A stretch of 64,000 bases of DNA, from positions 744,001-808,000 of the forward strand of contig NZ_CP016477.1 in assembly GCF_001693275.1 (NCBI RefSeq), written 5' to 3'. The position numbers were made by a program, and so were the translations under genes. The notes under the pieces were generated by a model that did no database searches, was not told the origin of the DNA, and saw only the letters and a program-made list of their open reading frames with translations. Numbering within the stretch: position 1 is the first letter of the stretch; each line of letters starts with the position of its first letter. Source of the DNA: Picosynechococcus sp. PCC 7117. Lineage in GTDB: Bacteria; Cyanobacteriota; Cyanobacteriia; Cyanobacteriales; MRBY01. Below are positions 1-64,000 of the stretch, in pieces.

Positions 1-324
1 TACAAAGGCCGGGTGGGGGTCTATGAGTTTATGCAAAATAGTGAAGAAATTGAACGGTTGATTAATACCGGGGCCACCACGGACATGATTAAAGAAGTGG
101 CAGTGCAAGAGGGCATGTTGAGTATCTTGGCCTACAGTTTGGAGTTGGTCAAAGAAGGCCATACGACCTTTGAGGAGGTAGACCGTGTTACCTTTACGGA
201 TTCTGGCCTTGAGGCAGAACTAAAGGCGAAACGAAAAACGGGCCTGGTTTGTGCCACCTGTAATGCTGAGTTGCAGCCGGATTGGCTAGATTGTCCCTAC
301 TGTATGACGCCCCGCTTTAGTTAA
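1..324 (+). CDS. pilB: PilB/GspE type IV pilus extension ATPase, C-terminal fragment
   Basis: The reading frame is open from the first base, so this is only the 3' end (about 107 residues) of a gene that starts outside the window. It reads like the end of the secretion ATPase fold of PilB/GspE (Y-K-G-R-V-G-V-Y-E-F). PilB powers pilus extension from the cytoplasmic face of the inner membrane. Its identity is supported by pilT and pilC immediately downstream, the usual cyanobacterial pilB-pilT-pilC order. The C-terminus carries two Cys pairs (CATC and, 11 residues later, CPYC) that look like a small zinc ribbon. The rest of the protein cannot be judged here. Confidence 0.85.
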   Translation, partial: YKGRVGVYEFMQNSEEIERLINTGATTDMIKEVAVQEGMLSILAYSLELVKEGHTTFEEVDRVTFTDSGLEAELKAKRKTGLVCATCNAELQPDWLDCPYCMTPRFS

Positions 325-443
325 GACTCTTCACTCTCTGTTCCCTGGCGATCGCCTTTTGGGCAGAATAATGGCAGCGACAATCTTTCACCCCAACTTT
401 TTTCTTTCCTATCCCAGGCGATCGCCCAAGGAGTAACAAGCCA

Positions 444-1550
444 ATGGATTACATGATCGAAGACCTCATGGAGCAACTCGTAGAAATGGGCGGCTCCGAT
501 ATGCACATCCAGGCCGGTGCCCCCGTTTATTTCCGAGTCAGTGGGAAACTTGGCCCCATTAATGACGAGCCCCTCTCCGCCCAAGATGCCCAAAAGCTCA
601 TCTTCAGTATGCTCAACAACACCCAACGCAAAGACCTAGAGCAAAATTGGGAACTAGACTGTTCCTATGGCGTGAAAGGACTCGCGCGCTTCCGGGTCAA
701 TGTCTACAAAGAACGGGGCTGTTATGCCGCTTGCCTGCGGGCCTTGTCCTCGAAAATTCCCAACTTTGATCAACTCGGTTTACCCGATATTGTGCGGGAA
801 ATGGCCGAGCGTCCCCGGGGCTTGGTGCTGGTTACGGGCCAAACGGGTTCTGGGAAAACCACCACCATGGCTGCGATGTTGGATTTGATCAACCGCACCC
901 GTGCCGAACATATCCTCACCGTCGAAGACCCCATTGAATACGTTTTCCCAAACCACAAAAGCCTTTTCCACCAACGGCAAAAGGGAGAAGACACCAAAAG
1001 CTTTGCCAATGCGCTCCGGGCCGCGCTCCGGGAAGATCCAGACATCATCCTCGTCGGGGAAATGCGAGACCTCGAAACTATCTCCTTGGCTATCTCCGCC
1101 GCTGAAACCGGGCACCTCGTCTTCGGGACGCTCCACACCAACTCCGCCGCCAGCACCATCGACCGGATGTTAGACGTGTTCCCGCCGATCCAACAGCCCC
1201 AAATTCGGGCGATGCTCTCCAACTCTCTCTTGGCTGTTTTTAGTCAATGCCTGGTGAAAAAAGCGAATCCGAAACCCGGTGAATTCGGGCGCTCTATGGC
1301 CCAAGAAATTATGGTTGTCACCCCGGCGATCGCCAATCTGATTCGTGAAGGAAAAAGCGCCCAGGTCTACTCAGCAATCCAAACGGGGATGAAACTCGGC
1401 ATGCAAACCATGGAGCAAGCCCTGGCGGGTTTAGTGGCCACAGGCACCGTTACCTTTGAAGAAGCCCTGTCGAAGAGTGGTAAACCCGATGAACTACAAC
1501 GACTCGTTGGGGGAGCCTTGGGGGCTAGTCCAACCGCAAAACGTCGCTAA
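444..1550 (+). CDS. pilT: Type IV pilus retraction ATPase PilT
   Basis: A 368-residue protein of normal PilT length. The Walker A motif GQTGSGKTT lies at residues 132-140, followed by the acidic Walker B region (DPDIILVGEMRD) and the His box around HTNSAASTIDRM. These mark a hexameric secretion ATPase that drives pilus retraction, hence twitching motility and phototaxis and, in many cyanobacteria, DNA uptake. The ATG is preceded by a good AAGGAG ribosome site at about 10 bases. An internal ATG four codons in is a less likely start. The gene lies 119 bp after pilB and 65 bp before pilC, so one operon is likely. Confidence 0.95.
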   Translation: MDYMIEDLMEQLVEMGGSDMHIQAGAPVYFRVSGKLGPINDEPLSAQDAQKLIFSMLNNTQRKDLEQNWELDCSYGVKGLARFRVNVYKERGCYAACLRALSSKIPNFDQLGLPDIVREMAERPRGLVLVTGQTGSGKTTTMAAMLDLINRTRAEHILTVEDPIEYVFPNHKSLFHQRQKGEDTKSFANALRAALREDPDIILVGEMRDLETISLAISAAETGHLVFGTLHTNSAASTIDRMLDVFPPIQQPQIRAMLSNSLLAVFSQCLVKKANPKPGEFGRSMAQEIMVVTPAIANLIREGKSAQVYSAIQTGMKLGMQTMEQALAGLVATGTVTFEEALSKSGKPDELQRLVGGALGASPTAKRR

Positions 1551-1615
1551 ATAAATATTGTCAGTTAAGCTGGCAAGAGCACCCTTTATTCCATTTTTCC
1601 CAGTGAACGAAAGCC

Positions 1616-2854
1616 ATGGCACAGTATGTCGCACAAGTCGTTGATCGCAACGGTCAAAAGCTAAAAGAAAAAATCGAAGCCAACTCCCCCGAACAAGCCC
1701 GCACCATGCTAGCGACGCGCTATCCAGAAGTGGGCAAGATCATGAAGCCGGGGGAAATCGATCTCTCGTTTTTAGAAGAGGCCCTCGCGAAAGTTTCCAT
1801 CAAAGATAAAGCCGTATTTTCGCGACAATTTGCGGTGATGATCAATGCTGGGGTGGCGATCGTTCGTTGTCTAAGCATCTTGGGAGAAAACCACTCCAAC
1901 ATCAAGATGCGTAAAGCCCTCACTGCCATCAAGGCCGAAGTTCAGCAGGGGGTGAATCTTTCCGACGCGATGCGGCCCCACGAAGAATGCTTCGATACCC
2001 TGTATGTCAGCATGGTAGAAGCCGGTGAAATTGGTGGGGTGCTCGATGAAGTCCTGAACCGTTTGGCGAAGGTACTCGAAGACATGGCCAAACTGGAAAA
2101 CCAAATCAAATCAGCCATGACCTATCCAATGGCCGTGGCATTTTTGGCGGTGGCGGTGTTCTTTGGGATGACCGTCTTTTTGATTCCGGTTTTTGCCGAT
2201 ATTTTTGAAAGTATTGGCACAGAACTTCCGGCTTTAACGATCATCATGATGGGGATCAGTAACTTTCTGCGGACTAGCGAAGGGTTATTGCCAATGCCTT
2301 TTGGGAATGTGCTCCTGATGATTATTGGTGCCAATATTCTCTTTTTTGCGATCCGCCGCTACTACAACACCGAAATGGGGCGGTGGCAAATTGATTCTTT
2401 GTTACTCAAGTTGCCTCTGTTTGGGGATTTGCTCCGGAAAAATGCGGTGGCTCGGTTCTGTCGGATCTTCGGGACATTAACCCGGTCTGGGGTACCGATC
2501 CTCAATTCCTTTGATATTGTCGGGGCAACGGCGGGGAATGTGGTCATTGCCAAGGCGATTAATGATGCCAAGTCTGAAATTCAAGAAGGGGGGATGTTAA
2601 GTGTTGCCCTCGATCGCGACCGGGTTTTTCCGATCCTTGCGATTCAAATGATGACCATTGGTGAGGAAACAGGGGAATTAGATAGCATGATGATGAAGGT
2701 GGCAGATTTCTACGAAGATGAAGTAGAGCAGACGGTAAAGGCGCTGACCAGTATTCTAGAACCAGCGATGATGGTGATTATTGCGGCGATGGTTGGTGTT
2801 ATTTTGCTCTCGATGTATCTGCCGATGTTTAAGGTATTTGAAGATTTGGGTTAG
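1616..2854 (+). CDS. pilC: Type IV pilus inner-membrane platform protein PilC
   Basis: A 412-residue GspF/PilC family protein. Two repeated cytoplasmic GspF domains (about residues 70-190 and 270-390) are each followed by hydrophobic segments: one near 170-195, one near 225-245, and one at the C-terminus near 380-405. PilC is the membrane platform coupling the PilB and PilT motors to pilin assembly. The gene sits directly after pilT and only 8 bp before the next ORF, so it is probably read as part of the pil operon. Length and architecture are typical and I see nothing broken. Confidence 0.94.
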   Translation: MAQYVAQVVDRNGQKLKEKIEANSPEQARTMLATRYPEVGKIMKPGEIDLSFLEEALAKVSIKDKAVFSRQFAVMINAGVAIVRCLSILGENHSNIKMRKALTAIKAEVQQGVNLSDAMRPHEECFDTLYVSMVEAGEIGGVLDEVLNRLAKVLEDMAKLENQIKSAMTYPMAVAFLAVAVFFGMTVFLIPVFADIFESIGTELPALTIIMMGISNFLRTSEGLLPMPFGNVLLMIIGANILFFAIRRYYNTEMGRWQIDSLLLKLPLFGDLLRKNAVARFCRIFGTLTRSGVPILNSFDIVGATAGNVVIAKAINDAKSEIQEGGMLSVALDRDRVFPILAIQMMTIGEETGELDSMMMKVADFYEDEVEQTVKALTSILEPAMMVIIAAMVGVILLSMYLPMFKVFEDLG

Positions 2855-2862
2855 AACAAACG

Positions 2863-3420
2863 ATGACCGGACAGCAAAGTCAGTATGAAACGCTTTTAGC
2901 GGCCTACAGTGATCGACAAACGGCGATCGCCTTACTGAAGCAACATCGCCCTTACCTTTCTTTGGTGCCCAGTGTCCGGCGTCCTGAGGGGAGTTTAATT
3001 GTGATGCCGCTGCCGGTGATGCGCCACCTCAGCAGAAATGAACAGCGCTCCACTCCAAAAACCTTGATTTTGCCTTGTGATCTGGCGATTTTAACCTGTG
3101 ATCCGGAGTGGCAAATTAAGCTAGATGCCGAAATTATGGTGTTTATCCATCGGCCTGGGGAAACGTTTTCGGAGCTATTGCTGCGCTGGCGTCATACCCA
3201 GGTTTACCTTGATCAAGATTACGAGTGGTTAATGCCAGAGTCGGAGGCCCACATGATCAGTAATCTTCCGGCCCAAATTCACCCTCTGTTTGTGGTGTTC
3301 CCGACAACCCCTGAGCACATTATTAAGGGACTTACGGGGGCACATCTCCCCTTTGTCCTGGGGGAATCACCGTTTCCTGAACCGGAGTCTATACCCGAAG
3401 TTTTTGTTACGGGAAATTAA
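2863..3420 (+). CDS. Hypothetical protein linked to pilBTC
   Basis: A 185-residue soluble protein that I do not recognise. It has no signal peptide or membrane segment. It begins 8 bp after the pilC stop in the same direction, so it is probably co-transcribed with the pilus motor genes. The sequence is a mixed alpha/beta composition with a Pro-rich C-terminal tail. Its stop codon overlaps that of the convergent glycosyltransferase gene: both use the palindrome TTAA at 3417-3420. A link to pilus function is suggested by position only. Confidence 0.75.
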   Translation: MTGQQSQYETLLAAYSDRQTAIALLKQHRPYLSLVPSVRRPEGSLIVMPLPVMRHLSRNEQRSTPKTLILPCDLAILTCDPEWQIKLDAEIMVFIHRPGETFSELLLRWRHTQVYLDQDYEWLMPESEAHMISNLPAQIHPLFVVFPTTPEHIIKGLTGAHLPFVLGESPFPEPESIPEVFVTGN

Positions 3421-4493
3421 TGGCTGAGAAATTCGGCAATGGCTTGGGCGATCGCCTTTATGCCCGTCTTATCGATGGGTTGATTGCCTTGGGGCGGTTG
3501 GGGTGATTCCCGAAGAAAATCCCAATCACCCTGGGCAAATTGCTCTGGATCTAAAATTTGGTGGTGGCCATATTGTTGGAGGTTTTTAATTAAAATTGGC
3601 CCTTCGGCAAAATCATCCCTAGGCAAGGTCACAACGGGAAGATCGAGGCGCAGGGCTTCGGCGTAGGTACTAAAGCCCGGTTTGGAAATAATGCGATCGC
3701 ACAGGGGCATGAAGTCAACGGGGCGGTACTGGGTCTCTGTAATTTTGCGGAGATTTGCTAAATCGGGGGCGTTACGGTCGAAGCTAATAAATTGATAATC
3801 AGGAAATTGCGCCAAGGCTTCATAGGGCATTCCAGCAAAACCGAGGCCGCCAAAACTGAGAAGAATAGTTTTTTCCTTGGGATGAGTTAATTGAAATCTT
3901 TCCCGCAGGGCTGCCAGATCATATTGCGGATCACCCCCCGTCAGTCCCACATTGGTAACGTTTGCAAAATTCCCCATGGGTTCGTGCAGGGGTAAACGAA
4001 ACAGGCGATCGCCTTCACGATAAAGCTCTGTAATCCAATCGGCTTCGGGAATAAATTCTCCACCCCAAGCACGGTAAATAAAATCCCAACCAAAATTTCC
4101 CATACACCAACAGGGAATATCCGCACCATGGGCAATGGGAATCGCCAGGGGCGGCAAATCAGCGAGGACTAACTGGGCACGATTTAACCGTAAAAAGTCC
4201 ACTTCACCCGCAATAATCCGGGGCGATCGCCGACGAATTTCCCGCAATTTCTCTAGGGTCGCACTGTAGTCCATGGAGAAACTATCCGCCTGAATCACCC
4301 CCACGTCCAACCGTTTCGGCCGCTGAATAAAATCCCCTTTGACATAACTTCTGATCAACCAGTGGGGCGCTGTCGTCACAAAAATCAGCAATACATCGGG
4401 CAGTAATTTCTGCACCTGGGCCGCCACCGAAGCCACCCGCACCACATGGCCAAACCCATGACTCGTAATCGCCAAATACAAAACAGGACGCAT
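3417..4493 (-). CDS. MurG-like glycosyltransferase family protein
   Basis: A 358-residue protein starting MRPVLYLAITSHGFGHV. The N-terminal Gly/His motif (SHGFGHV) and the later LLSFGGLGFAG and ISKPGFSTYAEAL segments resemble the two Rossmann halves of GT-B glycosyltransferases of the MurG/GT28 type. In that family the C-terminal GGxG and Pro-Gly loops hold the nucleotide sugar. The substrate cannot be deduced. It is convergent with the pil-linked ORF and lies 27 bp downstream of the MidA-like gene on the same strand, so it may be co-transcribed with it. It is not MurG itself, because the sugar-donor signature is divergent. Confidence 0.72.
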   Translation of the reverse strand: MRPVLYLAITSHGFGHVVRVASVAAQVQKLLPDVLLIFVTTAPHWLIRSYVKGDFIQRPKRLDVGVIQADSFSMDYSATLEKLREIRRRSPRIIAGEVDFLRLNRAQLVLADLPPLAIPIAHGADIPCWCMGNFGWDFIYRAWGGEFIPEADWITELYREGDRLFRLPLHEPMGNFANVTNVGLTGGDPQYDLAALRERFQLTHPKEKTILLSFGGLGFAGMPYEALAQFPDYQFISFDRNAPDLANLRKITETQYRPVDFMPLCDRIISKPGFSTYAEALRLDLPVVTLPRDDFAEGPILIKNLQQYGHHQILDPEQFAQGDWDFLRESPQPPQGNQPIDKTGIKAIAQAIAEFLSH

Positions 4494-4520
4494 AGAACTT
4501 TCCGCAATCGTTGAAAACTA

Positions 4521-5684
4521 TTAGACCATGGGGGGCTGGGTTAAACCCTTTAGGGAAGTCTGAAGCTGATTATCCGTGAGATTTTTTCCCTGAACCAAGA
4601 CATAAAAGCCCCCTAAACCCATGGGATCGATCAACTGATGGAGGGCATCCCGGCGGCGAAAGAGGGTCATCACATCGGTGGGGTTTTGGGATAAAGCATT
4701 GAGGCGATCGCCTAACCCTAAAGCCATCAAAAAAAGTCCCTGTTGCGTTAAACCTAAAGTTGCTAATCCTAGGGATTCGCCATGGTTTTGGAGGCTGGTA
4801 AAATCCACATGGGCTGTTAGATCCTGCTCGCCTAAATTGGTGTAGGGATTATCATGGCGACGGTGTTGAAAATAGCATTGTAAAGTGCCCTGAGACCGTT
4901 GGGGATGATAATATTTTTTCGCTGGATAGCCATAGTCAATGGTGAGAATATAACCGGTTTTTAGTTTGGTCTGTAGCTGCTCTAACCAACTCAACATTCC
5001 TAGATTAACTTCTGTGCGATAACCATCAGGATAATTAGAGAAATCAATATTTAAGTGATTAAAATAAGCTTGAATCTCCGGTATAGATAGAGAATCTTTC
5101 ACTTCCTGCAATGAATTCTGAGCGGGATTATATTGAACGTAAATCTCCTGAAGTTTCCCGGCATTCACTGTGACTAAATGTACCGGAAAGGCATCAAGCA
5201 ATTCATTAGAAATAAAACAGCCTTGGATACTATTTTCTGGCAACTCTGACCAATCGCACCATTGAATTTTGCAATAGGAAAACCCCGCTAATTTTTCCTG
5301 TTGTTCTTGGCGGAGAGCCGGGGATTTTTCAATAATATAATATTTAATTTCTTCAAGTTCTTTTGGATAATGCTGCTGGAGGTAAAATAAGATATCCTTC
5401 GCCAAGTCGCCCTTGCCTGCTCCCATTTCGACGATCTGAAACGGCGATCGCCCCAAAATCTGCTTCATTTGGAGCAACTGTTCTGCCAATAATTCCCCAA
5501 AGTCTGGGCCGAGGGACGTGGCCGTAAAGAAATCCCCCTGGGCACCGATCGCCACTTTCCCGCTACTGTAGTAACCTGCCGTGGGGTGATAGAGCGCCAA
5601 CTCCATAAACTCAGCAAAGGTGAGGCGCTGGTGCGGTGCGGCCTGGAGTTTTTCCTGGAGGATCGCCAAAAGGGGGGAAGCCAT
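4521..5684 (-). CDS. SAM-dependent methyltransferase, MidA/NDUFAF7 family (DUF185)
   Basis: About 387 residues. The MidA/NDUFAF7 signature is clear: an N-terminal FMELALYHPTAGYYS segment, the SAM-binding VEMGAGKGDLAKDI, the ISNELLDAFPVH motif and the later DYGYPA. The mitochondrial member methylates an arginine of complex I subunit NDUFS2, so a role in NDH-1 maturation is plausible but unproven in cyanobacteria. The frame is open to a TTG at 5690, but the ATG at 5684 fits the family better. It is divergent from hpt, with a shared upstream region of about 70 bp. Confidence 0.85.
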   Translation of the reverse strand: MASPLLAILQEKLQAAPHQRLTFAEFMELALYHPTAGYYSSGKVAIGAQGDFFTATSLGPDFGELLAEQLLQMKQILGRSPFQIVEMGAGKGDLAKDILFYLQQHYPKELEEIKYYIIEKSPALRQEQQEKLAGFSYCKIQWCDWSELPENSIQGCFISNELLDAFPVHLVTVNAGKLQEIYVQYNPAQNSLQEVKDSLSIPEIQAYFNHLNIDFSNYPDGYRTEVNLGMLSWLEQLQTKLKTGYILTIDYGYPAKKYYHPQRSQGTLQCYFQHRRHDNPYTNLGEQDLTAHVDFTSLQNHGESLGLATLGLTQQGLFLMALGLGDRLNALSQNPTDVMTLFRRRDALHQLIDPMGLGGFYVLVQGKNLTDNQLQTSLKGLTQPPMV

Positions 5685-5753
5685 GGACAAGTCCGTTAAA
5701 ATGATGTGCGATTAGTGTATGCTGCCGCCTTTTTGAGGTGCAACCTTTTACCT

Positions 5754-6680
5754 GTGAAGTCTTCTATCTCTCCCACTGCCCCGCGACCGTCATTTTTTGC
5801 TTCCCTATGGCAATTTTCCCGGCCCCATACGATTATCGGCACGAGTCTGAGTGTTTGGGCCTTGGCGCTGCTGGCGGTGACCCCTGAAACATTTTCCTGG
5901 GGCTATGGTCAGTCGGTGCTTGTTGCTTGGCTCGCTTGTCTGGCGGGCAATGTCTTTATTGTCGGCCTCAATCAACTGACGGACATTGACATTGACAAAA
6001 TTAATAAACCCCATTTACCAGTGGCGGCAGGGCATTTTTCTCGAAAAACGGGTTGGGGGATTGTCTGGTTTTGCGGAGCTTTAGCGCTGATTTTGAGTGC
6101 TTTTAGTGGCCTGTGGCTTGGGGTGACGGTGTGGGGCAGTTTGGCCATCGGGACAATGTATTCTCTGCCCCCAGTGCGCCTGAAACGATTTCCCCTACTC
6201 GCAGCGATGTGTATTTTTACGGTGCGGGGTGTGGTGGTGAACCTTGGTCTTTTTGCCCATTTTCAGATGATGTTACAGAACCCAGTGGTGATTACGCCGA
6301 CGGTATGGCTGTTGACGGGGTTTATTATTGTGTTTACGGTAGCGATCGCCATTTTTAAAGACGTTCCGGATCTAGAAGGCGATCGCCAATATCAAATCAC
6401 AACCTTTACAATTTTGTTGGGTAAAAAACGGATTTTTCAGCTTTCGTTGGGGATTATTTTTGCTTGCTACGCCGGTATGATTGTCGGTGAAATAACGATG
6501 ACCACCAGTTTGAATCAACTGCTATTTATTGGGTGTCACATTATCCTGGGTGCTCTGCTGTGGTGGCGTAGTCGTCAGATTGATCTTGAATCGAAAAAAT
6601 CCATTGCCAGCTTTTATCAATTTATTTGGAAACTCTTCTTTCTGGAATATCTTTTGTTTCCCCTCGCCCATTGGCTTTAA
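5754..6680 (+). CDS. hpt: Homogentisate phytyltransferase (tocopherol synthesis)
   Basis: A UbiA-family membrane prenyltransferase that joins homogentisate to phytyl diphosphate, the committed step of tocopherol (vitamin E) synthesis. The first Asp-rich motif NQLTDIDIDKINKPHLPVA and the second KDVPDLEGDRQ bind the Mg-diphosphate. About eight or nine hydrophobic helices follow, and the end FYQFIWKLFFLEYLL matches Synechocystis Slr1736 as I remember it. The GTG at 5754 gives 308 residues, the size I recall for Slr1736. An upstream GTG at 5706 would add 16 residues. The gene is convergent with the hydrolase at 6683, with only 2 bp between the stops. Confidence 0.93.
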   Translation: MKSSISPTAPRPSFFASLWQFSRPHTIIGTSLSVWALALLAVTPETFSWGYGQSVLVAWLACLAGNVFIVGLNQLTDIDIDKINKPHLPVAAGHFSRKTGWGIVWFCGALALILSAFSGLWLGVTVWGSLAIGTMYSLPPVRLKRFPLLAAMCIFTVRGVVVNLGLFAHFQMMLQNPVVITPTVWLLTGFIIVFTVAIAIFKDVPDLEGDRQYQITTFTILLGKKRIFQLSLGIIFACYAGMIVGEITMTTSLNQLLFIGCHIILGALLWWRSRQIDLESKKSIASFYQFIWKLFFLEYLLFPLAHWL

Positions 6681-6682
6681 AA

Positions 6683-7453
6683 TCATTGTTGTTTTAGCCA
6701 GTTTTTAATCAAGGCGATCGCCTCTATGTTGTCTTGGACTTTAACCATTTGTGATTGGGGAATTTTTTGGGCAAACAATAAGGCTTGGTGGGAGCCTTGA
6801 TCGGCTGAAACAATTAACGTAGGTGCAGTTAGTTGAGACAATTCAGAGTTTAGGTATTCTGCCTGAATTTCACTGGGATGCCGCTGAAACAAAAGTCGCC
6901 GACTGGCCGGAGATTTAAGCAACTGTTGTCGATAGTTGAGCAGTTTTTGAATCTTGTGACCGAGGCCAATTAGCTTACCTAGGGGATAAAGTAATTTAAG
7001 TCCCCAAGGCAAAATTGGAATTGGTAATAGCAAGCATTTTTCAAGGAAATAACCAGCATTATTGGGGGCTTCAAAACCAATCGGAGAAAGTAAGACCAAA
7101 CCTTGAATTTGTTCAGGATTGTTCAGGGCGTAACGAGCGGCGACCCAAGCTCCAAGGGAATCTCCCACAAAATATATTTTTTTCAGATTTAATTGGCTAA
7201 AAAATTCCGCTAAAATTTCACTCTGCCATTGAATAGACTGGGACGAAACTGCTGGATCAGAATCCCCAAACCCCAACAAATCCGGTGCAAAGCATTGATG
7301 ATCTCGCCCTAAATTTTCAAAAAAATCTAACCACTGACTACCGTCGCTATATTCCCGGTGAATAAAGGCGATCGCCTCCCCTTGTCCTGTTTCTCGCCAA
7401 AAAATCTGGCCTTGATTTAAACGTAGGCGTCCATTCCGAACAACACATCCCAT
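6683..7453 (-). CDS. Alpha/beta hydrolase
   Basis: A 256-residue alpha/beta-hydrolase fold protein. The nucleophile elbow is GDSLGAW (Ser) and an oxyanion-type segment lies near AFIHREYSDGSQW. A core Asp occurs in TLIVSADQGSH, where the catalytic acid is expected. The usual C-terminal catalytic His is not obvious, because the tail ends IEAIALIKNWLKQ. The enzyme may therefore use a different His, or lack a full triad. No signal peptide is seen. The substrate is unknown. It lies downstream of the ABC ATPase but reads in the same direction with an 83-bp gap. Confidence 0.8.
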   Translation of the reverse strand: MGCVVRNGRLRLNQGQIFWRETGQGEAIAFIHREYSDGSQWLDFFENLGRDHQCFAPDLLGFGDSDPAVSSQSIQWQSEILAEFFSQLNLKKIYFVGDSLGAWVAARYALNNPEQIQGLVLLSPIGFEAPNNAGYFLEKCLLLPIPILPWGLKLLYPLGKLIGLGHKIQKLLNYRQQLLKSPASRRLLFQRHPSEIQAEYLNSELSQLTAPTLIVSADQGSHQALLFAQKIPQSQMVKVQDNIEAIALIKNWLKQQ

Positions 7454-7536
7454 AAATATTTTTTGATAATCTTTAGCGAGGGTTTTTGAGCGATCAACTT
7501 TTGCGCGGACAAATTCTCCAGAAACGATGGATTGGC

Positions 7537-8559
7537 TTAACCTTTCATTTGTTGCTTTTTCTCTTTTTTGAAATCCCGCTTGCTGGCCGCTTCGATTTCG
7601 GCATCCATGAGGGTCTTACCCGTAGCCGCGAGATAAACGTCATCCAAACTAGGCCGCGCTTGACTCAAGCTAAAAATGGGCAGTCCAGCCGCTTGAATGC
7701 TTTGCTCAATGGTGCTCAGGTGATTGCCCTGGCGACTCACCACCAGATTCAAAGAATTCCCTTGGGAGCCATTAATAATCACGCTCTCAACAAAATCCAA
7801 AGCCGACACCACTTCTTTTGCTTTTTCGGCATCCTGGGCAGAGGTAAATTCTTCGATGCGTAACGTAATGCGATCGCCACCCACTTTATCCTTGAGTTCG
7901 TTGGGGGTACCATTGGCAATGACTTGGCCCTGATCAATAATCGCGACACTATCGGCGAGGGCATCAATTTCTTCGAGGTAATGGCTAGTGATAATCACTG
8001 TCGTGCCTGCCGCCCGCAGTTGCCGCAGAAAATCCCAAACTGCAACACGACTTTCGATATCGAGGCCCACCGTCGGCTCGTCTAGAACCAACACATCCGG
8101 TTGATGGAGCAGACCTGCCGCCAAATCCAAGCGTTTGCGCAAACCACCGGAATAGGTGCCTGTTTTTTGGTCAGCGTAATCGTTTAAACCTAGAGCATTA
8201 AGGAGTTGTTCCACCCGCTGGGGAATAAAGCTTTTCGGCAGATGGTAGAGGGCTGCCTGTAAATTCAGCAGTTCCCGTCCGGTGAGAATTTTGTCGATCG
8301 CCACTTCCTGGGCCACATAACCGAGCCGTTGTCGCACTGCTTTCGGTTGGGTCAGGGCAGAAATACCGCAGACTTCGATCTGGCCCCCGTCCGGTTGGGC
8401 GAGGGTACAGAGACAGCGAATCGTCGTCGTTTTGCCTGCGCCGTTTGGCCCCAACAGCCCAAATATTTTTCCTTGTTCCACCGTGAAGGAGACATCCTTT
8501 ACCGCTTGGGTGGTGCCGTAGCTTTTCTGGAGGTGGTCAATGGCAACCGCAACAGTCAT
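7537..8559 (-). CDS. ABC transporter ATP-binding protein (DrrA-like)
   Basis: 340 residues. It has Walker A GPNGAGKTTT, signature YSGGLRKRLDLA, Walker B VLVLDEPTVGLD and the H-loop TSHY. The extended C-terminal domain of about 100 residues, ending in a DDVYLAATGK motif, is typical of the daunorubicin-resistance type ABC-2 exporter ATPases. The matching ABC-2 permease is not next to it in this window: the neighbours are a hydrolase and an IMPase-family gene. Substrate and partner therefore cannot be named. A 6-bp inverted repeat ATTGTA-N11-TACAAT (8606-8628) sits upstream, just at the 3' end of the next gene. Confidence 0.88.
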   Translation of the reverse strand: MTVAVAIDHLQKSYGTTQAVKDVSFTVEQGKIFGLLGPNGAGKTTTIRCLCTLAQPDGGQIEVCGISALTQPKAVRQRLGYVAQEVAIDKILTGRELLNLQAALYHLPKSFIPQRVEQLLNALGLNDYADQKTGTYSGGLRKRLDLAAGLLHQPDVLVLDEPTVGLDIESRVAVWDFLRQLRAAGTTVIITSHYLEEIDALADSVAIIDQGQVIANGTPNELKDKVGGDRITLRIEEFTSAQDAEKAKEVVSALDFVESVIINGSQGNSLNLVVSRQGNHLSTIEQSIQAAGLPIFSLSQARPSLDDVYLAATGKTLMDAEIEAASKRDFKKEKKQQMKG

Positions 8560-8621
8560 GGTCGGGGGAGTCCTCGCAATGGTTCGTCAAAATGCTCAGT
8601 TGTGTATTGTATCGAAGTTCT

Positions 8622-9464
8622 TTACAATCCGTATTTTTCGCAGACTTGATCGCCAATAAATTGTACCCAGGGTTTGAAGACGGGAATCAGTTCTGCCCGA
8701 CTCGCTGTTAAACAAGGAAAAGGGCGATCGCCATAATTTTTGCCGATTTCTAAAGGAAACATCGGGTTCGGTTCGAGGGGTTCAATGGCTCCCCCAGCCG
8801 CCTGGATAATCGCCCAAACTGCCGCAATATCCCAAATTTTCGACGTCGCTTCCACGCCCCCTAGGGCCGCCCCCGAAGCCACGATTAAAACGTTATAGCT
8901 GGCAACCCCCATCAAGCGAATCTTACAGGGAAAATCCGGTTGAGCTGCCACCGCCGTACTCCGGGCACAGAGGTTAAAAATATGGTTTAGGCTCGGCTCG
9001 TCGTCGCTGGTCTGGAGCGGTTCGCCATTACAAAACGCCCCGGTCGGCCCCGTTAAACCGGAGTCTCCGTACCAATAGCCATGGAAGGATTGACGCAACC
9101 AAGGGAAATGCACATAGCCAAAAACAGGGGTGCCTTTGTAAAGTAGCCCCAGGGAAATGCCCCAGATCGGAATGCCCCGCGTAAAATTCGTTGTGCCGTC
9201 AATGGGATCAATCACCCAACACCAATCATTTCCAGGCAAAATATGCGTTTTTTCTTCGCTGAGAATGCCATGGTCAGGGAAGGCTGTGGCGATCGCCTGA
9301 CAAATTTCCCGATCAGACCACCGATCCGCTTCCGTCACCAAGCTACCATCGGCCTTGCGAACTGCCGTGAGCTTCCCAAATTTTTCCGTTAATTCTGCGC
9401 CAATCCGGTGACTTGTGTCCGCCGCAAAGGTCAAAATGTCCGTCCAAAATAATGCATCAACCAT
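8622..9464 (-). CDS. Inositol monophosphatase family protein
   Basis: About 280 residues. The FIG superfamily Mg2+/Li+ phosphatase motifs are in order: ILSEEKTH, WVIDPIDGTTNFTRGIP (metal-binding DPIDGT) and the second WDIAAVWAIIQAAGG. Members hydrolyse inositol phosphate, histidinol phosphate or other small phosphate esters, and which applies here is not clear. The frame extends to a TTG at 9524, but the ATG at 9464 (MVDALFW) gives the usual N-terminus. It reads toward the ABC ATPase gene 62 bp downstream. Confidence 0.87.
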   Translation of the reverse strand: MVDALFWTDILTFAADTSHRIGAELTEKFGKLTAVRKADGSLVTEADRWSDREICQAIATAFPDHGILSEEKTHILPGNDWCWVIDPIDGTTNFTRGIPIWGISLGLLYKGTPVFGYVHFPWLRQSFHGYWYGDSGLTGPTGAFCNGEPLQTSDDEPSLNHIFNLCARSTAVAAQPDFPCKIRLMGVASYNVLIVASGAALGGVEATSKIWDIAAVWAIIQAAGGAIEPLEPNPMFPLEIGKNYGDRPFPCLTASRAELIPVFKPWVQFIGDQVCEKYGL

Positions 9465-9594
9465 CGGTGTGCTAGATCCAGAAACGTTATCCCAGTCCAA
9501 AAAAGGCGATCGCCACTGAGTCAATCAATACCTCGTCTGGCTAAACAACCATAGCCCAAAACCCTGCAATCTCGCTATCTCTAGACAAAAAAAT

Positions 9595-9662
9595 CCTCCC
9601 TCTAAAAAAGAAGGAGGCAAATTATCCTCTCTTTGAGGGAGGTGCCGAAGGCGGAGGGAGGG
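9595..9662 (-). terminator. acsF terminator within a CCTCC-rich repeat cluster
   Basis: Just after the acsF stop, the minus strand carries CCTCCCTC (9635-9642) and GAGGGAGG (9595-9602), a perfect 8-bp stem. A run of T residues (9587-9593) follows it on the minus strand. A further CCCTCCCTCC copy at 9653-9662 and a small GCCTTCGGC hairpin at 9644-9652 lie between the gene and the stem. The arrangement fits a factor-independent terminator, but the repeated purine/pyrimidine blocks suggest a dispersed repeat has supplied it. Confidence 0.7.
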
Positions 9663-9679
9663 TATTCTCCAAAAGGGTG

Positions 9680-10759
9680 TTAGCGGACAGTACCAGCCAG
9701 TTGATCAACGCGGATCGGCTTCATCAGATAAAGACTAATGAATTGGGTTGCGTTAGAGAGATAAGCAGGTAACTTCTTCAACAGCTTCACAGGCGCAGGC
9801 GCATCGCTGGCATCAATTTCCCGCAGTTTTTCGCCGTTCTTGACGCAGGTTTCTAAACGCTCGTAGAACTCAGGCTTTTCGACATCGAGAATGATCGGGA
9901 AAACCCGGCCAGCGGTGTTGTTGGTTTCCCAAATCACTTCCTTGTCAAATTCCCGCGCATTCAAGCCGATGGATTCGTAGAAACCATGGCGCTGGGTATC
10001 ATTGAGGTACATCGTCGCAAAGACAGAGAGCAAGAAGAAACGGCACCACAACCGCGCTTTCCAGTCATTGAGGATGTTGGGCTGGGTTTTCATCAGGGCA
10101 TCAAAGAAATCCCCGTGACGGTTTTCATCTTGGCACCAGTTCTCAAAGAATTTAAAAATCGGATAAATGCGGTCTTCGGGATTCTTTTCGAGGTGACGAT
10201 AAATCTTGATGTAACGCCAGTACCCAATTTTTTCCGAAAGGTAGGTGGCGTAGAAAATAAATTTCGGCTTAAAGAAAGTATAGCTGCGGCTCTTGGTGAG
10301 GAAACCGAGGTCAAGGGACAGGTTAAAGTCCGTCATCGCCTTGTTGAGGAAACCAGCGTGACGCGCTTCGTCCCGGGACATGAGGTTAAACCCTTCAGCC
10401 AACAGAGGATTCTTGTCCTTAAGGCGACGGCCTAATTCTTTGTAGAGCAAGAAGCCGGAAAATTCAGCAGTACAGGAACGCTCCAGGAACTCGATGAAGA
10501 GTTGCCGGGTTTCCCCTTGGATATGGTCGAAGGAGATATCAAAAGACTCATCCCGAACAAAGTGATGACGGTTGTAGTCCACGCGGAATTCTTCGATGAT
10601 CGCTTCCATCTCTTCTTCGTTGACAGAAAGATCCATCTTCGCCATTTCATCGAAGTCGGTGGTGTAAAAGCGGGGAGTCAGGATAGTTTCCTTCGCCGGA
10701 ACCTTCACGCCGGGGCGCAATTCCTCTACGCCAGCAGATTTGTTAACAGTGCTTACCAT
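9680..10759 (-). CDS. acsF: Mg-protoporphyrin IX monomethyl ester (oxidative) cyclase
   Basis: A 359-residue aerobic cyclase (AcsF/ChlE) that forms the fifth ring of chlorophyll from Mg-protoporphyrin IX monomethyl ester using O2. Diiron ligand motifs are visible: EARH at about residues 131-134 and ENRH at about 212-215, together with upstream Glu residues in [10 protein letters not shown]. The whole length matches the family. It is transcribed alone, ends at a strong hairpin, and is divergent from the metal-sensor gene across 257 bp. The ATG is followed by [10 protein letters not shown]. Cyanobacteria often hold a second low-oxygen paralogue; none is in this window. Confidence 0.96.
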
Positions 10760-10980
10760 ATCTGTAATGTTTATTGCTTCCGTTTTTTATGGGGATCAGT
10801 CTCTTTTTTGCCAAATATAACCGCGTGAGACTTGGGGTTTTGATTAGGTTACAGTCTAACAAGCTCTACACCAGGGTTTAAACCCTTTTTTGTGAATAGT
10901 TGATACACATTGTTACAAAATATTGCAAGATAAATCACGAAATTAAGGCGATCGCCTTCTGGGATCGATGACCCAATGAG

Positions 10981-10995
10981 TACAATTAAATTGTA
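10981..10995. promoter_or_regulatory. Candidate operator/-10 palindrome for the ArsR-family sensor
   Basis: TACAAT-TAA-ATTGTA is a perfect 6-3-6 inverted repeat ending 21 bp before the GTG start of the ArsR-family gene. The left arm is also a good -10 hexamer, so a bound repressor would cover the promoter, the usual autoregulatory design in this family. The functional role is inferred. Confidence 0.5.
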
Positions 10996-11016
10996 GAATT
11001 TGCGCCCTTAAAAGTT

Positions 11017-11382
11017 GTGATAAAGCCAAAATCACAGGATATCTGCCAAGTCCGCTGTGTTAATACGGATTTGGTGGCCCAAGCCAGTGAACAATTACCA
11101 GAGGGTGATTTACTCGAAGAAGCTCAGATTCTCTTTAACGCTTTAGCCGACAAATCCCGTCTCAAGATCCTGGCCGCTCTCAGTACAAGTGAAGAACTCT
11201 GCGTGTGTGACATTGCGGCTTTACTCAACATCAAAATTGCCACGACTTCCCATCACTTACGAAAATTACGCGATCTCAAAATCCTGAAATATCGGAATGA
11301 AGGGAAACTAGCCTATTACTCCCTCCGAGATCAACGGGTTGCTGAAATCCTGAGCCACGCCCTTAACAAACTTGCACAATAA
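11017..11382 (+). CDS. ArsR/SmtB-family metal sensor, CadC/ZiaR-like
   Basis: A 121-residue winged-helix repressor. The recognition region is IATTSHHLRKLRDLKIL. Metal ligands of the alpha3N type are all present: Cys10 and Cys14 in the N-terminal arm, plus Cys62 and Cys64 in ELCVCD, the same spacing as CadC. The alpha5 Zn site of SmtB looks lost: Asp105 is kept, but the partner positions read Arg107, Lys118 and Gln121. A thiolate Cd/Pb/Zn sensor is therefore expected. The GTG start follows the candidate operator. It precedes a CDF transporter by 83 bp, a normal sensor-exporter pair. Confidence 0.88.
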   Translation: MIKPKSQDICQVRCVNTDLVAQASEQLPEGDLLEEAQILFNALADKSRLKILAALSTSEELCVCDIAALLNIKIATTSHHLRKLRDLKILKYRNEGKLAYYSLRDQRVAEILSHALNKLAQ

Positions 11383-11425
11383 AACAAATCAACTTCAACT
11401 TGATCTGCACTTATCGGCAAAAACA

Positions 11426-11450
11426 TTCTAATATTAATTTGAATATCGAA
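11426..11450. promoter_or_regulatory. Possible second regulator-binding site before the CDF gene
   Basis: An AT-rich block with ATATT (11431-11435) and AATAT (11442-11446) as 5-6-5 arms, flanked by TTC and GAA, lies 16-40 bp before the CDF start codon. It resembles AT-rich CadC-type operators in composition only. It may be an internal promoter or operator. The evidence is weak. Confidence 0.25.
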
Positions 11451-11465
11451 ATGTAAAACCAAGTC

Positions 11466-12083
11466 ATGGATGATAATTGCTGTCAAGCTAAAGCTTGTGC
11501 GTTGTCGAAACTAAAGCAACAACAAGCAAAAGTACTTTGGGTCGTGTTGTTTATCAACGCAGCAATGTTTCTGGTCGAGTTTGGGGCTGGGATTCGAGCG
11601 GGTTCTCTCTCTTTAACTGGAGATTCTTTGGATATGTTGGGGGATGCCCTGGTCTATGCCAGCAGCTTATATGTCATTAACAAGAGTATTCAGGCTCAGG
11701 CTGGAGCCGCGTTCCTTAAGGGAGTCATTATGTTTTTGTTTGCGGTTGTAGTGTTTGCAAGGGCGAGCTATCAATTGTTCGCAGGTGTTAGCCCGGAAGC
11801 TTCCATTATGGGGACGATTGGTATCGTCGCGTTACTTGCGAATTTACTTTGCCTACTGCTTTTAACACGTCACCGCAACGATAATCTCAATATGTCTTCT
11901 GTTTGGTTGTGTTCCCGCAATGACATCATTGCCAATACATCCGTGTTAATTGCTGCCGGATTGGTGTTTCTCTCGAATTCTAATCTGCCGGATTTGTTGG
12001 TGGGTTTTCTCCTGACCTTTGTCTTCGCCAAATCAGCCAGTAAAGTTTTGTCGCAATCGTGGCGAGAAATGCAACAACAATAA
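11466..12083 (+). CDS. Short cation diffusion facilitator (CDF) metal transporter
   Basis: A 205-residue membrane protein with about six hydrophobic helices and a Cys-containing N-terminus (CC at residues 5-6, C11). The TM2 transport-site pair is Asp56-x3-Asp60 in DSLDMLGD. In TM5 the usual His-x3-Asp is replaced by Cys149-x3-Asp153 (CSRND). The cytoplasmic C-terminal domain of ordinary CDF proteins (about 300 residues) is absent; the protein stops after TM6. Pairing with a CadC-like repressor suggests efflux of a thiophilic metal such as Zn, Cd or Pb. That specificity is inferred. Confidence 0.82.
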   Translation: MDDNCCQAKACALSKLKQQQAKVLWVVLFINAAMFLVEFGAGIRAGSLSLTGDSLDMLGDALVYASSLYVINKSIQAQAGAAFLKGVIMFLFAVVVFARASYQLFAGVSPEASIMGTIGIVALLANLLCLLLLTRHRNDNLNMSSVWLCSRNDIIANTSVLIAAGLVFLSNSNLPDLLVGFLLTFVFAKSASKVLSQSWREMQQQ

Positions 12084-12091
12084 CTAGAAAT

Positions 12092-12130
12092 AAAAAAAGC
12101 TGATCCCACATCATGGCAGGATCAGCCTTT
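12092..12130. terminator. Bidirectional terminator between the CDF gene and typA
   Basis: GCTGATCC (12099-12106) and GGATCAGC (12119-12126) form a perfect 8-bp stem with a 12-base loop. Seven A residues lie on the left (12092-12098) and a T-rich tail on the right. The hairpin can end both the CDF transcript and the oncoming typA transcript. Confidence 0.85.
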
Positions 12131-12180
12131 CTTAAAATCACTAACATTCACCCTTCAGGTGTTGGGTCATGCCTAGAACA

Positions 12181-13974
12181 TTAGCGTTTAGCCATTTTCT
12201 TCGTTTCCACCTTCCGCAGACGAATCGATTCGGGCGTAACCTCTACGAGTTCTCCGGGGCCGATATATTCGAGGGCGCGCTCTAGGTTCATTTCCATGGG
12301 GGCTTGTAACTGAACTAGTTCATCACCACTGGCAGCCCGATGGTTCGTGAGCTGCTTCGCTTTACAAACATTTAGCTCTAGATCTTGGGGACGGTTGTGC
12401 TCCCCGACAATCATGCCTTTGTAAACCTTAGTGCCTGGGGTAATGAAAAATTGACCGCGATCCTCAGCGTTCTTGAGGGCATAGAAGGTTGCTGTGCCTT
12501 CTTCAAAAGCAGTGATGACGCCGTTGTAGCGAGTGTCGAAGTCGCCACAGATGGGTCGATATTCCAGGAAACTATGGTTCATAATGCCAGCACCGCGAGT
12601 GATCCGGATAAATTCACCCCGGAAACCAATCAAACCACGGGCGGGTACCACAAATTCGAGTTGAGTCCGTCCACCTGCGCCAGCTTGCATATCTTGCATT
12701 TCCCCTTTGCGCTGACCGAGTCGTTCGATACAGCTACCCACCGCTTCTTCCGGGACATCGAGCACGAGGTATTCAAAGGGTTCACAGGGTTTGCCATTTA
12801 CTTCGCGGTAAATCACCTTGGGCTGGGCCACTTGGAATTCGTAACCTTCCCGACGCATGGTTTCAATCAAAATACCCAGGTGCAGTTCACCCCGACCGGA
12901 CACAGCAAAGCTATCGGCGGACTCGCCATCTTCGACCCGCAGGGCCACGTTGGTTTCGAGTTCTCTTTCGAGGCGATCGCGGATTTGGCGAGAGGTCACA
13001 AAGGTTCCTTCTTGGCCCGCAAAGGGGGAATTATTCACAGAGAAGGTCATCTGTAATGTAGGCTCATCCACCTTGATCAGCGGTAAAGCTTGGGGATCTT
13101 CAGGGGACGTTACCGTTTCCCCGATATTGGCATCAGCAAACCCGGCAACAGCGACGATCATTCCGGCGGTCGCTTCTTCGAGTTCAACACGATTTAAGCC
13201 TTCAAAGCCCATCAGCTTGGCCACTTTTGCCTTGGCAATGGTGCCATCTTCCTTGACCAGGGCTGCCTGTTGTCCCGCTTTAATCGTGCCGTTGTGGAGA
13301 CGACCGATGACAATCCGGCCCAGGTAATCGGAGTAATCAAGGGTCGTAACCTGCAACTGGAGGGGCTTGTTAACATCTCCGGCTGGCGGGGGAACGTGCT
13401 GCAGAATCGCTTGGAAGAGGGGTTCCATATCCTCGTTGGTATCGTCGAGGGATTCCCGGGCGAAACCAGATAAACCAGAGGCATAGAGAGTGGTGAAGTC
13501 ACATTGATCGTCATCGGCACCGAGTTCAACGAACAGATCAAAGACTTTATCAACGGCAGTTTCAGGATTGACGTTAGGGCGGTCGATTTTATTAACGACA
13601 ACGATCGGGCGTAGACCTTTTTCGAGGGCTTTTTTCAAGACGAAACGGGTCTGGGGCATTGGGCCTTCGTTGGCATCGACGATCAAAATGCAACCGTCTA
13701 CCATGCCGAGGACGCGCTCTACCTCACCACCAAAGTCAGCGTGGCCAGGGGTATCAACAATATTGATCAGAATGTCGTTGTAACGGACGGCGGTATTTTT
13801 GGCAAGAATCGTAATACCCCGTTCCCGTTCGAGGTCATTGGAGTCCATCACGCAATCGGGGATGTCTTCGCCTTCTCGGAAAATGCCGGATTGATGTAAG
13901 AGAGCATCAACAAGGGTCGTTTTACCGTGGTCAACGTGGGCAATAATCGCGACGTTACGAATGGGAAGAGACAT
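12181..13974 (-). CDS. typA: Translational GTPase TypA/BipA
   Basis: A 597-residue GTPase. G1 is [10 protein letters not shown] at the N-terminus, the switch II/G3 segment is DTPGHADF, and G4 is NKIDRP. EF-G-like domains follow, and the characteristic BipA C-terminal domain carries the [11 protein letters not shown] and [11 protein letters not shown] segments. BipA binds ribosomes and supports large-subunit assembly and stress or cold growth. Length is normal. It is monocistronic: it faces the CDF gene across a shared terminator and is divergent from the PH-domain gene. On the minus strand a TACAAT hexamer about 55 bp upstream could be its -10. Confidence 0.96.
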
Positions 13975-14251
13975 AAATTTTACGGATGGTTCCTAAGACC
14001 TGTAAATTTTTTTGACAATTTCTGCCCAATTGTAGCCTAATTATCATCTTTCTTAATATTTAAGTTGTGAAGTTTCGGCTACTAGGCGGGCGAGAAATCC
14101 AGGGTAGCACCGTCACGGCCAAGATTTACGAGATAAATGTGCGGAAATGTTGAAGGGCGCCAGGCAATACTGGCCAACAGAGATAAAACTTTACCGCTGC
14201 CGTAATTCTTGGGGAACTTTGCTACCGTGAAATCAGCTTTTTGTCACGGTT

Positions 14252-14746
14252 ATGGAAAATAGTCTGTTTTTTAAGGCTCCCTGGAGTCAAACTTTAATCA
14301 CCATTACAACTCTTGTTTGCGTAGTGTTGTTGGCCATGGTGCTGCTGTTTTTGATTTTAGGACTCCAACAACAGAATCCTTATTTTTTGCTGTGGATTAT
14401 TTTGCCCATCGGCATTGTGGTAATGACGGCGTTATTTATGGTGCGAGGCTATCATCTGGACGGCGATCGCCTTTATGTTGAACGCTTGGGGTGGCGCACA
14501 GAAATCGCTTTAGAAAATCTAGAAAGTGCCACCTACGATCCCACCGCCATGGATGGTTCGTTACGGCTGTTTGGTAATGGTGGTCTATTTGCCTTTACCG
14601 GAAAATTTTGGAATAAAAAGTTGGGTCACTACAATGCCTATGCCACAGCGGTTCGTTTAACAGTGGTTTTGAAATGGCCTAACCAGACCATTGTCGTCAC
14701 CCCAGAGAAGCCTGAACAGTTTGTCGCTGCAATTCTCCGTCGTTAA
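14252..14746 (+). CDS. Membrane-anchored PH-domain-like protein
   Basis: A 164-residue protein of unknown role. Two transmembrane helices (about residues 17-40 and 48-68) are followed by a beta-rich domain that begins YHLDGDRLYVERLGWRTEI and ends PEKPEQFVAAIL. This resembles bacterial PH-like domains (PF10882 type), which are common in small membrane proteins. The lone gene has a 277-bp divergent region upstream shared with typA. That region contains a TTGACA at 14010-14015 but no convincing -10. Its stop overlaps the glcE-like stop on the other strand at TTAA (14743-14746). Confidence 0.75.
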   Translation: MENSLFFKAPWSQTLITITTLVCVVLLAMVLLFLILGLQQQNPYFLLWIILPIGIVVMTALFMVRGYHLDGDRLYVERLGWRTEIALENLESATYDPTAMDGSLRLFGNGGLFAFTGKFWNKKLGHYNAYATAVRLTVVLKWPNQTIVVTPEKPEQFVAAILRR

Positions 14747-16023
14747 ATGCCGCCCACAAAACGCTGGGGACTCAAGATATTTTGGGGATCAAATTGCTGT
14801 TTAATGCGGCGCATCAACGGCAAGGCATCGCCTGGATAGCCCCAGGGTTCAAATTGCTGCTTGAGGCGATAGGGGGCATCTAAAATTGTGAAAAAACCGT
14901 GGTGAGCCTGACAAAAATCCCGGATGGCTCGGAATTGTCGGAGAAATTGATCATGGGGAAACGCAATGATGCCCAGGCCACTTTTGCAATGGATCCGGGC
15001 GATCGCCTGACCATTGGTTAGGGTCTCAATGTGTTGCAGCAAAGCCATACTTTGATGGGATAGAATGCCGACCTTGGCGACCACCATTTCCCCAAATAAA
15101 GCTTTCCGTAGCTGTGCCCACAGATCTAGGTGCTCCGGTTGGCTGACTAAACCCAGGTGCTGCCCGATAGTCTCCAGCTCCTGCAGTTGTGCCGTAATAC
15201 TCTCACGGATCGCCTCAAAACGCAGCAGCAAACCCCAGTCTTCTCCAGTTCCCCTTTGTAACCGTTGTAATAGTCGAGGTGAAAGCAGATCTGCCGCCGC
15301 TGGCGTAAGTACAGAATTTAAAATTTGGCTCTGGGCCTGGCGTATTTGCGCGGACGACCCAAGCATTAAGATCGTTTGGGACTGCTCTTGAATCGGATAG
15401 AGACGAAACGTTAATTTGGTAATCGTCGCCAAACTGCCATGGGAACCTGTGAGGAGCTTCATCAAATCATAGCCCGCCACATTTTTAACTACTTTTCCCC
15501 CGGCTTTTGCCAAAGTTCCATCGGCCCGGAGCATGGTGATTCCCAGGAGTAAATCCCGCACACCACCGTAACGTTGACGCAAGCTGCCGGTATCTGCCGT
15601 GGCTACAATCCCCCCTAGGGTTGCTTGGTTGGGGAAGCTCGGATCGAGGGGAAGATACTGTTTATAGGGCCTGAGATGGTTTTGTAGTTCAGCAAAGGTG
15701 ATCCCTGCTTCCACCGTAATGGTTAGATCATTAACGGCATGATCCACAATGCGATTTAACTGCCGGGTGCTCACCAACCAATCTACTTTCGGGGTGAGTC
15801 CACCCCAAGCGAGCTTTGTGCCGTTACCGCAGGGGATAATCGTAATTTTTTCCCGGTGGGCTGTGCGGAGGATTTCCGTTAGGGCTGCGCGGGAGTGGGG
15901 CACAAGCAGAGCTTCGGGGCTTTGACGGCTGATCCGTTCCATCTGCCGATGCCAATGGGGATGACAATATTGCCACGCTTTTAGATCGATATTCTGGGTA
16001 CCGGGATCAACCACCAAAGCCAT
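14743..16023 (-). CDS. glcE: FAD-binding oxidoreductase, glycolate oxidase GlcE-like
   Basis: A 426-residue protein. The PP-loop FAD_binding_4 domain is shown by the GNGTKLAWGG motif at about residue 75 and by the PLDPSFPNQATLGGIVATA-type segment near 130. The C-terminus ends in RRIKQQFDPQNILSP, typical of this flavoprotein family. GlcE is the second flavin subunit of glycolate dehydrogenase in photorespiration. GlcD and GlcF are not adjacent, so the partner must lie elsewhere, or this is a stand-alone relative. It follows a 57-residue ORF by 4 bp on the same strand. Confidence 0.82.
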   Translation of the reverse strand: MALVVDPGTQNIDLKAWQYCHPHWHRQMERISRQSPEALLVPHSRAALTEILRTAHREKITIIPCGNGTKLAWGGLTPKVDWLVSTRQLNRIVDHAVNDLTITVEAGITFAELQNHLRPYKQYLPLDPSFPNQATLGGIVATADTGSLRQRYGGVRDLLLGITMLRADGTLAKAGGKVVKNVAGYDLMKLLTGSHGSLATITKLTFRLYPIQEQSQTILMLGSSAQIRQAQSQILNSVLTPAAADLLSPRLLQRLQRGTGEDWGLLLRFEAIRESITAQLQELETIGQHLGLVSQPEHLDLWAQLRKALFGEMVVAKVGILSHQSMALLQHIETLTNGQAIARIHCKSGLGIIAFPHDQFLRQFRAIRDFCQAHHGFFTILDAPYRLKQQFEPWGYPGDALPLMRRIKQQFDPQNILSPQRFVGGI

Positions 16024-16027
16024 GATT

Positions 16028-16201
16028 TTAGTCTTCTGGAGTTAAGGCGATCGCCTCAACTTTTGCCGTATTTTCTTCAACTTCAGTGATTGCCCACCGG
16101 AGCACATCACCCCGCTTTTCGAGCTCTGCTTCAATTTCCTTGGGCAAATCTGCTGGATTTTCCTGGAGATCAATTTCTGCGGTAATGAAGTGGGTTGTCA
16201 T
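16028..16201 (-). CDS. Small conserved-looking hypothetical protein (57 residues)
   Basis: The ATG at 16201 gives a compact acidic protein (MTTHFITAEIDLQENP...) of 57 residues with no membrane segment. Upstream extension of the frame runs into the ABC exporter gene on the same strand and is improbable. It sits 4 bp before the glcE-like gene and 61 bp after the ABC exporter, so it may be translationally coupled to glcE. I do not recognise the family. Confidence 0.65.
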   Translation of the reverse strand: MTTHFITAEIDLQENPADLPKEIEAELEKRGDVLRWAITEVEENTAKVEAIALTPED

Positions 16202-16262
16202 CGGCCCGTTCCTTATGAAAATTCTGTGTTCATTATCATACCAAGCAAAGGAAACGCCCCGT

Positions 16263-18062
16263 CTAGTCTCCCAACATATGCAAACGATAGAGGCTGGCAT
16301 ACAACCCATTTTGGGCGAGGAGTTGATCGTGGTTCCCTGTTTCGAGGATTTCTCCTTGCTTTAGGACAATGATTTTATCCACATCCCGGATGGTCGAGAG
16401 ACGGTGAGCAATGATAATTGCCGTGCGGTCTTCAAGGAGTTGTTCTAGGGCCGACTGAATCAATGCCTCTGTACCCACATCAAGACTTGCCGTAGCTTCA
16501 TCGAGTACCAGAATTTTCGGATCCCGGATTGCGACCCGGGCAAAGGCCAACAGTTGTTTTTGGCCCCCAGAAAGATTTGTGCCCCGCTCCCGGAGGGCTG
16601 TGCGATACCCCTGGGGCAATTCTTCGATGAGTTGATCGACGTTGGTCAGCACTGCAGCCTGCTTTACCGCCTCAAAGGGATACTCCTCCCCCAGGGTAAT
16701 GTTGCGTTGAACATCTCCAGCAAAAAGAAAGCTTTCTTGGAGGATGACGCCAATGTGCCGCCGCAGATCTTCTTGGGGCAGATCACGAATATCAATGCCA
16801 TCAACGAGAATGCGTCCTTCACTAGGGTCATACAGACGACAGAGTAAACGAATGATTGAACTTTTGCCTGCTCCCGTTGGCCCCACAAGGGCGATTTTTT
16901 CACCGGGTTTGATCTTAAAATTCAGATTTTTCAGGACATATTCCCCAGGCTTGTAACCGAAGGAAACATTATCAAAAATAATTTCACCGGAGGCCGAATC
17001 CGAGAGATTTAGAGAAGTCGTTAAATGCTGTTGTTTATCTTGGATCTCGATGGGCTCCGACATCAATTCTGTCACCCGTTCGATGGCCGTTAGTCCCGAC
17101 TGGAACATGGTGAATTTGTCGGCAAATTGGCGCAGGGGATTAAATAACCGCTGGGAATAGAGAATAAAGGCGGACAACACCCCAAAGCTCAGGGCATCCT
17201 GGAAAATCAGCCAGCCCCCCAACCAGAGCACTCCGGCGATCGCCACTAGGGAAATCCACTCCAGAGTGGCAGAAACAGCCGAGTCATGGAAGATGGTTTT
17301 ATTGACAGCCAGACGATAGCGATCATTAACCGTCCGGAATAACTCGGCATTCAGGGCCTCCCGACGAAATAATTGCACGATATTGATCCCCGCAACGTTT
17401 TCCTGGAGCATCGCGTTCAGTTGGGATAGTTCTTCCCGGGCTTGGTAGTTGGCTTTGCGGTACTGCCCCTGAAAATAAACGATCAAAAAGGTGACGGGCA
17501 ACAACATCAAAATGAGGAGCGTCGCCAGTTGCCATTGCAACAAAAAAATCGAAACAATAATCACGGCCAGGGAAATGACATCATTGATAATGCCGATCGC
17601 CCCACTGGCAAAAACATCACCCAGGGCTTCCACGTCATTGGTTAAGCGGGTGACGAGCTTCCCGACAGGCATCCGGTCAAAGAAGCGAGAAGAAAGGGAC
17701 GTGACGTGATCGAATAAATCCTGGCGGATGCCTGCGGTAATTTCCTGGCCCACTTTTTGGACGAGGTACCCTTGGATCGAGGTGAAGGCCAAGCGAATCA
17801 CAATGGTGGCCAACAGAATCCAGATTAAACGGTTAATCCCTTCTGGAATGCTGAGATCGGCGAGGATGCCCCACACGGTTTCGCCCCGCAATAGGGAAAC
17901 TGCCTGACCGACAACGAGGGGTTGCACCGCACCGGCGATCGCCAAGGGGATCAGCAAAACAATCGACACAACAAGGGTAATAAGATTTTTCTTGGCGTAG
18001 GGAAGGAGCTTCCCGGCCAGTTGCCAATCATTTTTCGGAACAGAAGAGGATGCGATCGCCAT
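16263..18062 (-). CDS. ABC exporter with fused membrane and ATPase domains (MsbA-like)
   Basis: A 599-residue half-transporter. Six transmembrane helices fill residues 1-330. The ATPase domain has Walker A GPTGAGKSS, signature LSGGQKQ, Walker B ILVLDEATASLD and the H-loop HRLS. It is expected to act as a homodimer exporting lipid, peptide or drug-like substrates; the substrate is not indicated. It lies 26 bp after phnC-like and reads in the same direction. The start MAIASSSVPKND is the first ATG in frame. Confidence 0.92.
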   Translation of the reverse strand: MAIASSSVPKNDWQLAGKLLPYAKKNLITLVVSIVLLIPLAIAGAVQPLVVGQAVSLLRGETVWGILADLSIPEGINRLIWILLATIVIRLAFTSIQGYLVQKVGQEITAGIRQDLFDHVTSLSSRFFDRMPVGKLVTRLTNDVEALGDVFASGAIGIINDVISLAVIIVSIFLLQWQLATLLILMLLPVTFLIVYFQGQYRKANYQAREELSQLNAMLQENVAGINIVQLFRREALNAELFRTVNDRYRLAVNKTIFHDSAVSATLEWISLVAIAGVLWLGGWLIFQDALSFGVLSAFILYSQRLFNPLRQFADKFTMFQSGLTAIERVTELMSEPIEIQDKQQHLTTSLNLSDSASGEIIFDNVSFGYKPGEYVLKNLNFKIKPGEKIALVGPTGAGKSSIIRLLCRLYDPSEGRILVDGIDIRDLPQEDLRRHIGVILQESFLFAGDVQRNITLGEEYPFEAVKQAAVLTNVDQLIEELPQGYRTALRERGTNLSGGQKQLLAFARVAIRDPKILVLDEATASLDVGTEALIQSALEQLLEDRTAIIIAHRLSTIRDVDKIIVLKQGEILETGNHDQLLAQNGLYASLYRLHMLGD

Positions 18063-18088
18063 GGAAATTTTTCAAGAAATGCAGACAT

Positions 18089-18844
18089 CTAGTATATCGA
18101 TTGCTCACCATAGAGGTGGTTGATTTGGGCCTCACTGACCGTTGTGGTGGGCTGATCGAACAGGATTTTGCCGCCCTTGAGACCAATTAGGCGATCGCAG
18201 TGGCTCCGGGCAAATTCCAGGGAGTGGAGGCTGACGACGAGGGTTTTGCCTTGGGTTTCACAAAGCTGCACTAGCAAATCCATCATTTCCCGACTCAGTT
18301 GAGGATCAAGGCTAGAAATCGGTTCGTCTGCGAGGATCACCGCCGGATTTTGCACCAAGACCCGCGCCAAGGCAACCCGTTGTTTTTGTCCCCCCGATAG
18401 GTCACTGGTTTTAGCAAAGAGTTTTTCGGGAATGCCCACCTGTTTTAAGACGGCTTCGGCCAAGGGACGCTCCTGGGGAAAGATCAGGGAAAACATTGCT
18501 TGAAGGAACGACCAACGCCCCAGATGACCCGCATTGACATTGTGAATGACGGCCAGACTTTCGACCAAATGAAGTTGTTGGTAAATGGTACCAAGCTGCC
18601 GTTGGATACGTCGCCGTCCCTTTGGGGAGAGGGTTGCGATCGCTTCCCCCCAGATGAGCAATTCCCCCTGGGTTGGTTGTTGTTGACCATTGAGGAGACT
18701 AAGGAGCGTACTTTTGCCTGCGCCACTGGCCCCAATCAGGCCCACCTTCTCACCGGGATAAATTTTAAAGTTGAGTTCCGTCAGGGCCGCAACACCCCGG
18801 AAGTGACAAGAGAGCGATCGCCCCATAAAAATTGGTTCTGTCAT
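18089..18844 (-). CDS. phnC: Phosphonate-type ABC transporter ATPase (PhnC-like)
   Basis: A 251-residue ATPase with Walker [10 protein letters not shown], signature LSGGQKQR and Walker [14 protein letters not shown]. The segment [20 protein letters not shown] resembles PhnC rather than general amino-acid importers. PhnC energises uptake of phosphonate or phosphite. No substrate-binding protein or permease is adjacent: the neighbours are an ABC exporter and a hydrolase. A fused PhnE-type permease lies at the far right edge of the window, about 44 kb away. Confidence 0.78.
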
Positions 18845-18853
18845 CTGTTTTAA

Positions 18854-19702
18854 TCACCCGTGGCAGAGGGCACGCTTGGTTTCGAGCCAGGTAATGCCCT
18901 GCTGGATCGTGGTTGGAGTCACGGCGGCGAGGTTATGGTGGTCGGCCCCAGGCACAGCTTGAAATTGCTTGGGTTCATTGGCGATCGCCCACAGTTGCGC
19001 CCCCATGGTACTGGGGACTGTTTCATCCAATTCCCCGTGGCAAAAGAAAATCGGTAGCTGGAGTTGGGTAATTTTGGCTGCTGAATTAAACCGCTGGTGT
19101 AAAAGGAAAGAGACGGGAAAAATTCGATAGAGGGGTTTGGTGGTAGACATGGCGAACATCGAGGTGAAGGTGCCCTCTAGAAATAAGCCGCCCACCGGAT
19201 ACCGCTGGGCCAATTCAATGGCGATCGCCCCGCCGAGGGAATGACCATGGATGGTCAACTGCTGGGCTGGGATCCCCTTCGTTTCGGTGAGAAAGGTATA
19301 GGCTGCCGCTGCATCTTGGTACACCTGGGATTCTTGGGGAAAGCCAGGGCTGCTCTGGCCATAGCCCCGATAGTTAAAAGCCAAGACCGAATAGCCCGCT
19401 TGGGACCAGAGGGCGATCGCCTGGAAATTGTAAGCCGTTAACCCACCATTCCCATGGAGAAATAGTAGCGTCTTGTCCCCCTTGTTCTGGGGTAGCCACC
19501 AGCCCGTTAATTGTTGCGTTGAAGTGACGGGGATCGTGATCGTTTCGTAGGGTAGAGCAAAATCCGACGGCACTGGATGTAAGGGTTGAGCTTGGGGTTC
19601 AAAAATAATCCGCCGCTGCCCAAAAAAGAGATAACCACAGCCCCCCAGATAGAGTAATACCAGTCCAATTAATAGCCAGCCAACCATTATTCTCCTTGCC
19701 AT
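18854..19702 (-). CDS. Membrane-anchored alpha/beta hydrolase
   Basis: 282 residues. One N-terminal hydrophobic helix (about 8-26, [18 protein letters not shown]) either anchors the protein or acts as an uncleaved signal. The catalytic domain has the oxyanion segment LFLHGNGG, nucleophile GHSLGGA, an acid in [10 protein letters not shown] and His in GADHHNL. It belongs to the BEM46/YfhR-like serine hydrolases of unknown substrate. It lies 9 bp before phnC-like on the same strand, so co-transcription is likely. Confidence 0.85.
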
Positions 19703-19801
19703 ACGCCACCTTTAAATCATAGGCAGATTCCCTGGGGGAGCCAAGGATTTAAGGACAGTTTTTCGATTGTCTGGGCACCTTACCAGGAACCAACGGCCCC
19801 T

Positions 19802-20920
19802 ATGCCACAATGGAAAAGGAATTTTTTAACTTTATCCCTTAACCCAATCACAGGCGATCGCCCCTTTCCCTTGCAACCCATGCCCCAAGACGTACTCCTC
19901 GGCAAAAGTCTCCCGGAACTGACCGACTGGATCGAAACCACTGGTCAACCCGCCTACCGTGGCAAACAGCTCTACAATTGGCTCTACCAAAAAGGGATCC
20001 ATGACCTGAGTGAAATCACCGTCTTTCCGAAGGCTTGGCGTGAGCAAATGGGCACCTATCCCGTGGGGCGATCGCAGATCCACCACCAACGCACTGCGCC
20101 CGATGGCACCCGCAAATATCTCCTCCAACTCCACGATGGCTTAATTATTGAAACGGTCGGTATCCCCACCGAAAAACGCCTCACTGTCTGTGTTTCTTCC
20201 CAGGTGGGCTGTGCCATGGCCTGTGATTTTTGTGCCACTGGCAAAAGTGGCTTTACCCGGCATCTCCAAGCCCATGAAATCGTTGATCAAGTGCTCACTG
20301 TCCAAGAAGATTTCCAGCAACGGGTCAGCCATGTGGTGTTTATGGGTATGGGGGAACCCCTCGCCAACCTTGAACAGGTGCTCAAATCGATCCAAAGCCT
20401 GAACCAAGACATCGGCATTGGCCAGCGATCGCTGACAGTTTCTACCGTGGGGGTACCCGATCAGATCCGCACCCTGGCCCAGCAGAATCTGCAAATCACC
20501 CTAGCGGTAAGCCTCCACGCCCCGAACCAAGCCCTCCGAGAATCAATTATTCCCACCGCTGTCCATTATCCCATTGAGGAGCTGTTGGACGAATGCCGCG
20601 AGTACGTCGCCATCACCCGTCGCCGCCTCAGTTTTGAATACATTTTGCTGGCGGGGGTGAATGATCTGCCCGACCATGCCGCCGAATTAGCTAAAAAACT
20701 AAAAGGGTTCCAAAGCCATGTGAATTTAATTCCCTACAATCCCATTACCGAAGTGCCTTTCCAGCGTCCGGGGAAAAAACGGATCAATGTCTTTAAGCAA
20801 ATCCTCCAGGATCACAAGATCGCGGTGAGCGTGCGTTATTCTAAGGGCTTGGAGGCGGATGCGGCCTGCGGTCAACTGCGATCAAACCTCCGACGATCTG
20901 CCCCGGCAACGGTAAAATAA
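19802..20920 (+). CDS. rlmN: Dual-specificity 23S rRNA/tRNA methyltransferase RlmN
   Basis: A 372-residue radical-SAM enzyme that methylates C2 of A2503 in 23S rRNA and A37 in some tRNAs. The CxxxCxxC cluster is Cys137, Cys141 and Cys144 (CAMACDFC). The methyl-carrying Cys occurs in [10 protein letters not shown] near the C-terminus. The GMGEPLAN motif is also present. The N-terminal 26 residues before MPQDVLLG may be an over-extension, and an ATG at 19880 would remove them. It is followed 34 bp later by tatA. Confidence 0.94.
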
Positions 20921-20954
20921 AACAGCAAAAATCCACCCTTAACCCCCAGAATCT

Positions 20955-21251
20955 ATGAATATTTTCGGGATTGGCCTGCCAGAAATGGCCCTCATTTTTA
21001 TTATTGCTCTGTTAATCTTTGGCCCGAAAAAGTTGCCAGAGATTGGCCGGAGCCTTGGGAAAACAATCCGCAGTTTCCAGGATGCCTCCAACGAGTTCCA
21101 GGAAGAATTTAAGAAAGAAGCCGAAAAAATTGAAAAAACTGTTTCGATGCAGGCCCGCCTAGAGGAAGGGAACGGCGAAAAAGTCGAGGCCACGGAAGCG
21201 AAACCGGAAACCTCTGATCAGGAAACAAAAGCTGATACCCCATCTAGTTAG
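20955..21251 (+). CDS. tatA: Twin-arginine translocase TatA/TatE subunit
   Basis: A 98-residue protein. A short N-terminal membrane helix (about 3-20) is followed by the hinge FGPKKLPEIGRSLG and an amphipathic helix, then an acidic, Lys/Glu-rich tail. TatA oligomers form the pore for folded Tat substrates, which in cyanobacteria operate in both plasma and thylakoid membranes. It lies directly after rlmN and probably shares its transcript. No tatC is in this window. Confidence 0.93.
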   Translation: MNIFGIGLPEMALIFIIALLIFGPKKLPEIGRSLGKTIRSFQDASNEFQEEFKKEAEKIEKTVSMQARLEEGNGEKVEATEAKPETSDQETKADTPSS

Positions 21252-21282
21252 GGATTAACCGGGTTTGTCCTTGGTATCTTGT

Positions 21283-21747
21283 TTAAGCCCACTGACTACC
21301 TGGGGTTTGACGGGGGCGATCGCCTAATAATTGTTGTTGAACGGCCTGTTGCAGATCCTGGCGGCGAATTTCAAGGCTCCCCTGGGCTTCGGTGAGGATC
21401 AAGCTATCAACGGCGGCCAGCGAAAATAACTGAAACAACAGGTGGGTGACGGGCAGAGGCACAGCAATTAGGGACGGATCGGCATTGCTGCCCTGGTGCT
21501 GTTGGGCGAGGGCGAGGCTTGAGAAGCCGTAAATAACGGTTTTGGTCTGCTGGGGATCGCTCTGTTGGGCAAGGGTCGTGATGAGCCAGTCCCCCTCTAA
21601 AGATTGACAAACATAGTATTCGAGGGATTGTAATTTTTGGGCGAAGGCTTTGAGGACTGGGGCGATCGCCTGGGCCATCACCTGGGGCATCTTGCCATCC
21701 TGGGGGGCTTGGTCAATGAGGATTTGCAGTTGTTGGTCTAAATTCAT
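21283..21747 (-). CDS. Hypothetical cyanobacterial protein (154 residues)
   Basis: A soluble protein of 154 residues beginning MNLDQQLQILIDQAPQDG, rich in Gln and Leu, with a predicted alpha-helical C-terminus. No membrane segment, signal or catalytic motif is evident, and I do not recognise the family. It faces tatA across 31 bp without an obvious hairpin. It lies 73 bp downstream of the glycosyltransferase gene on the same strand. Confidence 0.65.
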   Translation of the reverse strand: MNLDQQLQILIDQAPQDGKMPQVMAQAIAPVLKAFAQKLQSLEYYVCQSLEGDWLITTLAQQSDPQQTKTVIYGFSSLALAQQHQGSNADPSLIAVPLPVTHLLFQLFSLAAVDSLILTEAQGSLEIRRQDLQQAVQQQLLGDRPRQTPGSQWA

Positions 21748-21820
21748 AGAACAATATCAAGGCGATCGCCAAAAAATACATTGGTCTCCCCATGATAAAC
21801 CTTGGCCAACAGTAAACCTT

Positions 21821-22984
21821 TTAGGGAAAACTTTGCACTGGAGCCGGATGGGGGGCAGATGCCGCCGTGGGACAGAGTTCTTGGTAAGTTTGTTCGAGCT
21901 GACTAATGTTGTTCTGCAAGGTGTAACGTTCTAACACCCGCTGCCTCGCCTTGTGACCCAGGATTGTAACTAATTCTGGTTGTTCGCGGAACAAGGGTAA
22001 AAGGGTTTTCAGTTGTCCGGTGACTCCCTGGGTATCGAGGACAACCCCGGCTCCTTGGTTGAGTACTTCCCCATCGGCGCCGGCATCCGTGGCAATGCAG
22101 GCCAAACTGCAGGCCATTGCTTCGAGGAGTGATAAAGACAATCCTTCCACCAAAGAGGGCAACACAAACACATCTGCCGCCCGGAGGAGATCAATCCGCT
22201 GGGTTTCATCGCCGACAAACCCAAGCCAGCGGACCCCTTGATCTTCGGTGTAAAGCAATTCTAGGGAAGCCTTGAGGGGGCCATCACCGACCATTAACAG
22301 CACACAATCTTCCCCCATATTGGCCAGTCGCCAAGCCTTGAGGAGGGCTTCTACATTTTTCTCAGGGGCAATGCGGCCTTGGTAAATGAATACCCGTTTC
22401 GCTTGGAAGGTGTGGCGGTAGGCACTGAGGGCCGGGGCATATTTTTGTTCATCGACACCATTGGGAATGATGCGCACCGTATCCCGTGGCACTCCCAGTT
22501 TGACGAGCATTTCCTTTTGGATTTCTGAGAAGACAATCACCCGGTCATAATTGGCTAGACAGGGGGCATAAAGCTGGTAGGTGAGGTATTGGGTGCTGGA
22601 TTTGAGGTTGCGTAGTTTGCTGTCAAAGGGAGGGTGAAAGGTGGCCACTAAGGGCAAATCGAGTTCGCGGCAGATGTCGGGCAGACGAAAATCTAGGGGT
22701 GAGAGGGTCAGGGAGGCATGGACGAGGTCTGGCTGGAACTTTTGGAGCGATCGCATCAGCACTTGACTCGATTTCGGACTGGGGATCGTGTAAATTTGCG
22801 ACTTGTAGAGGAAGGGTAAAAAAACCTCTGGGCAGTCCCGCCATTTTTGGTCACATTCTTCCTGCTGGGCAAAGTGGAGAAAGCTCACTTGATAGCCCCG
22901 ATCGAGGAGGTGATTGGTCACTTCACGGCCATAGGTGACATTGCCACAAAAAGGAGATTTTTTACCGAGCCAAGCAACATGCAT
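21821..22984 (-). CDS. Glycosyltransferase family 4 protein
   Basis: A 387-residue GT-B enzyme. The C-terminal donor-binding half carries RIAPEKNVEALLKAW, VGDGPLKASL and the E-x7-E motif in FVLPSLVEGLSLSLLEAMA. The N-terminal acceptor half has the SPFCGNVTYGREV glycine-rich loop. The sugar and acceptor are unknown; cell-surface polysaccharide or glycolipid synthesis is possible. It is 23 bp downstream of the MFS exporter on the same strand, so the two may form a unit. Confidence 0.88.
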   Translation of the reverse strand: MHVAWLGKKSPFCGNVTYGREVTNHLLDRGYQVSFLHFAQQEECDQKWRDCPEVFLPFLYKSQIYTIPSPKSSQVLMRSLQKFQPDLVHASLTLSPLDFRLPDICRELDLPLVATFHPPFDSKLRNLKSSTQYLTYQLYAPCLANYDRVIVFSEIQKEMLVKLGVPRDTVRIIPNGVDEQKYAPALSAYRHTFQAKRVFIYQGRIAPEKNVEALLKAWRLANMGEDCVLLMVGDGPLKASLELLYTEDQGVRWLGFVGDETQRIDLLRAADVFVLPSLVEGLSLSLLEAMACSLACIATDAGADGEVLNQGAGVVLDTQGVTGQLKTLLPLFREQPELVTILGHKARQRVLERYTLQNNISQLEQTYQELCPTAASAPHPAPVQSFP

Positions 22985-23007
22985 TGAGGGGGATCCTGTG
23001 GTGTGCG

Positions 23008-24366
23008 TTAGGATTTGATTGAAATATACCAGTTCAATACCCCACCGGCGATCGCCAATCCCGAAAGACCTAGAAGCACTGGTTGCAGGCCAAAAAAGGT
23101 TTCTGCCACCCCAGCCAGGGCCAGAGGTAAAGATAGAGCAATATTAACAGCATTATTCTGTAAACCGAAAACCTTCCCCCGGAGGACTGCCGGGGTTTCG
23201 CGCTGGATCGTCGTCTGCATCGGCACTCCCACCAGGGCCGCAAAAAAGCCAAGACAGGTGGTACTCAAGAGGGCAAAAACCAAATTGTGGATCGAAAAAG
23301 AAAGGGCAATTAAGGCGATCGCCGTGCCGATAGAACCCCAAAGGCTGAGGGTACGGTAGGGCAACTGATTCCCCCAGTGCCCCACAAAGAAAGCACCGAT
23401 CCCCAAACCAACGCCCCCTGCGGCCAACAAAAAGCCAAACTGCTCCGCCTTTAACCCCGGAATTTGAGCCGCCAAACTCACCGCCAACACCGCCAGGGCC
23501 GCAAACACAGAAAACAAAATCACCAATTGGATCAACGCATTGCGCACCCGGTGATTTTGATTCAAATAACTGAGGCCGTCTTTAATATCCTCCCAAACAT
23601 GGGGCTGTTCCCGTTGGCGATCCGTTTCCGTTTCATTGGTCTTCAGGGCCAACAAAATCAAACCGGCGATCGCATAGCCTCCCCCAACTACAAATTCTTT
23701 CCCCCAAGTCCCCGTAATCCCGAAAGATTCAACTAGCTGATCTGCCAGGCCCAACAAGGGTTCTCCCACCGCAAAGCCCACAATTAGCAGGGCCATCATC
23801 GTGGTGGTGTAGAGGGAATTGGCCGCCAATAAATGTTTATTCTTCACAATGAGCGGTAAAGTCGCCTGTTCCGCCGGCGCAAAAAATTGTGTCAAGGTAG
23901 AAACAGCAAAGGTGATCCCCAATAAAAAGACAAATCCAGGGGGAAGCTCCCACCAATTGGGTTGATCTTGCACGAGCCAGAGTAAGAGGGGGATGCAAAA
24001 AACAAAGACGCCCCGCAACAAATTCGAAATAATCAGCACCCCTTTTTTAGACCAGCGATCCACATAAACCCCCGCAACGGAACCAAACAAAATCGCAGGC
24101 ACCGTAAAGGCAATCATGATCGCCGAGACCCAAGCACTAATGCTCTGAGCCGCCGTTTGAAAGTGACTGGCAATCAAAGCAATCATCAGCACGAGATAAA
24201 TCTTGTCGGCCAGTTGTGAAAAGATTTGACCAAGCCAAAGAACAAGGAATTTCGGGTTGCGCAACACAGGCCCAAAACCATCTACGCTCTGGGACGGGGC
24301 CACGCCCATCTCGGTTTGGGAAGTATCTTTAGGGGAGAGGGTCGGTAGATCCGTTTCCGTTGACAT
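23008..24366 (-). CDS. MFS transporter, EntS/MFS_3 type
   Basis: A 452-residue protein with about twelve hydrophobic helices after a polar N-terminus of about 30 residues. The MFS inter-helix signature appears around SVAGVYVDRWSKKGV. The general form is that of MFS_3 exporters such as EntS, which move siderophores or drugs outward. No siderophore genes are near, so the substrate is open. It precedes the glycosyltransferase and follows ureE on the same strand. Confidence 0.85.
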   Translation of the reverse strand: MSTETDLPTLSPKDTSQTEMGVAPSQSVDGFGPVLRNPKFLVLWLGQIFSQLADKIYLVLMIALIASHFQTAAQSISAWVSAIMIAFTVPAILFGSVAGVYVDRWSKKGVLIISNLLRGVFVFCIPLLLWLVQDQPNWWELPPGFVFLLGITFAVSTLTQFFAPAEQATLPLIVKNKHLLAANSLYTTTMMALLIVGFAVGEPLLGLADQLVESFGITGTWGKEFVVGGGYAIAGLILLALKTNETETDRQREQPHVWEDIKDGLSYLNQNHRVRNALIQLVILFSVFAALAVLAVSLAAQIPGLKAEQFGFLLAAGGVGLGIGAFFVGHWGNQLPYRTLSLWGSIGTAIALIALSFSIHNLVFALLSTTCLGFFAALVGVPMQTTIQRETPAVLRGKVFGLQNNAVNIALSLPLALAGVAETFFGLQPVLLGLSGLAIAGGVLNWYISIKS

Positions 24367-24473
24367 GGGTGCTCGGCAACCAAAAAGTTGATAAGGGAAT
24401 CACTCTTAAGTATAAATCCTGCGATCGCCTTATGTTGGGGAGTTACCGCCCAGGATTCGCCCGGATTATGTGC

Positions 24474-24923
24474 TTAGTGATGATGGCCATAGGCTCCATC
24501 TTCCGGAAAAAAGGGCAACATTTCCTGTTTCAGTTGCAACCCCAGTCGGGTGAGCATATCTTCGAGCACATGGTCAGGGGAAAAGCGGAGATACTGGGGA
24601 TGAACCTCTAGGGGTACATGGCGGTTACCAAGGTGATAGGCTGCCCTGAGCAGTTCCAAGGAGGTCGAGGCCGTGACCGTAACCACGGGTTCAGGTTTTG
24701 CCTTAACCTGTACGAGAGTAGAACCAGTCGCGTCTTGAAAGTAGTCATCGGGATGGATATGGCTGCCACGGGATAAGTTGAAGTGAATCGCTTGGCCATT
24801 GTCTAACTCTAGGCGTTGGCGGCTCTTTTGACGTTCGGCAGCGGTGAGGAACAACTCCAGATCTACTTGGATCGGTGCCTGGGGTTGATATTTTTGGGCC
24901 AGGATTAAGTCAGCGTCAGTCAT
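24474..24923 (-). CDS. ureE: Urease accessory nickel chaperone UreE
   Basis: A 149-residue protein with the two UreE domains: an N-terminal peptide-binding domain (TAAERQKSRQRLELDNGQ) and a C-terminal ferredoxin-like metal domain. The interface motif is GNRHVPLEV, whose His is the conserved Ni ligand. The C-terminus ends in YGHHH, a short His tail compared with the long ones of enteric UreE. It is alone here. Cyanobacterial ure genes are often scattered, so isolation is not evidence of decay. Confidence 0.93.
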   Translation of the reverse strand: MTDADLILAQKYQPQAPIQVDLELFLTAAERQKSRQRLELDNGQAIHFNLSRGSHIHPDDYFQDATGSTLVQVKAKPEPVVTVTASTSLELLRAAYHLGNRHVPLEVHPQYLRFSPDHVLEDMLTRLGLQLKQEMLPFFPEDGAYGHHH

Positions 24924-25145
24924 CGGCTCTAGCGAAATGGAAGTGAACGAAAAACGTCTATCCTAAGGACATAAGCATTAATTTAGTCTAGATCACTCCA
25001 CATTCGACTTTACATAACAGAAGTAACGCTTGAGACAAGTGACCCCACGCACCATATTCAACAATTTACGCGGCGGGGGTGTTATCACGCCAAGCTTACA
25101 AATCTGTAATATTGCTTTTGCAACAATCCTATATGAGAAATATCC

Positions 25146-25787
25146 ATGCAATTTAAAGCTAAGGTCTTACGACTCGTATCAAGCAATATGGAAGAATATT
25201 TAAAAGTTAGTGAAGTCATCGACTGGCGACATCCAGAAATTCTGGAGCGTGCTAAACAGATTGCATTGGGATATGAGACACCAATAGCGATCGCAAAAGC
25301 ATGTTTTGAGTGGGTACGAGATGAAATTTGTCATAGTTATGATTATCAAATGAATCCTGTGACTTGGCGAGCATCAGATGTTCTCCAGCATAAAACGGGT
25401 TATTGCTTTGCCAAAAGTCATTTGTTGGCAGCGCTGTTGCGCGCAAATCAGATTCCCGCCGGATTTTGCTATCAACGATTAAGTGTTGATGATAAGGGCG
25501 CGCCATATAGTTTGCATGGATTTAATGGAATTTATCTGCCCGAAGTTGGTTGGTATCGAGTTGACGCAAGGGGCAATAAAGAAGGAGTCAACGCTCAGTT
25601 TGTCCCCCCTCAAGAACAACTAGCATTTAAGACCCAGTTGACCGAAGAAGCAGATTTTCCAGTAATCCTTGACGAACCCCTTCAAGTCATCATAAAAGCA
25701 TTGCAATCACAGAGTACGTGGGATGAGATGTTTCATACCCTTCCAGATATTCCGATAGAATTTGCGAAAAATTATGGTTTGGCATAG
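25146..25787 (+). CDS. Transglutaminase-like cysteine protease superfamily protein
   Basis: 213 residues. The Cys-His-Asp triad of the transglutaminase-like fold is complete: Cys in KTGYCFAKSHLL, His in YSLHGFNGIYL and Asp in WYRVDARGN. Such bacterial proteins act as peptidases or amidases, and the substrate here is unknown. The start may be the ATG at 25188 (MEEYLKVSEV), which resembles family N-termini better than the outer ATG. Codon usage is more AT-rich than the neighbours, and the gene lies between ureE and a region of small accessory genes, so horizontal origin is plausible. Confidence 0.8.
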   Translation: MQFKAKVLRLVSSNMEEYLKVSEVIDWRHPEILERAKQIALGYETPIAIAKACFEWVRDEICHSYDYQMNPVTWRASDVLQHKTGYCFAKSHLLAALLRANQIPAGFCYQRLSVDDKGAPYSLHGFNGIYLPEVGWYRVDARGNKEGVNAQFVPPQEQLAFKTQLTEEADFPVILDEPLQVIIKALQSQSTWDEMFHTLPDIPIEFAKNYGLA

Positions 25788-26013
25788 ACAAATGTTAGTG
25801 TGTGCTAGCCAGCTAACAATTCAGGTAGGTTGGAAGGCAAAGGTTATCTGCGGCAGGTGGTGGGCAATGTTAAAGAGTTGTCACAGGTAAAAAACGTAAA
25901 GCTAAGGCGATCGCCCTGCCTTAACCATTGATTACGGAAATTTTGAGATTTTTAGCGATCGACAACCGGGAAGGTTAGCCTGGAGGGGTTTAGTCGTAAA
26001 CCCGATCAAACCG

Positions 26014-26226
26014 ATGAATACTAAGACCCTTACACCAGTCGCTCAACCGACCAAAAATGTAGGACTTTTATTTGGGCAGCTGCCTCGAAAAGATATTTCC
26101 CCAAACCACCCTGTAAACGGCAAAGGAAAATGCACCCATAGCGGTTGTAGTTGCCCCTCATTCGTTGATCCACCCGGGGGTTTTGACTGCGCCCGCTGCG
26201 GCCACCCAATGTCCGAACATTGGTAG
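26014..26226 (+). CDS. Small Cys/His-rich putative zinc-binding protein
   Basis: 70 residues. The C-terminal half holds a dense set of likely metal ligands: C-T-H-S-G-C-S-C-P-S-F, then C-A-R-C-G-H and a final H-W. Six Cys and two to three His within about 35 residues suggest one or two zinc sites. The N-terminal half is polar and probably disordered. There is no membrane segment. No nearby gene indicates its role, and the function is unknown. The ATG has only a weak ribosome site. Confidence 0.6.
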   Translation: MNTKTLTPVAQPTKNVGLLFGQLPRKDISPNHPVNGKGKCTHSGCSCPSFVDPPGGFDCARCGHPMSEHW

Positions 26227-26441
26227 AACGTTCATCACCGACAAAAATCTGAGTTCCCCAAAACTGTAAAGCTGATTTTGGTCAGTCCACTACCTTCACA
26301 ACACCCGATTTCTGGGGGCTGTGGAGGTTTTGGTATCAATTCCCCTTTGTCATTTCCGAGAATCCTGAAGCCTGTATAAAGATTAGAGTGTTGCCAAATC
26401 GAGGACGCAATAATGGGATCAGTATTCGGGGAGTCTCAAGA

Positions 26442-27299
26442 ATGCCCAAGCGATTCAAGCCATGGCAGCCAAAGGAAGAAATTAACAAGGGGTGGACAAT
26501 GGGGGCGATCGCCTTGCCAGTTGTGCTCTGGATGACGGGGTGGTTATGGTTGCTCCCTGGCCAAAGACAGCAGGCCAATTATCCTCATTTATCTCAAAAC
26601 GAAAGCGTTACCTTAGTTGACTCCCATCGCGATCGCGAAATTTTAGCCAGCGACCTCCAGGCGATCGCCGCAATTGTTGGCGGCATTTTCCTATTCCTCA
26701 GTTTCCGCAGGGCCACAAAAAAGACGGAAACCGCTGACTTCTGCGGTGCGGATCTCAATGATGTTAATTTCTGTGGTGCGGATCTCAAGGGCATTGACTT
26801 TTGCGGTGCGAGCCTAATTGATGCCAACTTTAGTGGTGCCAATCTCAGCGGTGCTAATTTTAACGGAGCTAACCTCAGCCGCGCCAATCTCAACGGGGCT
26901 AACCTCAGCGGTGCATCACTCCAGTATGCGAATCTCAGCCGCGTGAATCTTAGATACGCCAACCTCAGCGGCGCTGACCTCAGGTATGCCAATCTCAGTG
27001 ATGCTGATCTCAACTGTACCCTCCTGAGTGATGCCAACCTCAGCGAGGCGAATCTCAGCGGAGCCCTGCTCTTTTTTATCAATTCACGGGACGTGCTCAA
27101 CCTTGAACCCATTCAACTCAAGGCAGAGCCCTCGCCCTTTCTTTGTAACGTTGCTCTCCCTACCTATGCCCAGCATCCAAAAATGAATCCCAACCGTGAC
27201 TGCAACCGTATTCCGCGATTATTGAGCGATCGCTATGATATTTCCCTCGAAGAAGCTCAGGGGATCGTCGAAGAAGCGCGACAACATCATTGGGATTAA
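26442..27299 (+). CDS. Membrane-anchored pentapeptide-repeat protein
   Basis: About 285 residues from the ATG at 26442, which has a GGGGAG ribosome site; a GTG at 26388 is the outermost start. One or two hydrophobic segments occur near residues 19-37 and 70-85. Between about residues 100 and 215 lie roughly twenty A(D/N)LxX pentapeptides (such as ANLSG and ADLRY) forming a right-handed quadrilateral beta helix. The C-terminus (NPNRDCNRIPRLLSDRYDIS) is a separate small domain. Such proteins are numerous in cyanobacteria and mostly of unknown function. Its stop lies directly beside the GMC gene stop. Confidence 0.82.
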   Translation: MPKRFKPWQPKEEINKGWTMGAIALPVVLWMTGWLWLLPGQRQQANYPHLSQNESVTLVDSHRDREILASDLQAIAAIVGGIFLFLSFRRATKKTETADFCGADLNDVNFCGADLKGIDFCGASLIDANFSGANLSGANFNGANLSRANLNGANLSGASLQYANLSRVNLRYANLSGADLRYANLSDADLNCTLLSDANLSEANLSGALLFFINSRDVLNLEPIQLKAEPSPFLCNVALPTYAQHPKMNPNRDCNRIPRLLSDRYDISLEEAQGIVEEARQHHWD

Positions 27300-28790
27300 T
27301 TATCTAAGGATTTCTAACAGGCGATCGCCAACCCGGAGGGCATTGGCAATGACCGTCAACATCGGGCTAGTGGCACTGCTAGACGGGAAAAAGCTACTGT
27401 CCACCACGTAGAGATTTTCCAGATCATGCATTTTGCAATGGAGATCGAGGACGGAAGTGGCGGGATCTTCCCCAAAGCGACAGGTGCCGCACTGGTGGGC
27501 GACGACGGAGATGGGCATCCGGGCGTAGGGATGGGTGCCTTTAAATTCCTTATCCACCGCCTTAAGAATCTGCTGCCAACGGTATAACAGGCGGTCGTGG
27601 GCTTCGAGGTTATTCTCGGTGTAGTTGAGGTGAACCTTATTATTTTTGAGCCACACGCGATTTTCGGGATTCGGTAAATCCTCCGTTTGTAGCCACCAAC
27701 CCAGGGAGCGGGTCGCCAACTGTTTCAGCCCAAATTTTGGTAAGAACTTCGCTGCCACGGATATTAAAGGGGGCGATTCGGAGAAAATAACATCCTGCAA
27801 AATGCCGCCGGAATCCTGCACATGACCCATAGGATAGGGGAAATCTTGGTCACCCCAATAGAAATCATTCACATAGAGCGATCGCTGGAAAAGACCATCT
27901 TTAAGGGTGGGTTCCTGCTCCACGATGACCGTCATCAACTGCTTCATGAGGTTGCGACCGACCAGCCCGGAACTATTGCCTAAACCGTTTTCATGTTTGG
28001 CGTTCGCTGATTTGAGGAGTAATGCCGCTGAGTTAATCGCGCCGCACGCTAAAACCACGATGTCCCCCACAAACAAAAAAGCTTGGTTTTGGATGACCGC
28101 CTGCACCCCCTTCACGATTTTGCCGGAGGGATCGGTGTGGATGGAGGTGACCTGCGCCCCCGTTTTCAACGTCAGGCGATCGCCAGCGCGGATGGCGGGA
28201 CTAATCCCCGTATCTTCGGAGTCCGTGCGCCCTTCCTGTCCAATGCCGATGGGGAGATAGTTCGGGTGCAAACCATAATCCTTAAAACGCTGATTAATTG
28301 CATCGAGTTGGGGCAACCTTTCGACCGGGGGAAAGCCATAATCCTGACTCCGGGAGGGTTCCGTGGCATCATCACCGCCTTGCCCATGCACCTGGTATAA
28401 CTTTTCCGCTTCGGTGTAATAGGGTTCAAAATCGGCGTACTTTAACGCCCACTCTGGGGAAATGCCATCTTTGTGTTCCACCGCTTCAAAATCCTTTTCC
28501 CGGAGCCGCATCAACACCCCGCTATAGATTTTTGTGTTGCCGCCGACGCAATAACTGGTTTGGGGATGGAATGGCTCACCGTGCTGGTCGTACCACTGTT
28601 CCGGGGCGTGGTATTGCTCTTTTTTAAAAACTTCGACTTCGGTTAATTCGGAGCTTTCCTTCTCGGAAAATTGCCCCTGTTCTAGCACCAATACTTTCTT
28701 GCCTGCATCCGCCAATTTCCGGGCGATCGTGCCACCACCTGCCCCAGTTCCAACAACGATTACGTCATAAATTTGGTCATCAATAATCAT
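27300..28790 (-). CDS. GMC-family FAD oxidoreductase
   Basis: 496 residues. The N-terminal dinucleotide fold is VGTGAGGGTIARKLADAG, with the VLACGAINSA segment later and the GMC C-terminal motif HQCGTCRFGEDPATSVLD. The CVGGNTKIYSG stretch near residue 80 marks the flavin region. Substrates of the family include sugars, alcohols and sterols, and this one is not known. It lies 86 bp downstream of ctaE on the same strand, so it could be read through from the terminal oxidase operon. No clear terminator separates them. Confidence 0.87.
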   Translation of the reverse strand: MIIDDQIYDVIVVGTGAGGGTIARKLADAGKKVLVLEQGQFSEKESSELTEVEVFKKEQYHAPEQWYDQHGEPFHPQTSYCVGGNTKIYSGVLMRLREKDFEAVEHKDGISPEWALKYADFEPYYTEAEKLYQVHGQGGDDATEPSRSQDYGFPPVERLPQLDAINQRFKDYGLHPNYLPIGIGQEGRTDSEDTGISPAIRAGDRLTLKTGAQVTSIHTDPSGKIVKGVQAVIQNQAFLFVGDIVVLACGAINSAALLLKSANAKHENGLGNSSGLVGRNLMKQLMTVIVEQEPTLKDGLFQRSLYVNDFYWGDQDFPYPMGHVQDSGGILQDVIFSESPPLISVAAKFLPKFGLKQLATRSLGWWLQTEDLPNPENRVWLKNNKVHLNYTENNLEAHDRLLYRWQQILKAVDKEFKGTHPYARMPISVVAHQCGTCRFGEDPATSVLDLHCKMHDLENLYVVDSSFFPSSSATSPMLTVIANALRVGDRLLEILR

Positions 28791-28876
28791 TACTTACACA
28801 CCACTATGTCTAAAAATGTTTGTAGGGCAAAAACTCGTCAATTTTTTGTCAAGAAAAAGATCGGCGATCGCCCCAA

Positions 28877-29470
28877 TTATTGCCAGAGATAAATTAGCCC
28901 GAAAAGAATAATCCAAATCACATCCACAAAGTGCCAAAACCATGACGTTGCCTCTACGCCATACTGTCCACCAGCGTAGTTATTCGGCAGAAAAGAACGT
29001 CCCAGCATTACCCCTTGTAGCAAGACCCCCGTTAGGACGTGCAAGCCGTGAAACCCCGTCAGCAGATAGAAAATTCCGCCATAGACCCCAGACGTAAACC
29101 CAAACTCTAAACTCTGCCATTCCACCGCCTGACCATAGAGAAAATAACTCCCCATTGCCATTGTGAGTAGCCAGAAAAAACGGAAGCCCCAGAGATTTTC
29201 TTTATGAAGGAAACGTTCCGCCAGATAAATCACACCGCTACTCGAAACCAGCACCACCGTATTAACCGCCGGATCATGGATTTCTAAACCCTCCACCCCC
29301 GGCGGTAACCAATCCGTTGCCGAGAGTTTGTAGACGATATAACCCACAAAAAAGCTGATAAAAATCACACTTTCCGATAGCAGGAAAACAATAAAACCAA
29401 ACAGACGATGATCCTCTTCTTCATGCCCATGGCTTGTTGCCGAGATCGGGGTTTCATTGATGGCAGTCAT
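28877..29470 (-). CDS. ctaE: Alternative respiratory terminal oxidase, subunit III
   Basis: A 197-residue heme-copper oxidase subunit III with five hydrophobic helices, including LLTGFHGLHVLTGVLLQG and the terminal SWFWHFVDVIWIILF signature. It is the last gene of a ctaC-ctaD-ctaE cluster. Because subunit II of this cluster lacks the CuA ligands, the complex is the cyanobacterial ARTO form (CtaII) rather than the cytochrome c oxidase. It has the five-helix length normal for bacterial subunit III of this type. Confidence 0.93.
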   Translation of the reverse strand: MTAINETPISATSHGHEEEDHRLFGFIVFLLSESVIFISFFVGYIVYKLSATDWLPPGVEGLEIHDPAVNTVVLVSSSGVIYLAERFLHKENLWGFRFFWLLTMAMGSYFLYGQAVEWQSLEFGFTSGVYGGIFYLLTGFHGLHVLTGVLLQGVMLGRSFLPNNYAGGQYGVEATSWFWHFVDVIWIILFGLIYLWQ

Positions 29471-29556
29471 AATAAGAATTACGATTTTAAAAAACTGGAT
29501 TTACGCAGGAGTTGACCATGGTCAACCCTTACCAAGGGTGGGGGGAAATGATGGAT

Positions 29557-31212
29557 TTAACCCCCTAGATTTTCCGTGAGGGGTTCCGACTTTCCGTAGC
29601 CATAGGGTTCTGCGATGACGATGGGCAACTCCTCGAAATTTTCATGTTCCGGGGGAGAAGGTACAAGCCATTCCAAACCGATCGCCCGCCAGGGATTTGC
29701 GGGAGCGCGATCGCCGTTAATCCAGGACGCAATCATATTGAGCAAAAAAGGAATCGTGGACATGCCGAGGATAAAACCACCAATACTGGCAATCACATTC
29801 CAAAAAGCAAACTCCGGATCATAGGATGCAACCCGGCGCGGCATCCCCATCAAACCCACCGGGTGCATCGGCAGAAAGTTCAAGGTTGTGCCGATCATCG
29901 TCAACCAAAAATGCAGTTTCCCCAGACCCTCGTAGTACATCTTGCCCGTCATTTTCGGGAACCAGTGGTACACCGCCCCATAGATCCCAAAAACGATCGC
30001 CCCGTAGATCACATAGTGAAAATGCCCCACCACAAAATAGGTGTTGTTCACATGGATATCCACCGGCACCGATGCCAACATAATCCCCGTGATCCCTGCG
30101 AAAACAAAGTTAATCAAACCCCCCATCGCAAAGAGCATCGGCGTATCCAGGCGCAACTTGCCACCCCAGAGGGTCGCCACCCACGCAAACACTTTGATCC
30201 CCGTCGGCACAGAGATCAGCATCGTTGAAAACATAAACAACATCCGCATCCAGGGGGGCGTACCACTGGCAAACATATGGTGTACCCAGACCACCGCACT
30301 AAGGACAACAATAATCATCGAGGAAACGACGACCACCTTGTAGCCAAACAAGGGCTTTCGGGCATAGACGGGGAACAGTTCCGAGAAAAAGCCAAACACC
30401 GGCAAAATCATCACATACACCGCCGGGTGGGAATAGAACCAGAAAAAGTGCTGGTACAGAACCGGGCTTCCCCCCTGGGAGGCATCGAAAAAGGTTGTGC
30501 CCACAGTGAGATCAAAGAGCAACATCACCGCCCCAGCAGTTAAAGCGGGTAACCCAAAAAGCTGAATAATTTGTGCCGCTAGCACCGTCCAAACAAATGC
30601 CGGCGTTTTAAACCAGCCCATCCCCGGACAACGCATCCGCACAATGGTCGTAACAATATTCACCGCCCCCAGGATCGAGGAAACTCCCGACAGGGCAACG
30701 GAAACCAACCAGAGAAATTCACCATTGAGTAAAACCCCTGCTGGATTCTGGATACTCACCGGCGGATAAGACCACCATCCCGATTGGGCGGGTCCCCCCG
30801 GAGCCAGGAAACTCAGGATTAGCAACGACCCAAACACCGGAACCATCCAAAAGGCGATCGCATTCAGTCGGGGGAATGCCATATCCCGCGCCCCGATCAT
30901 TAGGGGAACGAGGTAATTCGCGAAGCCCGCCAACACCGGAAATGTCCAGCCGAAGAGCATGATGCTGCCGTGCATCGTAAACAGGGCATTGTAAACGGTG
31001 CGATCCACGAGATCCGGTTCTGGGGTAATCAATTCTCCCCGCATGATCATCGCGAAAATTCCGGCGACGAGGAAAAAGAAAAAGGACGTGACAATGTATT
31101 GCAGTCCGATGACTTTGTGGTCGGTACTAAAGGAAAAGAAGGTACGCCAGTTCGGGAGGTTGGTGAGGGGTTGTCCCTCGTTGGTCAGGGCTTCTGGGGG
31201 AGCTTGGGTCAT
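29557..31212 (-). CDS. ctaD: Alternative respiratory terminal oxidase, subunit I
   Basis: A 551-residue heme-copper oxidase catalytic subunit with twelve helices. Ligands are visible: the low-spin heme His in TMHGSIMLFGW; the CuB His and cross-linked Tyr in WFYSHPAVYVMILPVFG; the CuB pair in VWVHHMFASG; and the heme His pair in VVGHFHYVIYG. It reduces O2 to water. Subunit II context indicates electrons come from quinol rather than via CuA. Located in the operon between ctaC (82 bp) and ctaE (86 bp). Confidence 0.95.
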   Translation of the reverse strand: MTQAPPEALTNEGQPLTNLPNWRTFFSFSTDHKVIGLQYIVTSFFFFLVAGIFAMIMRGELITPEPDLVDRTVYNALFTMHGSIMLFGWTFPVLAGFANYLVPLMIGARDMAFPRLNAIAFWMVPVFGSLLILSFLAPGGPAQSGWWSYPPVSIQNPAGVLLNGEFLWLVSVALSGVSSILGAVNIVTTIVRMRCPGMGWFKTPAFVWTVLAAQIIQLFGLPALTAGAVMLLFDLTVGTTFFDASQGGSPVLYQHFFWFYSHPAVYVMILPVFGFFSELFPVYARKPLFGYKVVVVSSMIIVVLSAVVWVHHMFASGTPPWMRMLFMFSTMLISVPTGIKVFAWVATLWGGKLRLDTPMLFAMGGLINFVFAGITGIMLASVPVDIHVNNTYFVVGHFHYVIYGAIVFGIYGAVYHWFPKMTGKMYYEGLGKLHFWLTMIGTTLNFLPMHPVGLMGMPRRVASYDPEFAFWNVIASIGGFILGMSTIPFLLNMIASWINGDRAPANPWRAIGLEWLVPSPPEHENFEELPIVIAEPYGYGKSEPLTENLGG

Positions 31213-31294
31213 GGTTGATGAGCGATTACGGAATTACAGAAAATTTATGGAAGACTGACAAAAAAATTCAGAGGAAAAAGGTCAATAAACAAAA

Positions 31295-32188
31295 TCAGGG
31301 ATGATAATTCACCACGGGCGGCGGCGCAGGGGGCACGGTTTTCCAGGCGGCGCGGTCTTCTTTCTGTTGACGGCGGGCGTATTCACTGACGGCTTGGTTT
31401 GGCGCTGGGGTCGGGGTTTGGCGGGCGGCTTGGTTTAACCAGGTTTGGTAGTCTTCCTGGGATTCCACCACCACATCGGCTTGCATCGCTGCGAAATAAG
31501 TGCCACTAAATTGGGAGTCACGAATGCGGTATTTGCCTTCTTTAATCGGCGTAAATTCAAAATCGGTGTCTTCAAAGGGGATCACGTCCTGCTTTACCCG
31601 GAAGGCAGGGATAAAAAAGCCATGGATCACATCGGGCGATCGCAGAATGAAGTGGGCGCGTTGATTTACCGGGAGATGGAGTTCGGTGCTGGTAATATTT
31701 TTTTCGGGGTAATGGAAAATCCAGGCCCATTGCTTGGCAGTGACTTCCACATTGGTGACGGGCATCTCCATGGTGGTTTTCCCTGTAGAAACATTGGTCA
31801 CTAAAGCCTCTTGGTGCCTATGTCCCGGAGGTTGGATATTCATCTCGCGGTAGGTTTGATAGCTGAAATAGGCGAGATAAATGACAATCAAAAAGGGGAT
31901 CGTTGTCCAGATAATTTCTAATTTGACGTTGCCTTCGATGGGGGGACCGTCGCTGGTGTCGTAGCGTCCTGCCCGGTGAAAGAGGATCGAGTAAGTCATC
32001 GTGCCACCAACGCCAAACAGGATAAATGTGCCGATCGCCACCAGGGTGCTAAAGAGCCGATCCACCAGTTGGGATTCCACGGAAGCCTGGGGCGGCAACC
32101 AACTATAAGACCATTGCCCGACGTTGTAGCTAAATATCCCTAAAATTAGGGCGATCGCCGAAAGTGAAATAATCGTTTTTAACTTCAT
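31295..32188 (-). CDS. ctaC: Terminal oxidase subunit II lacking CuA ligands (ARTO type)
   Basis: A 297-residue protein with an N-terminal hydrophobic stretch, two transmembrane hairpin helices (about 47-70 and 90-110) and a periplasmic cupredoxin domain. The His of DVIHGFFIPAFR (H189) remains, but the CuA loop CAELCGxxH reads DSQFSGTYF. The two Cys ligands are Asp224 and Ser228, the Glu is Gln226, and the second His is Phe232; Met235 stays. The subunit therefore cannot build CuA and should not accept electrons from cytochrome c6 or plastocyanin. This defines the alternative respiratory terminal oxidase. A Pro-rich tail ends the protein. Confidence 0.94.
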   Translation of the reverse strand: MKLKTIISLSAIALILGIFSYNVGQWSYSWLPPQASVESQLVDRLFSTLVAIGTFILFGVGGTMTYSILFHRAGRYDTSDGPPIEGNVKLEIIWTTIPFLIVIYLAYFSYQTYREMNIQPPGHRHQEALVTNVSTGKTTMEMPVTNVEVTAKQWAWIFHYPEKNITSTELHLPVNQRAHFILRSPDVIHGFFIPAFRVKQDVIPFEDTDFEFTPIKEGKYRIRDSQFSGTYFAAMQADVVVESQEDYQTWLNQAARQTPTPAPNQAVSEYARRQQKEDRAAWKTVPPAPPPVVNYHP

Positions 32189-32207
32189 AGCCTAATGTTC
32201 CTCACCC

Positions 32208-32807
32208 CTACCGCAACAGCACATTGGGATCTTCACCGAGTCGGAGCAGATGACCCGCCGTATTGTGCGCGCCAAATTCCGCCGCTAACTGAGCGCCTAA
32301 TGTGCCGTGGACATACATCACAAACATAATCACCAGTCCCGCCAACAGATACCACCACTGCACCTGGCGACTGCGATCGCCGCGCCAGACATACCGCTGA
32401 AAGCCTCGCCAAACCGTCATGCCAACGATTAATGCCAGCAACAGCACGCCGCCAATGCCGTGCCAAATCATCGTATCTATCGCAGTAAAATTCCAGGCAC
32501 TCTTCACTTCAGACGGCGCATCCATCAACAGCATTTCGTAGAAACCTGCCGCCACCGTAAAAAAGGTAATGATTGACGCCGCCACCATGTTGTACCAGCC
32601 CACATCAAAAAAATTAGAGCGGGTGGCCGGGATCGCCAGATATTTAAAAATGGGACGCTCAAAAGTAAAAAATACACCGACAATATCGAAAGCAATGCCA
32701 ATGATGAACAGCCCCAGGGTCAGATGCACCAGATTCGGGTGAATGGGAATGCTGTAGGGTAAGCCGTTTGCCCCCAAATCGAGTTGATGGATCAGATCAG
32801 AATACAT
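32208..32807 (-). CDS. DUF2231 membrane protein in the ARTO operon (second copy)
   Basis: A 199-residue protein with four predicted helices. An opening segment IPIHPNLVHLTLGLFIIGIAF places conserved His residues near the first helix, and IDTMIWHGIGGVLL holds another. DUF2231 proteins are small membrane proteins with invariant His that may bind heme or pass electrons; this is not established. It lies 19 bp before ctaC and 3 bp after the upstream DUF2231 gene, so all five genes form one operon. A role in assembly of, or electron delivery to, the oxidase is an inference from position. Confidence 0.85.
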   Translation of the reverse strand: MYSDLIHQLDLGANGLPYSIPIHPNLVHLTLGLFIIGIAFDIVGVFFTFERPIFKYLAIPATRSNFFDVGWYNMVAASIITFFTVAAGFYEMLLMDAPSEVKSAWNFTAIDTMIWHGIGGVLLLALIVGMTVWRGFQRYVWRGDRSRQVQWWYLLAGLVIMFVMYVHGTLGAQLAAEFGAHNTAGHLLRLGEDPNVLLR

Positions 32808-32810
32808 CGC

Positions 32811-33311
32811 TTATAAAAGTCCCTCTTTTGCTGCTTGGACAATCTCGGTGGTGTGGAGTCCATAAACCCAAACTAATTTATCGCCGAGATACACCTGGAA
32901 AAAGACAATTCCCGTCAAAATGGCTCCCATACCCAGATAGGACATCGGCAAGGTTTCTGGGTTTTTAGAGCGAATTACGTAGCGCCAGCCCGTCAAGGCC
33001 GCGATAATCCCCGACAAAGACCAACCAATGATCGTGTGGAGATTCAGCACGGGTTCAACAGCATCGTAGGCGATCGCCAAACCTGCTTCGATTTGTCCGA
33101 AGATAATGGCAATAAAAATCGAAACCGTGGCGACGAACATATTCCACCAGCTCACTTCATAGAGTTTGCTGTTGCGGCTGCAATAGCCAAGCACATCACA
33201 GAAAAAAGCAAATAACACCATCGCAATCACAAAATGCACCACAATCGGGTGAATTGTGTCGGGATAGGGCAGATTATGCTCGTTGAGGGGGGGAAGAAGA
33301 TTATCAAACAT
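32811..33311 (-). CDS. DUF2231 membrane protein in the ARTO operon (first copy)
   Basis: About 166 residues from the ATG at 33311 (MFDNLLPPLNEHN); an upstream start at 33347 is less likely. Four hydrophobic helices are present. The conserved segment PDTIHPIVVHFVIAMVLFAF and the later LNLHTIIGWSLSGI supply three His residues at helix ends, paralleling its neighbour. The two are paralogous in layout but diverged. It is first in the ARTO operon, and a 22-bp palindrome lies upstream at 33518-33539. Confidence 0.83.
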   Translation of the reverse strand: MFDNLLPPLNEHNLPYPDTIHPIVVHFVIAMVLFAFFCDVLGYCSRNSKLYEVSWWNMFVATVSIFIAIIFGQIEAGLAIAYDAVEPVLNLHTIIGWSLSGIIAALTGWRYVIRSKNPETLPMSYLGMGAILTGIVFFQVYLGDKLVWVYGLHTTEIVQAAKEGLL

Positions 33312-33517
33312 GAAAATTGCATGGAGAGGATGCGACCCAGTCCCCAAGAATTCTGAAGCCTTAGCAACTTTTAAGTTACTAATTTTCCAAAAAGAGAGTC
33401 CTTTGGGTTTGGTAGGTTTGGGTCATAGTAGATCAACACCAGAACCAGAAAATAAACTAAAAATCTGAGTTGAGTGAGTCCGGAAACTAGAACAAGAGAC
33501 GGCAATGAGGAATACTG

Positions 33518-33539
33518 ATACCCAAAATTTTTTAGGTAT
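33518..33539. promoter_or_regulatory. 22-bp imperfect palindrome upstream of the ARTO operon
   Basis: The arms ATACC and GGTAT enclose AAAA/TTTT blocks; 18 of 22 positions match the reverse complement. It lies about 207 bp upstream of the first ARTO gene, between that gene and the cimA terminator. It could be an operator or an RNA hairpin. No known regulator motif is recognised. Confidence 0.4.
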
Positions 33540-33569
33540 TTTGACTTGCAAACCATACTAGCTCAGATC

Positions 33570-33594
33570 AAAAAAGGAGGGGTGGCGATCTCCT
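33570..33594 (-). terminator. cimA terminator
   Basis: On the minus strand AGGAG (from 33594) pairs with CTCCT (to 33575) across a loop containing ATCGCCACC, followed by six T residues. It lies 66 bp past the cimA stop. Confidence 0.75.
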
Positions 33595-33659
33595 CTAAAT
33601 GTCAACTCTCCCGCATCGGAAAATAGGTCAAAATCTATACCATCCCCGCAGAGTTAGAG

Positions 33660-35276
33660 TCACAGGGTTGTCACAGGTAAAGGCACAGAGGGATAAGGCG
33701 ATCGCCGCAACAGACCATACTCAATGCCCTCGACCACAGCCCGATAGGATGCCTCAAGAATATTGGCTGATACGCCCACCGTCGTCCATCGTTCCAGGCC
33801 ATCACTTGATTCCACCAAAACCCTGGTTTTTGCACCAGTGCCCGCTGCCCCATCCAAAATTCGCACTTTATAATCCGTCAACTGAAACTCGGCAATCTCT
33901 GGGTAAAATTTCGTCAACACCTTCCGCAACGCCTGATCCAAGGCCGAAACGGGGCCGTTCCCTTCTGCTGCCTCGAGCAAATTTTTCCCGTTCACTTCTA
34001 ACTTGATCGTGGCGATCGCCGTACTTTGAGTTTCTCCCACATCACAATTCACATGGAATCCCCGCAGCTTGAAAAATTCCTGCCGATGCCCCAATGCCGA
34101 GCGGATTAACAACTGAAAACTCGCCTCTGCCGCTTCAAATTGGTAGCCTTCATGCTCCAAATCCTTTAATTTCTGCAGGATCGTCCGACTGGCCAGATCC
34201 GTTTTCTCTAGGGCAATGCCGAAGCTTTTCGCCTTAGCCAAAATATTGCTTAATCCCGCCTGTTCTGACACAACAATACGCCGCTCATTGCCCACCGTTT
34301 GCGGATCGATATGTTCATAGGTGAGGGCATTTTTTTGCACTGCTGAGACATGAATTCCTCCCTTATGGGCAAAAGCCGAACGGCCCACATAGGGCGCATG
34401 GTCATCGGGGGCCAAATTAACAATTTCACTGATTAAGCGGCTTGTACTGGTGAGCTGTTGTAGTTTTTCCGGTGCGAGACAAGGCTGATTTAACTTCAGT
34501 TGCAGGGTAGGAATTAACGTGCATAAGTTAGCATTACCACACCGTTCGCCATAGCCATTGATGGTGCCTTGAACCATGGTGGCTCCGGCTTGCACGGCCA
34601 TTACTGCATTGGCCACCGCCATCCCCGAATCGTTGTGGGTGTGGATGCCGAGGGGAATCTGGAGATCCGGAAATGCCCGTTGAATATCCTGGAGACTGGT
34701 CATAATTCCTTGGGGCAATGTGCCGCCGTTGGTATCGCACAAAACTAGATATTCAGCTCCCCCTTGGATCGCTGCTTCGAGGGTTTTGAGGGCATATTCG
34801 GGGTTTTGTTGGTAGCCATCAAACCAATGTTCGGCATCATAGATTACCCGCCGATTTTGGGATTTTAGATAGGCGAGACTCTCCCGGATCATCGCGCAAT
34901 TTTCTGCCAAAGTAGTGCCTAAACCGAGGGTGACATGGAGATCCCAGGATTTGCCAAATAGAGTAATCCAGTGGGTTTGCGCCCGGAGGGATGCCTGGAG
35001 TAGAGAGTCCGTTTCGACGGCGGAATGGGGACGTCGTGTTGAACAAAAAGCAACAATTTTCGCCTGCTGGAGTGGGTATTCCCGGAGATGTAGAAAAAAT
35101 TGTTCATCTTTTGGATTTGCCCCTGGCCAGCCCCCTTCAATAAAAGGAATACCGAGGCGGTCGAGGTGCTGGGCGATGCGGACTTTATCTTCGAGGGAGA
35201 GGGCAAGCCCTTCTCGCTGACAACCATCGCGGAGGGTGGTGTCGTAGATCTGAACTGGGTTTTGGGGAGAAACCAT
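33660..35276 (-). CDS. cimA: (R)-citramalate synthase CimA
   Basis: About 538 residues from the ATG at 35276; a TTG at 35318 would add 14. The HMGL-like TIM barrel starts VQIYDTTLRDGCQREG, has the metal ligand motif GIHTHNDSGMAVAN and the GTINGYGERCGNA segment, and ends with a LeuA-type allosteric domain. The substitution pattern (EGGWPGANPKD) is typical of CimA rather than LeuA. The enzyme condenses pyruvate and acetyl-CoA to citramalate for threonine-independent isoleucine synthesis. It is transcribed alone. Confidence 0.9.
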   Translation of the reverse strand: MVSPQNPVQIYDTTLRDGCQREGLALSLEDKVRIAQHLDRLGIPFIEGGWPGANPKDEQFFLHLREYPLQQAKIVAFCSTRRPHSAVETDSLLQASLRAQTHWITLFGKSWDLHVTLGLGTTLAENCAMIRESLAYLKSQNRRVIYDAEHWFDGYQQNPEYALKTLEAAIQGGAEYLVLCDTNGGTLPQGIMTSLQDIQRAFPDLQIPLGIHTHNDSGMAVANAVMAVQAGATMVQGTINGYGERCGNANLCTLIPTLQLKLNQPCLAPEKLQQLTSTSRLISEIVNLAPDDHAPYVGRSAFAHKGGIHVSAVQKNALTYEHIDPQTVGNERRIVVSEQAGLSNILAKAKSFGIALEKTDLASRTILQKLKDLEHEGYQFEAAEASFQLLIRSALGHRQEFFKLRGFHVNCDVGETQSTAIATIKLEVNGKNLLEAAEGNGPVSALDQALRKVLTKFYPEIAEFQLTDYKVRILDGAAGTGAKTRVLVESSDGLERWTTVGVSANILEASYRAVVEGIEYGLLRRSPYPSVPLPVTTL

Positions 35277-35527
35277 AGGGGAACCGTCGGCTAGAAATGC
35301 TGCTTTTGATCCTAGCAAGGGAGTTTCTGGCTAAGGCGGGCCTCGATACGATTCCACAAACTTAGACAATCTTGTTGATATTTCGGGGTCAGTACATCAC
35401 TAAATTTTCTAGACATTTCTTTGGAAACATTGATCACTGGCCCCAAGATTTTTGAAGCTTCTGGGGAATCGAGTACACTGGAGATACTTTTTTGATTTTG
35501 TGATGCGTTTATAAGCTTGTGTTGTCT

Positions 35528-36001
35528 ATGGCGATCGCCTTCAAAGTTAGTCGGTGGTGTCTTAGCGGCTTCATCGCAGTAAATTTAATCGGCTGTACTC
35601 CTTGGACAGTTTTATCTCAACAGGAAAACCTGGGTACAACCAGGCAGCCCATCGCCAGTCTTGGGGCTGTGTCACCGGGGGCTGAGGTCTATGTCCAGGG
35701 AACTGTAACCCAGCGGGTGCCTCTCCTCGATCAAGGTGCTTACGAATTGCAGGACAGCACCGGGCGCATCTGGGTGATTACGGAAACTCCGCTGCCGGAG
35801 CCTGGGGCAGAATTGGCGATCGCCGGGCAATTACAATTCCATGAGTTGCAACTCCAGCAGCAAAATTTTGGGGAATTTTTTATTCAAGAACAGGCGATTA
35901 TCGACACCGTAGAAGAGGGAACGATTTCACCGCCACAATTACCCATTAAAGAACACCTTGATCTGCAGTTTTTGCCCCACAAAGGCAATCAAAAATCCTG
36001 A
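35528..36001 (+). CDS. Putative OB-fold lipoprotein
   Basis: About 157 residues. The N-terminus has a signal peptide ending LIGC, a good lipobox, so the mature protein would start at Cys and be lipid-anchored. The mature part resembles a small OB-fold domain (AEVYVQGTVTQRVPLLDQG, then WVITETPLPEPGAELAIAG) of the kind found in nucleic-acid-free, NirD/YgiW-like secreted proteins. Function unknown. The last codons lie inside the left arm of a perfect 19-bp inverted repeat. The ATG at 35528 is preferred over a GTG at 35519. Confidence 0.72.
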   Translation: MAIAFKVSRWCLSGFIAVNLIGCTPWTVLSQQENLGTTRQPIASLGAVSPGAEVYVQGTVTQRVPLLDQGAYELQDSTGRIWVITETPLPEPGAELAIAGQLQFHELQLQQQNFGEFFIQEQAIIDTVEEGTISPPQLPIKEHLDLQFLPHKGNQKS

Positions 36002-36020
36002 AGATCAAGGTGTTCTTTAA
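35946..36020. repeat. Perfect 19-bp inverted repeat between convergent genes
   Basis: 35946-35964 and 36002-36020 are exact reverse complements, separated by 37 bp. The left arm is inside the lipoprotein gene (encoding IKEHLDL) and the right arm is 18 bp past its stop. A degenerate third copy of ATCAAGG lies at about 36033. Both arms end in TTCTTTAA when read outward, so the element may terminate both convergent genes or block 3' exonucleases. Confidence 0.85.
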
Positions 36021-36055
36021 TAACATTTAAGAATCAAGGTTTCGCACAAGTAATC

Positions 36056-36811
36056 CTAAGCATCGGAACCGGATTCGCTGGTTTCTTTTTGTTCGTCGTT
36101 GGTTTCAGTCGCTACGGTGGCTTCTGCTGTTTTGGCCTTCGCCTCTGCTTCTGCCTTTTCCCGACGTTGCCGTTCTACGGCGAGGGCATCTTCTAAAACC
36201 TCTAGGACTTGATTCATTTTTTCGAGATTGCTGCGATAAAGATCTAAGTCTTTTTTCATTTTCTCCTCAGGGAGATTGAGGCCAGCGGTAACCGTGGTCA
36301 GCATTTCGTCGCGCTTCTCGGTGTCTTCGAGGAGTTGCGGCTCTGATTCACCCAAAAAAGTATAGACGCCAATGGCAAACAACCGACTATATTTGAAGTG
36401 ATCATTTTTGGCGATCGCCTCAATTTTTTCCCATAATTCCTGGGCACCTTCGGGGGGCATATCTTGCCGGAAGCACTCAATCAGTTGCGTCCCAGAACAA
36501 CGTTTTGCCAGTTCAACCAGGGCCATTGCATCTTCTTTGTAACGGTTGGCGTCGCCCCCAATCGCTTGGCACATACTTTGGAAAATAGAAACTTTATCCG
36601 CCTCTGGGCGATAGCCTTGCATAAAGCGCTCAAAGGAAGTGACGACGCCCAGCGCATAGAAAGGATCGTAGCGAAAATCGGCGTTCACCGACAGTAAATG
36701 CATTTCAACCAAAAGTTCTTCGACGACGCGCCGAAAAATCGAATTAATTGGCCGAGTATGATGTGTATAAAAATCACGCTTCGTATCGGAAACGGTGCGA
36801 ACTTGACTCAC
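36056..36811 (-). CDS. psb29: Psb29/Thf1, photosystem II biogenesis protein
   Basis: 251 residues from a GTG at 36811 (MSQVRTVSDTKRDFY). The start is chosen because Psb29 proteins begin near VRTVSDTKRDF; the longer frame to 36916 is probably not translated. The N-terminal conserved part (RPINSIFRRVVEELLVEMHLL, RYDPFYALG) is followed by a C-terminal coiled coil rich in Glu, Lys and Ala. Psb29/Thf1 is needed for FtsH-dependent PSII repair and thylakoid maintenance. Transcribed alone, convergent with the lipoprotein gene. Confidence 0.94.
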   Translation of the reverse strand: MSQVRTVSDTKRDFYTHHTRPINSIFRRVVEELLVEMHLLSVNADFRYDPFYALGVVTSFERFMQGYRPEADKVSIFQSMCQAIGGDANRYKEDAMALVELAKRCSGTQLIECFRQDMPPEGAQELWEKIEAIAKNDHFKYSRLFAIGVYTFLGESEPQLLEDTEKRDEMLTTVTAGLNLPEEKMKKDLDLYRSNLEKMNQVLEVLEDALAVERQRREKAEAEAKAKTAEATVATETNDEQKETSESGSDA

Positions 36812-37012
36812 AAATGGAACCCACAATTGACATTTCAATATTCTATTTTGACGTTTCCAGAGGCGTTTGCCAAGGTGATGGGTCTGGGGCAGATTATTAA
36901 CAGCGCGATATTTCAATTAAAATTCACCCCAAAAAATCTCCTTTGGTCAGTAAATTGATCCCCTCTAAAAACTCCTTAAAACTCTTTGGCGATCGCCTCC
37001 CTAGGCCACCAT

Positions 37013-37041
37013 AAAAAAAGAGTGACATGGTTATGCCACCC
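37013..37041 (-). terminator. Terminator of the atp1-I-H-G-F-D-A-C operon
   Basis: On the minus strand GGGTGGCAT (37041-37033) pairs with ATGTCACTC (37028-37020) in a 9-bp stem with two G-U pairs and a 4-base loop, followed by seven T residues. It lies about 75 bp past the atpC stop. Confidence 0.85.
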
Positions 37042-37114
37042 TTTCATGTTATTAAAGCCGTCCTCAAGTAACCGTTAGCGTTAGTGACGGCAATGGGAAT
37101 GACTTGTTCGTCTT

Positions 37115-38059
37115 TTAGAGTGCATTTGCACCGGCGACCACTTCCAATAGCTCCTGGGTAATCGCTGCCTGACGAGCCTTGTTATAGGACAACGTCAAGG
37201 TTTTCATCAGTTCAGAAGCATTGTCACTGGCATTGTTCATCGCCGTCATCCGTGCTGCCAACTCACTGGCTGCCCCTTCCTGGAGCGCCCGCAGCAGTTG
37301 GTTGCTGAGATATAGCGGCAACAAGGCATTCAAAATGTCCTTCGGATCCTGCTCGAAGATCATATCTGCGGGCAGTTCTTTAACTTCAGTCGCCACCTTT
37401 TCCCGTTCAACTTGGAACTTACCGCCCCGGGTAATCAGGTTGAAAGTTTCGTCGTCGGGGTTGGTGAGCGCTTCAGGCACCAAAGGCAACAGCGTTTGCA
37501 CAACGGGTTGAGAACTAATCAAAGACACAAAGCGTGTGTAAATTAGTTCAATTTTGTCCACTTCTTCCGAGAGGAACAAAGAAAGCAGTTCATCGGCAAT
37601 GTCCGACGCTTCTGCTGCCGAAGGAATTTGTTCTAAACCAGCATAGGTTTTAGCAACGGGAGCTTGGCGATTCTGGAAATATTGCACCGCTTTACGGCCC
37701 ACTAGCACAAACTTGTAGCTGATACCAGCCGCTGCTAATTCTTTTGCTCTTTGTTCGGCTTTGCGGATGATGTTGGCGTTGTAGCCCCCACAAAGGCCGC
37801 GATCGCCAGTGATGACCAACAGACCGACACACTTTACTTCCCGTTGCTTGAGGAGGGGCAAATCTGCTTCTTCAAGGCGGAGACGACTCTTGAGGCTATA
37901 GAGTACCTGCAAGAGGGTGTTAGCAAAGGGACGGGTGGAAGTCACCTGTTCTTGGGCACGACGTACTTTTGCCGCGGCCACCAGACGCATCGCTTCGGTA
38001 ATTTTCTTGGTATTTTTGACGGATTGAATCCGGTCGCGAATCCCCTTTAGGTTTGGCAT
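37115..38059 (-). CDS. atpC: ATP synthase gamma subunit
   Basis: 314 residues. It begins [28 protein letters not shown]-type coiled coil, has the insertion region of phototrophic gamma subunits around residues 195-235, and ends in the second long helix ([20 protein letters not shown]). The redox-regulated Cys pair of chloroplast gamma is absent, as usual for cyanobacteria. Gamma is the rotating central stalk. It is the last gene of the atp operon and is followed by a terminator. Confidence 0.97.
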
Positions 38060-38143
38060 GAGTAATATCCCTTAGTTCGATTCTGGGTCGCCTGCAACCC
38101 CTGGTGATGCTAGCCATAGACCACAGGCGACATGATCATCTGC

Positions 38144-39661
38144 TTAGGCCGCAGCGGCGAAACTTTGCTTGTGCTCGGCGATCGCCTCTTTGAGGAGGTT
38201 CTCCGCTTCTTCAGAAAGCACTTTATCGTTGGCAATGATTTCACCGTACCGGGCTTTGCTGGTGGCGAGGTACTGACGGAGGCCAGCAGCAAACTCAACC
38301 ACTTTATCTACAGGAACATCATCAAGATAGCCATTCAAGCCAGCGTAAACAATCGCCACCTGCTCAGCAACAGAGAGGGGAGAGTTTTGGGGCTGTTTGA
38401 GGATCTGACGCAGGCGCTGACCCCGGGCCAACTGGTTTTGGGTTGCTGCATCCAAGTCAGACGCAAACTGGGCAAAGGCTTCGAGTTCTGCGAACTGGGC
38501 CAATTCCAACTTCAGCTTACCGGCAACTTTTTTCATCGCTTTGGTTTGAGCCGCAGAACCAACCCGGGATACGGAAATACCCGCGTTGATCGCCGGACGG
38601 AAACCTGCGTTGAATAGGTCAGAGGACAAGAAGATCTGACCGTCGGTAATGGAAATAACGTTGGTGGGAATGTAAGCAGAAACGTCACCGGCTTGGGTTT
38701 CGATGATCGGTAGAGCGGTCATGCTACCGCCGCCGAGTTCATCACTGAGTTTCGCTGCCCGTTCTAAAAGACGAGAGTGCAAGTAGAAAACGTCACCGGG
38801 ATAAGCTTCACGTCCGGGGGGACGACGGAGCAGCAGGGACATTTGGCGATAGGCCTGGGCTTGCTTGGAAAGGTCATCGTAGACAACGAGGGTCGCCTTA
38901 CCTTGGTACATGAAGTGCTCGGCGATCGCCGCACCGGTGTAGGGAGCAAGGTACTGGAGAGTTGCCGGATCGTTAGCATTCGCAGCAACAACGACGGTGT
39001 AATCTAAAGCGCCCTTAGATTCGAGGGTCGAAACAACTTGAGCAACGGTGGATGCCTTTTGACCAACGGCCACGTACACACAAATTACATCTTCACCCTT
39101 CTGGTTGATGATTGTGTCAACCGCAACGGCAGTTTTACCAGTTTGACGGTCACCAATGATCAATTCCCGCTGACCCCGACCGACGGGAATCATCGCGTCA
39201 ATTGCGGTAATCCCAGTCTGCATCGGTTCATGGACAGAGCGACGGGCAATAATCCCAGGGGCCATGAATTCGATGAGGCGGGTATCGGTAGCGTCAATGT
39301 CGCCTTTCCCATCGATGGGACGGGCAAGGGCATCAACGACACGGCCAACGGTCGCGTCGCCAACGGGGATTTCTGCAATCCGGCCAGTGGACTTCACACT
39401 ACTGCCTTCTTGGATGTCACGACCGTCGCCCATCAATACGGCACCGACGTTGTCTTCTTCAAGGTTGAGGGCAATCCCTACGGTGCCATCTTCAAACTCA
39501 AGCAATTCACCGGCCATGGCCTGCTCAAGACCATAGATCCGAGCAATCCCATCACCGACTTGAAGTACGGTGCCGACGTTATCGACTTGAACTTTTTGGT
39601 CGTAGGACTCAATTTGTTGACGAATAATGCTACTAATTTCGTCGGGTCTGATACTAATCAT
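38144..39661 (-). CDS. atpA: ATP synthase alpha subunit
   Basis: 505 residues. It carries the P-loop GDRQTGKTA, the [15 protein letters not shown] motif near residue 372 and the N-terminal crown. Alpha forms the non-catalytic half of the F1 hexamer. It is in the operon between atpD (101 bp upstream) and atpC (84 bp downstream). Length and motifs are ordinary. Confidence 0.98.
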
Positions 39662-39762
39662 GTCTGTACTGTTAAATAAGGTTAATTCTAGAGACAGTCT
39701 ATTGAGACACTTTTAAAGTTAAGTGGCCGGTGTTAAAACAGATCCAAAAAATTGGCACCAGC

Positions 39763-40320
39763 TTAGTTTGAGCCTAATAGATCCATGCTGATCCGCCGGA
39801 GTTGGCCCCGCAAGCTAGCGTCAAAGACCTTGGAACCGACTTTGATCACGACACCACCAATCAAATCGGCATCGGTGCTAATGTTCAATTCGACGGCATT
39901 GGCCCCGGTCATTTGTTTGACTTGATCGGCGATCGCCGCTTCTTGGTCAGTGGTCAACGGTTGCGCACTCGTGACATCAGCGAGAACAATATTGTTCAGT
40001 TTTCGCTGGAGGGCGACGAATTCCTGGCAAATGCCTTCGAGGAAAACAATACGCCGACGATCCACAAGCAAAAACAAAAAGTTGAGGAAGTAGGCATCTA
40101 CATCCTGGCCACAAACCCCTTGCAGAACACCTTTTTTATCCTCTGCTTTGACCAAAGGATTCATCACAAAAGACCGGAACTCCGCAGACTCTTGGAAGAG
40201 TGACAGTAAAGCCCGACAATTTTCTGCAAATGCCTCGACTTTATTGGTCTCTTGTGCAAGGGTCATCAGGGCACCAGCATAGGGCTCAACGACCTGAGCA
40301 ATCATTGTGTTGCCTTTCAT
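39763..40320 (-). CDS. atpD: ATP synthase delta subunit
   Basis: 185 residues. The OSCP/delta pattern is visible: an N-terminal helical bundle (VVEPYAGALMTLAQE), the conserved FLFLLVDRRRIVFLEGI region and the C-terminal GGVVIKVGSKVFDASLRGQL. Delta links the b/b' stator to the top of F1. Its ATG overlaps the atpF stop in ATGA, indicating translational coupling. A start at the internal ATG (40305) is also possible. Confidence 0.96.
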   Translation of the reverse strand: MKGNTMIAQVVEPYAGALMTLAQETNKVEAFAENCRALLSLFQESAEFRSFVMNPLVKAEDKKGVLQGVCGQDVDAYFLNFLFLLVDRRRIVFLEGICQEFVALQRKLNNIVLADVTSAQPLTTDQEAAIADQVKQMTGANAVELNISTDADLIGGVVIKVGSKVFDASLRGQLRRISMDLLGSN

Positions 40321-40844
40321 GCGCCACCTCCCAGTTGTGCAATGCTGCGATCAACTAACTTGGCTTGAGCAGACTCATCCAAATCAGACCGCAATTGAGC
40401 TTCCACTTTTGCCAGAGCAAGTTCTGCAACCCGTCGCTTCAGCTCGGTGATTACTTTCGCTTGTTCTGTGCTTAATTCTTTAACCGCAGAGGCCTTGAGT
40501 TTTTCAACTTCGTCGCGACCTTTGGCCAAGATGTCTTGTTTGGTTTTTTCTGCGGCAACCTTAGCGTCTTCCCGAATTTTGGCAGCCTGGGCTTGGGCCT
40601 GTTCGAGATCTTTCTGGGCTTTTGTCAGTGCTTCTTGGGCTTTTTTCGCGCGGTTTTCAGCGTCTTCTAGATCGGCGACAATTTTGCTTTTGCGCGTCTC
40701 TAAAATATTGCCAATAAACTTGCTCCCATAGACGTACAGAACCCCAATGATGATCGCAAGGTTGATAATGTTTGTTTCTAAAATGTCGAAGTTTAAATGA
40801 AAACCACCCTCCGATGCGGTGGCAAGGTAGGAAATAATTCCCAT
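40317..40844 (-). CDS. atpF: ATP synthase b subunit
   Basis: 175 residues: one transmembrane helix (about 26-44, NIINLAIIIGVLYVYG) followed by a long charged coiled coil rich in Ala, Lys and Glu. It forms the peripheral stalk as a heterodimer with b' (atpG), as in all phototrophs. Its stop overlaps the atpD start by 4 bases. The N-terminal 25 residues are probably removed or luminal/periplasmic. Confidence 0.96.
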   Translation of the reverse strand: MGIISYLATASEGGFHLNFDILETNIINLAIIIGVLYVYGSKFIGNILETRKSKIVADLEDAENRAKKAQEALTKAQKDLEQAQAQAAKIREDAKVAAEKTKQDILAKGRDEVEKLKASAVKELSTEQAKVITELKRRVAELALAKVEAQLRSDLDESAQAKLVDRSIAQLGGGA

Positions 40845-40973
40845 GATATCGATCTACCCCAGCGCTATTTGCTTATGGTGTATACATCTAAAAATGGATA
40901 ACTCTTTTTCTTAAAGATATAAAAGCTTGAAATCTTCAAGAGTTCCCATCTAGGCAGCGAAAACCGCACTACC

Positions 40974-41459
40974 CTAAAGCTTTGCCCCAACTAATTTAGA
41001 GGCGATCGCCTGGCTTAGAGAATCAACTTGTTGTTCAAGGGATTTGAACGCAGATTCCCGTTGTGCCTCGATTTCCAGAGCTGCTTTTTCCCGCTCCGCC
41101 AAAGCCTCAGCCTGGGCAGACTTCACTTCATCTGCTACGACCTTTTGAGCTTCAGCCTGAGCTTTTGCAATTACATCCTGGGCTTCACGACGCACATCAC
41201 GGAGTTCTTGCTCATATTGAGCGGCTAAGTCCTCCGCCTTTTGCTGACGTTCTTTCGCGTCCACTAAGTTAGTGCGAATGTAATCGGAACGGTCGTCAAT
41301 CGCTTGACCAATAGGCTTATAAAAAAGCTTATTTAACAACGCCGCCAAGACCAAAAACTGAATGGCCATCACGGGGAGCGTTGCGTCAAAATCAAAAAGA
41401 CCACCCTCAGCGGTTTTCTCGACTGCTTCAGTTGCTAAAACAATTGTCCAGTGTGTCAT
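40974..41459 (-). CDS. atpG: ATP synthase b' subunit
   Basis: 161 residues: a membrane helix (about 30-46, [18 protein letters not shown]) and a coiled coil. It is the second, diverged b-type subunit found in phototrophs, here named atpG in the cyanobacterial scheme. It lies between atpH and atpF. The region upstream of it, 41460-41609, holds a stem-loop. Confidence 0.96.
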
Positions 41460-41544
41460 TTATCAATTGACCCCACCGTGTTTGGGTCTTATAGAGTTTA
41501 TACATCTAGGGGGTTACCCCATTGTCCCATGGAAAAACGGGGCC

Positions 41545-41590
41545 TAGGTCATCCAGGTGAGCTGCTTTTAAATCAGCCTCGAATGACCTA
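41545..41590. promoter_or_regulatory. Intercistronic stem-loop between atpH and atpG
   Basis: TAGGTCAT (41545-41552) and ATGACCTA (41583-41590) are perfect 8-bp arms. Inside them GAGCTG and CAGCCTC extend the helix with one bulge, closing on an AT-rich loop. In the atp mRNA this hairpin follows the atpH stop by 20 bases. It is well placed to protect the atpH message or to attenuate read-through, which would raise c-subunit output over its neighbours. Function inferred. Confidence 0.6.
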
Positions 41591-41609
41591 AACCCAGTCC
41601 AGTGTCTTT

Positions 41610-41873
<264 letters not shown>

Positions 41874-42016
41874 TTATTGAAGTGGATATAAACAGGTCTC
41901 TAAAACAGATCCCCGTCAAAAAAATTAACAGAAAAAGTGACCAGAAACACAAATCAAGTTGAAATTTCTAGCTAGCCTTCGGGCTTTTATCAATAATCCT
42001 GAAGTCAAACCTTCCC

Positions 42017-42757
42017 TTAGTGATGACCTTCCATCGCTTCAGCAATGTAGGCTGCGGCGAGGGTCGCAAAAATCAACGCTTGGATCGCACTGGCGAATAA
42101 ACCAAGCGCCATCAAGGGTAAAGGAATAATCAGGGGAACCAAGAAAACCAGTACACCAACCACCAGTTCGTCCGCGAGGATGTTTCCGAAAAGACGGAAG
42201 CTCAGGGAGAGGGGCTTGGTGAAATCTTCCAGAATGTTAATTGGAAGCAGGATAGGGGTTGGTTCCAAATATTTTTTCAGGTAACCAATTCCACGCTTTT
42301 TGAACCCGGCATAAAAGTATGCCAAGGAAGTCAACAGAGCTAGGGCTACGGTGGTGTTAATGTCGTTAGTGGGAGCGGCCAATTCACCTTCGGGTAAACC
42401 AATGATTTTCCAAGGCACAAGGGCACCGGACCAGTTGGCAATGAAGATGAAGAGGAACAATGTTCCAATGAAGGGCACCCAAGGACGATATTCTTTTTCG
42501 CCTAGCTGGTTTTTAGCCAGATCCCGAATAAATTCGAGGGCGTATTCCATGAAGTTTTGGAAACCACCAGGGACACGCTGAACATTACGGGTTGCTAGGA
42601 TCGAAGCAAGCACGAGTACAGCAATAACGAACCAAGAGGTCATTAGTACCTGTCCGTGAACTTTTAAGCCACCGAGTTCCCAATAAAAATGTTTGCCGAC
42701 TTCGAGTTCAGCAAGGGGAAATAAACTAAATGTAGTTAAACTATTAAGCATTTCCAT
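42017..42757 (-). CDS. atpI: ATP synthase a subunit
   Basis: 246 residues with five to six helices. The essential Arg lies in [20 protein letters not shown]. It provides the proton half-channels next to the c ring. It is in the operon between atp1 and atpH, with a 161-bp gap to the latter. The name atpI follows plant and cyanobacterial usage. Confidence 0.97.
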
Positions 42758-42811
42758 TTGATGATCTTTCCCCGGTTCTTTCTCTCGACAATCAAGGGCT
42801 AGGGCGGAATT

Positions 42812-43264
42812 CTAATTTGTTTTGTCTGCGGCAAGTAAACTATTCGGCAGCACATAAACAATGATGGCAAGTTTATAGGTAATGAACCCTAAAAAAGCGG
42901 GGAGAATTTCCAGTTGCTCCAGTTGGGTTGCGATGACGATCAAGCCGATAAAAAGGGCTAGGCGACCGGAACCGGTTCTGGGATTAGTGCTACTGATTTT
43001 TTCTACGCTTTTTGCCAACTGTCTCAAATAAATTATTCCAACGCCAGCACCAATGAGATAACTCACTGCTGTTTGGGCAGAATAGAAGTACCAGACCAAC
43101 AGGGCGATCGCCCCACTGATGGCAAGAGTCACAAAAAAAATGGACTGTTTGAGCTGATAGTACTCGTCCATTGGGGTGTTACTTGCCGAATCCCCATTGT
43201 TTTCTAAGGTTGAGTTAGAAGAGTTGGGAATGTCTGATTGGCTTTGAGACTCAGATGAATTCAC
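42812..43264 (-). CDS. atp1: ATP synthase assembly protein Atp1 (UncI-like)
   Basis: First gene of the operon. The C-terminal 120 residues hold four hydrophobic helices (SIFFVTLAISGAIALLVWYF and so on), matching the UncI/Atp1 family, which helps c-ring assembly. The start is uncertain. From a GTG at 43264 there is a Ser/Asn-rich 33-residue head, while the ATG at 43171 (MDEYYQLK) gives about 119 residues, nearer to small family members. The open frame extends to 43360 but nothing argues for that start. Confidence 0.83.
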   Translation of the reverse strand: MNSSESQSQSDIPNSSNSTLENNGDSASNTPMDEYYQLKQSIFFVTLAISGAIALLVWYFYSAQTAVSYLIGAGVGIIYLRQLAKSVEKISSTNPRTGSGRLALFIGLIVIATQLEQLEILPAFLGFITYKLAIIVYVLPNSLLAADKTN

Positions 43265-43523
43265 GCTCAGCAGGTTTAGAAGATCAAGGGTTTTGATCAG
43301 TTTATTTGACTGTCTATATTGCTTTGTACAAGGGAAACAGTACAAACCACGTGCAATCATATCACGCCATTGTCACAATCCTTAAAAAGTTCCCCATGAC
43401 CCAGGGCGAAGGCTGTAAAAGGGCTAAAGATGGGGATTTCTGGGTTGTGTCTGGGGAGATTCAAGTTATTTTTATAGGGCGCAAACCTGCTTTGGTGGGA
43501 GAATGAATCGTTCTAGGAGGATT

Positions 43524-43619
43524 ATGGCGATGGAGACTGCGGTGTTAGATTGGGTGGCGATCGCCGGTTATTTTGGCGTTACCCTACTGGTTTGCTGGCA
43601 AATTTTCAGTCGGCACTAA
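43524..43619 (+). CDS. 31-residue single-helix membrane microprotein
   Basis: ATG to TAA, 31 codons. A perfect AGGAGG ribosome site stands 4 bases before the ATG, the strongest in this part of the window. The product has an acidic, uncharged-to-negative N-terminus (METAVLD), one hydrophobic helix of about 17 residues (VAIAGYFGVTLLVCWQIF) with a lone Cys, and a basic end SRH. The size and form resemble small photosystem or cytochrome b6f subunits, but it matches none I know (PetG, L, M, N; PsbT, X; Psb30). It precedes the aldo/keto reductase gene by 51 bp and is divergent from the atp operon. Confidence 0.65.
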   Translation: MAMETAVLDWVAIAGYFGVTLLVCWQIFSRH

Positions 43620-43670
43620 TCAGCTTTTCCTGACTTTTTCTCAGTATTTCACTCCATTCAAACTGATGTT

Positions 43671-44645
43671 ATGCGCGAGCAACTTATTCTTCCCACCATG
43701 GGCTGTGGCACCTGGGCCTGGGGCAATCGCCTGCTGTGGGGGTACCAACCCAGCATGGATCAAGAACTACAACAGGTGTTTAATTTCTGTGTGACCAGTG
43801 GCATTACCCTCTTTGATACGGGGGATTCCTATGGAACCGGGCGTTTAAGCGGTCGTAGCGAAAGCCTACTGGGGCAATTTTCTCAAGCCTACGCTGGTCG
43901 TCACCAACAGGAAATCGTTCTGGCGACTAAACTGGCTCCTTATCCTTGGCGGCTCACCGCTGGCTCGATGAAACGGGCTGGAGCCGCTTCCGCGAAACGT
44001 TTACAGCGGCCAATTGATTTAGTGCAAATGCATTGGTCAACGGCAAATTATGCCCCTTGGCAAGAAAAACGATTATTGCGCGGTTTGGCAGAACTGTACG
44101 AAACGGGTCAGGTGAGAGGCGTAGGGTTATCCAACTATGGTGGTCAGCGACTCCGGGAAATGCACCGTTGGTTTCAGGATTGGGGCGTACCGATTCGGAC
44201 ATTGCAGGTGCAGTATTCTTTGCTTTCAACGGATCCGGTACTGAAATATGACGTCAAAGCCGTATGCGACGAATTGGGGATTCAGTTAATCGCCTATAGT
44301 CCCCTGGCCCTTGGTCTGTTGACGGGAAAATATAGCTTAGATAAACCGCTGCCCAAGGGTCTAAGACGGCGAGTTTTCAAGCAAGTTTTGCCGAACATGG
44401 CCCCGTTGCAGAGCTGTTTACAGGAGCTGATGGCGCTGCACCAAAAAACCATGGCCCAGGTAGCTTTAAACTGGTGTATTTGTAAAGGGACAATGCCGAT
44501 TCCGGGGGCAAAAAATCTCACCCAAGCCCAGGAAAATGCTGGGGCATTGGGTTGGCACCTAAGCGCCGCTGAAGTAGAAGCCCTCGATCAAGCGGCAGCC
44601 CAAGTCACAAAAACCATGGTGCAAAATCCGTTCCAGTCCCGTTAA
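43671..44645 (+). CDS. Aldo/keto reductase
   Basis: 324 residues with the (beta/alpha)8 AKR fold. The catalytic tetrad is suggested by Asp/Tyr in FDTGDSYGTGRLSGRSE, Lys in LATKLAPYPW and His in LVQMHWSTANY. The NADPH-binding end is GTMPIPGAKNLTQAQENAGA. The substrate is unknown; cyanobacterial relatives reduce aldehydes or may be pyridoxal reductase-like. It lies 15 bp before the next ORF on the same strand, suggesting an operon of three genes. Confidence 0.9.
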   Translation: MREQLILPTMGCGTWAWGNRLLWGYQPSMDQELQQVFNFCVTSGITLFDTGDSYGTGRLSGRSESLLGQFSQAYAGRHQQEIVLATKLAPYPWRLTAGSMKRAGAASAKRLQRPIDLVQMHWSTANYAPWQEKRLLRGLAELYETGQVRGVGLSNYGGQRLREMHRWFQDWGVPIRTLQVQYSLLSTDPVLKYDVKAVCDELGIQLIAYSPLALGLLTGKYSLDKPLPKGLRRRVFKQVLPNMAPLQSCLQELMALHQKTMAQVALNWCICKGTMPIPGAKNLTQAQENAGALGWHLSAAEVEALDQAAAQVTKTMVQNPFQSR

Positions 44646-44660
44646 ATTTTGAAGATTGCC

Positions 44661-45029
44661 ATGACCACTGCTCCTCATCCTGTCCCTGTGCTTGAATCTC
44701 CCGAACAGTTGGCGGAATGTCTCACCCAAGCCCAAACCTGGGCAGAAATTGAACTGCTCACCCAAGCCTACCCCGACTTTAAGGCGATCGCCTGGAAACA
44801 ATTATCGGCAGATCAGCAAGGCCGCATTCTCAAGCTCAGGGATTTGAAAGATAAGGCGATCGCCCAGGAGTTCCCCCTTGGTTGCCTCGTGCAACGCCGG
44901 GCAGATCCAGAGCAAAAACAGGGCAAAGTAGTGGATTATTGGGACGCCTACGGGGTTGATTACGTCGTGTTTACCGTTGATGGCTTTACCGATTGGTGCC
45001 CCGGTTCTATGCTCGAACGACTCGATTAA
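44661..45029 (+). CDS. Hypothetical cyanobacterial protein (122 residues)
   Basis: Soluble, Gln/Ala-rich in its first half (LAECLTQAQTWAEIELLTQ) with a C-terminal beta-rich part VVDYWDAYGVDYVVFTVDG and WCPGSMLERL. The C-terminal half looks like a small SH3-like or Tudor-like domain that could bind a partner. The ATG at 44661 is preferred over a TTG at 44649. It directly follows the aldo/keto reductase. No function can be assigned. Confidence 0.7.
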   Translation: MTTAPHPVPVLESPEQLAECLTQAQTWAEIELLTQAYPDFKAIAWKQLSADQQGRILKLRDLKDKAIAQEFPLGCLVQRRADPEQKQGKVVDYWDAYGVDYVVFTVDGFTDWCPGSMLERLD

Positions 45030-45099
45030 AACGGTAGGCGCTGCTCTTGAGAAAATCAATATATATTGCCGCGCTTTAACTTGTGAAAGGGAGCGTGTT

Positions 45100-45366
45100 A
45101 TGAAAAAGTACGTGCTCTTTTCAGACTTGATCAACCCCAGGCCCATGCGTGATACCTCCGAAATTCGTTTTCAGCTACACCACGAGCTCAACCAGTGTTA
45201 CCAAAAACTCTTTGATTCCCTTGCTTCCATGCAGATCAAAGAAGGGGATGCAGCCACCGTTGCTCAACTCCTGCTTAATTCTCGTCTGGATGCCCTAAAA
45301 CACCTCGTCAGTGAAGCAGAACGTCCTGCCTACGATGCCCGTTACCCTGAGGACGCTGAAGATTAG
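45100..45366 (+). CDS. Small hypothetical protein (88 residues)
   Basis: The ATG at 45100 has a GGGAG ribosome site. The protein starts MKKYVLFSDLINPRPMRD and is mostly helical (LHHELNQCYQKLFDSLASM, then ATVAQLLLNSRLDALKHLV), with an acidic tail. No membrane segment or known motif is seen. It follows the 122-residue ORF by 70 bp, and is convergent with ispG. Confidence 0.68.
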   Translation: MKKYVLFSDLINPRPMRDTSEIRFQLHHELNQCYQKLFDSLASMQIKEGDAATVAQLLLNSRLDALKHLVSEAERPAYDARYPEDAED

Positions 45367-45457
45367 TCGGCGATCGCCATAGAAAATCCCTGCCATTAAC
45401 AGTTTGAATATTCAGGGTTTCACTGCTGCATTAATCGGTTTATTGATCGGATACGAG

Positions 45458-45492
45458 AAAAAACCCAGGGGATAAATTGATATCGCCTGGGT
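45458..45492 (-). terminator. ispG terminator
   Basis: On the minus strand ACCCAGG (45492-45486) and CCTGGGT (45469-45463) form a 7-bp stem, followed by a run of T residues. It lies 32 bp past the ispG stop. Confidence 0.8.
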
Positions 45493-45523
45493 GACAAATG
45501 ATTGAGAGAATTTCTGTCAAAAA

Positions 45524-46744
45524 CTATTGGGGCGGATCAACCCAGCGACCATCAGCTTTGATTAGGTTAATCAGTTCTTCAACCCCTTGGGCTTCGGGGA
45601 CTTTGCGGATTTCTTCCCGACCACGGTATAGGGAAATTACACCGGGCGTTTTCCCCACATAGCCATAGTCCGCATCGGCCATTTCACCGGGGCCATTCAC
45701 GATACAACCCATTACGGCAATATCTAGACCCGTGAGGTGATTTGTCGCTTCGCGCACCTTGTGGAGCACTTCTTCAAGGTTAAAGAGCGTCCGGCCACAG
45801 GAAGGGCAGGCGACGTATTCCACCATGGTTTTCCGTAGGCCTAGGGCTTGGAGGATGCTATAGCAGACAGGGATTTCCTTTTCCGGTGCTTCCGTGAGGG
45901 AAACACGGATTGTGTCGCCAATGCCTTCCGCAAGGAGCGTCCCAATGCCTGCGGTAGATTTAATGCGGCCATATTCTCCATCTCCAGCTTCGGTCACACC
46001 CAGGTGGAGGGGATAGTCCATGCCGAGTTCATCCATTCGTTTAGCCATGAGGCGATAGGCAGCCAACATCACCGGGACACGGGATGCCTTCATGGAAATG
46101 ATCAGGTTATGGAAATCGAGGGACTGACAAATCCGAATAAATTCTAGGGCTGATTCGACCATGCCTTCGGGAGTATCCCCGTAGGTGAAGAGCATCCGCT
46201 CAGCGAGGGAACCATGGTTGACGCCGATGCGCATGGCTTTGCCTTGATCCCGCAGGGAAACCACTAAGGGTTCGAGGGTTTCACGAATCTTTTCACCAAT
46301 GGCCGCAAATTCTGCTTCGGTATAACCGGTGCGATCGCCACTGGCCTGTTCAAAAACATAAAGACCGGGATTGATGCGCACTTTATCCACGTGTTTGGCA
46401 ACTTCCAGAGCAATTTTCATGCCGTTATGGTGGACATCCGCCACAATTGGCACTGCCTGGTAGGTCTCGGCGAGCTTCGCTTTGATCTGAGCCAGGGAAC
46501 GGGCGTGGGCCATACTCGGAACAGTTACCCGGACGATTTCACAGCCAATTTCATGAAGTCGGCGGATTGCCGCGACGGAGCCCTCTATGTCAAGGGTATC
46601 TTCGTTGATCATCGACTGGACAACCACAGGATAATCACTGCCGATGGTGACATTGCCCACCTTGACAGCTCTGGTTTTCCGGCGATGGATAGTGGTATCC
46701 ACAAGGGAATCGGTCGTTTGCACAGGACGCTCTACAGCTTGCAT
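45524..46744 (-). CDS. ispG: 4-hydroxy-3-methylbut-2-enyl diphosphate synthase
   Basis: 406 residues of normal length. The [4Fe-4S] ligands lie in [12 protein letters not shown] and [13 protein letters not shown], with a TIM-barrel N-terminal half ([19 protein letters not shown]). The enzyme converts MEcPP to HMBPP in the MEP pathway that feeds carotenoids, phytyl and quinone tails, so it ties to hpt and chlorophyll synthesis elsewhere in the window. It is transcribed alone with its own terminator. Confidence 0.97.
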
Positions 46745-46815
46745 GGAACTTGAGGATAGGAAATTACAAAAAGTCGCTGGTATCTAGGATCTAAGCATAA
46801 GCGTTGGCAAAGGTT

Positions 46816-47904
46816 CTAGGCAACGGGAAAGGGCATCTGGGCCAAGAAACGCTCGAAGTCAAAATGCTTTTGGAACAGGGTCTGGGCCACTTCTACTTTA
46901 ATCGGTTCCTGGAGGCGCACATGGTTAAAGGCTTGGTCGATGATTTCGACGGTGGTCAGGGTGTCATAGTCCACCGACAGAATTGGGATTTCTAGGTCTT
47001 CGGCGCGGTTGAGAATAATTTCTTGGGGGGCGACATGGCCTGTCAGGATCAGACATTGGGTGGAGGTTTCTAGGGCTGCCAGTTGCAGATCAGTGCGATC
47101 GCCTCCAGTGACCACCGCCATATTTTGTCGTTGCCGGAAATATTTCAAGGCAGAGTTAACGTTCATCGCGCCAATGGTGAGACTTTCGACCATCAGATCT
47201 AGGCGATTAGCCCGACAAAGAACTTCCGCATTGAGGCGCTTCACCAATTCCCGCACTGTTACACTCCGGAGGATCCGGTCGGCGGGGACAAGGCCATAGA
47301 CATCAATACCCCGCTGGGCCAAGAAGGGCTTAATTTGAGTCTCGGCGGTTTCGAGGGCTTCGGGGGGAATTTTGTTAATCACCACTCCCATGAGGCGATC
47401 GCCCAGGAACCGATAAATTGTCAACAAACTATCAACTAAAAGCTTGTGGTGGTAGGGGATGACCAAGAGGATTTTGGCCCCTAGGGTCGCCGCAATTTCT
47501 CCGGCAGAGAGGTTAAATAAACTCCCTTCCCAGAGACTTTTGGGGGCTTCGATAAAGGTAATGTCACTGGCGATCGCCCCTAGATCATCCTTGAGTTTTT
47601 GAGGATAATCGGTTTGGTCTTGACCCGTAAGTCGCTGGGCCACCGTTGCCTCATCCAGAAAAAGTACCGGCGATCGCACTTCCGTTTCCTTAAGACCAAA
47701 GGCTTCCCCAAGGAACCGGAGATCATCTTCGATGCGGGTGAAACGCCCATTCTGCTCGTCATGCCAAACTGTACCGATGGGCTTACTGTAGGCCACAGAG
47801 ATGCCTTTTTGCTTAAGGCTCTGTACCAACCCAAGTAGCACAGCAGATTTCCCACTGTAGGGTTCGGTAGAAGCAACGACGATATGTTGGGTTGAATTGG
47901 TCAC
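46816..47904 (-). CDS. P-loop/DRTGG protein resembling the Pta N-terminal half
   Basis: About 362 residues. The N-terminus is a BioD-like P-loop (VASTEPYSGKSAVLLGLVQSL), and the later part (GALNSALKY-like region and VVTGGDRTDLQLAALETS) is a DRTGG domain. This equals the regulatory N-terminal part of long phosphotransacetylases without the catalytic domain. An AAAGGAG site stands 8 bases before the GTG at 47904, favouring it over the GTG at 47910. Ligand and role are unknown. It shares direction with the next upstream ORF, 76 bp away. Confidence 0.82.
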   Translation of the reverse strand: MTNSTQHIVVASTEPYSGKSAVLLGLVQSLKQKGISVAYSKPIGTVWHDEQNGRFTRIEDDLRFLGEAFGLKETEVRSPVLFLDEATVAQRLTGQDQTDYPQKLKDDLGAIASDITFIEAPKSLWEGSLFNLSAGEIAATLGAKILLVIPYHHKLLVDSLLTIYRFLGDRLMGVVINKIPPEALETAETQIKPFLAQRGIDVYGLVPADRILRSVTVRELVKRLNAEVLCRANRLDLMVESLTIGAMNVNSALKYFRQRQNMAVVTGGDRTDLQLAALETSTQCLILTGHVAPQEIILNRAEDLEIPILSVDYDTLTTVEIIDQAFNHVRLQEPIKVEVAQTLFQKHFDFERFLAQMPFPVA

Positions 47905-47980
47905 ACCCACTACTCCTTTAGAAGCTCACATTCTTTAGCCTCCACAATAACGGAATTTCGCGACTGAGCAAACCAGGACG

Positions 47981-48361
47981 CTATTCTTTTTTTAGGCCCA
48001 GAAGCTCCCGATAAAAATCCTTAGGAAAGTCAATGGCCCCGTCACGACCAAAGCCAATTAAGAGATCAATGAGGTAATCTACGAACTGGTGGTTTGGTAA
48101 TGTCACGCTGTAACTGAGATCCGCCTGGGCCGCAAATTGAAGGCGACAACTGGTCATTTCCGACGGTAATTTAGAGACATACCAACTGGCCACAAAGGGG
48201 ATACTTTCTCCTTTTTCGATCACCCGTTTCCCCTCAACGGAGCCGATCTGGTATAGTCCGAGGGCTTTGGGCAGTGTTTTTTGTTTATTTTTTGGATAGT
48301 AGGGAGCATAAACCATCACTTCTCCCTTTCCTGCAGATTGGATATCGTCAAAAACAGCCAT
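47981..48361 (-). CDS. Conserved cyanobacterial protein, possibly EbsA-like
   Basis: 126 residues, soluble, beginning MAVFDDIQSAGKGEVMVYA. It has a beta-rich core (GLYQIGSVEGKRVIEKGESI, PFVASWYVSKLP) and a helical end (QFVDYLIDLLIGFGR). Its length and character recall the type IV pilus accessory protein EbsA of Synechococcus elongatus, but I recall that family only loosely and do not assign the name. It is read with the P-loop/DRTGG gene downstream. Confidence 0.68.
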   Translation of the reverse strand: MAVFDDIQSAGKGEVMVYAPYYPKNKQKTLPKALGLYQIGSVEGKRVIEKGESIPFVASWYVSKLPSEMTSCRLQFAAQADLSYSVTLPNHQFVDYLIDLLIGFGRDGAIDFPKDFYRELLGLKKE

Positions 48362-48488
48362 GGGGCATTGCTCTAAAGAAATCAGTTAGCGTTGAGAATA
48401 CATCGCATTGTAGCCTGTTGGCTGGTTTCTGTTTTGTTCTAGGATTGGCTGAAATTTCCGTTGAATATTTCTTCATCCGTTTTGGTTT

Positions 48489-49523
48489 ATGTCGCAGAGG
48501 ATCAATACCGTGGTTTGTCCCCATTTGTTAAGTGTAGCGCCGATGATGGATCGCACCGATCGCCATTTTCGTTACTTGATGCGCCAGATTACCCGACGGA
48601 CACTACTCTACACGGAGATGATTACCACCCAGGCGATTATCCATGGCGATCGCCCCAAGCTTTTAGACCTCGATGCCGCAGAACATCCCATTTCCCTCCA
48701 GTTGGGGGGCGATAATCCTAAGGAATTGGCTGAATGCGCCAAGGTGGGCGAAGACTGGGGTTACGACGAAATTAATCTCAATGTGGGCTGTCCCAGTCCG
48801 AGGGTGCAACAGGGCAATTTTGGGGCTTGTTTGATGACCCAGCCGGAGTTGGTGGCCGATTGTGTAGCGGCGATGCAGGGGGCAGTCAATATTCCCGTTA
48901 CAGTAAAACATCGCATTGGCGTCGATAAACAAGATAGTTACGCAGACCTCTGCCGCTTTATCGAGATTGTCTCGGCAACCGGATGCGATCGCTTTTCTGT
49001 CCATGCCCGCAAAGCCTGGCTACAGGGTTTAAGCCCAAAGGAAAATCGCACGGTACCACCTTTACGTTATGCAGATGTTTATCGGTTAAAACAAGACTTT
49101 CCTCACCTCTGGATCGAGATCAATGGCGGCATTACGACGCTAGAACAAATTCAAACCCATTTAACCCAAGTGGATGCCGTAATGGTGGGGCGGGCAGCCT
49201 ATGACAACCCCTATCTGTTTGCGACGGTGGACCGCGATATCTACGGGGAAGCGATTCAGCCCAAAAGCCGCCATGAAATTGTTGAGGAGATGTTGCCCTA
49301 CATTGAACGTGCCACAAAAGCCGGGGTGAAACTCCACAGCATTAGCCGTCACATGTTGTCGCTGTTTTTAGGCCAGCCCGGCACCAAAGCCTGGAAACGG
49401 TTTATCACGGAGGAGGGTCGAGGAACGACGGTGGGGCGAAAAATTATTGAGCAAGCCTTGGCCCTAGTGCCCCAGACAAACGCGATCGCCGATCCGGTCT
49501 CCATGGTTTCTGGGAGAAAGTGA
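48489..49523 (+). CDS. dusA: tRNA-dihydrouridine(20/20a) synthase DusA
   Basis: 344 residues. The FMN TIM barrel starts LSVAPMMDRTDRHFRY, which is the DusA form. The catalytic Cys is in QQGNFGACLM after LNVGCPSPRV, and HAREKAWLQGLSP-like HARKAWLQGLSPKENR follows. It reduces uridine 20 and 20a in the tRNA D-loop. The stop lies 2 bp before the ATG of the next gene. Confidence 0.95.
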   Translation: MSQRINTVVCPHLLSVAPMMDRTDRHFRYLMRQITRRTLLYTEMITTQAIIHGDRPKLLDLDAAEHPISLQLGGDNPKELAECAKVGEDWGYDEINLNVGCPSPRVQQGNFGACLMTQPELVADCVAAMQGAVNIPVTVKHRIGVDKQDSYADLCRFIEIVSATGCDRFSVHARKAWLQGLSPKENRTVPPLRYADVYRLKQDFPHLWIEINGGITTLEQIQTHLTQVDAVMVGRAAYDNPYLFATVDRDIYGEAIQPKSRHEIVEEMLPYIERATKAGVKLHSISRHMLSLFLGQPGTKAWKRFITEEGRGTTVGRKIIEQALALVPQTNAIADPVSMVSGRK

Positions 49524-49525
49524 CC

Positions 49526-50839
49526 ATGACAGCAAAAATTATTGTGTTTGATGATGACCCGACGGGCTCCCAAACGGTGCATAGTTGTCCATTACTATTG
49601 CGTTGGGATGTGGACACGTTGCGGTTGGGTTTACGGGATCCGGCCCCCATTCTATTTATTTTGGCGAATACCCGCGCTTTGACAGAACCAGAGGCGATCG
49701 CCACCACCACAGCAGTTTGTCGGAATCTCAAAATTGCCCTGACCCAGGAAAATATCCAGGAATATCTGATCGTCAGTCGCTCGGATTCCACCTTGAGGGG
49801 CCATTTCCCGGCAGAAACCGAGGCGATCGCCAACGTATTAGGGCCGTTTGATGCCTGTTTTTTTGCCCCAGCATTTTTTGAGGGGGGCCGCATTACCCGC
49901 AACGGCATTCACTATGTCCAGGAAAATGAACGCTTGATCCCCGTGGCTGAGACAGAATTTGCGGGCGATCGCCTCTTTGGTTTTCAGGACAGTTTTTTAC
50001 CTGATTTCATTGCGACAAAAACGAAGGGCGTAGTGACAGCGAATCAAGTGGCTTGCCTGAATCCAGGGAATTTACCCGAAAATCTTCAAGATTATTTTTG
50101 TCGTCTGCAGAATGGCAAATACGTTGTCCTCGACGGTGAACAACAGGCTGATTTTGATCGTCTAGTTCCGGCGCTATTTCACGCGATTCACCAGGGTAAA
50201 AAGTTTCTCTTTCGCAGTGCCGCCAGTTTGCTGACTTCCCTCGCGGCTCTTGGCCCCCAGCCGATTCCCCCAGAAAAAAGTTTTACCGTGCGGCGATCGC
50301 CAAAACCAGGCCTGATTATTGTCGGTTCCCACACGCAAAAAACCACCGTACAACTCGCGGAATTACTGCAATTGATAAGCGTTGTCGGTCTTGAGATCGA
50401 TGTAGAGCTGTGCCAAACATCCCCAAGTCGTGATCAACTAGCAGTAGCGATGCTAGAGCAGATCCAAAAAATTCGTCAGGCCGGACAAACCCCCGTAATC
50501 TTTACCAGTCGGCAAGTGCCAGCCAGCGACCAAGCCCAACATAACCTTGAATTTGGTAAAAATATCACGGCTCTATTCCTTAAAATTTTTGCCCAGTTGC
50601 CCGCAGATCTCGGCTTTGTGATTAGTAAAGGCGGTAACACCACCAATGCGCTGCTCCAAAAAGGTTTGCGGGTTCCGGCGATTCAGTTGCTCGGCCAAAT
50701 TATCCCCGGTTGTTGCCTCGTGCGAACGGAGCATGATCACCCGCAATTTCCCCAGTTACCTGTGGTACTGTTTCCTGGCAATGTGGGCGATCGCCACAGT
50801 CTCGTCACCGCTTACCAACGCCTCCAAATTCCCCGTTGA
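49526..50839 (+). CDS. Four-carbon acid sugar kinase family protein (DUF1537)
   Basis: About 437 residues. The N-terminal DUF1537 signature FDDDPTGSQTVHSCPL and the SRSDSTLRGHFPAETEA motif are present. The C-terminal half has GLIIVGSHTQKTTVQL and the nucleotide-binding LGFVISKGGNTTNALL. Characterised relatives phosphorylate erythronate or threonate-type acid sugars beside PdxA2/OtnC-type genes. None of those is here. The ATG at 49526 has a GGGAGAAAG site; a GTG at 49520 overlaps dusA. Coupling to dusA looks positional only. Confidence 0.83.
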   Translation: MTAKIIVFDDDPTGSQTVHSCPLLLRWDVDTLRLGLRDPAPILFILANTRALTEPEAIATTTAVCRNLKIALTQENIQEYLIVSRSDSTLRGHFPAETEAIANVLGPFDACFFAPAFFEGGRITRNGIHYVQENERLIPVAETEFAGDRLFGFQDSFLPDFIATKTKGVVTANQVACLNPGNLPENLQDYFCRLQNGKYVVLDGEQQADFDRLVPALFHAIHQGKKFLFRSAASLLTSLAALGPQPIPPEKSFTVRRSPKPGLIIVGSHTQKTTVQLAELLQLISVVGLEIDVELCQTSPSRDQLAVAMLEQIQKIRQAGQTPVIFTSRQVPASDQAQHNLEFGKNITALFLKIFAQLPADLGFVISKGGNTTNALLQKGLRVPAIQLLGQIIPGCCLVRTEHDHPQFPQLPVVLFPGNVGDRHSLVTAYQRLQIPR

Positions 50840-50871
50840 TCCCAATCTAGGCTTTATTTTTTCTTGAAACC

Positions 50872-51621
50872 ATGAACGACATCGAAGCCCTATTTCGCGA
50901 CCTATGCCAGCGCTATGCCGATCCTCACCTTTGGCAACCCGATTCTTCCCACTATCCGGCTCTTGCTGCCCTTTACCACGGCATTTGCGACGGCAACCAG
51001 CGGCTGAATCTGACCCGAATCACGTCTCCAGAAGACTTTTGGGAAAAGCATTTGTGGGATTCCTATGCCGCTTTGAAACTAGACGTACTGGGGGAACGTT
51101 TAACTCAGCCCCAAAAAGTCATCGATGTGGGCACTGGGGGCGGCTTTCCCGGCATTCCCTTGGCGATCGCCTTTCCTGAGTGGCAAATTACCCTGCTCGA
51201 TGCCACCCGTAAAAAAATTAATTTCCTCGTTGAACTGAGCCAAACCCTCCAACTGAATACCCTTGGCATCGCTGACCGGGCCGAAACCCTGGGTCAAGAC
51301 CCAAAATACCGGGAAAGTTACGATATCGCGACGATCCGCGCCGTGGGTAAAGCCTCCCTCTGTGTGGAATATCTCTTGCCCCTACTCAAAATTGGCGGCC
51401 TCGCGGTTCTCTATCGGGGTCAATGGTCTGAGGCCGAAACAGAACAACTCCAAGGGGCGATCGCCCAATGTGGTGGTCAACTCCTAGCCGTACAGCAATT
51501 TACCACCCCGATTACTCAAGGCCAGCGCACCTGTCTCTACATCGAGAAAAACCAGACCACAGCCCCCCAATTCCCCAGGGCGATCGGCCTGCCGAAACAA
51601 TCCCCCCTCGCCCCGGTTTAA
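50872..51621 (+). CDS. rsmG: 16S rRNA m7G527 methyltransferase RsmG (GidB)
   Basis: 249 residues. The SAM-binding motif is VIDVGTGGGFPGIPLAI, with the preceding FWEKHLWDSYAAL and the N-terminal NLTRITSPEDFW typical of RsmG. It methylates G527 of 16S rRNA. The C-terminal tail (TAPQFPRAIGLPKQSPLAP) is longer than minimal but normal for cyanobacteria. It lies 32 bp after the DUF1537 gene and 156 bp before atpB. Confidence 0.95.
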   Translation: MNDIEALFRDLCQRYADPHLWQPDSSHYPALAALYHGICDGNQRLNLTRITSPEDFWEKHLWDSYAALKLDVLGERLTQPQKVIDVGTGGGFPGIPLAIAFPEWQITLLDATRKKINFLVELSQTLQLNTLGIADRAETLGQDPKYRESYDIATIRAVGKASLCVEYLLPLLKIGGLAVLYRGQWSEAETEQLQGAIAQCGGQLLAVQQFTTPITQGQRTCLYIEKNQTTAPQFPRAIGLPKQSPLAPV

Positions 51622-51771
51622 GCCTTATAGATCAAGCTCCCTGGCCCTCTGTCGAATCTTGTTTACTTGATCCCAAGAGATGGTACCCTGAGTATGGCAA
51701 ATTTTTACATTTGGTTAAAACTTTAGGAACAAAGCCAGCATTTGGCCTAGAGCGAAACCAATCGATAATAG

Positions 51772-53229
<1,458 letters not shown>

Positions 53230-53329
53230 ACCCTGCCTCGCCTAAGACATCAGGTCAGTGCTACCGTTCTGCGGGGTGCTGACCTTGAACGTCAGAATTT
53301 TCCTTATTTTTTGAATTAGATTTAAGCAA

Positions 53330-53734
53330 ATGGCTTTAAAAGTACGAGTGATCACCCCAGACCGGACGGTACTGGATGACAGTGTCGAAGAAGTCATCCT
53401 CCCCAGTAGTTCTGGTCAAATCGGTATTTTGTCGGGCCACGCGCCCCTCCTCACAGCCCTCGAATCCGGCGTCATTCGCGTCCGAACCAGTGGTTGGGAG
53501 AACATCGCAATTACCGATGGCTTTGCTGAGGTAGAAGCCAATGAAGTAAAGGTGCTGGTTAACACTGCAGCCAAAGGTCAAGACATCGATCTTGAGGAAG
53601 CCCGCAAGGCCTTTGAAAGTGCAAAGGCACAACTTGATCAAGTCAATGCGGCAGATCGTAAAGCAATCCTTGATGCCCGCAAAGAACTCAAGCGGACCCG
53701 GGCCCGCTACATGGCGGCTGGTGGCATGGCATAG
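53330..53734 (+). CDS. atpE: ATP synthase epsilon subunit
   Basis: 134 residues: an N-terminal beta sandwich ([38 protein letters not shown]) and a C-terminal two-helix hairpin that can inhibit ATP hydrolysis. It follows atpB by 100 bp and ends at a strong hairpin. Confidence 0.97.
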
Positions 53735-53770
53735 GCAATGTGTCGCCCCAGGGCCAAAAAATTTTGCAAT

Positions 53771-53802
53771 AAAAAGGCAGCCCTAGAGCTGCCCATTTTT
53801 TT
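53771..53802. terminator. Bidirectional terminator between atpE and ycf65
   Basis: GGCAGC (53776-53781) pairs with GCTGCC (53788-53793) over a 6-base loop. Five A residues precede it and seven T residues follow, so it can end both atpBE and the oncoming ycf65 transcript. Confidence 0.88.
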
Positions 53803-53881
53803 ATAGAAATTAATTACAAAATAACAGTCGTAAAAACTTAGATAGTGATTACATTTAAGACAAGTACAGGGGCAATTGACT

Positions 53882-54184
53882 TTAATTACTGCCGCTAAAG
53901 GCCACTTCAGGGAATTTTGCCTGGGCTTCAGCCATACTGGTCTTTTTGCCATGTTCCTGCCAGTAGTTAATGACTTCTGTGGCTTGGTTGAGCACTTCGA
54001 TGCGCTCTGCCTCAGAAATCCAGTGCTTCGCTTCTAGTTCGTCTTTTAATTGTTGCCAAGCGTCGTTACGGGGCCAAAAGAAATAGGCGGTCAAAGGACT
54101 GGTGCCTTTCCCAACAACTTGATCCACGGCGATCGCCACGTCTTTATCTAACCAAAGTACCTTTAAAAGAAATCTTTCTACCAA
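53882..54184 (-). CDS. ycf65: Ribosomal protein PSRP-3 (Ycf65)
   Basis: About 100 residues. The core [23 protein letters not shown] and [10 protein letters not shown] segments are the PSRP-3/Ycf65 signature of the cyanobacterial and plastid 30S subunit. No ATG or GTG start exists. A TTG at 54184 is preceded at 5 bases by a perfect GGAGG, which decides the start; the open frame continues to a TTG at 54202. It is transcribed alone, convergent with atpBE. Confidence 0.92.
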
Positions 54185-54474
54185 AGAAGCCTCCAAACCC
54201 AAATTTACACAAGTGGTTTCAAAAATTTACAGTCTATTATTTTACATTGAAGCGGGAGATTTGGATGCCCCCTAGAAAATCTCCTGACGAATTGGGGTAA
54301 CAAATCCAGAGAAATAAACACTTGTTACCGGGGGCGATCGCCCCAAGCTATGTCATTGTGACGGGCGAATGTTAGACTATTTGCAGATAGATAAAATATT
54401 TTTTATCTATACCACCCCGATCAAGAAATCCTGAAGTGGGCCTGACCCGCTTTTTTTGTTGTCTAGATTTCCCC

Positions 54475-54936
54475 ATGGCTCATCCCCTCATCCCCCGAAT
54501 CGTAACCTGTGCCGAACCCATTGCTGCAGAGTTGGGTTTAGAAGTGGTGGACGTGGTGTTCCAGACGAATAAAAAACCACCAGTCCTCAGAATTGATGTC
54601 CGGAATCTCTCCCAAGACACTGGCCTGGAGGATTGCGAGCGCTTCAGTCGCCTACTCGATCCTCAACTGGAAGCCCAAGAGATCATTCCTGGGGCCTATG
54701 TGCTGGAAGTCTCTAGCCCTGGCACCGACCGCAACCTCACCACGGATCGAGAGTTTATCGCCTTCCGGGGCTTTCCTGTCCGGGTGAAAACCTATGCTCC
54801 CTACAAAGATCAAAAAGAGTGGTGTGGCACCCTCCGGGAACGGGATGAAGCGGCAATCCATCTCAATCTCAAGGGCAAGGCGATCGCCATTCCCCGGAAA
54901 CTAGTCGCCAAAGTACAGCTAGATGACCAACCCTAG
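54475..54936 (+). CDS. rimP: Ribosome maturation factor RimP
   Basis: About 153 residues. The N-terminal KH-like part (IAAELGLEVVDVVFQTNKKPPVL) and the SSPGTDRNLTTDREF motif are typical. RimP is needed for 30S maturation. The ATG at 54475 fits family N-termini; a GTG at 54436 would add 13 unlikely residues. It heads the rimP-nusA-ylxR-infB cluster conserved across bacteria. The 290 bp before it contain no gene. Confidence 0.95.
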   Translation: MAHPLIPRIVTCAEPIAAELGLEVVDVVFQTNKKPPVLRIDVRNLSQDTGLEDCERFSRLLDPQLEAQEIIPGAYVLEVSSPGTDRNLTTDREFIAFRGFPVRVKTYAPYKDQKEWCGTLRERDEAAIHLNLKGKAIAIPRKLVAKVQLDDQP

Positions 54937-54995
54937 TTGCCCCAAACTGCCCCAAGCTTTGTTCATTTATCGATTTTTTCTATCCGTAAATTTCT

Positions 54996-56258
54996 ATGTC
55001 CCTTGTTAGTCTCACTGGTTTAAGCGCCCTCGTTGAAGAAATCAGCGATCGCCACAATTTACCCCAAAGTGCCGTCCATGAAGCCCTCCGGGAAGCCCTG
55101 CTCAAAGGTTATGAGCGCTATCGCCGTTCCCTAACGCTCAACCAAGCCACCCCCTTCGCCGAAGATTACTTCGATAACTTTGAAGTCGAACTAGACCTCG
55201 AAGACGAAGGCTTTCGGGTATTGGCCACCAAGGTGATTGTCGAAGAAGTGGAAAACTCCGATCATCAAATTGCCCTACAAGAAGTCCAAGAAGTCGCCAA
55301 TGAAGCCCAACTCGGTGATTCCGTAATCCTAGACGTCACCCCCGAACAGAGTGATTTTGGGCGGATGGCCGCGATTCAAACCAAGCAAGTGCTGCTTCAG
55401 AAATTACGGGATCAGCAACGAAAGCTCGTCCAAGAAGAATTCCAAGAACTAGAAGGGGAAGTCCTCCAGGCCCGTGTCCTCCGTTTTGAGCGGAACTTTG
55501 TGGTGATGGCGGTTACCAGCGCCTTTGGTCAACCAGAAACCGAAGCCGAATTACCCAGACGGGAGCAGCTCCCCAACGACAATTACCGCGCCAATACCAC
55601 CTACAAAGTCTATTTAAAACACGTCAAAGAAGGCTCCCACCGTGGCCCCCAGTTAGTCGTTTCCCGCGCCGCCGCAGATTTAGTCGTTTACCTGTTTGCC
55701 AACGAAGTCCCGGAAATCGAAGAAGAAATCGTGCGGATTGTGGCCGTTGCCCGAGAAGCGAATCCCCCCGGCCGTTATGTTGGCCCCCGCACAAAAATTG
55801 CCGTGGATACCCTAGAGCGGGATGTGGATCCTGTCGGTGCTTGTATTGGGGCGCGGGGATCACGGATCCAAGCAGTAGTTAATGAATTGCGGGGCGAAAA
55901 AATTGATGTGATCCGTTGGTCGCCAGATCCAGCGACCTATATTGCCAATGCCCTGAGCCCAGCACGGGTCGATGGGGTAATCTTGGTTGATGCGGAAGAG
56001 CGACAGGCTACGGTACTGGTACCCGAAAACCAACTGAGCCTTGCCATTGGTAAGGAGGGACAAAATGTACGTTTGGCCGCACGCTTGACGGGCTGGAAAA
56101 TTGATATTAAAGATAGTGCCAAGTACGAGGCAGAACAAGCCGCCCTCGCCGAACAAGAGACAGCCCCACCCAGTGAAGTGGAGTCGGAAACTGCTGTGCT
56201 GCCGGATCAAGCTGAAACGGAACCTTTAGAAGAAGAGGCCACGCCAACGGACGCTTAG
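54996..56258 (+). CDS. nusA: Transcription elongation/antitermination factor NusA
   Basis: 420 residues: an N-terminal RNA polymerase-binding domain, S1 domain (EGEVLQARVLRFERNFVVMAV), then two KH domains with GACIGARGSRIQAVVNELRGE and LAIGKEGQNVRLAARLTGW. The C-terminal acidic repeats of enteric NusA are absent and replaced by a Glu-rich tail, as in other cyanobacteria. Second in the cluster, 59 bp after rimP. Confidence 0.97.
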   Translation: MSLVSLTGLSALVEEISDRHNLPQSAVHEALREALLKGYERYRRSLTLNQATPFAEDYFDNFEVELDLEDEGFRVLATKVIVEEVENSDHQIALQEVQEVANEAQLGDSVILDVTPEQSDFGRMAAIQTKQVLLQKLRDQQRKLVQEEFQELEGEVLQARVLRFERNFVVMAVTSAFGQPETEAELPRREQLPNDNYRANTTYKVYLKHVKEGSHRGPQLVVSRAAADLVVYLFANEVPEIEEEIVRIVAVAREANPPGRYVGPRTKIAVDTLERDVDPVGACIGARGSRIQAVVNELRGEKIDVIRWSPDPATYIANALSPARVDGVILVDAEERQATVLVPENQLSLAIGKEGQNVRLAARLTGWKIDIKDSAKYEAEQAALAEQETAPPSEVESETAVLPDQAETEPLEEEATPTDA

Positions 56259-56309
56259 ATTCCGGGGGGAATTTTGATGTAAAAGGCGATCGCCATTTCA
56301 ACCATTGCC

Positions 56310-56564
56310 ATGGAGCCAAATCTACGCCGCTGTGTTGCCTGCCGCAAACTTGCCCCAAAACAATCTCTTTGGCGGGTGGTTCGAGTCTATCCATCCCAGC
56401 AGGTACAATTAGATCGGGGCATGGGGCGTTCCGCCTATCTCTGTCAATGTCACCATTGTCTAGAAATGGCCCAGCGCAAAGATCGGCTCGGGCGATCGCT
56501 CAAAAAGAACGTCTCCCCTGAGATTTATCAAACCCTAAAAGAACGCTTAAATTCTCTCAATTAA
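56310..56564 (+). CDS. ylxR: YlxR-family RNA-binding protein
   Basis: 84 residues. The DUF448 signature RCVACRKLAPKQSLWR is at the N-terminus, followed by DRGMGRSAYLCQCHHCLEMA. YlxR homologues bind RNA and RNase P RNA (RnpM). It sits in the standard position between nusA and infB, with 237 bp before infB that hold no gene I can support. Confidence 0.93.
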   Translation: MEPNLRRCVACRKLAPKQSLWRVVRVYPSQQVQLDRGMGRSAYLCQCHHCLEMAQRKDRLGRSLKKNVSPEIYQTLKERLNSLN

Positions 56565-56801
56565 AGCTCTGACAATCGCCACTCCTCAAGCCATTATGGA
56601 CGCGCGATGCTATTTAAAATCATCCCTGAAATTATTCAGATTAAACCTTCTTTTTATTGTTGAACTCTAGCAAGCTCGGAGGCCTTTCCATTCATCATTG
56701 CCGCTAATCCCCGTTGGATTTAGATCCCACAATCCACATTAAACCCACCTATCCCTCACTCACCCTCAATTTGTACGACTAGTAGTTAAGGACATTATTG
56801 G

Positions 56802-59741
56802 ATGAATAACGAAAAAGTTAGAATTTACGAACTTTCAAAGGAACTAGATCTCGAAAACAAAGACATTTTAGAATTCTGTGGCCAGCTCTCCATTGATGTG
56901 AAGAGTCACAGTAGCACCATCACGACAGAAGAAGCTGATAAAATCCGGGCGATCGCCACACAAAAGCGCCCCCAAGCCCCCAAGGCCCAGCGGCCCCAGA
57001 GAAAGAAAAAACAAGAAATTCTCTCCGTCCAGCACCAGCCCCAGGGCGCAAAACCCCAGGCTAGTAAATCAGAATCAGCCGACGCAAATCAACCAACCCC
57101 AACAGCCAAAAAGCTTGAACGTCCGAAATTGCAGTCTCCTCCGAGTCGAGGAAAAGAGACACCTGCACAACCAGAAGAGTCCCCGGCCAACAATGGAGCC
57201 AAAGCTGAGCCAGTGGCCAAGACAACTTCCCCCAAAGCAGAACCAGCAGCCCCCGCTGCCCCGAAACCCAAGCTCATGGGGCCGCCGCCTCGGCCAACCC
57301 CCAAATCATCTGCTCCCAAGACGCCCGATGCCAGTCCTGCAACGGCAGAAACAAGCAGTGGGGCAACCCAAGCCGATGTGAGGGCCAAATCCCTCTCGAA
57401 AAATACCGCCGAAGCCCCGGCCAAAGCACCAAAATTACGGCCAAAACCGCAAATTGTTGGCACCGTCAGTAAAAAGCCCGCCCCTGTTCAAGCGATTGAA
57501 CCTGAGCTTGACGAAGAACCCGATACCAACAATGTCGAAGGGGATGATGATGCGGCCCCAGAAGTCCTTCTTGCTCCTCCTAAGCGCCCCGCCGCAAAAC
57601 CCAAAAAAGCCATTGGCCCGAAACCCAGCAAACGTAAAGTCTGGGAAGATGAGGAAGAGGACGAATCCGAAAGCAAGAAGACAAAAACCAGCAAACTCAA
57701 GCGTCGCCCCGTTGTCATTGATGACGATGACGATGACTTTGGCACAACCACAAACAACAATGCCGAAGTGCCTTCTGTCAGCTTGTCCATTGCCCGTCCC
57801 CCCAAACCGAAGAGTGCTTCATCGTCTCCTTCCCCAAGCAAGCCATCACCTTCAAAACCGAAGAAACCAGCGGCGAAACGATCTGGCAGTGGTGGCAGTG
57901 GTCAATCTCAGAAAGAACAACGGCGCGATCGCCCTGATGTGAAAACACCACCAGCGGAGATCACCCTCACAGAAACCATGACCCTCCGGGAAATGGCGGA
58001 TATCCTCTGCATCGCTGAAACAGACATTATCCGTCGCCTCTTCAGTAAGGGGATCGCGATCAACATCACCCAAACCCTAGACTACGACACCGCCCAGATG
58101 GTAGCCGAGGAATTTGACGTGAAAGTCATTGCCCCAGAGGTGAAATCAGCGGCTGAAAAATCCACAGAAATGCTGGATGTGGCCGACCTCGAACACCTCC
58201 AACATCGTCCTCCAGTCGTCACCATCATGGGTCACGTTGACCACGGTAAAACTACCCTCCTGGACTCCATCCGCGAGACTAAGGTGGCCCAAGGGGAAGC
58301 CGGGGGAATTACCCAGCACATTGGTGCTTACCACGTGGACATCGAACACAACGGGAAACCCGGTCAAATTGTTTTCCTCGATACTCCTGGTCACGAAGCC
58401 TTTACGGCCATGCGGGCCCGGGGTGCAAAGGTGACAGATATTGCTATCCTCGTTGTCGCCGCCGATGACGGTGTCCGTCCCCAGACCCTAGAGGCAATCC
58501 GCCACGCCCAAGCGGCCAAAGTGCCCATCGTTGTGGCGATCAACAAAATGGATAAACTCGGCGCAGAACCAGATCGCGTCAAGCAGGAACTCTCAGAACA
58601 GGGCTTAGTGCCTGAGGAGTGGGGCGGCGAAACCATTATGGTGCCCGTCAGTGCCCTGAAGGGAGAGAATCTAGATACTCTCCTGGAAATGATTCTGCTC
58701 GTCTCTGAAATTGAAGAACTCTCGGCGAACCCAGATCGTCTGGCGAGAGGCACAATCATTGAAGCCCACTTGGATCGCGCTCGCGGCCCGGTAGCGACTC
58801 TGTTAGTACAGAACGGAACCCTACGGGTTGGTGACATCATTGTGGCGGGATCGGTGATGGGTAAAATCCGTGCCATGATTAGCGATCGCGGGGAAAAAGT
58901 CATAGATGCAACACCGTCTTTTGCGGTGGAAATCCTTGGTTTAAGTGAGGTACCAGCGGCTGGGGATGAATTTGAAGTCTACTCCAGTGAAAAAGAAGCC
59001 CGGGCGATCGCCGACGAACGGGCCGAAGGGAAGCGTCAATCTCGGCTCCAACAGGCCATGTCTTCCCGACGGGTCAGCCTTAGCAGTCTCTCGGCCCAAG
59101 CCCAAGAAGGGGAACTCAAGGAACTTAATTTGGTACTCAAGGCTGATGTCCAGGGTTCCGTCGAGGCGATTCTCGGCTCCCTCCAACAACTGCCCCAGGA
59201 CGAAGTCCAAATTCGTGTCTTGCTGTCTGCTCCCGGTGAAATCAGCGAAACAGATGTTGATCTTGCCGCCGCCAGTGGGGCGATCATTATCGGCTTTAAC
59301 ACTACCTTGGCTCCCGGTGCGCGACAGGCCGCCGAACAGGAAGGGGTTGATATCCGCGAATATAACGTGATCTACCGTTTCCTCGAAGAAATCCAAGGGG
59401 CGATGGAAGGTCTTCTGGATCCAGAGGAAGTCGAAGAACCCCTGGGTCGGGCCGAAGTGCGGGCCGTCTTCCCCGTCGGTCGTGGCTCCGTTGCGGGCTG
59501 TTATGTCCAGTCGGGTAAGGTCGTTCGTAACCGGATGATCCGCGTGCGTCGGGGTGATGTCGTCGTCTATGACGGTTCCCTCGATTCCCTCAAGCGTGTC
59601 CGCGAGGATGTCCGGGAAGTCAATTCTGGCTATGAATGCGGGATTGGCGTCGATAAATTTAGTACCTGGAAAGAAGGGGACATTATCGAAGCCTACGAAA
59701 TGGTCTTCAAACGCCGCACCTTGGCGGGCCGCACCAGTTAA
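56802..59741 (+). CDS. infB: Translation initiation factor IF-2
   Basis: 979 residues. The N-terminal IF2-N fold ([19 protein letters not shown]) is followed by about 340 residues of low-complexity Lys/Pro/Ala sequence, then the G domain with [25 protein letters not shown] and NKMDKLG. Domains II to IV follow. The long disordered linker is usual for cyanobacterial IF-2. It recruits initiator tRNA to the 30S subunit. Confidence 0.98.
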
Positions 59742-59780
59742 GTGACGCACGTTGTTTAACTGGCAATAATCCTTTAATCA

Positions 59781-59812
59781 AAAACCTCCTGGGCAACTGG
59801 GAGGGTTTTTTT
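59781..59812 (+). terminator. infB terminator
   Basis: CCTCC (59785-59789) pairs with GGAGG within 59799-59805, and seven T residues follow. It lies about 40 bp past the infB stop and ends the rimP-infB cluster. Confidence 0.85.
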
Positions 59813-59935
59813 GGCGATCGCCAATTTCGCTTTCAATTTCACCCTGGGGATTCAGAGAGTTACGTTTCGGTAGGTTTCAAGACAGGATAAGATATGGGAT
59901 GATCACTCTTTAGTAATTTCAAGGCGTTATTAAAA

Positions 59936-60025
59936 ATGGATGTTCTTTCTCTAGGTTGGGGCGCGCTATTGGCCCTGTTCACTTGGTCGATCGCCATGGT
60001 TGTTTGGGCACGTAACGGTTTCTAG
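59936..60025 (+). CDS. petN: Cytochrome b6f complex subunit PetN
   Basis: 29 residues, too short for usual ORF cut-offs. One membrane helix spans [15 protein letters not shown] and it ends WARNGF, matching PetN (consensus MDILxLGW...WGRNGF) almost throughout. PetN is an integral small subunit of the cytochrome b6f complex that links PSII or respiratory quinol to plastocyanin/cytochrome c6. The ATG is followed by the 45-residue ORF 4 bp later. Confidence 0.96.
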
Positions 60026-60029
60026 GATT

Positions 60030-60167
60030 GTGGAAACAATTTTTTTAAATTCTCTTTTTTTGGGAGCCCTTGCCTTGCTGCTATTGGTCAGCGGTGGGAT
60101 CTCCTACCTCACCTTTGTAGAATGGCGCGATCGCCGTCGTCAAGACCGAGATAAACGGGGCAAGTAA
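60030..60167 (+). CDS. 45-residue membrane microprotein co-transcribed with petN
   Basis: A GTG start 4 bp after the petN stop and a TAA give 45 residues. One hydrophobic helix (about 5-27, FLNSLFLGALALLLLVSGGI) is followed by a highly basic, Arg/Asp/Lys-rich tail (EWRDRRRQDRDKRGK). I do not recognise it. Its position between petN and a terminator means it is probably translated from the petN message. A role near the b6f complex is only suggested by this linkage. Confidence 0.7.
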   Translation: METIFLNSLFLGALALLLLVSGGISYLTFVEWRDRRRQDRDKRGK

Positions 60168-60222
60168 CCCTCAAACGAACTTGCGCGGCCTTGGTGCCTT
60201 TCCCGAACTATCTTGCTTGGTT

Positions 60223-60251
60223 AATCTCCTGTGATGGCAGGGGATTTTTTT
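60223..60251 (+). terminator. Terminator after petN and the 45-residue ORF
   Basis: AATCTCCTG (60223-60231) pairs with CAGGGGATT (60238-60246) using one G-U pair, with a 6-base loop and a T run to 60251. Confidence 0.85.
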
Positions 60252-60340
60252 GTGGATGTTGTGCCTAGACAATTTCTACAGACGCCCCAGAAGCCGAACA
60301 ATTTCTGCCACAATCAAAGGAAGTACCATTTCCAAAAACC

Positions 60341-61027
60341 ATGGCGATTCCCGCAAACGAAATTGATTTAGCCCGGTATCTCGAACATTCCCTGTTGCAC
60401 CCAGCCGCCACCGCAGCCCAGGTCAAAGAATGCTGTGAGGCGGCAGTCCAATTTGATTTTCCGGCGGTCTGCCTCTACCCAACGGCGATAAAAACAGCCC
60501 GAGATTACTTACACCAGCGACCGATTCAGATTTGTTCTGTCGTCGGTTTTCCGGCCGGGGCCCATACGACCGCAACCAAACTCTACGAAGCCCAGGAAGC
60601 GGTAGAAAATGGCGCAACGGAATTAGATGTGATGCTTAATTTGGCCTTGGTGAAAATGGGGGAATCGGAGAAGCTCTATCAGGAAGTGGCGCAAATCGTC
60701 GAACTAACTAAGGTTCCCATCAAAGGCATTTTAGAAACGGCTCTCCTAACCGATACCGAAAAACGCCTTGCCGCAGAAATTTGCCTCGATGCAGGGGTGA
60801 GTTATCTCAAAACCTCAACGGGCTGGTTCGGGGGGGCAACGGTGGCCGATGTAAAGTTGCTCCATGGGATCACCAAAGGGCGCATTGGGATCAAGGCAGC
60901 AGGAGGGATCAAAACGGTTGACCAGGCGATCGCCTTAATCCAGGCTGGTGCGACTCGCCTTGGCACCTCCCGGAGTATCAAGATTATGCAGGAAAGGGAA
61001 CAAGCGAGCGACAACCCAACTTGGTAA
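60341..61027 (+). CDS. deoC: Deoxyribose-phosphate aldolase
   Basis: 228 residues. The Schiff-base Lys is in SYLKTSTGWF, and the active-site ELDVMLN and GIKAAGGIKT segments are present. It cleaves deoxyribose 5-phosphate to glyceraldehyde 3-phosphate and acetaldehyde. The gene lies 7 bp before recO; the pair is likely an operon, although the functions are not obviously related. Confidence 0.95.
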   Translation: MAIPANEIDLARYLEHSLLHPAATAAQVKECCEAAVQFDFPAVCLYPTAIKTARDYLHQRPIQICSVVGFPAGAHTTATKLYEAQEAVENGATELDVMLNLALVKMGESEKLYQEVAQIVELTKVPIKGILETALLTDTEKRLAAEICLDAGVSYLKTSTGWFGGATVADVKLLHGITKGRIGIKAAGGIKTVDQAIALIQAGATRLGTSRSIKIMQEREQASDNPTW

Positions 61028-61034
61028 ATACGGC

Positions 61035-61847
61035 ATGTCTTTTAAAGTCACAGGCATCATTCTCAAAGGCAGCCCCCTCGGTGAAGCGGATCGGCTGGTA
61101 ACGATCCTATCGCCGGAACAAGGGTTGGTAAAAGCCGTAGCCCCAGGGGCGCGTCAACACCGTTCTGCCCTGCGGGGACGCACCGAATTACTGGTGGTCA
61201 ATGAATTTGTTTTGACCAGGGGGCGATCGCTAGACCGGATCCAACAGGCGGATATGCTCACCTCCTATTCTGGCCTCAGACATGACTTTGCCAAATTAGC
61301 CGTGGGTCAATACCTCGCAGAAGTAACCCATTACCTCGCAGTGAGCCACACCCCCCAGCCGGAATTATATGAATTGCTCCGAGAACATTTACGCCGCATC
61401 GAAGCTTTAGAATTTCAGCCCAGCGCCAGGGTGACCCAGATCATCGCCCACCTAACCCAAGCTCTATTTCATCTGTTGGCGATCGCCGGTTTTGCCCCCC
61501 AAGTTCAACATTGCCAGGGCAGTCAAACCCTTATTTCTCCCAACTTTGTTGATCCCCGGTGGCGCATTGGCTTTAGTCACGATCTGGGGGGGATTATGGT
61601 GCTGGGCCAGGGAAATATCCGCCCCGATCAACGGCTGACGGCTTTGGAACTAGATATTTTACAAATGCTACCCAATCGTAATTTGCCGGAGCTGCAACGG
61701 TGGTCCCAAGCAGAACAAATGGTATTTTCCTTAGAAACGGCTTGGCTCCGGGTTGAACATCTGTTACGGCAATACCTTGAGCATCACATTGGCAAAACCC
61801 TCAAGGCGGCCCCGCTCATCGATACCCTTGCCCCCTTAGCTTTTTAA
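61035..61847 (+). CDS. recO: DNA repair protein RecO
   Basis: About 270 residues from the ATG at 61035 (MSFKVTGIILKGSPLGEADR). The N-terminal OB fold and the LVKAVAPGARQHRSALRGRTE and LTSYSGLRHDFAKLAVGQYLAE segments are typical. The zinc Cys set of some RecO proteins is reduced to one Cys (QHCQGS). RecO loads RecA on SSB-coated DNA with RecR. The frame extends upstream into deoC but that part is not coding. Confidence 0.94.
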   Translation: MSFKVTGIILKGSPLGEADRLVTILSPEQGLVKAVAPGARQHRSALRGRTELLVVNEFVLTRGRSLDRIQQADMLTSYSGLRHDFAKLAVGQYLAEVTHYLAVSHTPQPELYELLREHLRRIEALEFQPSARVTQIIAHLTQALFHLLAIAGFAPQVQHCQGSQTLISPNFVDPRWRIGFSHDLGGIMVLGQGNIRPDQRLTALELDILQMLPNRNLPELQRWSQAEQMVFSLETAWLRVEHLLRQYLEHHIGKTLKAAPLIDTLAPLAF

Positions 61848-61857
61848 GGGGCGATCG

Positions 61858-62976
61858 CTAATTGCTGGCTGCAGCCGGGACTGAGGATTCTTGGGCCTGG
61901 AGTTGTTGCACCCGTTGTTCCACAGCTTCTAAATTTTGTTGGTAACTGGCCCGTTTCGCCTGGGCAAAATCGTAATAAAAATCCTCTGCTGGAATTGCGT
62001 CTAAGGTGGCGATCGCCGTTTGCCACTGTTCAATAATCTCTTGCCATTGGGCCACAGAAGAGGGCGGATTTTCAGCCATTTGGGCTGCCGTTGCTCCCTG
62101 GGATAAGCCTGTGATTAGATTGCCAAGACTGCCATTGAGGGACTGGTAATCGGCGAGTTGGGTCTGCACTTCTCCGTACCGAGGCGACCAACGGGGCACG
62201 GTTTCTAGGGTGGCGATCGCCTCTTCTAAATTGGCTTGGGCCTGGAGAATCGCTTGGCCAGAGGGATTTTCGCCAGCAGCAAACAGCGATCGAGCCGGAT
62301 CAGCCAGTTGTGTGGCGGTGGTCAAGGGCGCACAGGCACCAATCACACAGGGACGACTCAAACCATAGCCCGCTACCCCCACAAGGACTAACAACAAACC
62401 CGCACCGAGGATTAGAGGGCCTTTTTTGCGAGGGCGATCAGAGGATTCGGTAAACTCTTCTAGCCCCCCGTCAGCAGTGGTAAACCCTTCAAAATCGCCG
62501 CTGGAATCCATCGGCTCTTCTTCTGGGGCGGCGGTGTCAAACGAGTCTTCTTCTAACTCATTGCCCACGGGCGGAAAGGGATCATCCGTGGCTTCGAGGT
62601 CAATATCTTCCGGAAATTCAGATTGTTCAGGGGAGTCCGGTTCATTTTCTGGAGGTTCTCCATTGGAAACAGGCTCGACTTCAGACTGGGTGAGGGCGTG
62701 GAAAGCATAGGGTTCGTTGGCCCCGGTGATTCGCAAATAAATGAGAGTTTGATGCCCTTGGACGCGGGGATCACCCTGGAGGCGATCGCGGATCAGCCGG
62801 AAAAGGGGCGGGAGTTCTGTCGGGGCCGGAGCTTGATGTTGTACCAGGACAAGCAACAGACCTTCCTTAAAGAGACAACGCACCTGAATCGGGTCTGTGG
62901 GGAAATATTCTGCTTCAAGTTGAGTTTGGAGATCCGCTTGCAGATCCTGGAGATTTAACGGGGCAACATCGGACAT
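61858..62976 (-). CDS. Hypothetical membrane protein with acidic linker
   Basis: 372 residues. The N-terminal 110 residues are a folded soluble domain (LQTQLEAEYFPTDPIQVRCLF, LPPLFRLIRDRLQGDP). Then comes about 80 residues of very acidic sequence, a basic cluster RPRKKG, one membrane helix (about 191-210, PLILGAGLLLVLVGVAGYGL) and a C-terminal helical, Gln/Ala-rich region with coiled-coil character. Topology is therefore cytoplasmic head, single helix, external helical tail. I do not recognise it; it is convergent with recO and 10 bp separates the stops. Confidence 0.75.
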   Translation of the reverse strand: MSDVAPLNLQDLQADLQTQLEAEYFPTDPIQVRCLFKEGLLLVLVQHQAPAPTELPPLFRLIRDRLQGDPRVQGHQTLIYLRITGANEPYAFHALTQSEVEPVSNGEPPENEPDSPEQSEFPEDIDLEATDDPFPPVGNELEEDSFDTAAPEEEPMDSSGDFEGFTTADGGLEEFTESSDRPRKKGPLILGAGLLLVLVGVAGYGLSRPCVIGACAPLTTATQLADPARSLFAAGENPSGQAILQAQANLEEAIATLETVPRWSPRYGEVQTQLADYQSLNGSLGNLITGLSQGATAAQMAENPPSSVAQWQEIIEQWQTAIATLDAIPAEDFYYDFAQAKRASYQQNLEAVEQRVQQLQAQESSVPAAASN

Positions 62977-63076
62977 AACCGCAAGAACAGCCTATGGACT
63001 TGAAATGTCATTGTAAGTAAAGCTCAAAAAAAAAGTCTTGTCAAAAGACCCCGGCGATCGCCAAAGCTCAGTTTAT

Positions 63077-64000
63077 TTAGCGGGACTGTTGCCGCAAAAA
63101 TCCACTAAAACTATCAACTCCCCAAGTAAGCAAGAGGAAACAAAGCAAGGTCAGACTAACGCCCCCATAATTAAAACTGCTCAATTGTTCCATCAGAAGT
63201 CGCCCCAGGCCGCCCGCCCCCACGAGGCCGACAATGACCGTTTCCCGTAGACAGACTTCCCAACGATAAAAACTGTAGGCAATAAAATTAGGCAGCGTTA
63301 AAGGCACCGTACCATAGAGCCAAACATTGCCTTCGCTACTGCCCAAGTTCCGGAGAGCATTGAGGGGCGCAGGAGGAACATTTTCAATTACTTCGCCCAT
63401 TAATCTGCCTAAAATGCCCAGGTTATGAATCCCCAGGGCGATCGCCCCCGGCAAAGTCCCCGGAAACATCACAAACACCACCACCAACGCCCAGATGGGA
63501 GCCGGAATACTGCGACAGACTAAAAGCACTAAATGACTTAAGAGCCGTTGTCCCCAGAAAATGGGCCGCTGATTTTTCGCTGCCAAAAAGGCCAGAAAGA
63601 ATCCGCCCACCCCAGCTAAGGTGATCGCCAAAATAGACATCTCCAGAGTCTGTAGACCCAGGATCGCTAACTGTTTTCCCTGGGCGAAATCGAAACTGAC
63701 GGTCTGGAGTTGAGTCATAACTTCCCCCAAAAAGTCTTGGCCCCGGCCAGACCAGAGTCGCGACCAATCGGGCTGAATATACCAAAATCCCCAAGCCACT
63801 AAACCACTACCGAAAAGCATCGTACCAAGGAGCCAATCCCGCCGCTGTCCCCCCAATTTGTAACGATGACTGTTGAGGTCAAAGCGACTGGTGCAATCTA
63901 GCCGTTGCCGCAAAAAATGGCTCCCCCAATCCACCATCCCATTCAACGCAATCAGGTCATAAAACAACGTCCAAAGCTGTTCGTAGCGGAGGGATTGCAG
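63077..64000 (-). CDS. phnE: PhnE-type ABC permease, C-terminal half of a fused protein (cut by window edge)
   Basis: The reading frame runs on past the right edge of the window, so at least 307 residues are visible and the start is missing. The first visible part (ALNGMVDWGSHFLRQRL) looks like the end of one PhnE module. A second full module follows, with the GIHNLGILGRLMGEVIENVP EAA-type loop and the ending ETVIVGLVGAGGLGRLLMEQL. Two fused PhnE modules are known in cyanobacteria. It would pair with a PhnC-type ATPase for phosphonate or phosphite uptake; a PhnC-like gene is at 18.1-18.8 kb. Confidence 0.83.
   Translation of the reverse strand: MQSLRYEQLWTLFYDLIALNGMVDWGSHFLRQRLDCTSRFDLNSHRYKLGGQRRDWLLGTMLFGSGLVAWGFWYIQPDWSRLWSGRGQDFLGEVMTQLQTVSFDFAQGKQLAILGLQTLEMSILAITLAGVGGFFLAFLAAKNQRPIFWGQRLLSHLVLLVCRSIPAPIWALVVVFVMFPGTLPGAIALGIHNLGILGRLMGEVIENVPPAPLNALRNLGSSEGNVWLYGTVPLTLPNFIAYSFYRWEVCLRETVIVGLVGAGGLGRLLMEQLSSFNYGGVSLTLLCFLLLTWGVDSFSGFLRQQSR

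Follow-up and report, generated by a model that had tools for sequence, protein, structure and literature searches.

A one-helix membrane microprotein family of cyanobacteria without a named relative in Pfam, NCBIfam or PDB sequences

A short open reading frame between the atp operon and an aldo/keto reductase gene of Picosynechococcus sp. PCC 7117 is almost certainly a real gene. It encodes a microprotein with a single predicted membrane-spanning helix and, as far as sequence comparison can tell, belongs to a family without a named relative in Pfam, NCBIfam or the PDB sequences. The frame is under constraint at the protein level, and the family it represents is spread across many cyanobacterial lineages in changing genomic surroundings. 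"The window" below is the whole 64,000-nucleotide stretch that was analysed (NZ_CP016477.1, positions 744,001 to 808,000, forward strand), and G000 to G005 are the six genomes of the genus, G000 being that of the host.

Results

The gene and its locus

The first-pass annotation of the window had described a 31-residue open reading frame and had placed it between the atp operon and an aldo/keto reductase gene. Both the frame and its placement proved exact, with a CGL160/AtpI-like gene on one side and a PF00248 reductase on the other (Table 1). In the five genomes of the genus with an intact copy, the reductase starts 46-63 bp past the end of the microprotein match. The gene is single copy in the host genome (3,432,101 bases). 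A 4,675-base contig of that genome, C2, aligns to plasmid NC_010476.1 of Picosynechococcus sp. PCC 7002 at 91.5% over 81% of its length, in agreement with the genus. An Rfam search of positions 43000-44000 returned no element at E <= 0.5, and promoter and terminator scans gave results near chance level.

Table 1. Features at the microprotein locus, in window coordinates
Feature	Coordinates	Strand	Remarks
Divergent first gene of the atp operon, CGL160_C / ATP-synt_I (CGL160/AtpI-like)	42812..43360	-	
AGGAGG, Shine-Dalgarno-like	43515..43520	+	AGGAAG in G002, GGGAGG in G001
Microprotein gene, first-read form	43524..43619	+	ATG to TAA, 31 codons, MAMETAVLDWVAIAGYFGVTLLVCWQIFSRH
Microprotein read from the next ATG in frame (29 aa)	43530..43619	+	Likelier start, from spacing and sister genomes
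L-D-W, motif before the span	43545..43553	+	Window's version of W-x-D-W (commonest form), without the first W
Hydrophobic span, residues 11-24	43554..43595	+	From the 66-member alignment
W-Q	43596..43601	+	Window's form of the predicted cytoplasm-side W-(R/Q) motif
Aldo/keto reductase, downstream	43671..44645	+	PF00248; same strand as the microprotein

Two further features of this part of the window deserve mention. A 22-base block, CAAACCACGTGCAATCATATCA (43343-43364), shows no difference among G000 to G005. Its - strand reading includes TGATATGAT, a sequence resembling an extended -10 box. The block may for this reason be the atp operon promoter. The start of the CGL160/AtpI-like frame, called at 43360, falls within the block and may have been placed too early. 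Further along, positions 44956-45366 give a weak match to TIGR04374, a hercynine metabolism small protein (45 bits against a cut-off of 70).

Start codon and Shine-Dalgarno-like site

The frame had also been credited with a perfect ribosome-binding site. The AGGAGG is present, and the importance given to it is not supported. Its distance to the ATG at 43524 is 3 nt, rather short for an ideal site; to the ATG at 43530 it is 9 nt. Nor is it rare: the window holds 20 copies of AGGAGG against 32 expected from shuffles, and two of AGGAGG-N4-11-ATG against 4.1 expected. Given the first of these counts, AGGAGG alone is no evidence for a gene. Conservation across the family is also missing, a Shine-Dalgarno-like four-base core occurring within 20 nt upstream of the putative start in 41 of 141 homologous rows. 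These rows include repeat fetches of some loci, and their start codons were assigned by a script that took the one closest to 11 codons ahead of D-W.

Sister genomes bear on the start as well. The codon equivalent to the ATG at 43524 is TAG in G004 and ATA in G001, where a TTG follows one codon after the ATA and GGGAGG stands ahead. From these replacements and the 9-nt spacing, the true start may be 43530, giving a protein of 29 residues; this is the start we favour, short of proof.

A constrained protein-coding frame

Conservation in sister strains had been proposed as a check on the frame, and the frame passes it with one exception. Among G000 to G005, five genomes have it intact at the same locus, and it is broken in G005 (L064; C14:47787-47873), where it contains a TGA and a TAG while the adjoining aldo/keto reductase is still open. 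Compared with its orthologue in G004, the window shows 11 synonymous and no nonsynonymous changes over 22 codons (Fisher p = 1.3e-9), and compared with that in G002, 4 and none. The corresponding counts are 7.7 and 2.3 for G001, and 14 and 10 for G003. This pattern of synonymous and nonsynonymous change indicates that the frame is protein-coding and constrained.

The frame also contains one copy (43557-43564) of the octamer GCGATCGC (HIP1), which occurs 112 times in the whole window against 1 expected. The octamer is unchanged in G001, G002 and G004, and the codon differences counted against these three genomes all fall outside it.

Protein anatomy and predicted topology

The 66 aligned members of the family are 27-42 residues long (median 35) and share a simple architecture. 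Ahead of the span stands a motif with W at column 15 in 46 of 66 members, D or E at column 17 in 64 and W at column 18 in 64. The 14 columns of the span hold a charged residue or His in none of the 66, and Tyr occupies column 24 in 65. Behind the span, column 33 is W in 59 members and Y in 5, and column 34 is R in 39, Q in 19 and K in 2. AlphaFold predicts a single helix over residues 2-30 (mean pLDDT 90.7), so that the one clean hydrophobic helix of the first reading is upheld both by the alignment and by the model. The Cys that had seemed worth noting is a peculiarity of few members, being present at the window's column in 5 of 66 and anywhere in 8 of 66.

Net charge is negative on the N-terminal side in all 66 members, a count that depends partly on the script-chosen starts, and positive on the C-terminal side in 64. 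By the positive-inside rule, we infer that the N-terminus faces out: the acidic side with its D/E-W motif would lie in the lumen or periplasm, and the tail, being basic, in the cytoplasm.

Distribution

A tblastn search with the 31 residues against 60 relatives found matches in 34 at E <= 1; eight of the 30 loci fetched failed the later profile and were dropped. Profile A1, built from 20 members, matched 151 of 388 genomes of the class at E <= 0.01, and profile A3, built from 66, matched 146 at E <= 0.001, including, among the matches listed, two that hold a stop codon (G360 and G252, the latter with a TGA inside the match). Counting good assemblies alone, A3 matched 121 of 334, and by genus its matches cover 75 of 159. 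The loci collected gave 94 distinct protein strings. The microprotein went undetected in the other 242 class genomes, absences that are uncertain because at most 19 candidates were scored per genome in the first step (at most 26 in the phylum draw). In that wider draw, 44 of 291 genomes match, one of them through the broken G005 copy; all 44 belong to one class, whose share of the 291 is not given. As the gene is broken in G005 and undetected in those 242 genomes, some lineages appear to dispense with the microprotein.

Among the named genomes are 48 microprotein loci, 47 with cyanobacterial titles, and the hosts include Microcoleus, Tychonema, Planktothrix, Chroococcus, Calothrix, Rivularia, Hyella, Lyngbya and Waterburya. 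The remaining locus (L147, JACCVJ010000658.1) is titled Tatlockia sp.; three of its neighbour clusters also occur at a Chlorogloea locus (L146), and this metagenome-assembled genome is therefore probably mislabelled or contaminated. All four genomes of the Synechocystis-type genus (genus g8: G012, G040, G272, G298) gave no detectable microprotein, and two genomes of that genus carry the Synechocystis hliR1 gene. Viral contigs yielded 17 pattern matches, none of them confirmed, and plasmids and phages yielded no match to a consensus-like string; in both cases the query was 35 residues long and its reach limited.

Comparison with known small proteins

PDB chain sequences include the small subunits of cytochrome b6f and the photosystems, and one-helix subunits are numerous in cyanobacterial complexes. 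The earlier remark that the protein has no strong similarity to known b6f or photosystem microproteins stands, with no convincing match in Pfam (searched with 20 members to E <= 1 and with all 66 to E <= 10), NCBIfam or the PDB chain sequences. With the 66 members, 13 Pfam families were touched, each by one or two members and with a best E of 0.01 (T4SS_pilin 0.01, DUF6954 0.016, DoxX_2 0.021, MgtS-like 0.038, FixQ 0.054). In NCBIfam, PVV-CTERM (0.0049) was matched by 2 of 20 members and an XrtV-system protein (0.0072) by 1 of 20; in our view these are chance resemblances, such as a helix followed by a basic tail can give. The PDB file, which leaves out chains consisting of unknown residues only, gave one profile match, to a cellulose synthase at E 0.91. 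The span may recall the first helix of sodium/solute symporters, although no such family came up in the Pfam and PDB searches. In the titles and abstract openings of the literature searched, the family goes unnamed.

The closest resemblance in kind is to the one-helix subunits PetG/L/M/N, PsbI/J/K/L/M/T/X/Y, PsaI/J/M/X, NdhP/Q and CydX, which are of similar size, span the membrane once, carry aromatics at the membrane edge and fall below open reading frame cut-offs. The microprotein, at 27-42 residues with one span and aromatics at the membrane edge, is likewise missed by such cut-offs. Unlike these subunits, it matches no profile or PDB chain convincingly, shares no operon with complex genes among the loci compared, and is undetected in many phototrophs.

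Three small proteins of Synechocystis were compared individually. SliP4, first named HliR1, is a 37-residue protein under RpaB control that aids the association of NDH1 with PSI or PSII in high light, as described in PMC12850537, and PMC5126843 reports homologues of it only within Synechocystis. The microprotein is likewise stand-alone, one-helix and of similar size, whereas the SliP4/HliR1 sequence, MSNLIAVAFCGYFALL..., lacks both D-W and W-R. Membership was rejected, with the orthologues of G040 and G298 scoring 1.4 and 1.2 bits against A3. The RpaB/HLR1 motif was not enriched upstream of the family: best scores averaged 11.65 out of 16 over 84 upstream regions and 11.83 over 295 controls (p = 0.91). 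The window's own upstream region scores 12 of 16. A scan for NtcA sites was without result.

Norf4, also a widespread membrane microprotein, has 31 residues and one predicted helix and occurs in 51 cyanobacterial genomes according to PMC5126843, where the small proteins of Synechocystis appear by name. The likeness in length and helix ends there: the Norf4 sequence, MTADQLLMLVVLLVPGILLSALVMGSFAKGG, which like that of SliP4/HliR1 was taken from genomes of genus g8, has no match to the A3 profile at E <= 1000 with all filters off, and Norf4 was rejected as a member. AtpTheta, an inhibitor of the ATP synthase that we take to be Norf1 of the same Synechocystis set, is likewise small and cyanobacterial, and the microprotein has an atp neighbourhood here, though in a single genus among the loci compared. 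Norf1 is listed with 48 residues, a pI of 3.76 and no transmembrane region (PMC5126843, Table 3), whereas the microprotein has 31 residues and one span, and AtpTheta was rejected on these grounds.

Genomic context

Neighbouring genes were compared for 89 loci, taking in no more than about 7 kb of flank and at some loci less. The neighbours agree within this genus and within a Microcoleus-type group and differ between lineages. Within a genus the gene stays in position, and from lineage to lineage it occupies different chromosomal sites that share no operon. Genes of the atp operon lie nearby in 6 of the 89 loci, all from this genus. A link to that operon is thus not supported, and we rejected the operon as a partner. 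Nor did the loci compared reveal a conserved operon joining the microprotein to genes of photosynthesis or respiration.

A neighbour that recurs in four families (f22, f32, f33 and f57) is c8, an exported-looking protein of about 100 residues with four Cys and a motif, RSAK..W.YR, that is invariant in nine aligned members. It reaches no cut-off in Pfam or NCBIfam, and its structure model, built from three sequences, is too poor to read (pLDDT 51.6). c8 adjoins the microprotein in 9 of 89 loci and occurs in 133 of the 388 class genomes. In G012 it is convergent to a gene that, judged from its sequence, resembles ribose-5-phosphate isomerase.

Could the microprotein and c8 form a two-part module, in which a membrane anchor would bind c8 through its outward D/E-W end? 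The adjacency speaks for this, at those 9 of 89 loci and, within 1 kb, in 9 of the 93 class genomes that have both genes, as do G026, G052, G058 and G110, where c8 lies upstream on the same strand with match-to-match gaps of about 24-68 bp, and so does a correlated presence across the class (93 genomes with both, 53 with the microprotein only, 40 with c8 only; odds ratio 8.9, a statistic that ignores phylogeny). However, of the nine class genomes with adjacent genes, eight are from f33, where the pairs are mostly convergent, and one is from f57. The two genes are far apart in the host genome (c8 at C1:204426-204653), the model of c8 offers no guidance, and the genomes with one gene alone indicate that c8 is no obligate partner. 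We consider the module improbable.

A search for hidden microproteins beside c8 in 20 further c8 regions and G012 gave a single remnant, in G371; one of the 20 genomes (G013) has the microprotein elsewhere, and some were searched by tblastn only. The remnant (family f33; L222, 1908-1949) is a decayed copy that retains 13 codons from the end of a frame resembling the microprotein, VFIIWRVFTVEKN. It scores 16.1 bits, the next best among the c8 regions examined reaching 7.7.

Discussion

So, what might the microprotein do? We see about an even chance that it serves a larger complex of the thylakoid or plasma membrane as an accessory subunit. The assignment draws on analogy with PetN, PetL, PsaM, NdhP and CydX, small subunits that we use as the comparison for helix packing on a complex. 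The helix would pack against the larger complex and stabilise or tune it, the conserved face of Tyr, Gly and aromatic residues would form the contact surface, and the aromatics at both helix ends would fix how deeply it sits in the bilayer. c8, as a neighbour in four families, would be a possible partner on the N-terminal side. The microprotein should not be a core part of its complex, given the broken copy in G005 and the many complete genomes in which it went undetected. As the four genomes of genus g8 gave no match either, it can be essential to no universal complex. That it is an unrecognised subunit of a core complex, present in 146 of the 388 class genomes, perhaps the poly-Ala helix near PsbJ in the far-red PSII of Synechococcus 7335 or the anchor of a module with c8, seems unlikely to us.

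Other explanations fit parts of the evidence. A chance frame or a transporter fragment would account for 31 codons, which alone are not significant, and for an AGGAGG that is not rare, but synonymous-only change against G002 and G004, together with free-standing homologues that have their own stop codons, already refutes that reading and leaves it a negligible probability. A leader peptide or upstream frame controlling the aldo/keto reductase would suit the shared strand and the short distance to that gene in the five intact genomes. Yet the amino acids are conserved across lineages without the reductase nearby (its cluster is limited to the six loci of the genus), no Rfam element was found, and a leader would not keep a helix and a motif whatever gene lies downstream, which makes such a function very doubtful. 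Type I toxins are small, with one helix and a basic tail, and often, though not by strict definition, have copies on mobile elements. The likeness in size and build is real, but the single copy in the host genome, the strong protein-level constraint and the lack of phage or plasmid copies in our limited 35-residue search leave a toxin with very little probability. Rather more room, although still on the unlikely side, must be given to a protein that responds to stress or light and regulates or organises existing complexes without being a stoichiometric subunit. Stand-alone gene position and patchy presence fit such a role, for which the 37-residue SliP4, with its part in NDH1-photosystem association as given in PMC12850537, is a precedent. 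Against it, the sequences are unrelated and HLR1 sites are not enriched upstream of the family.

Whatever its role, a family found in 146 of 388 class genomes without a convincing Pfam, NCBIfam or PDB match marks a concrete and testable gap. Several of the one-helix subunits of cyanobacterial complexes were found late owing to their very short genes. None of the four genomes of the Synechocystis-type genus gave a match, and this may be why small-protein work in Synechocystis would pass the family by. Existing mass-spectrometry and cryo-EM data can now be searched again with profile A3.
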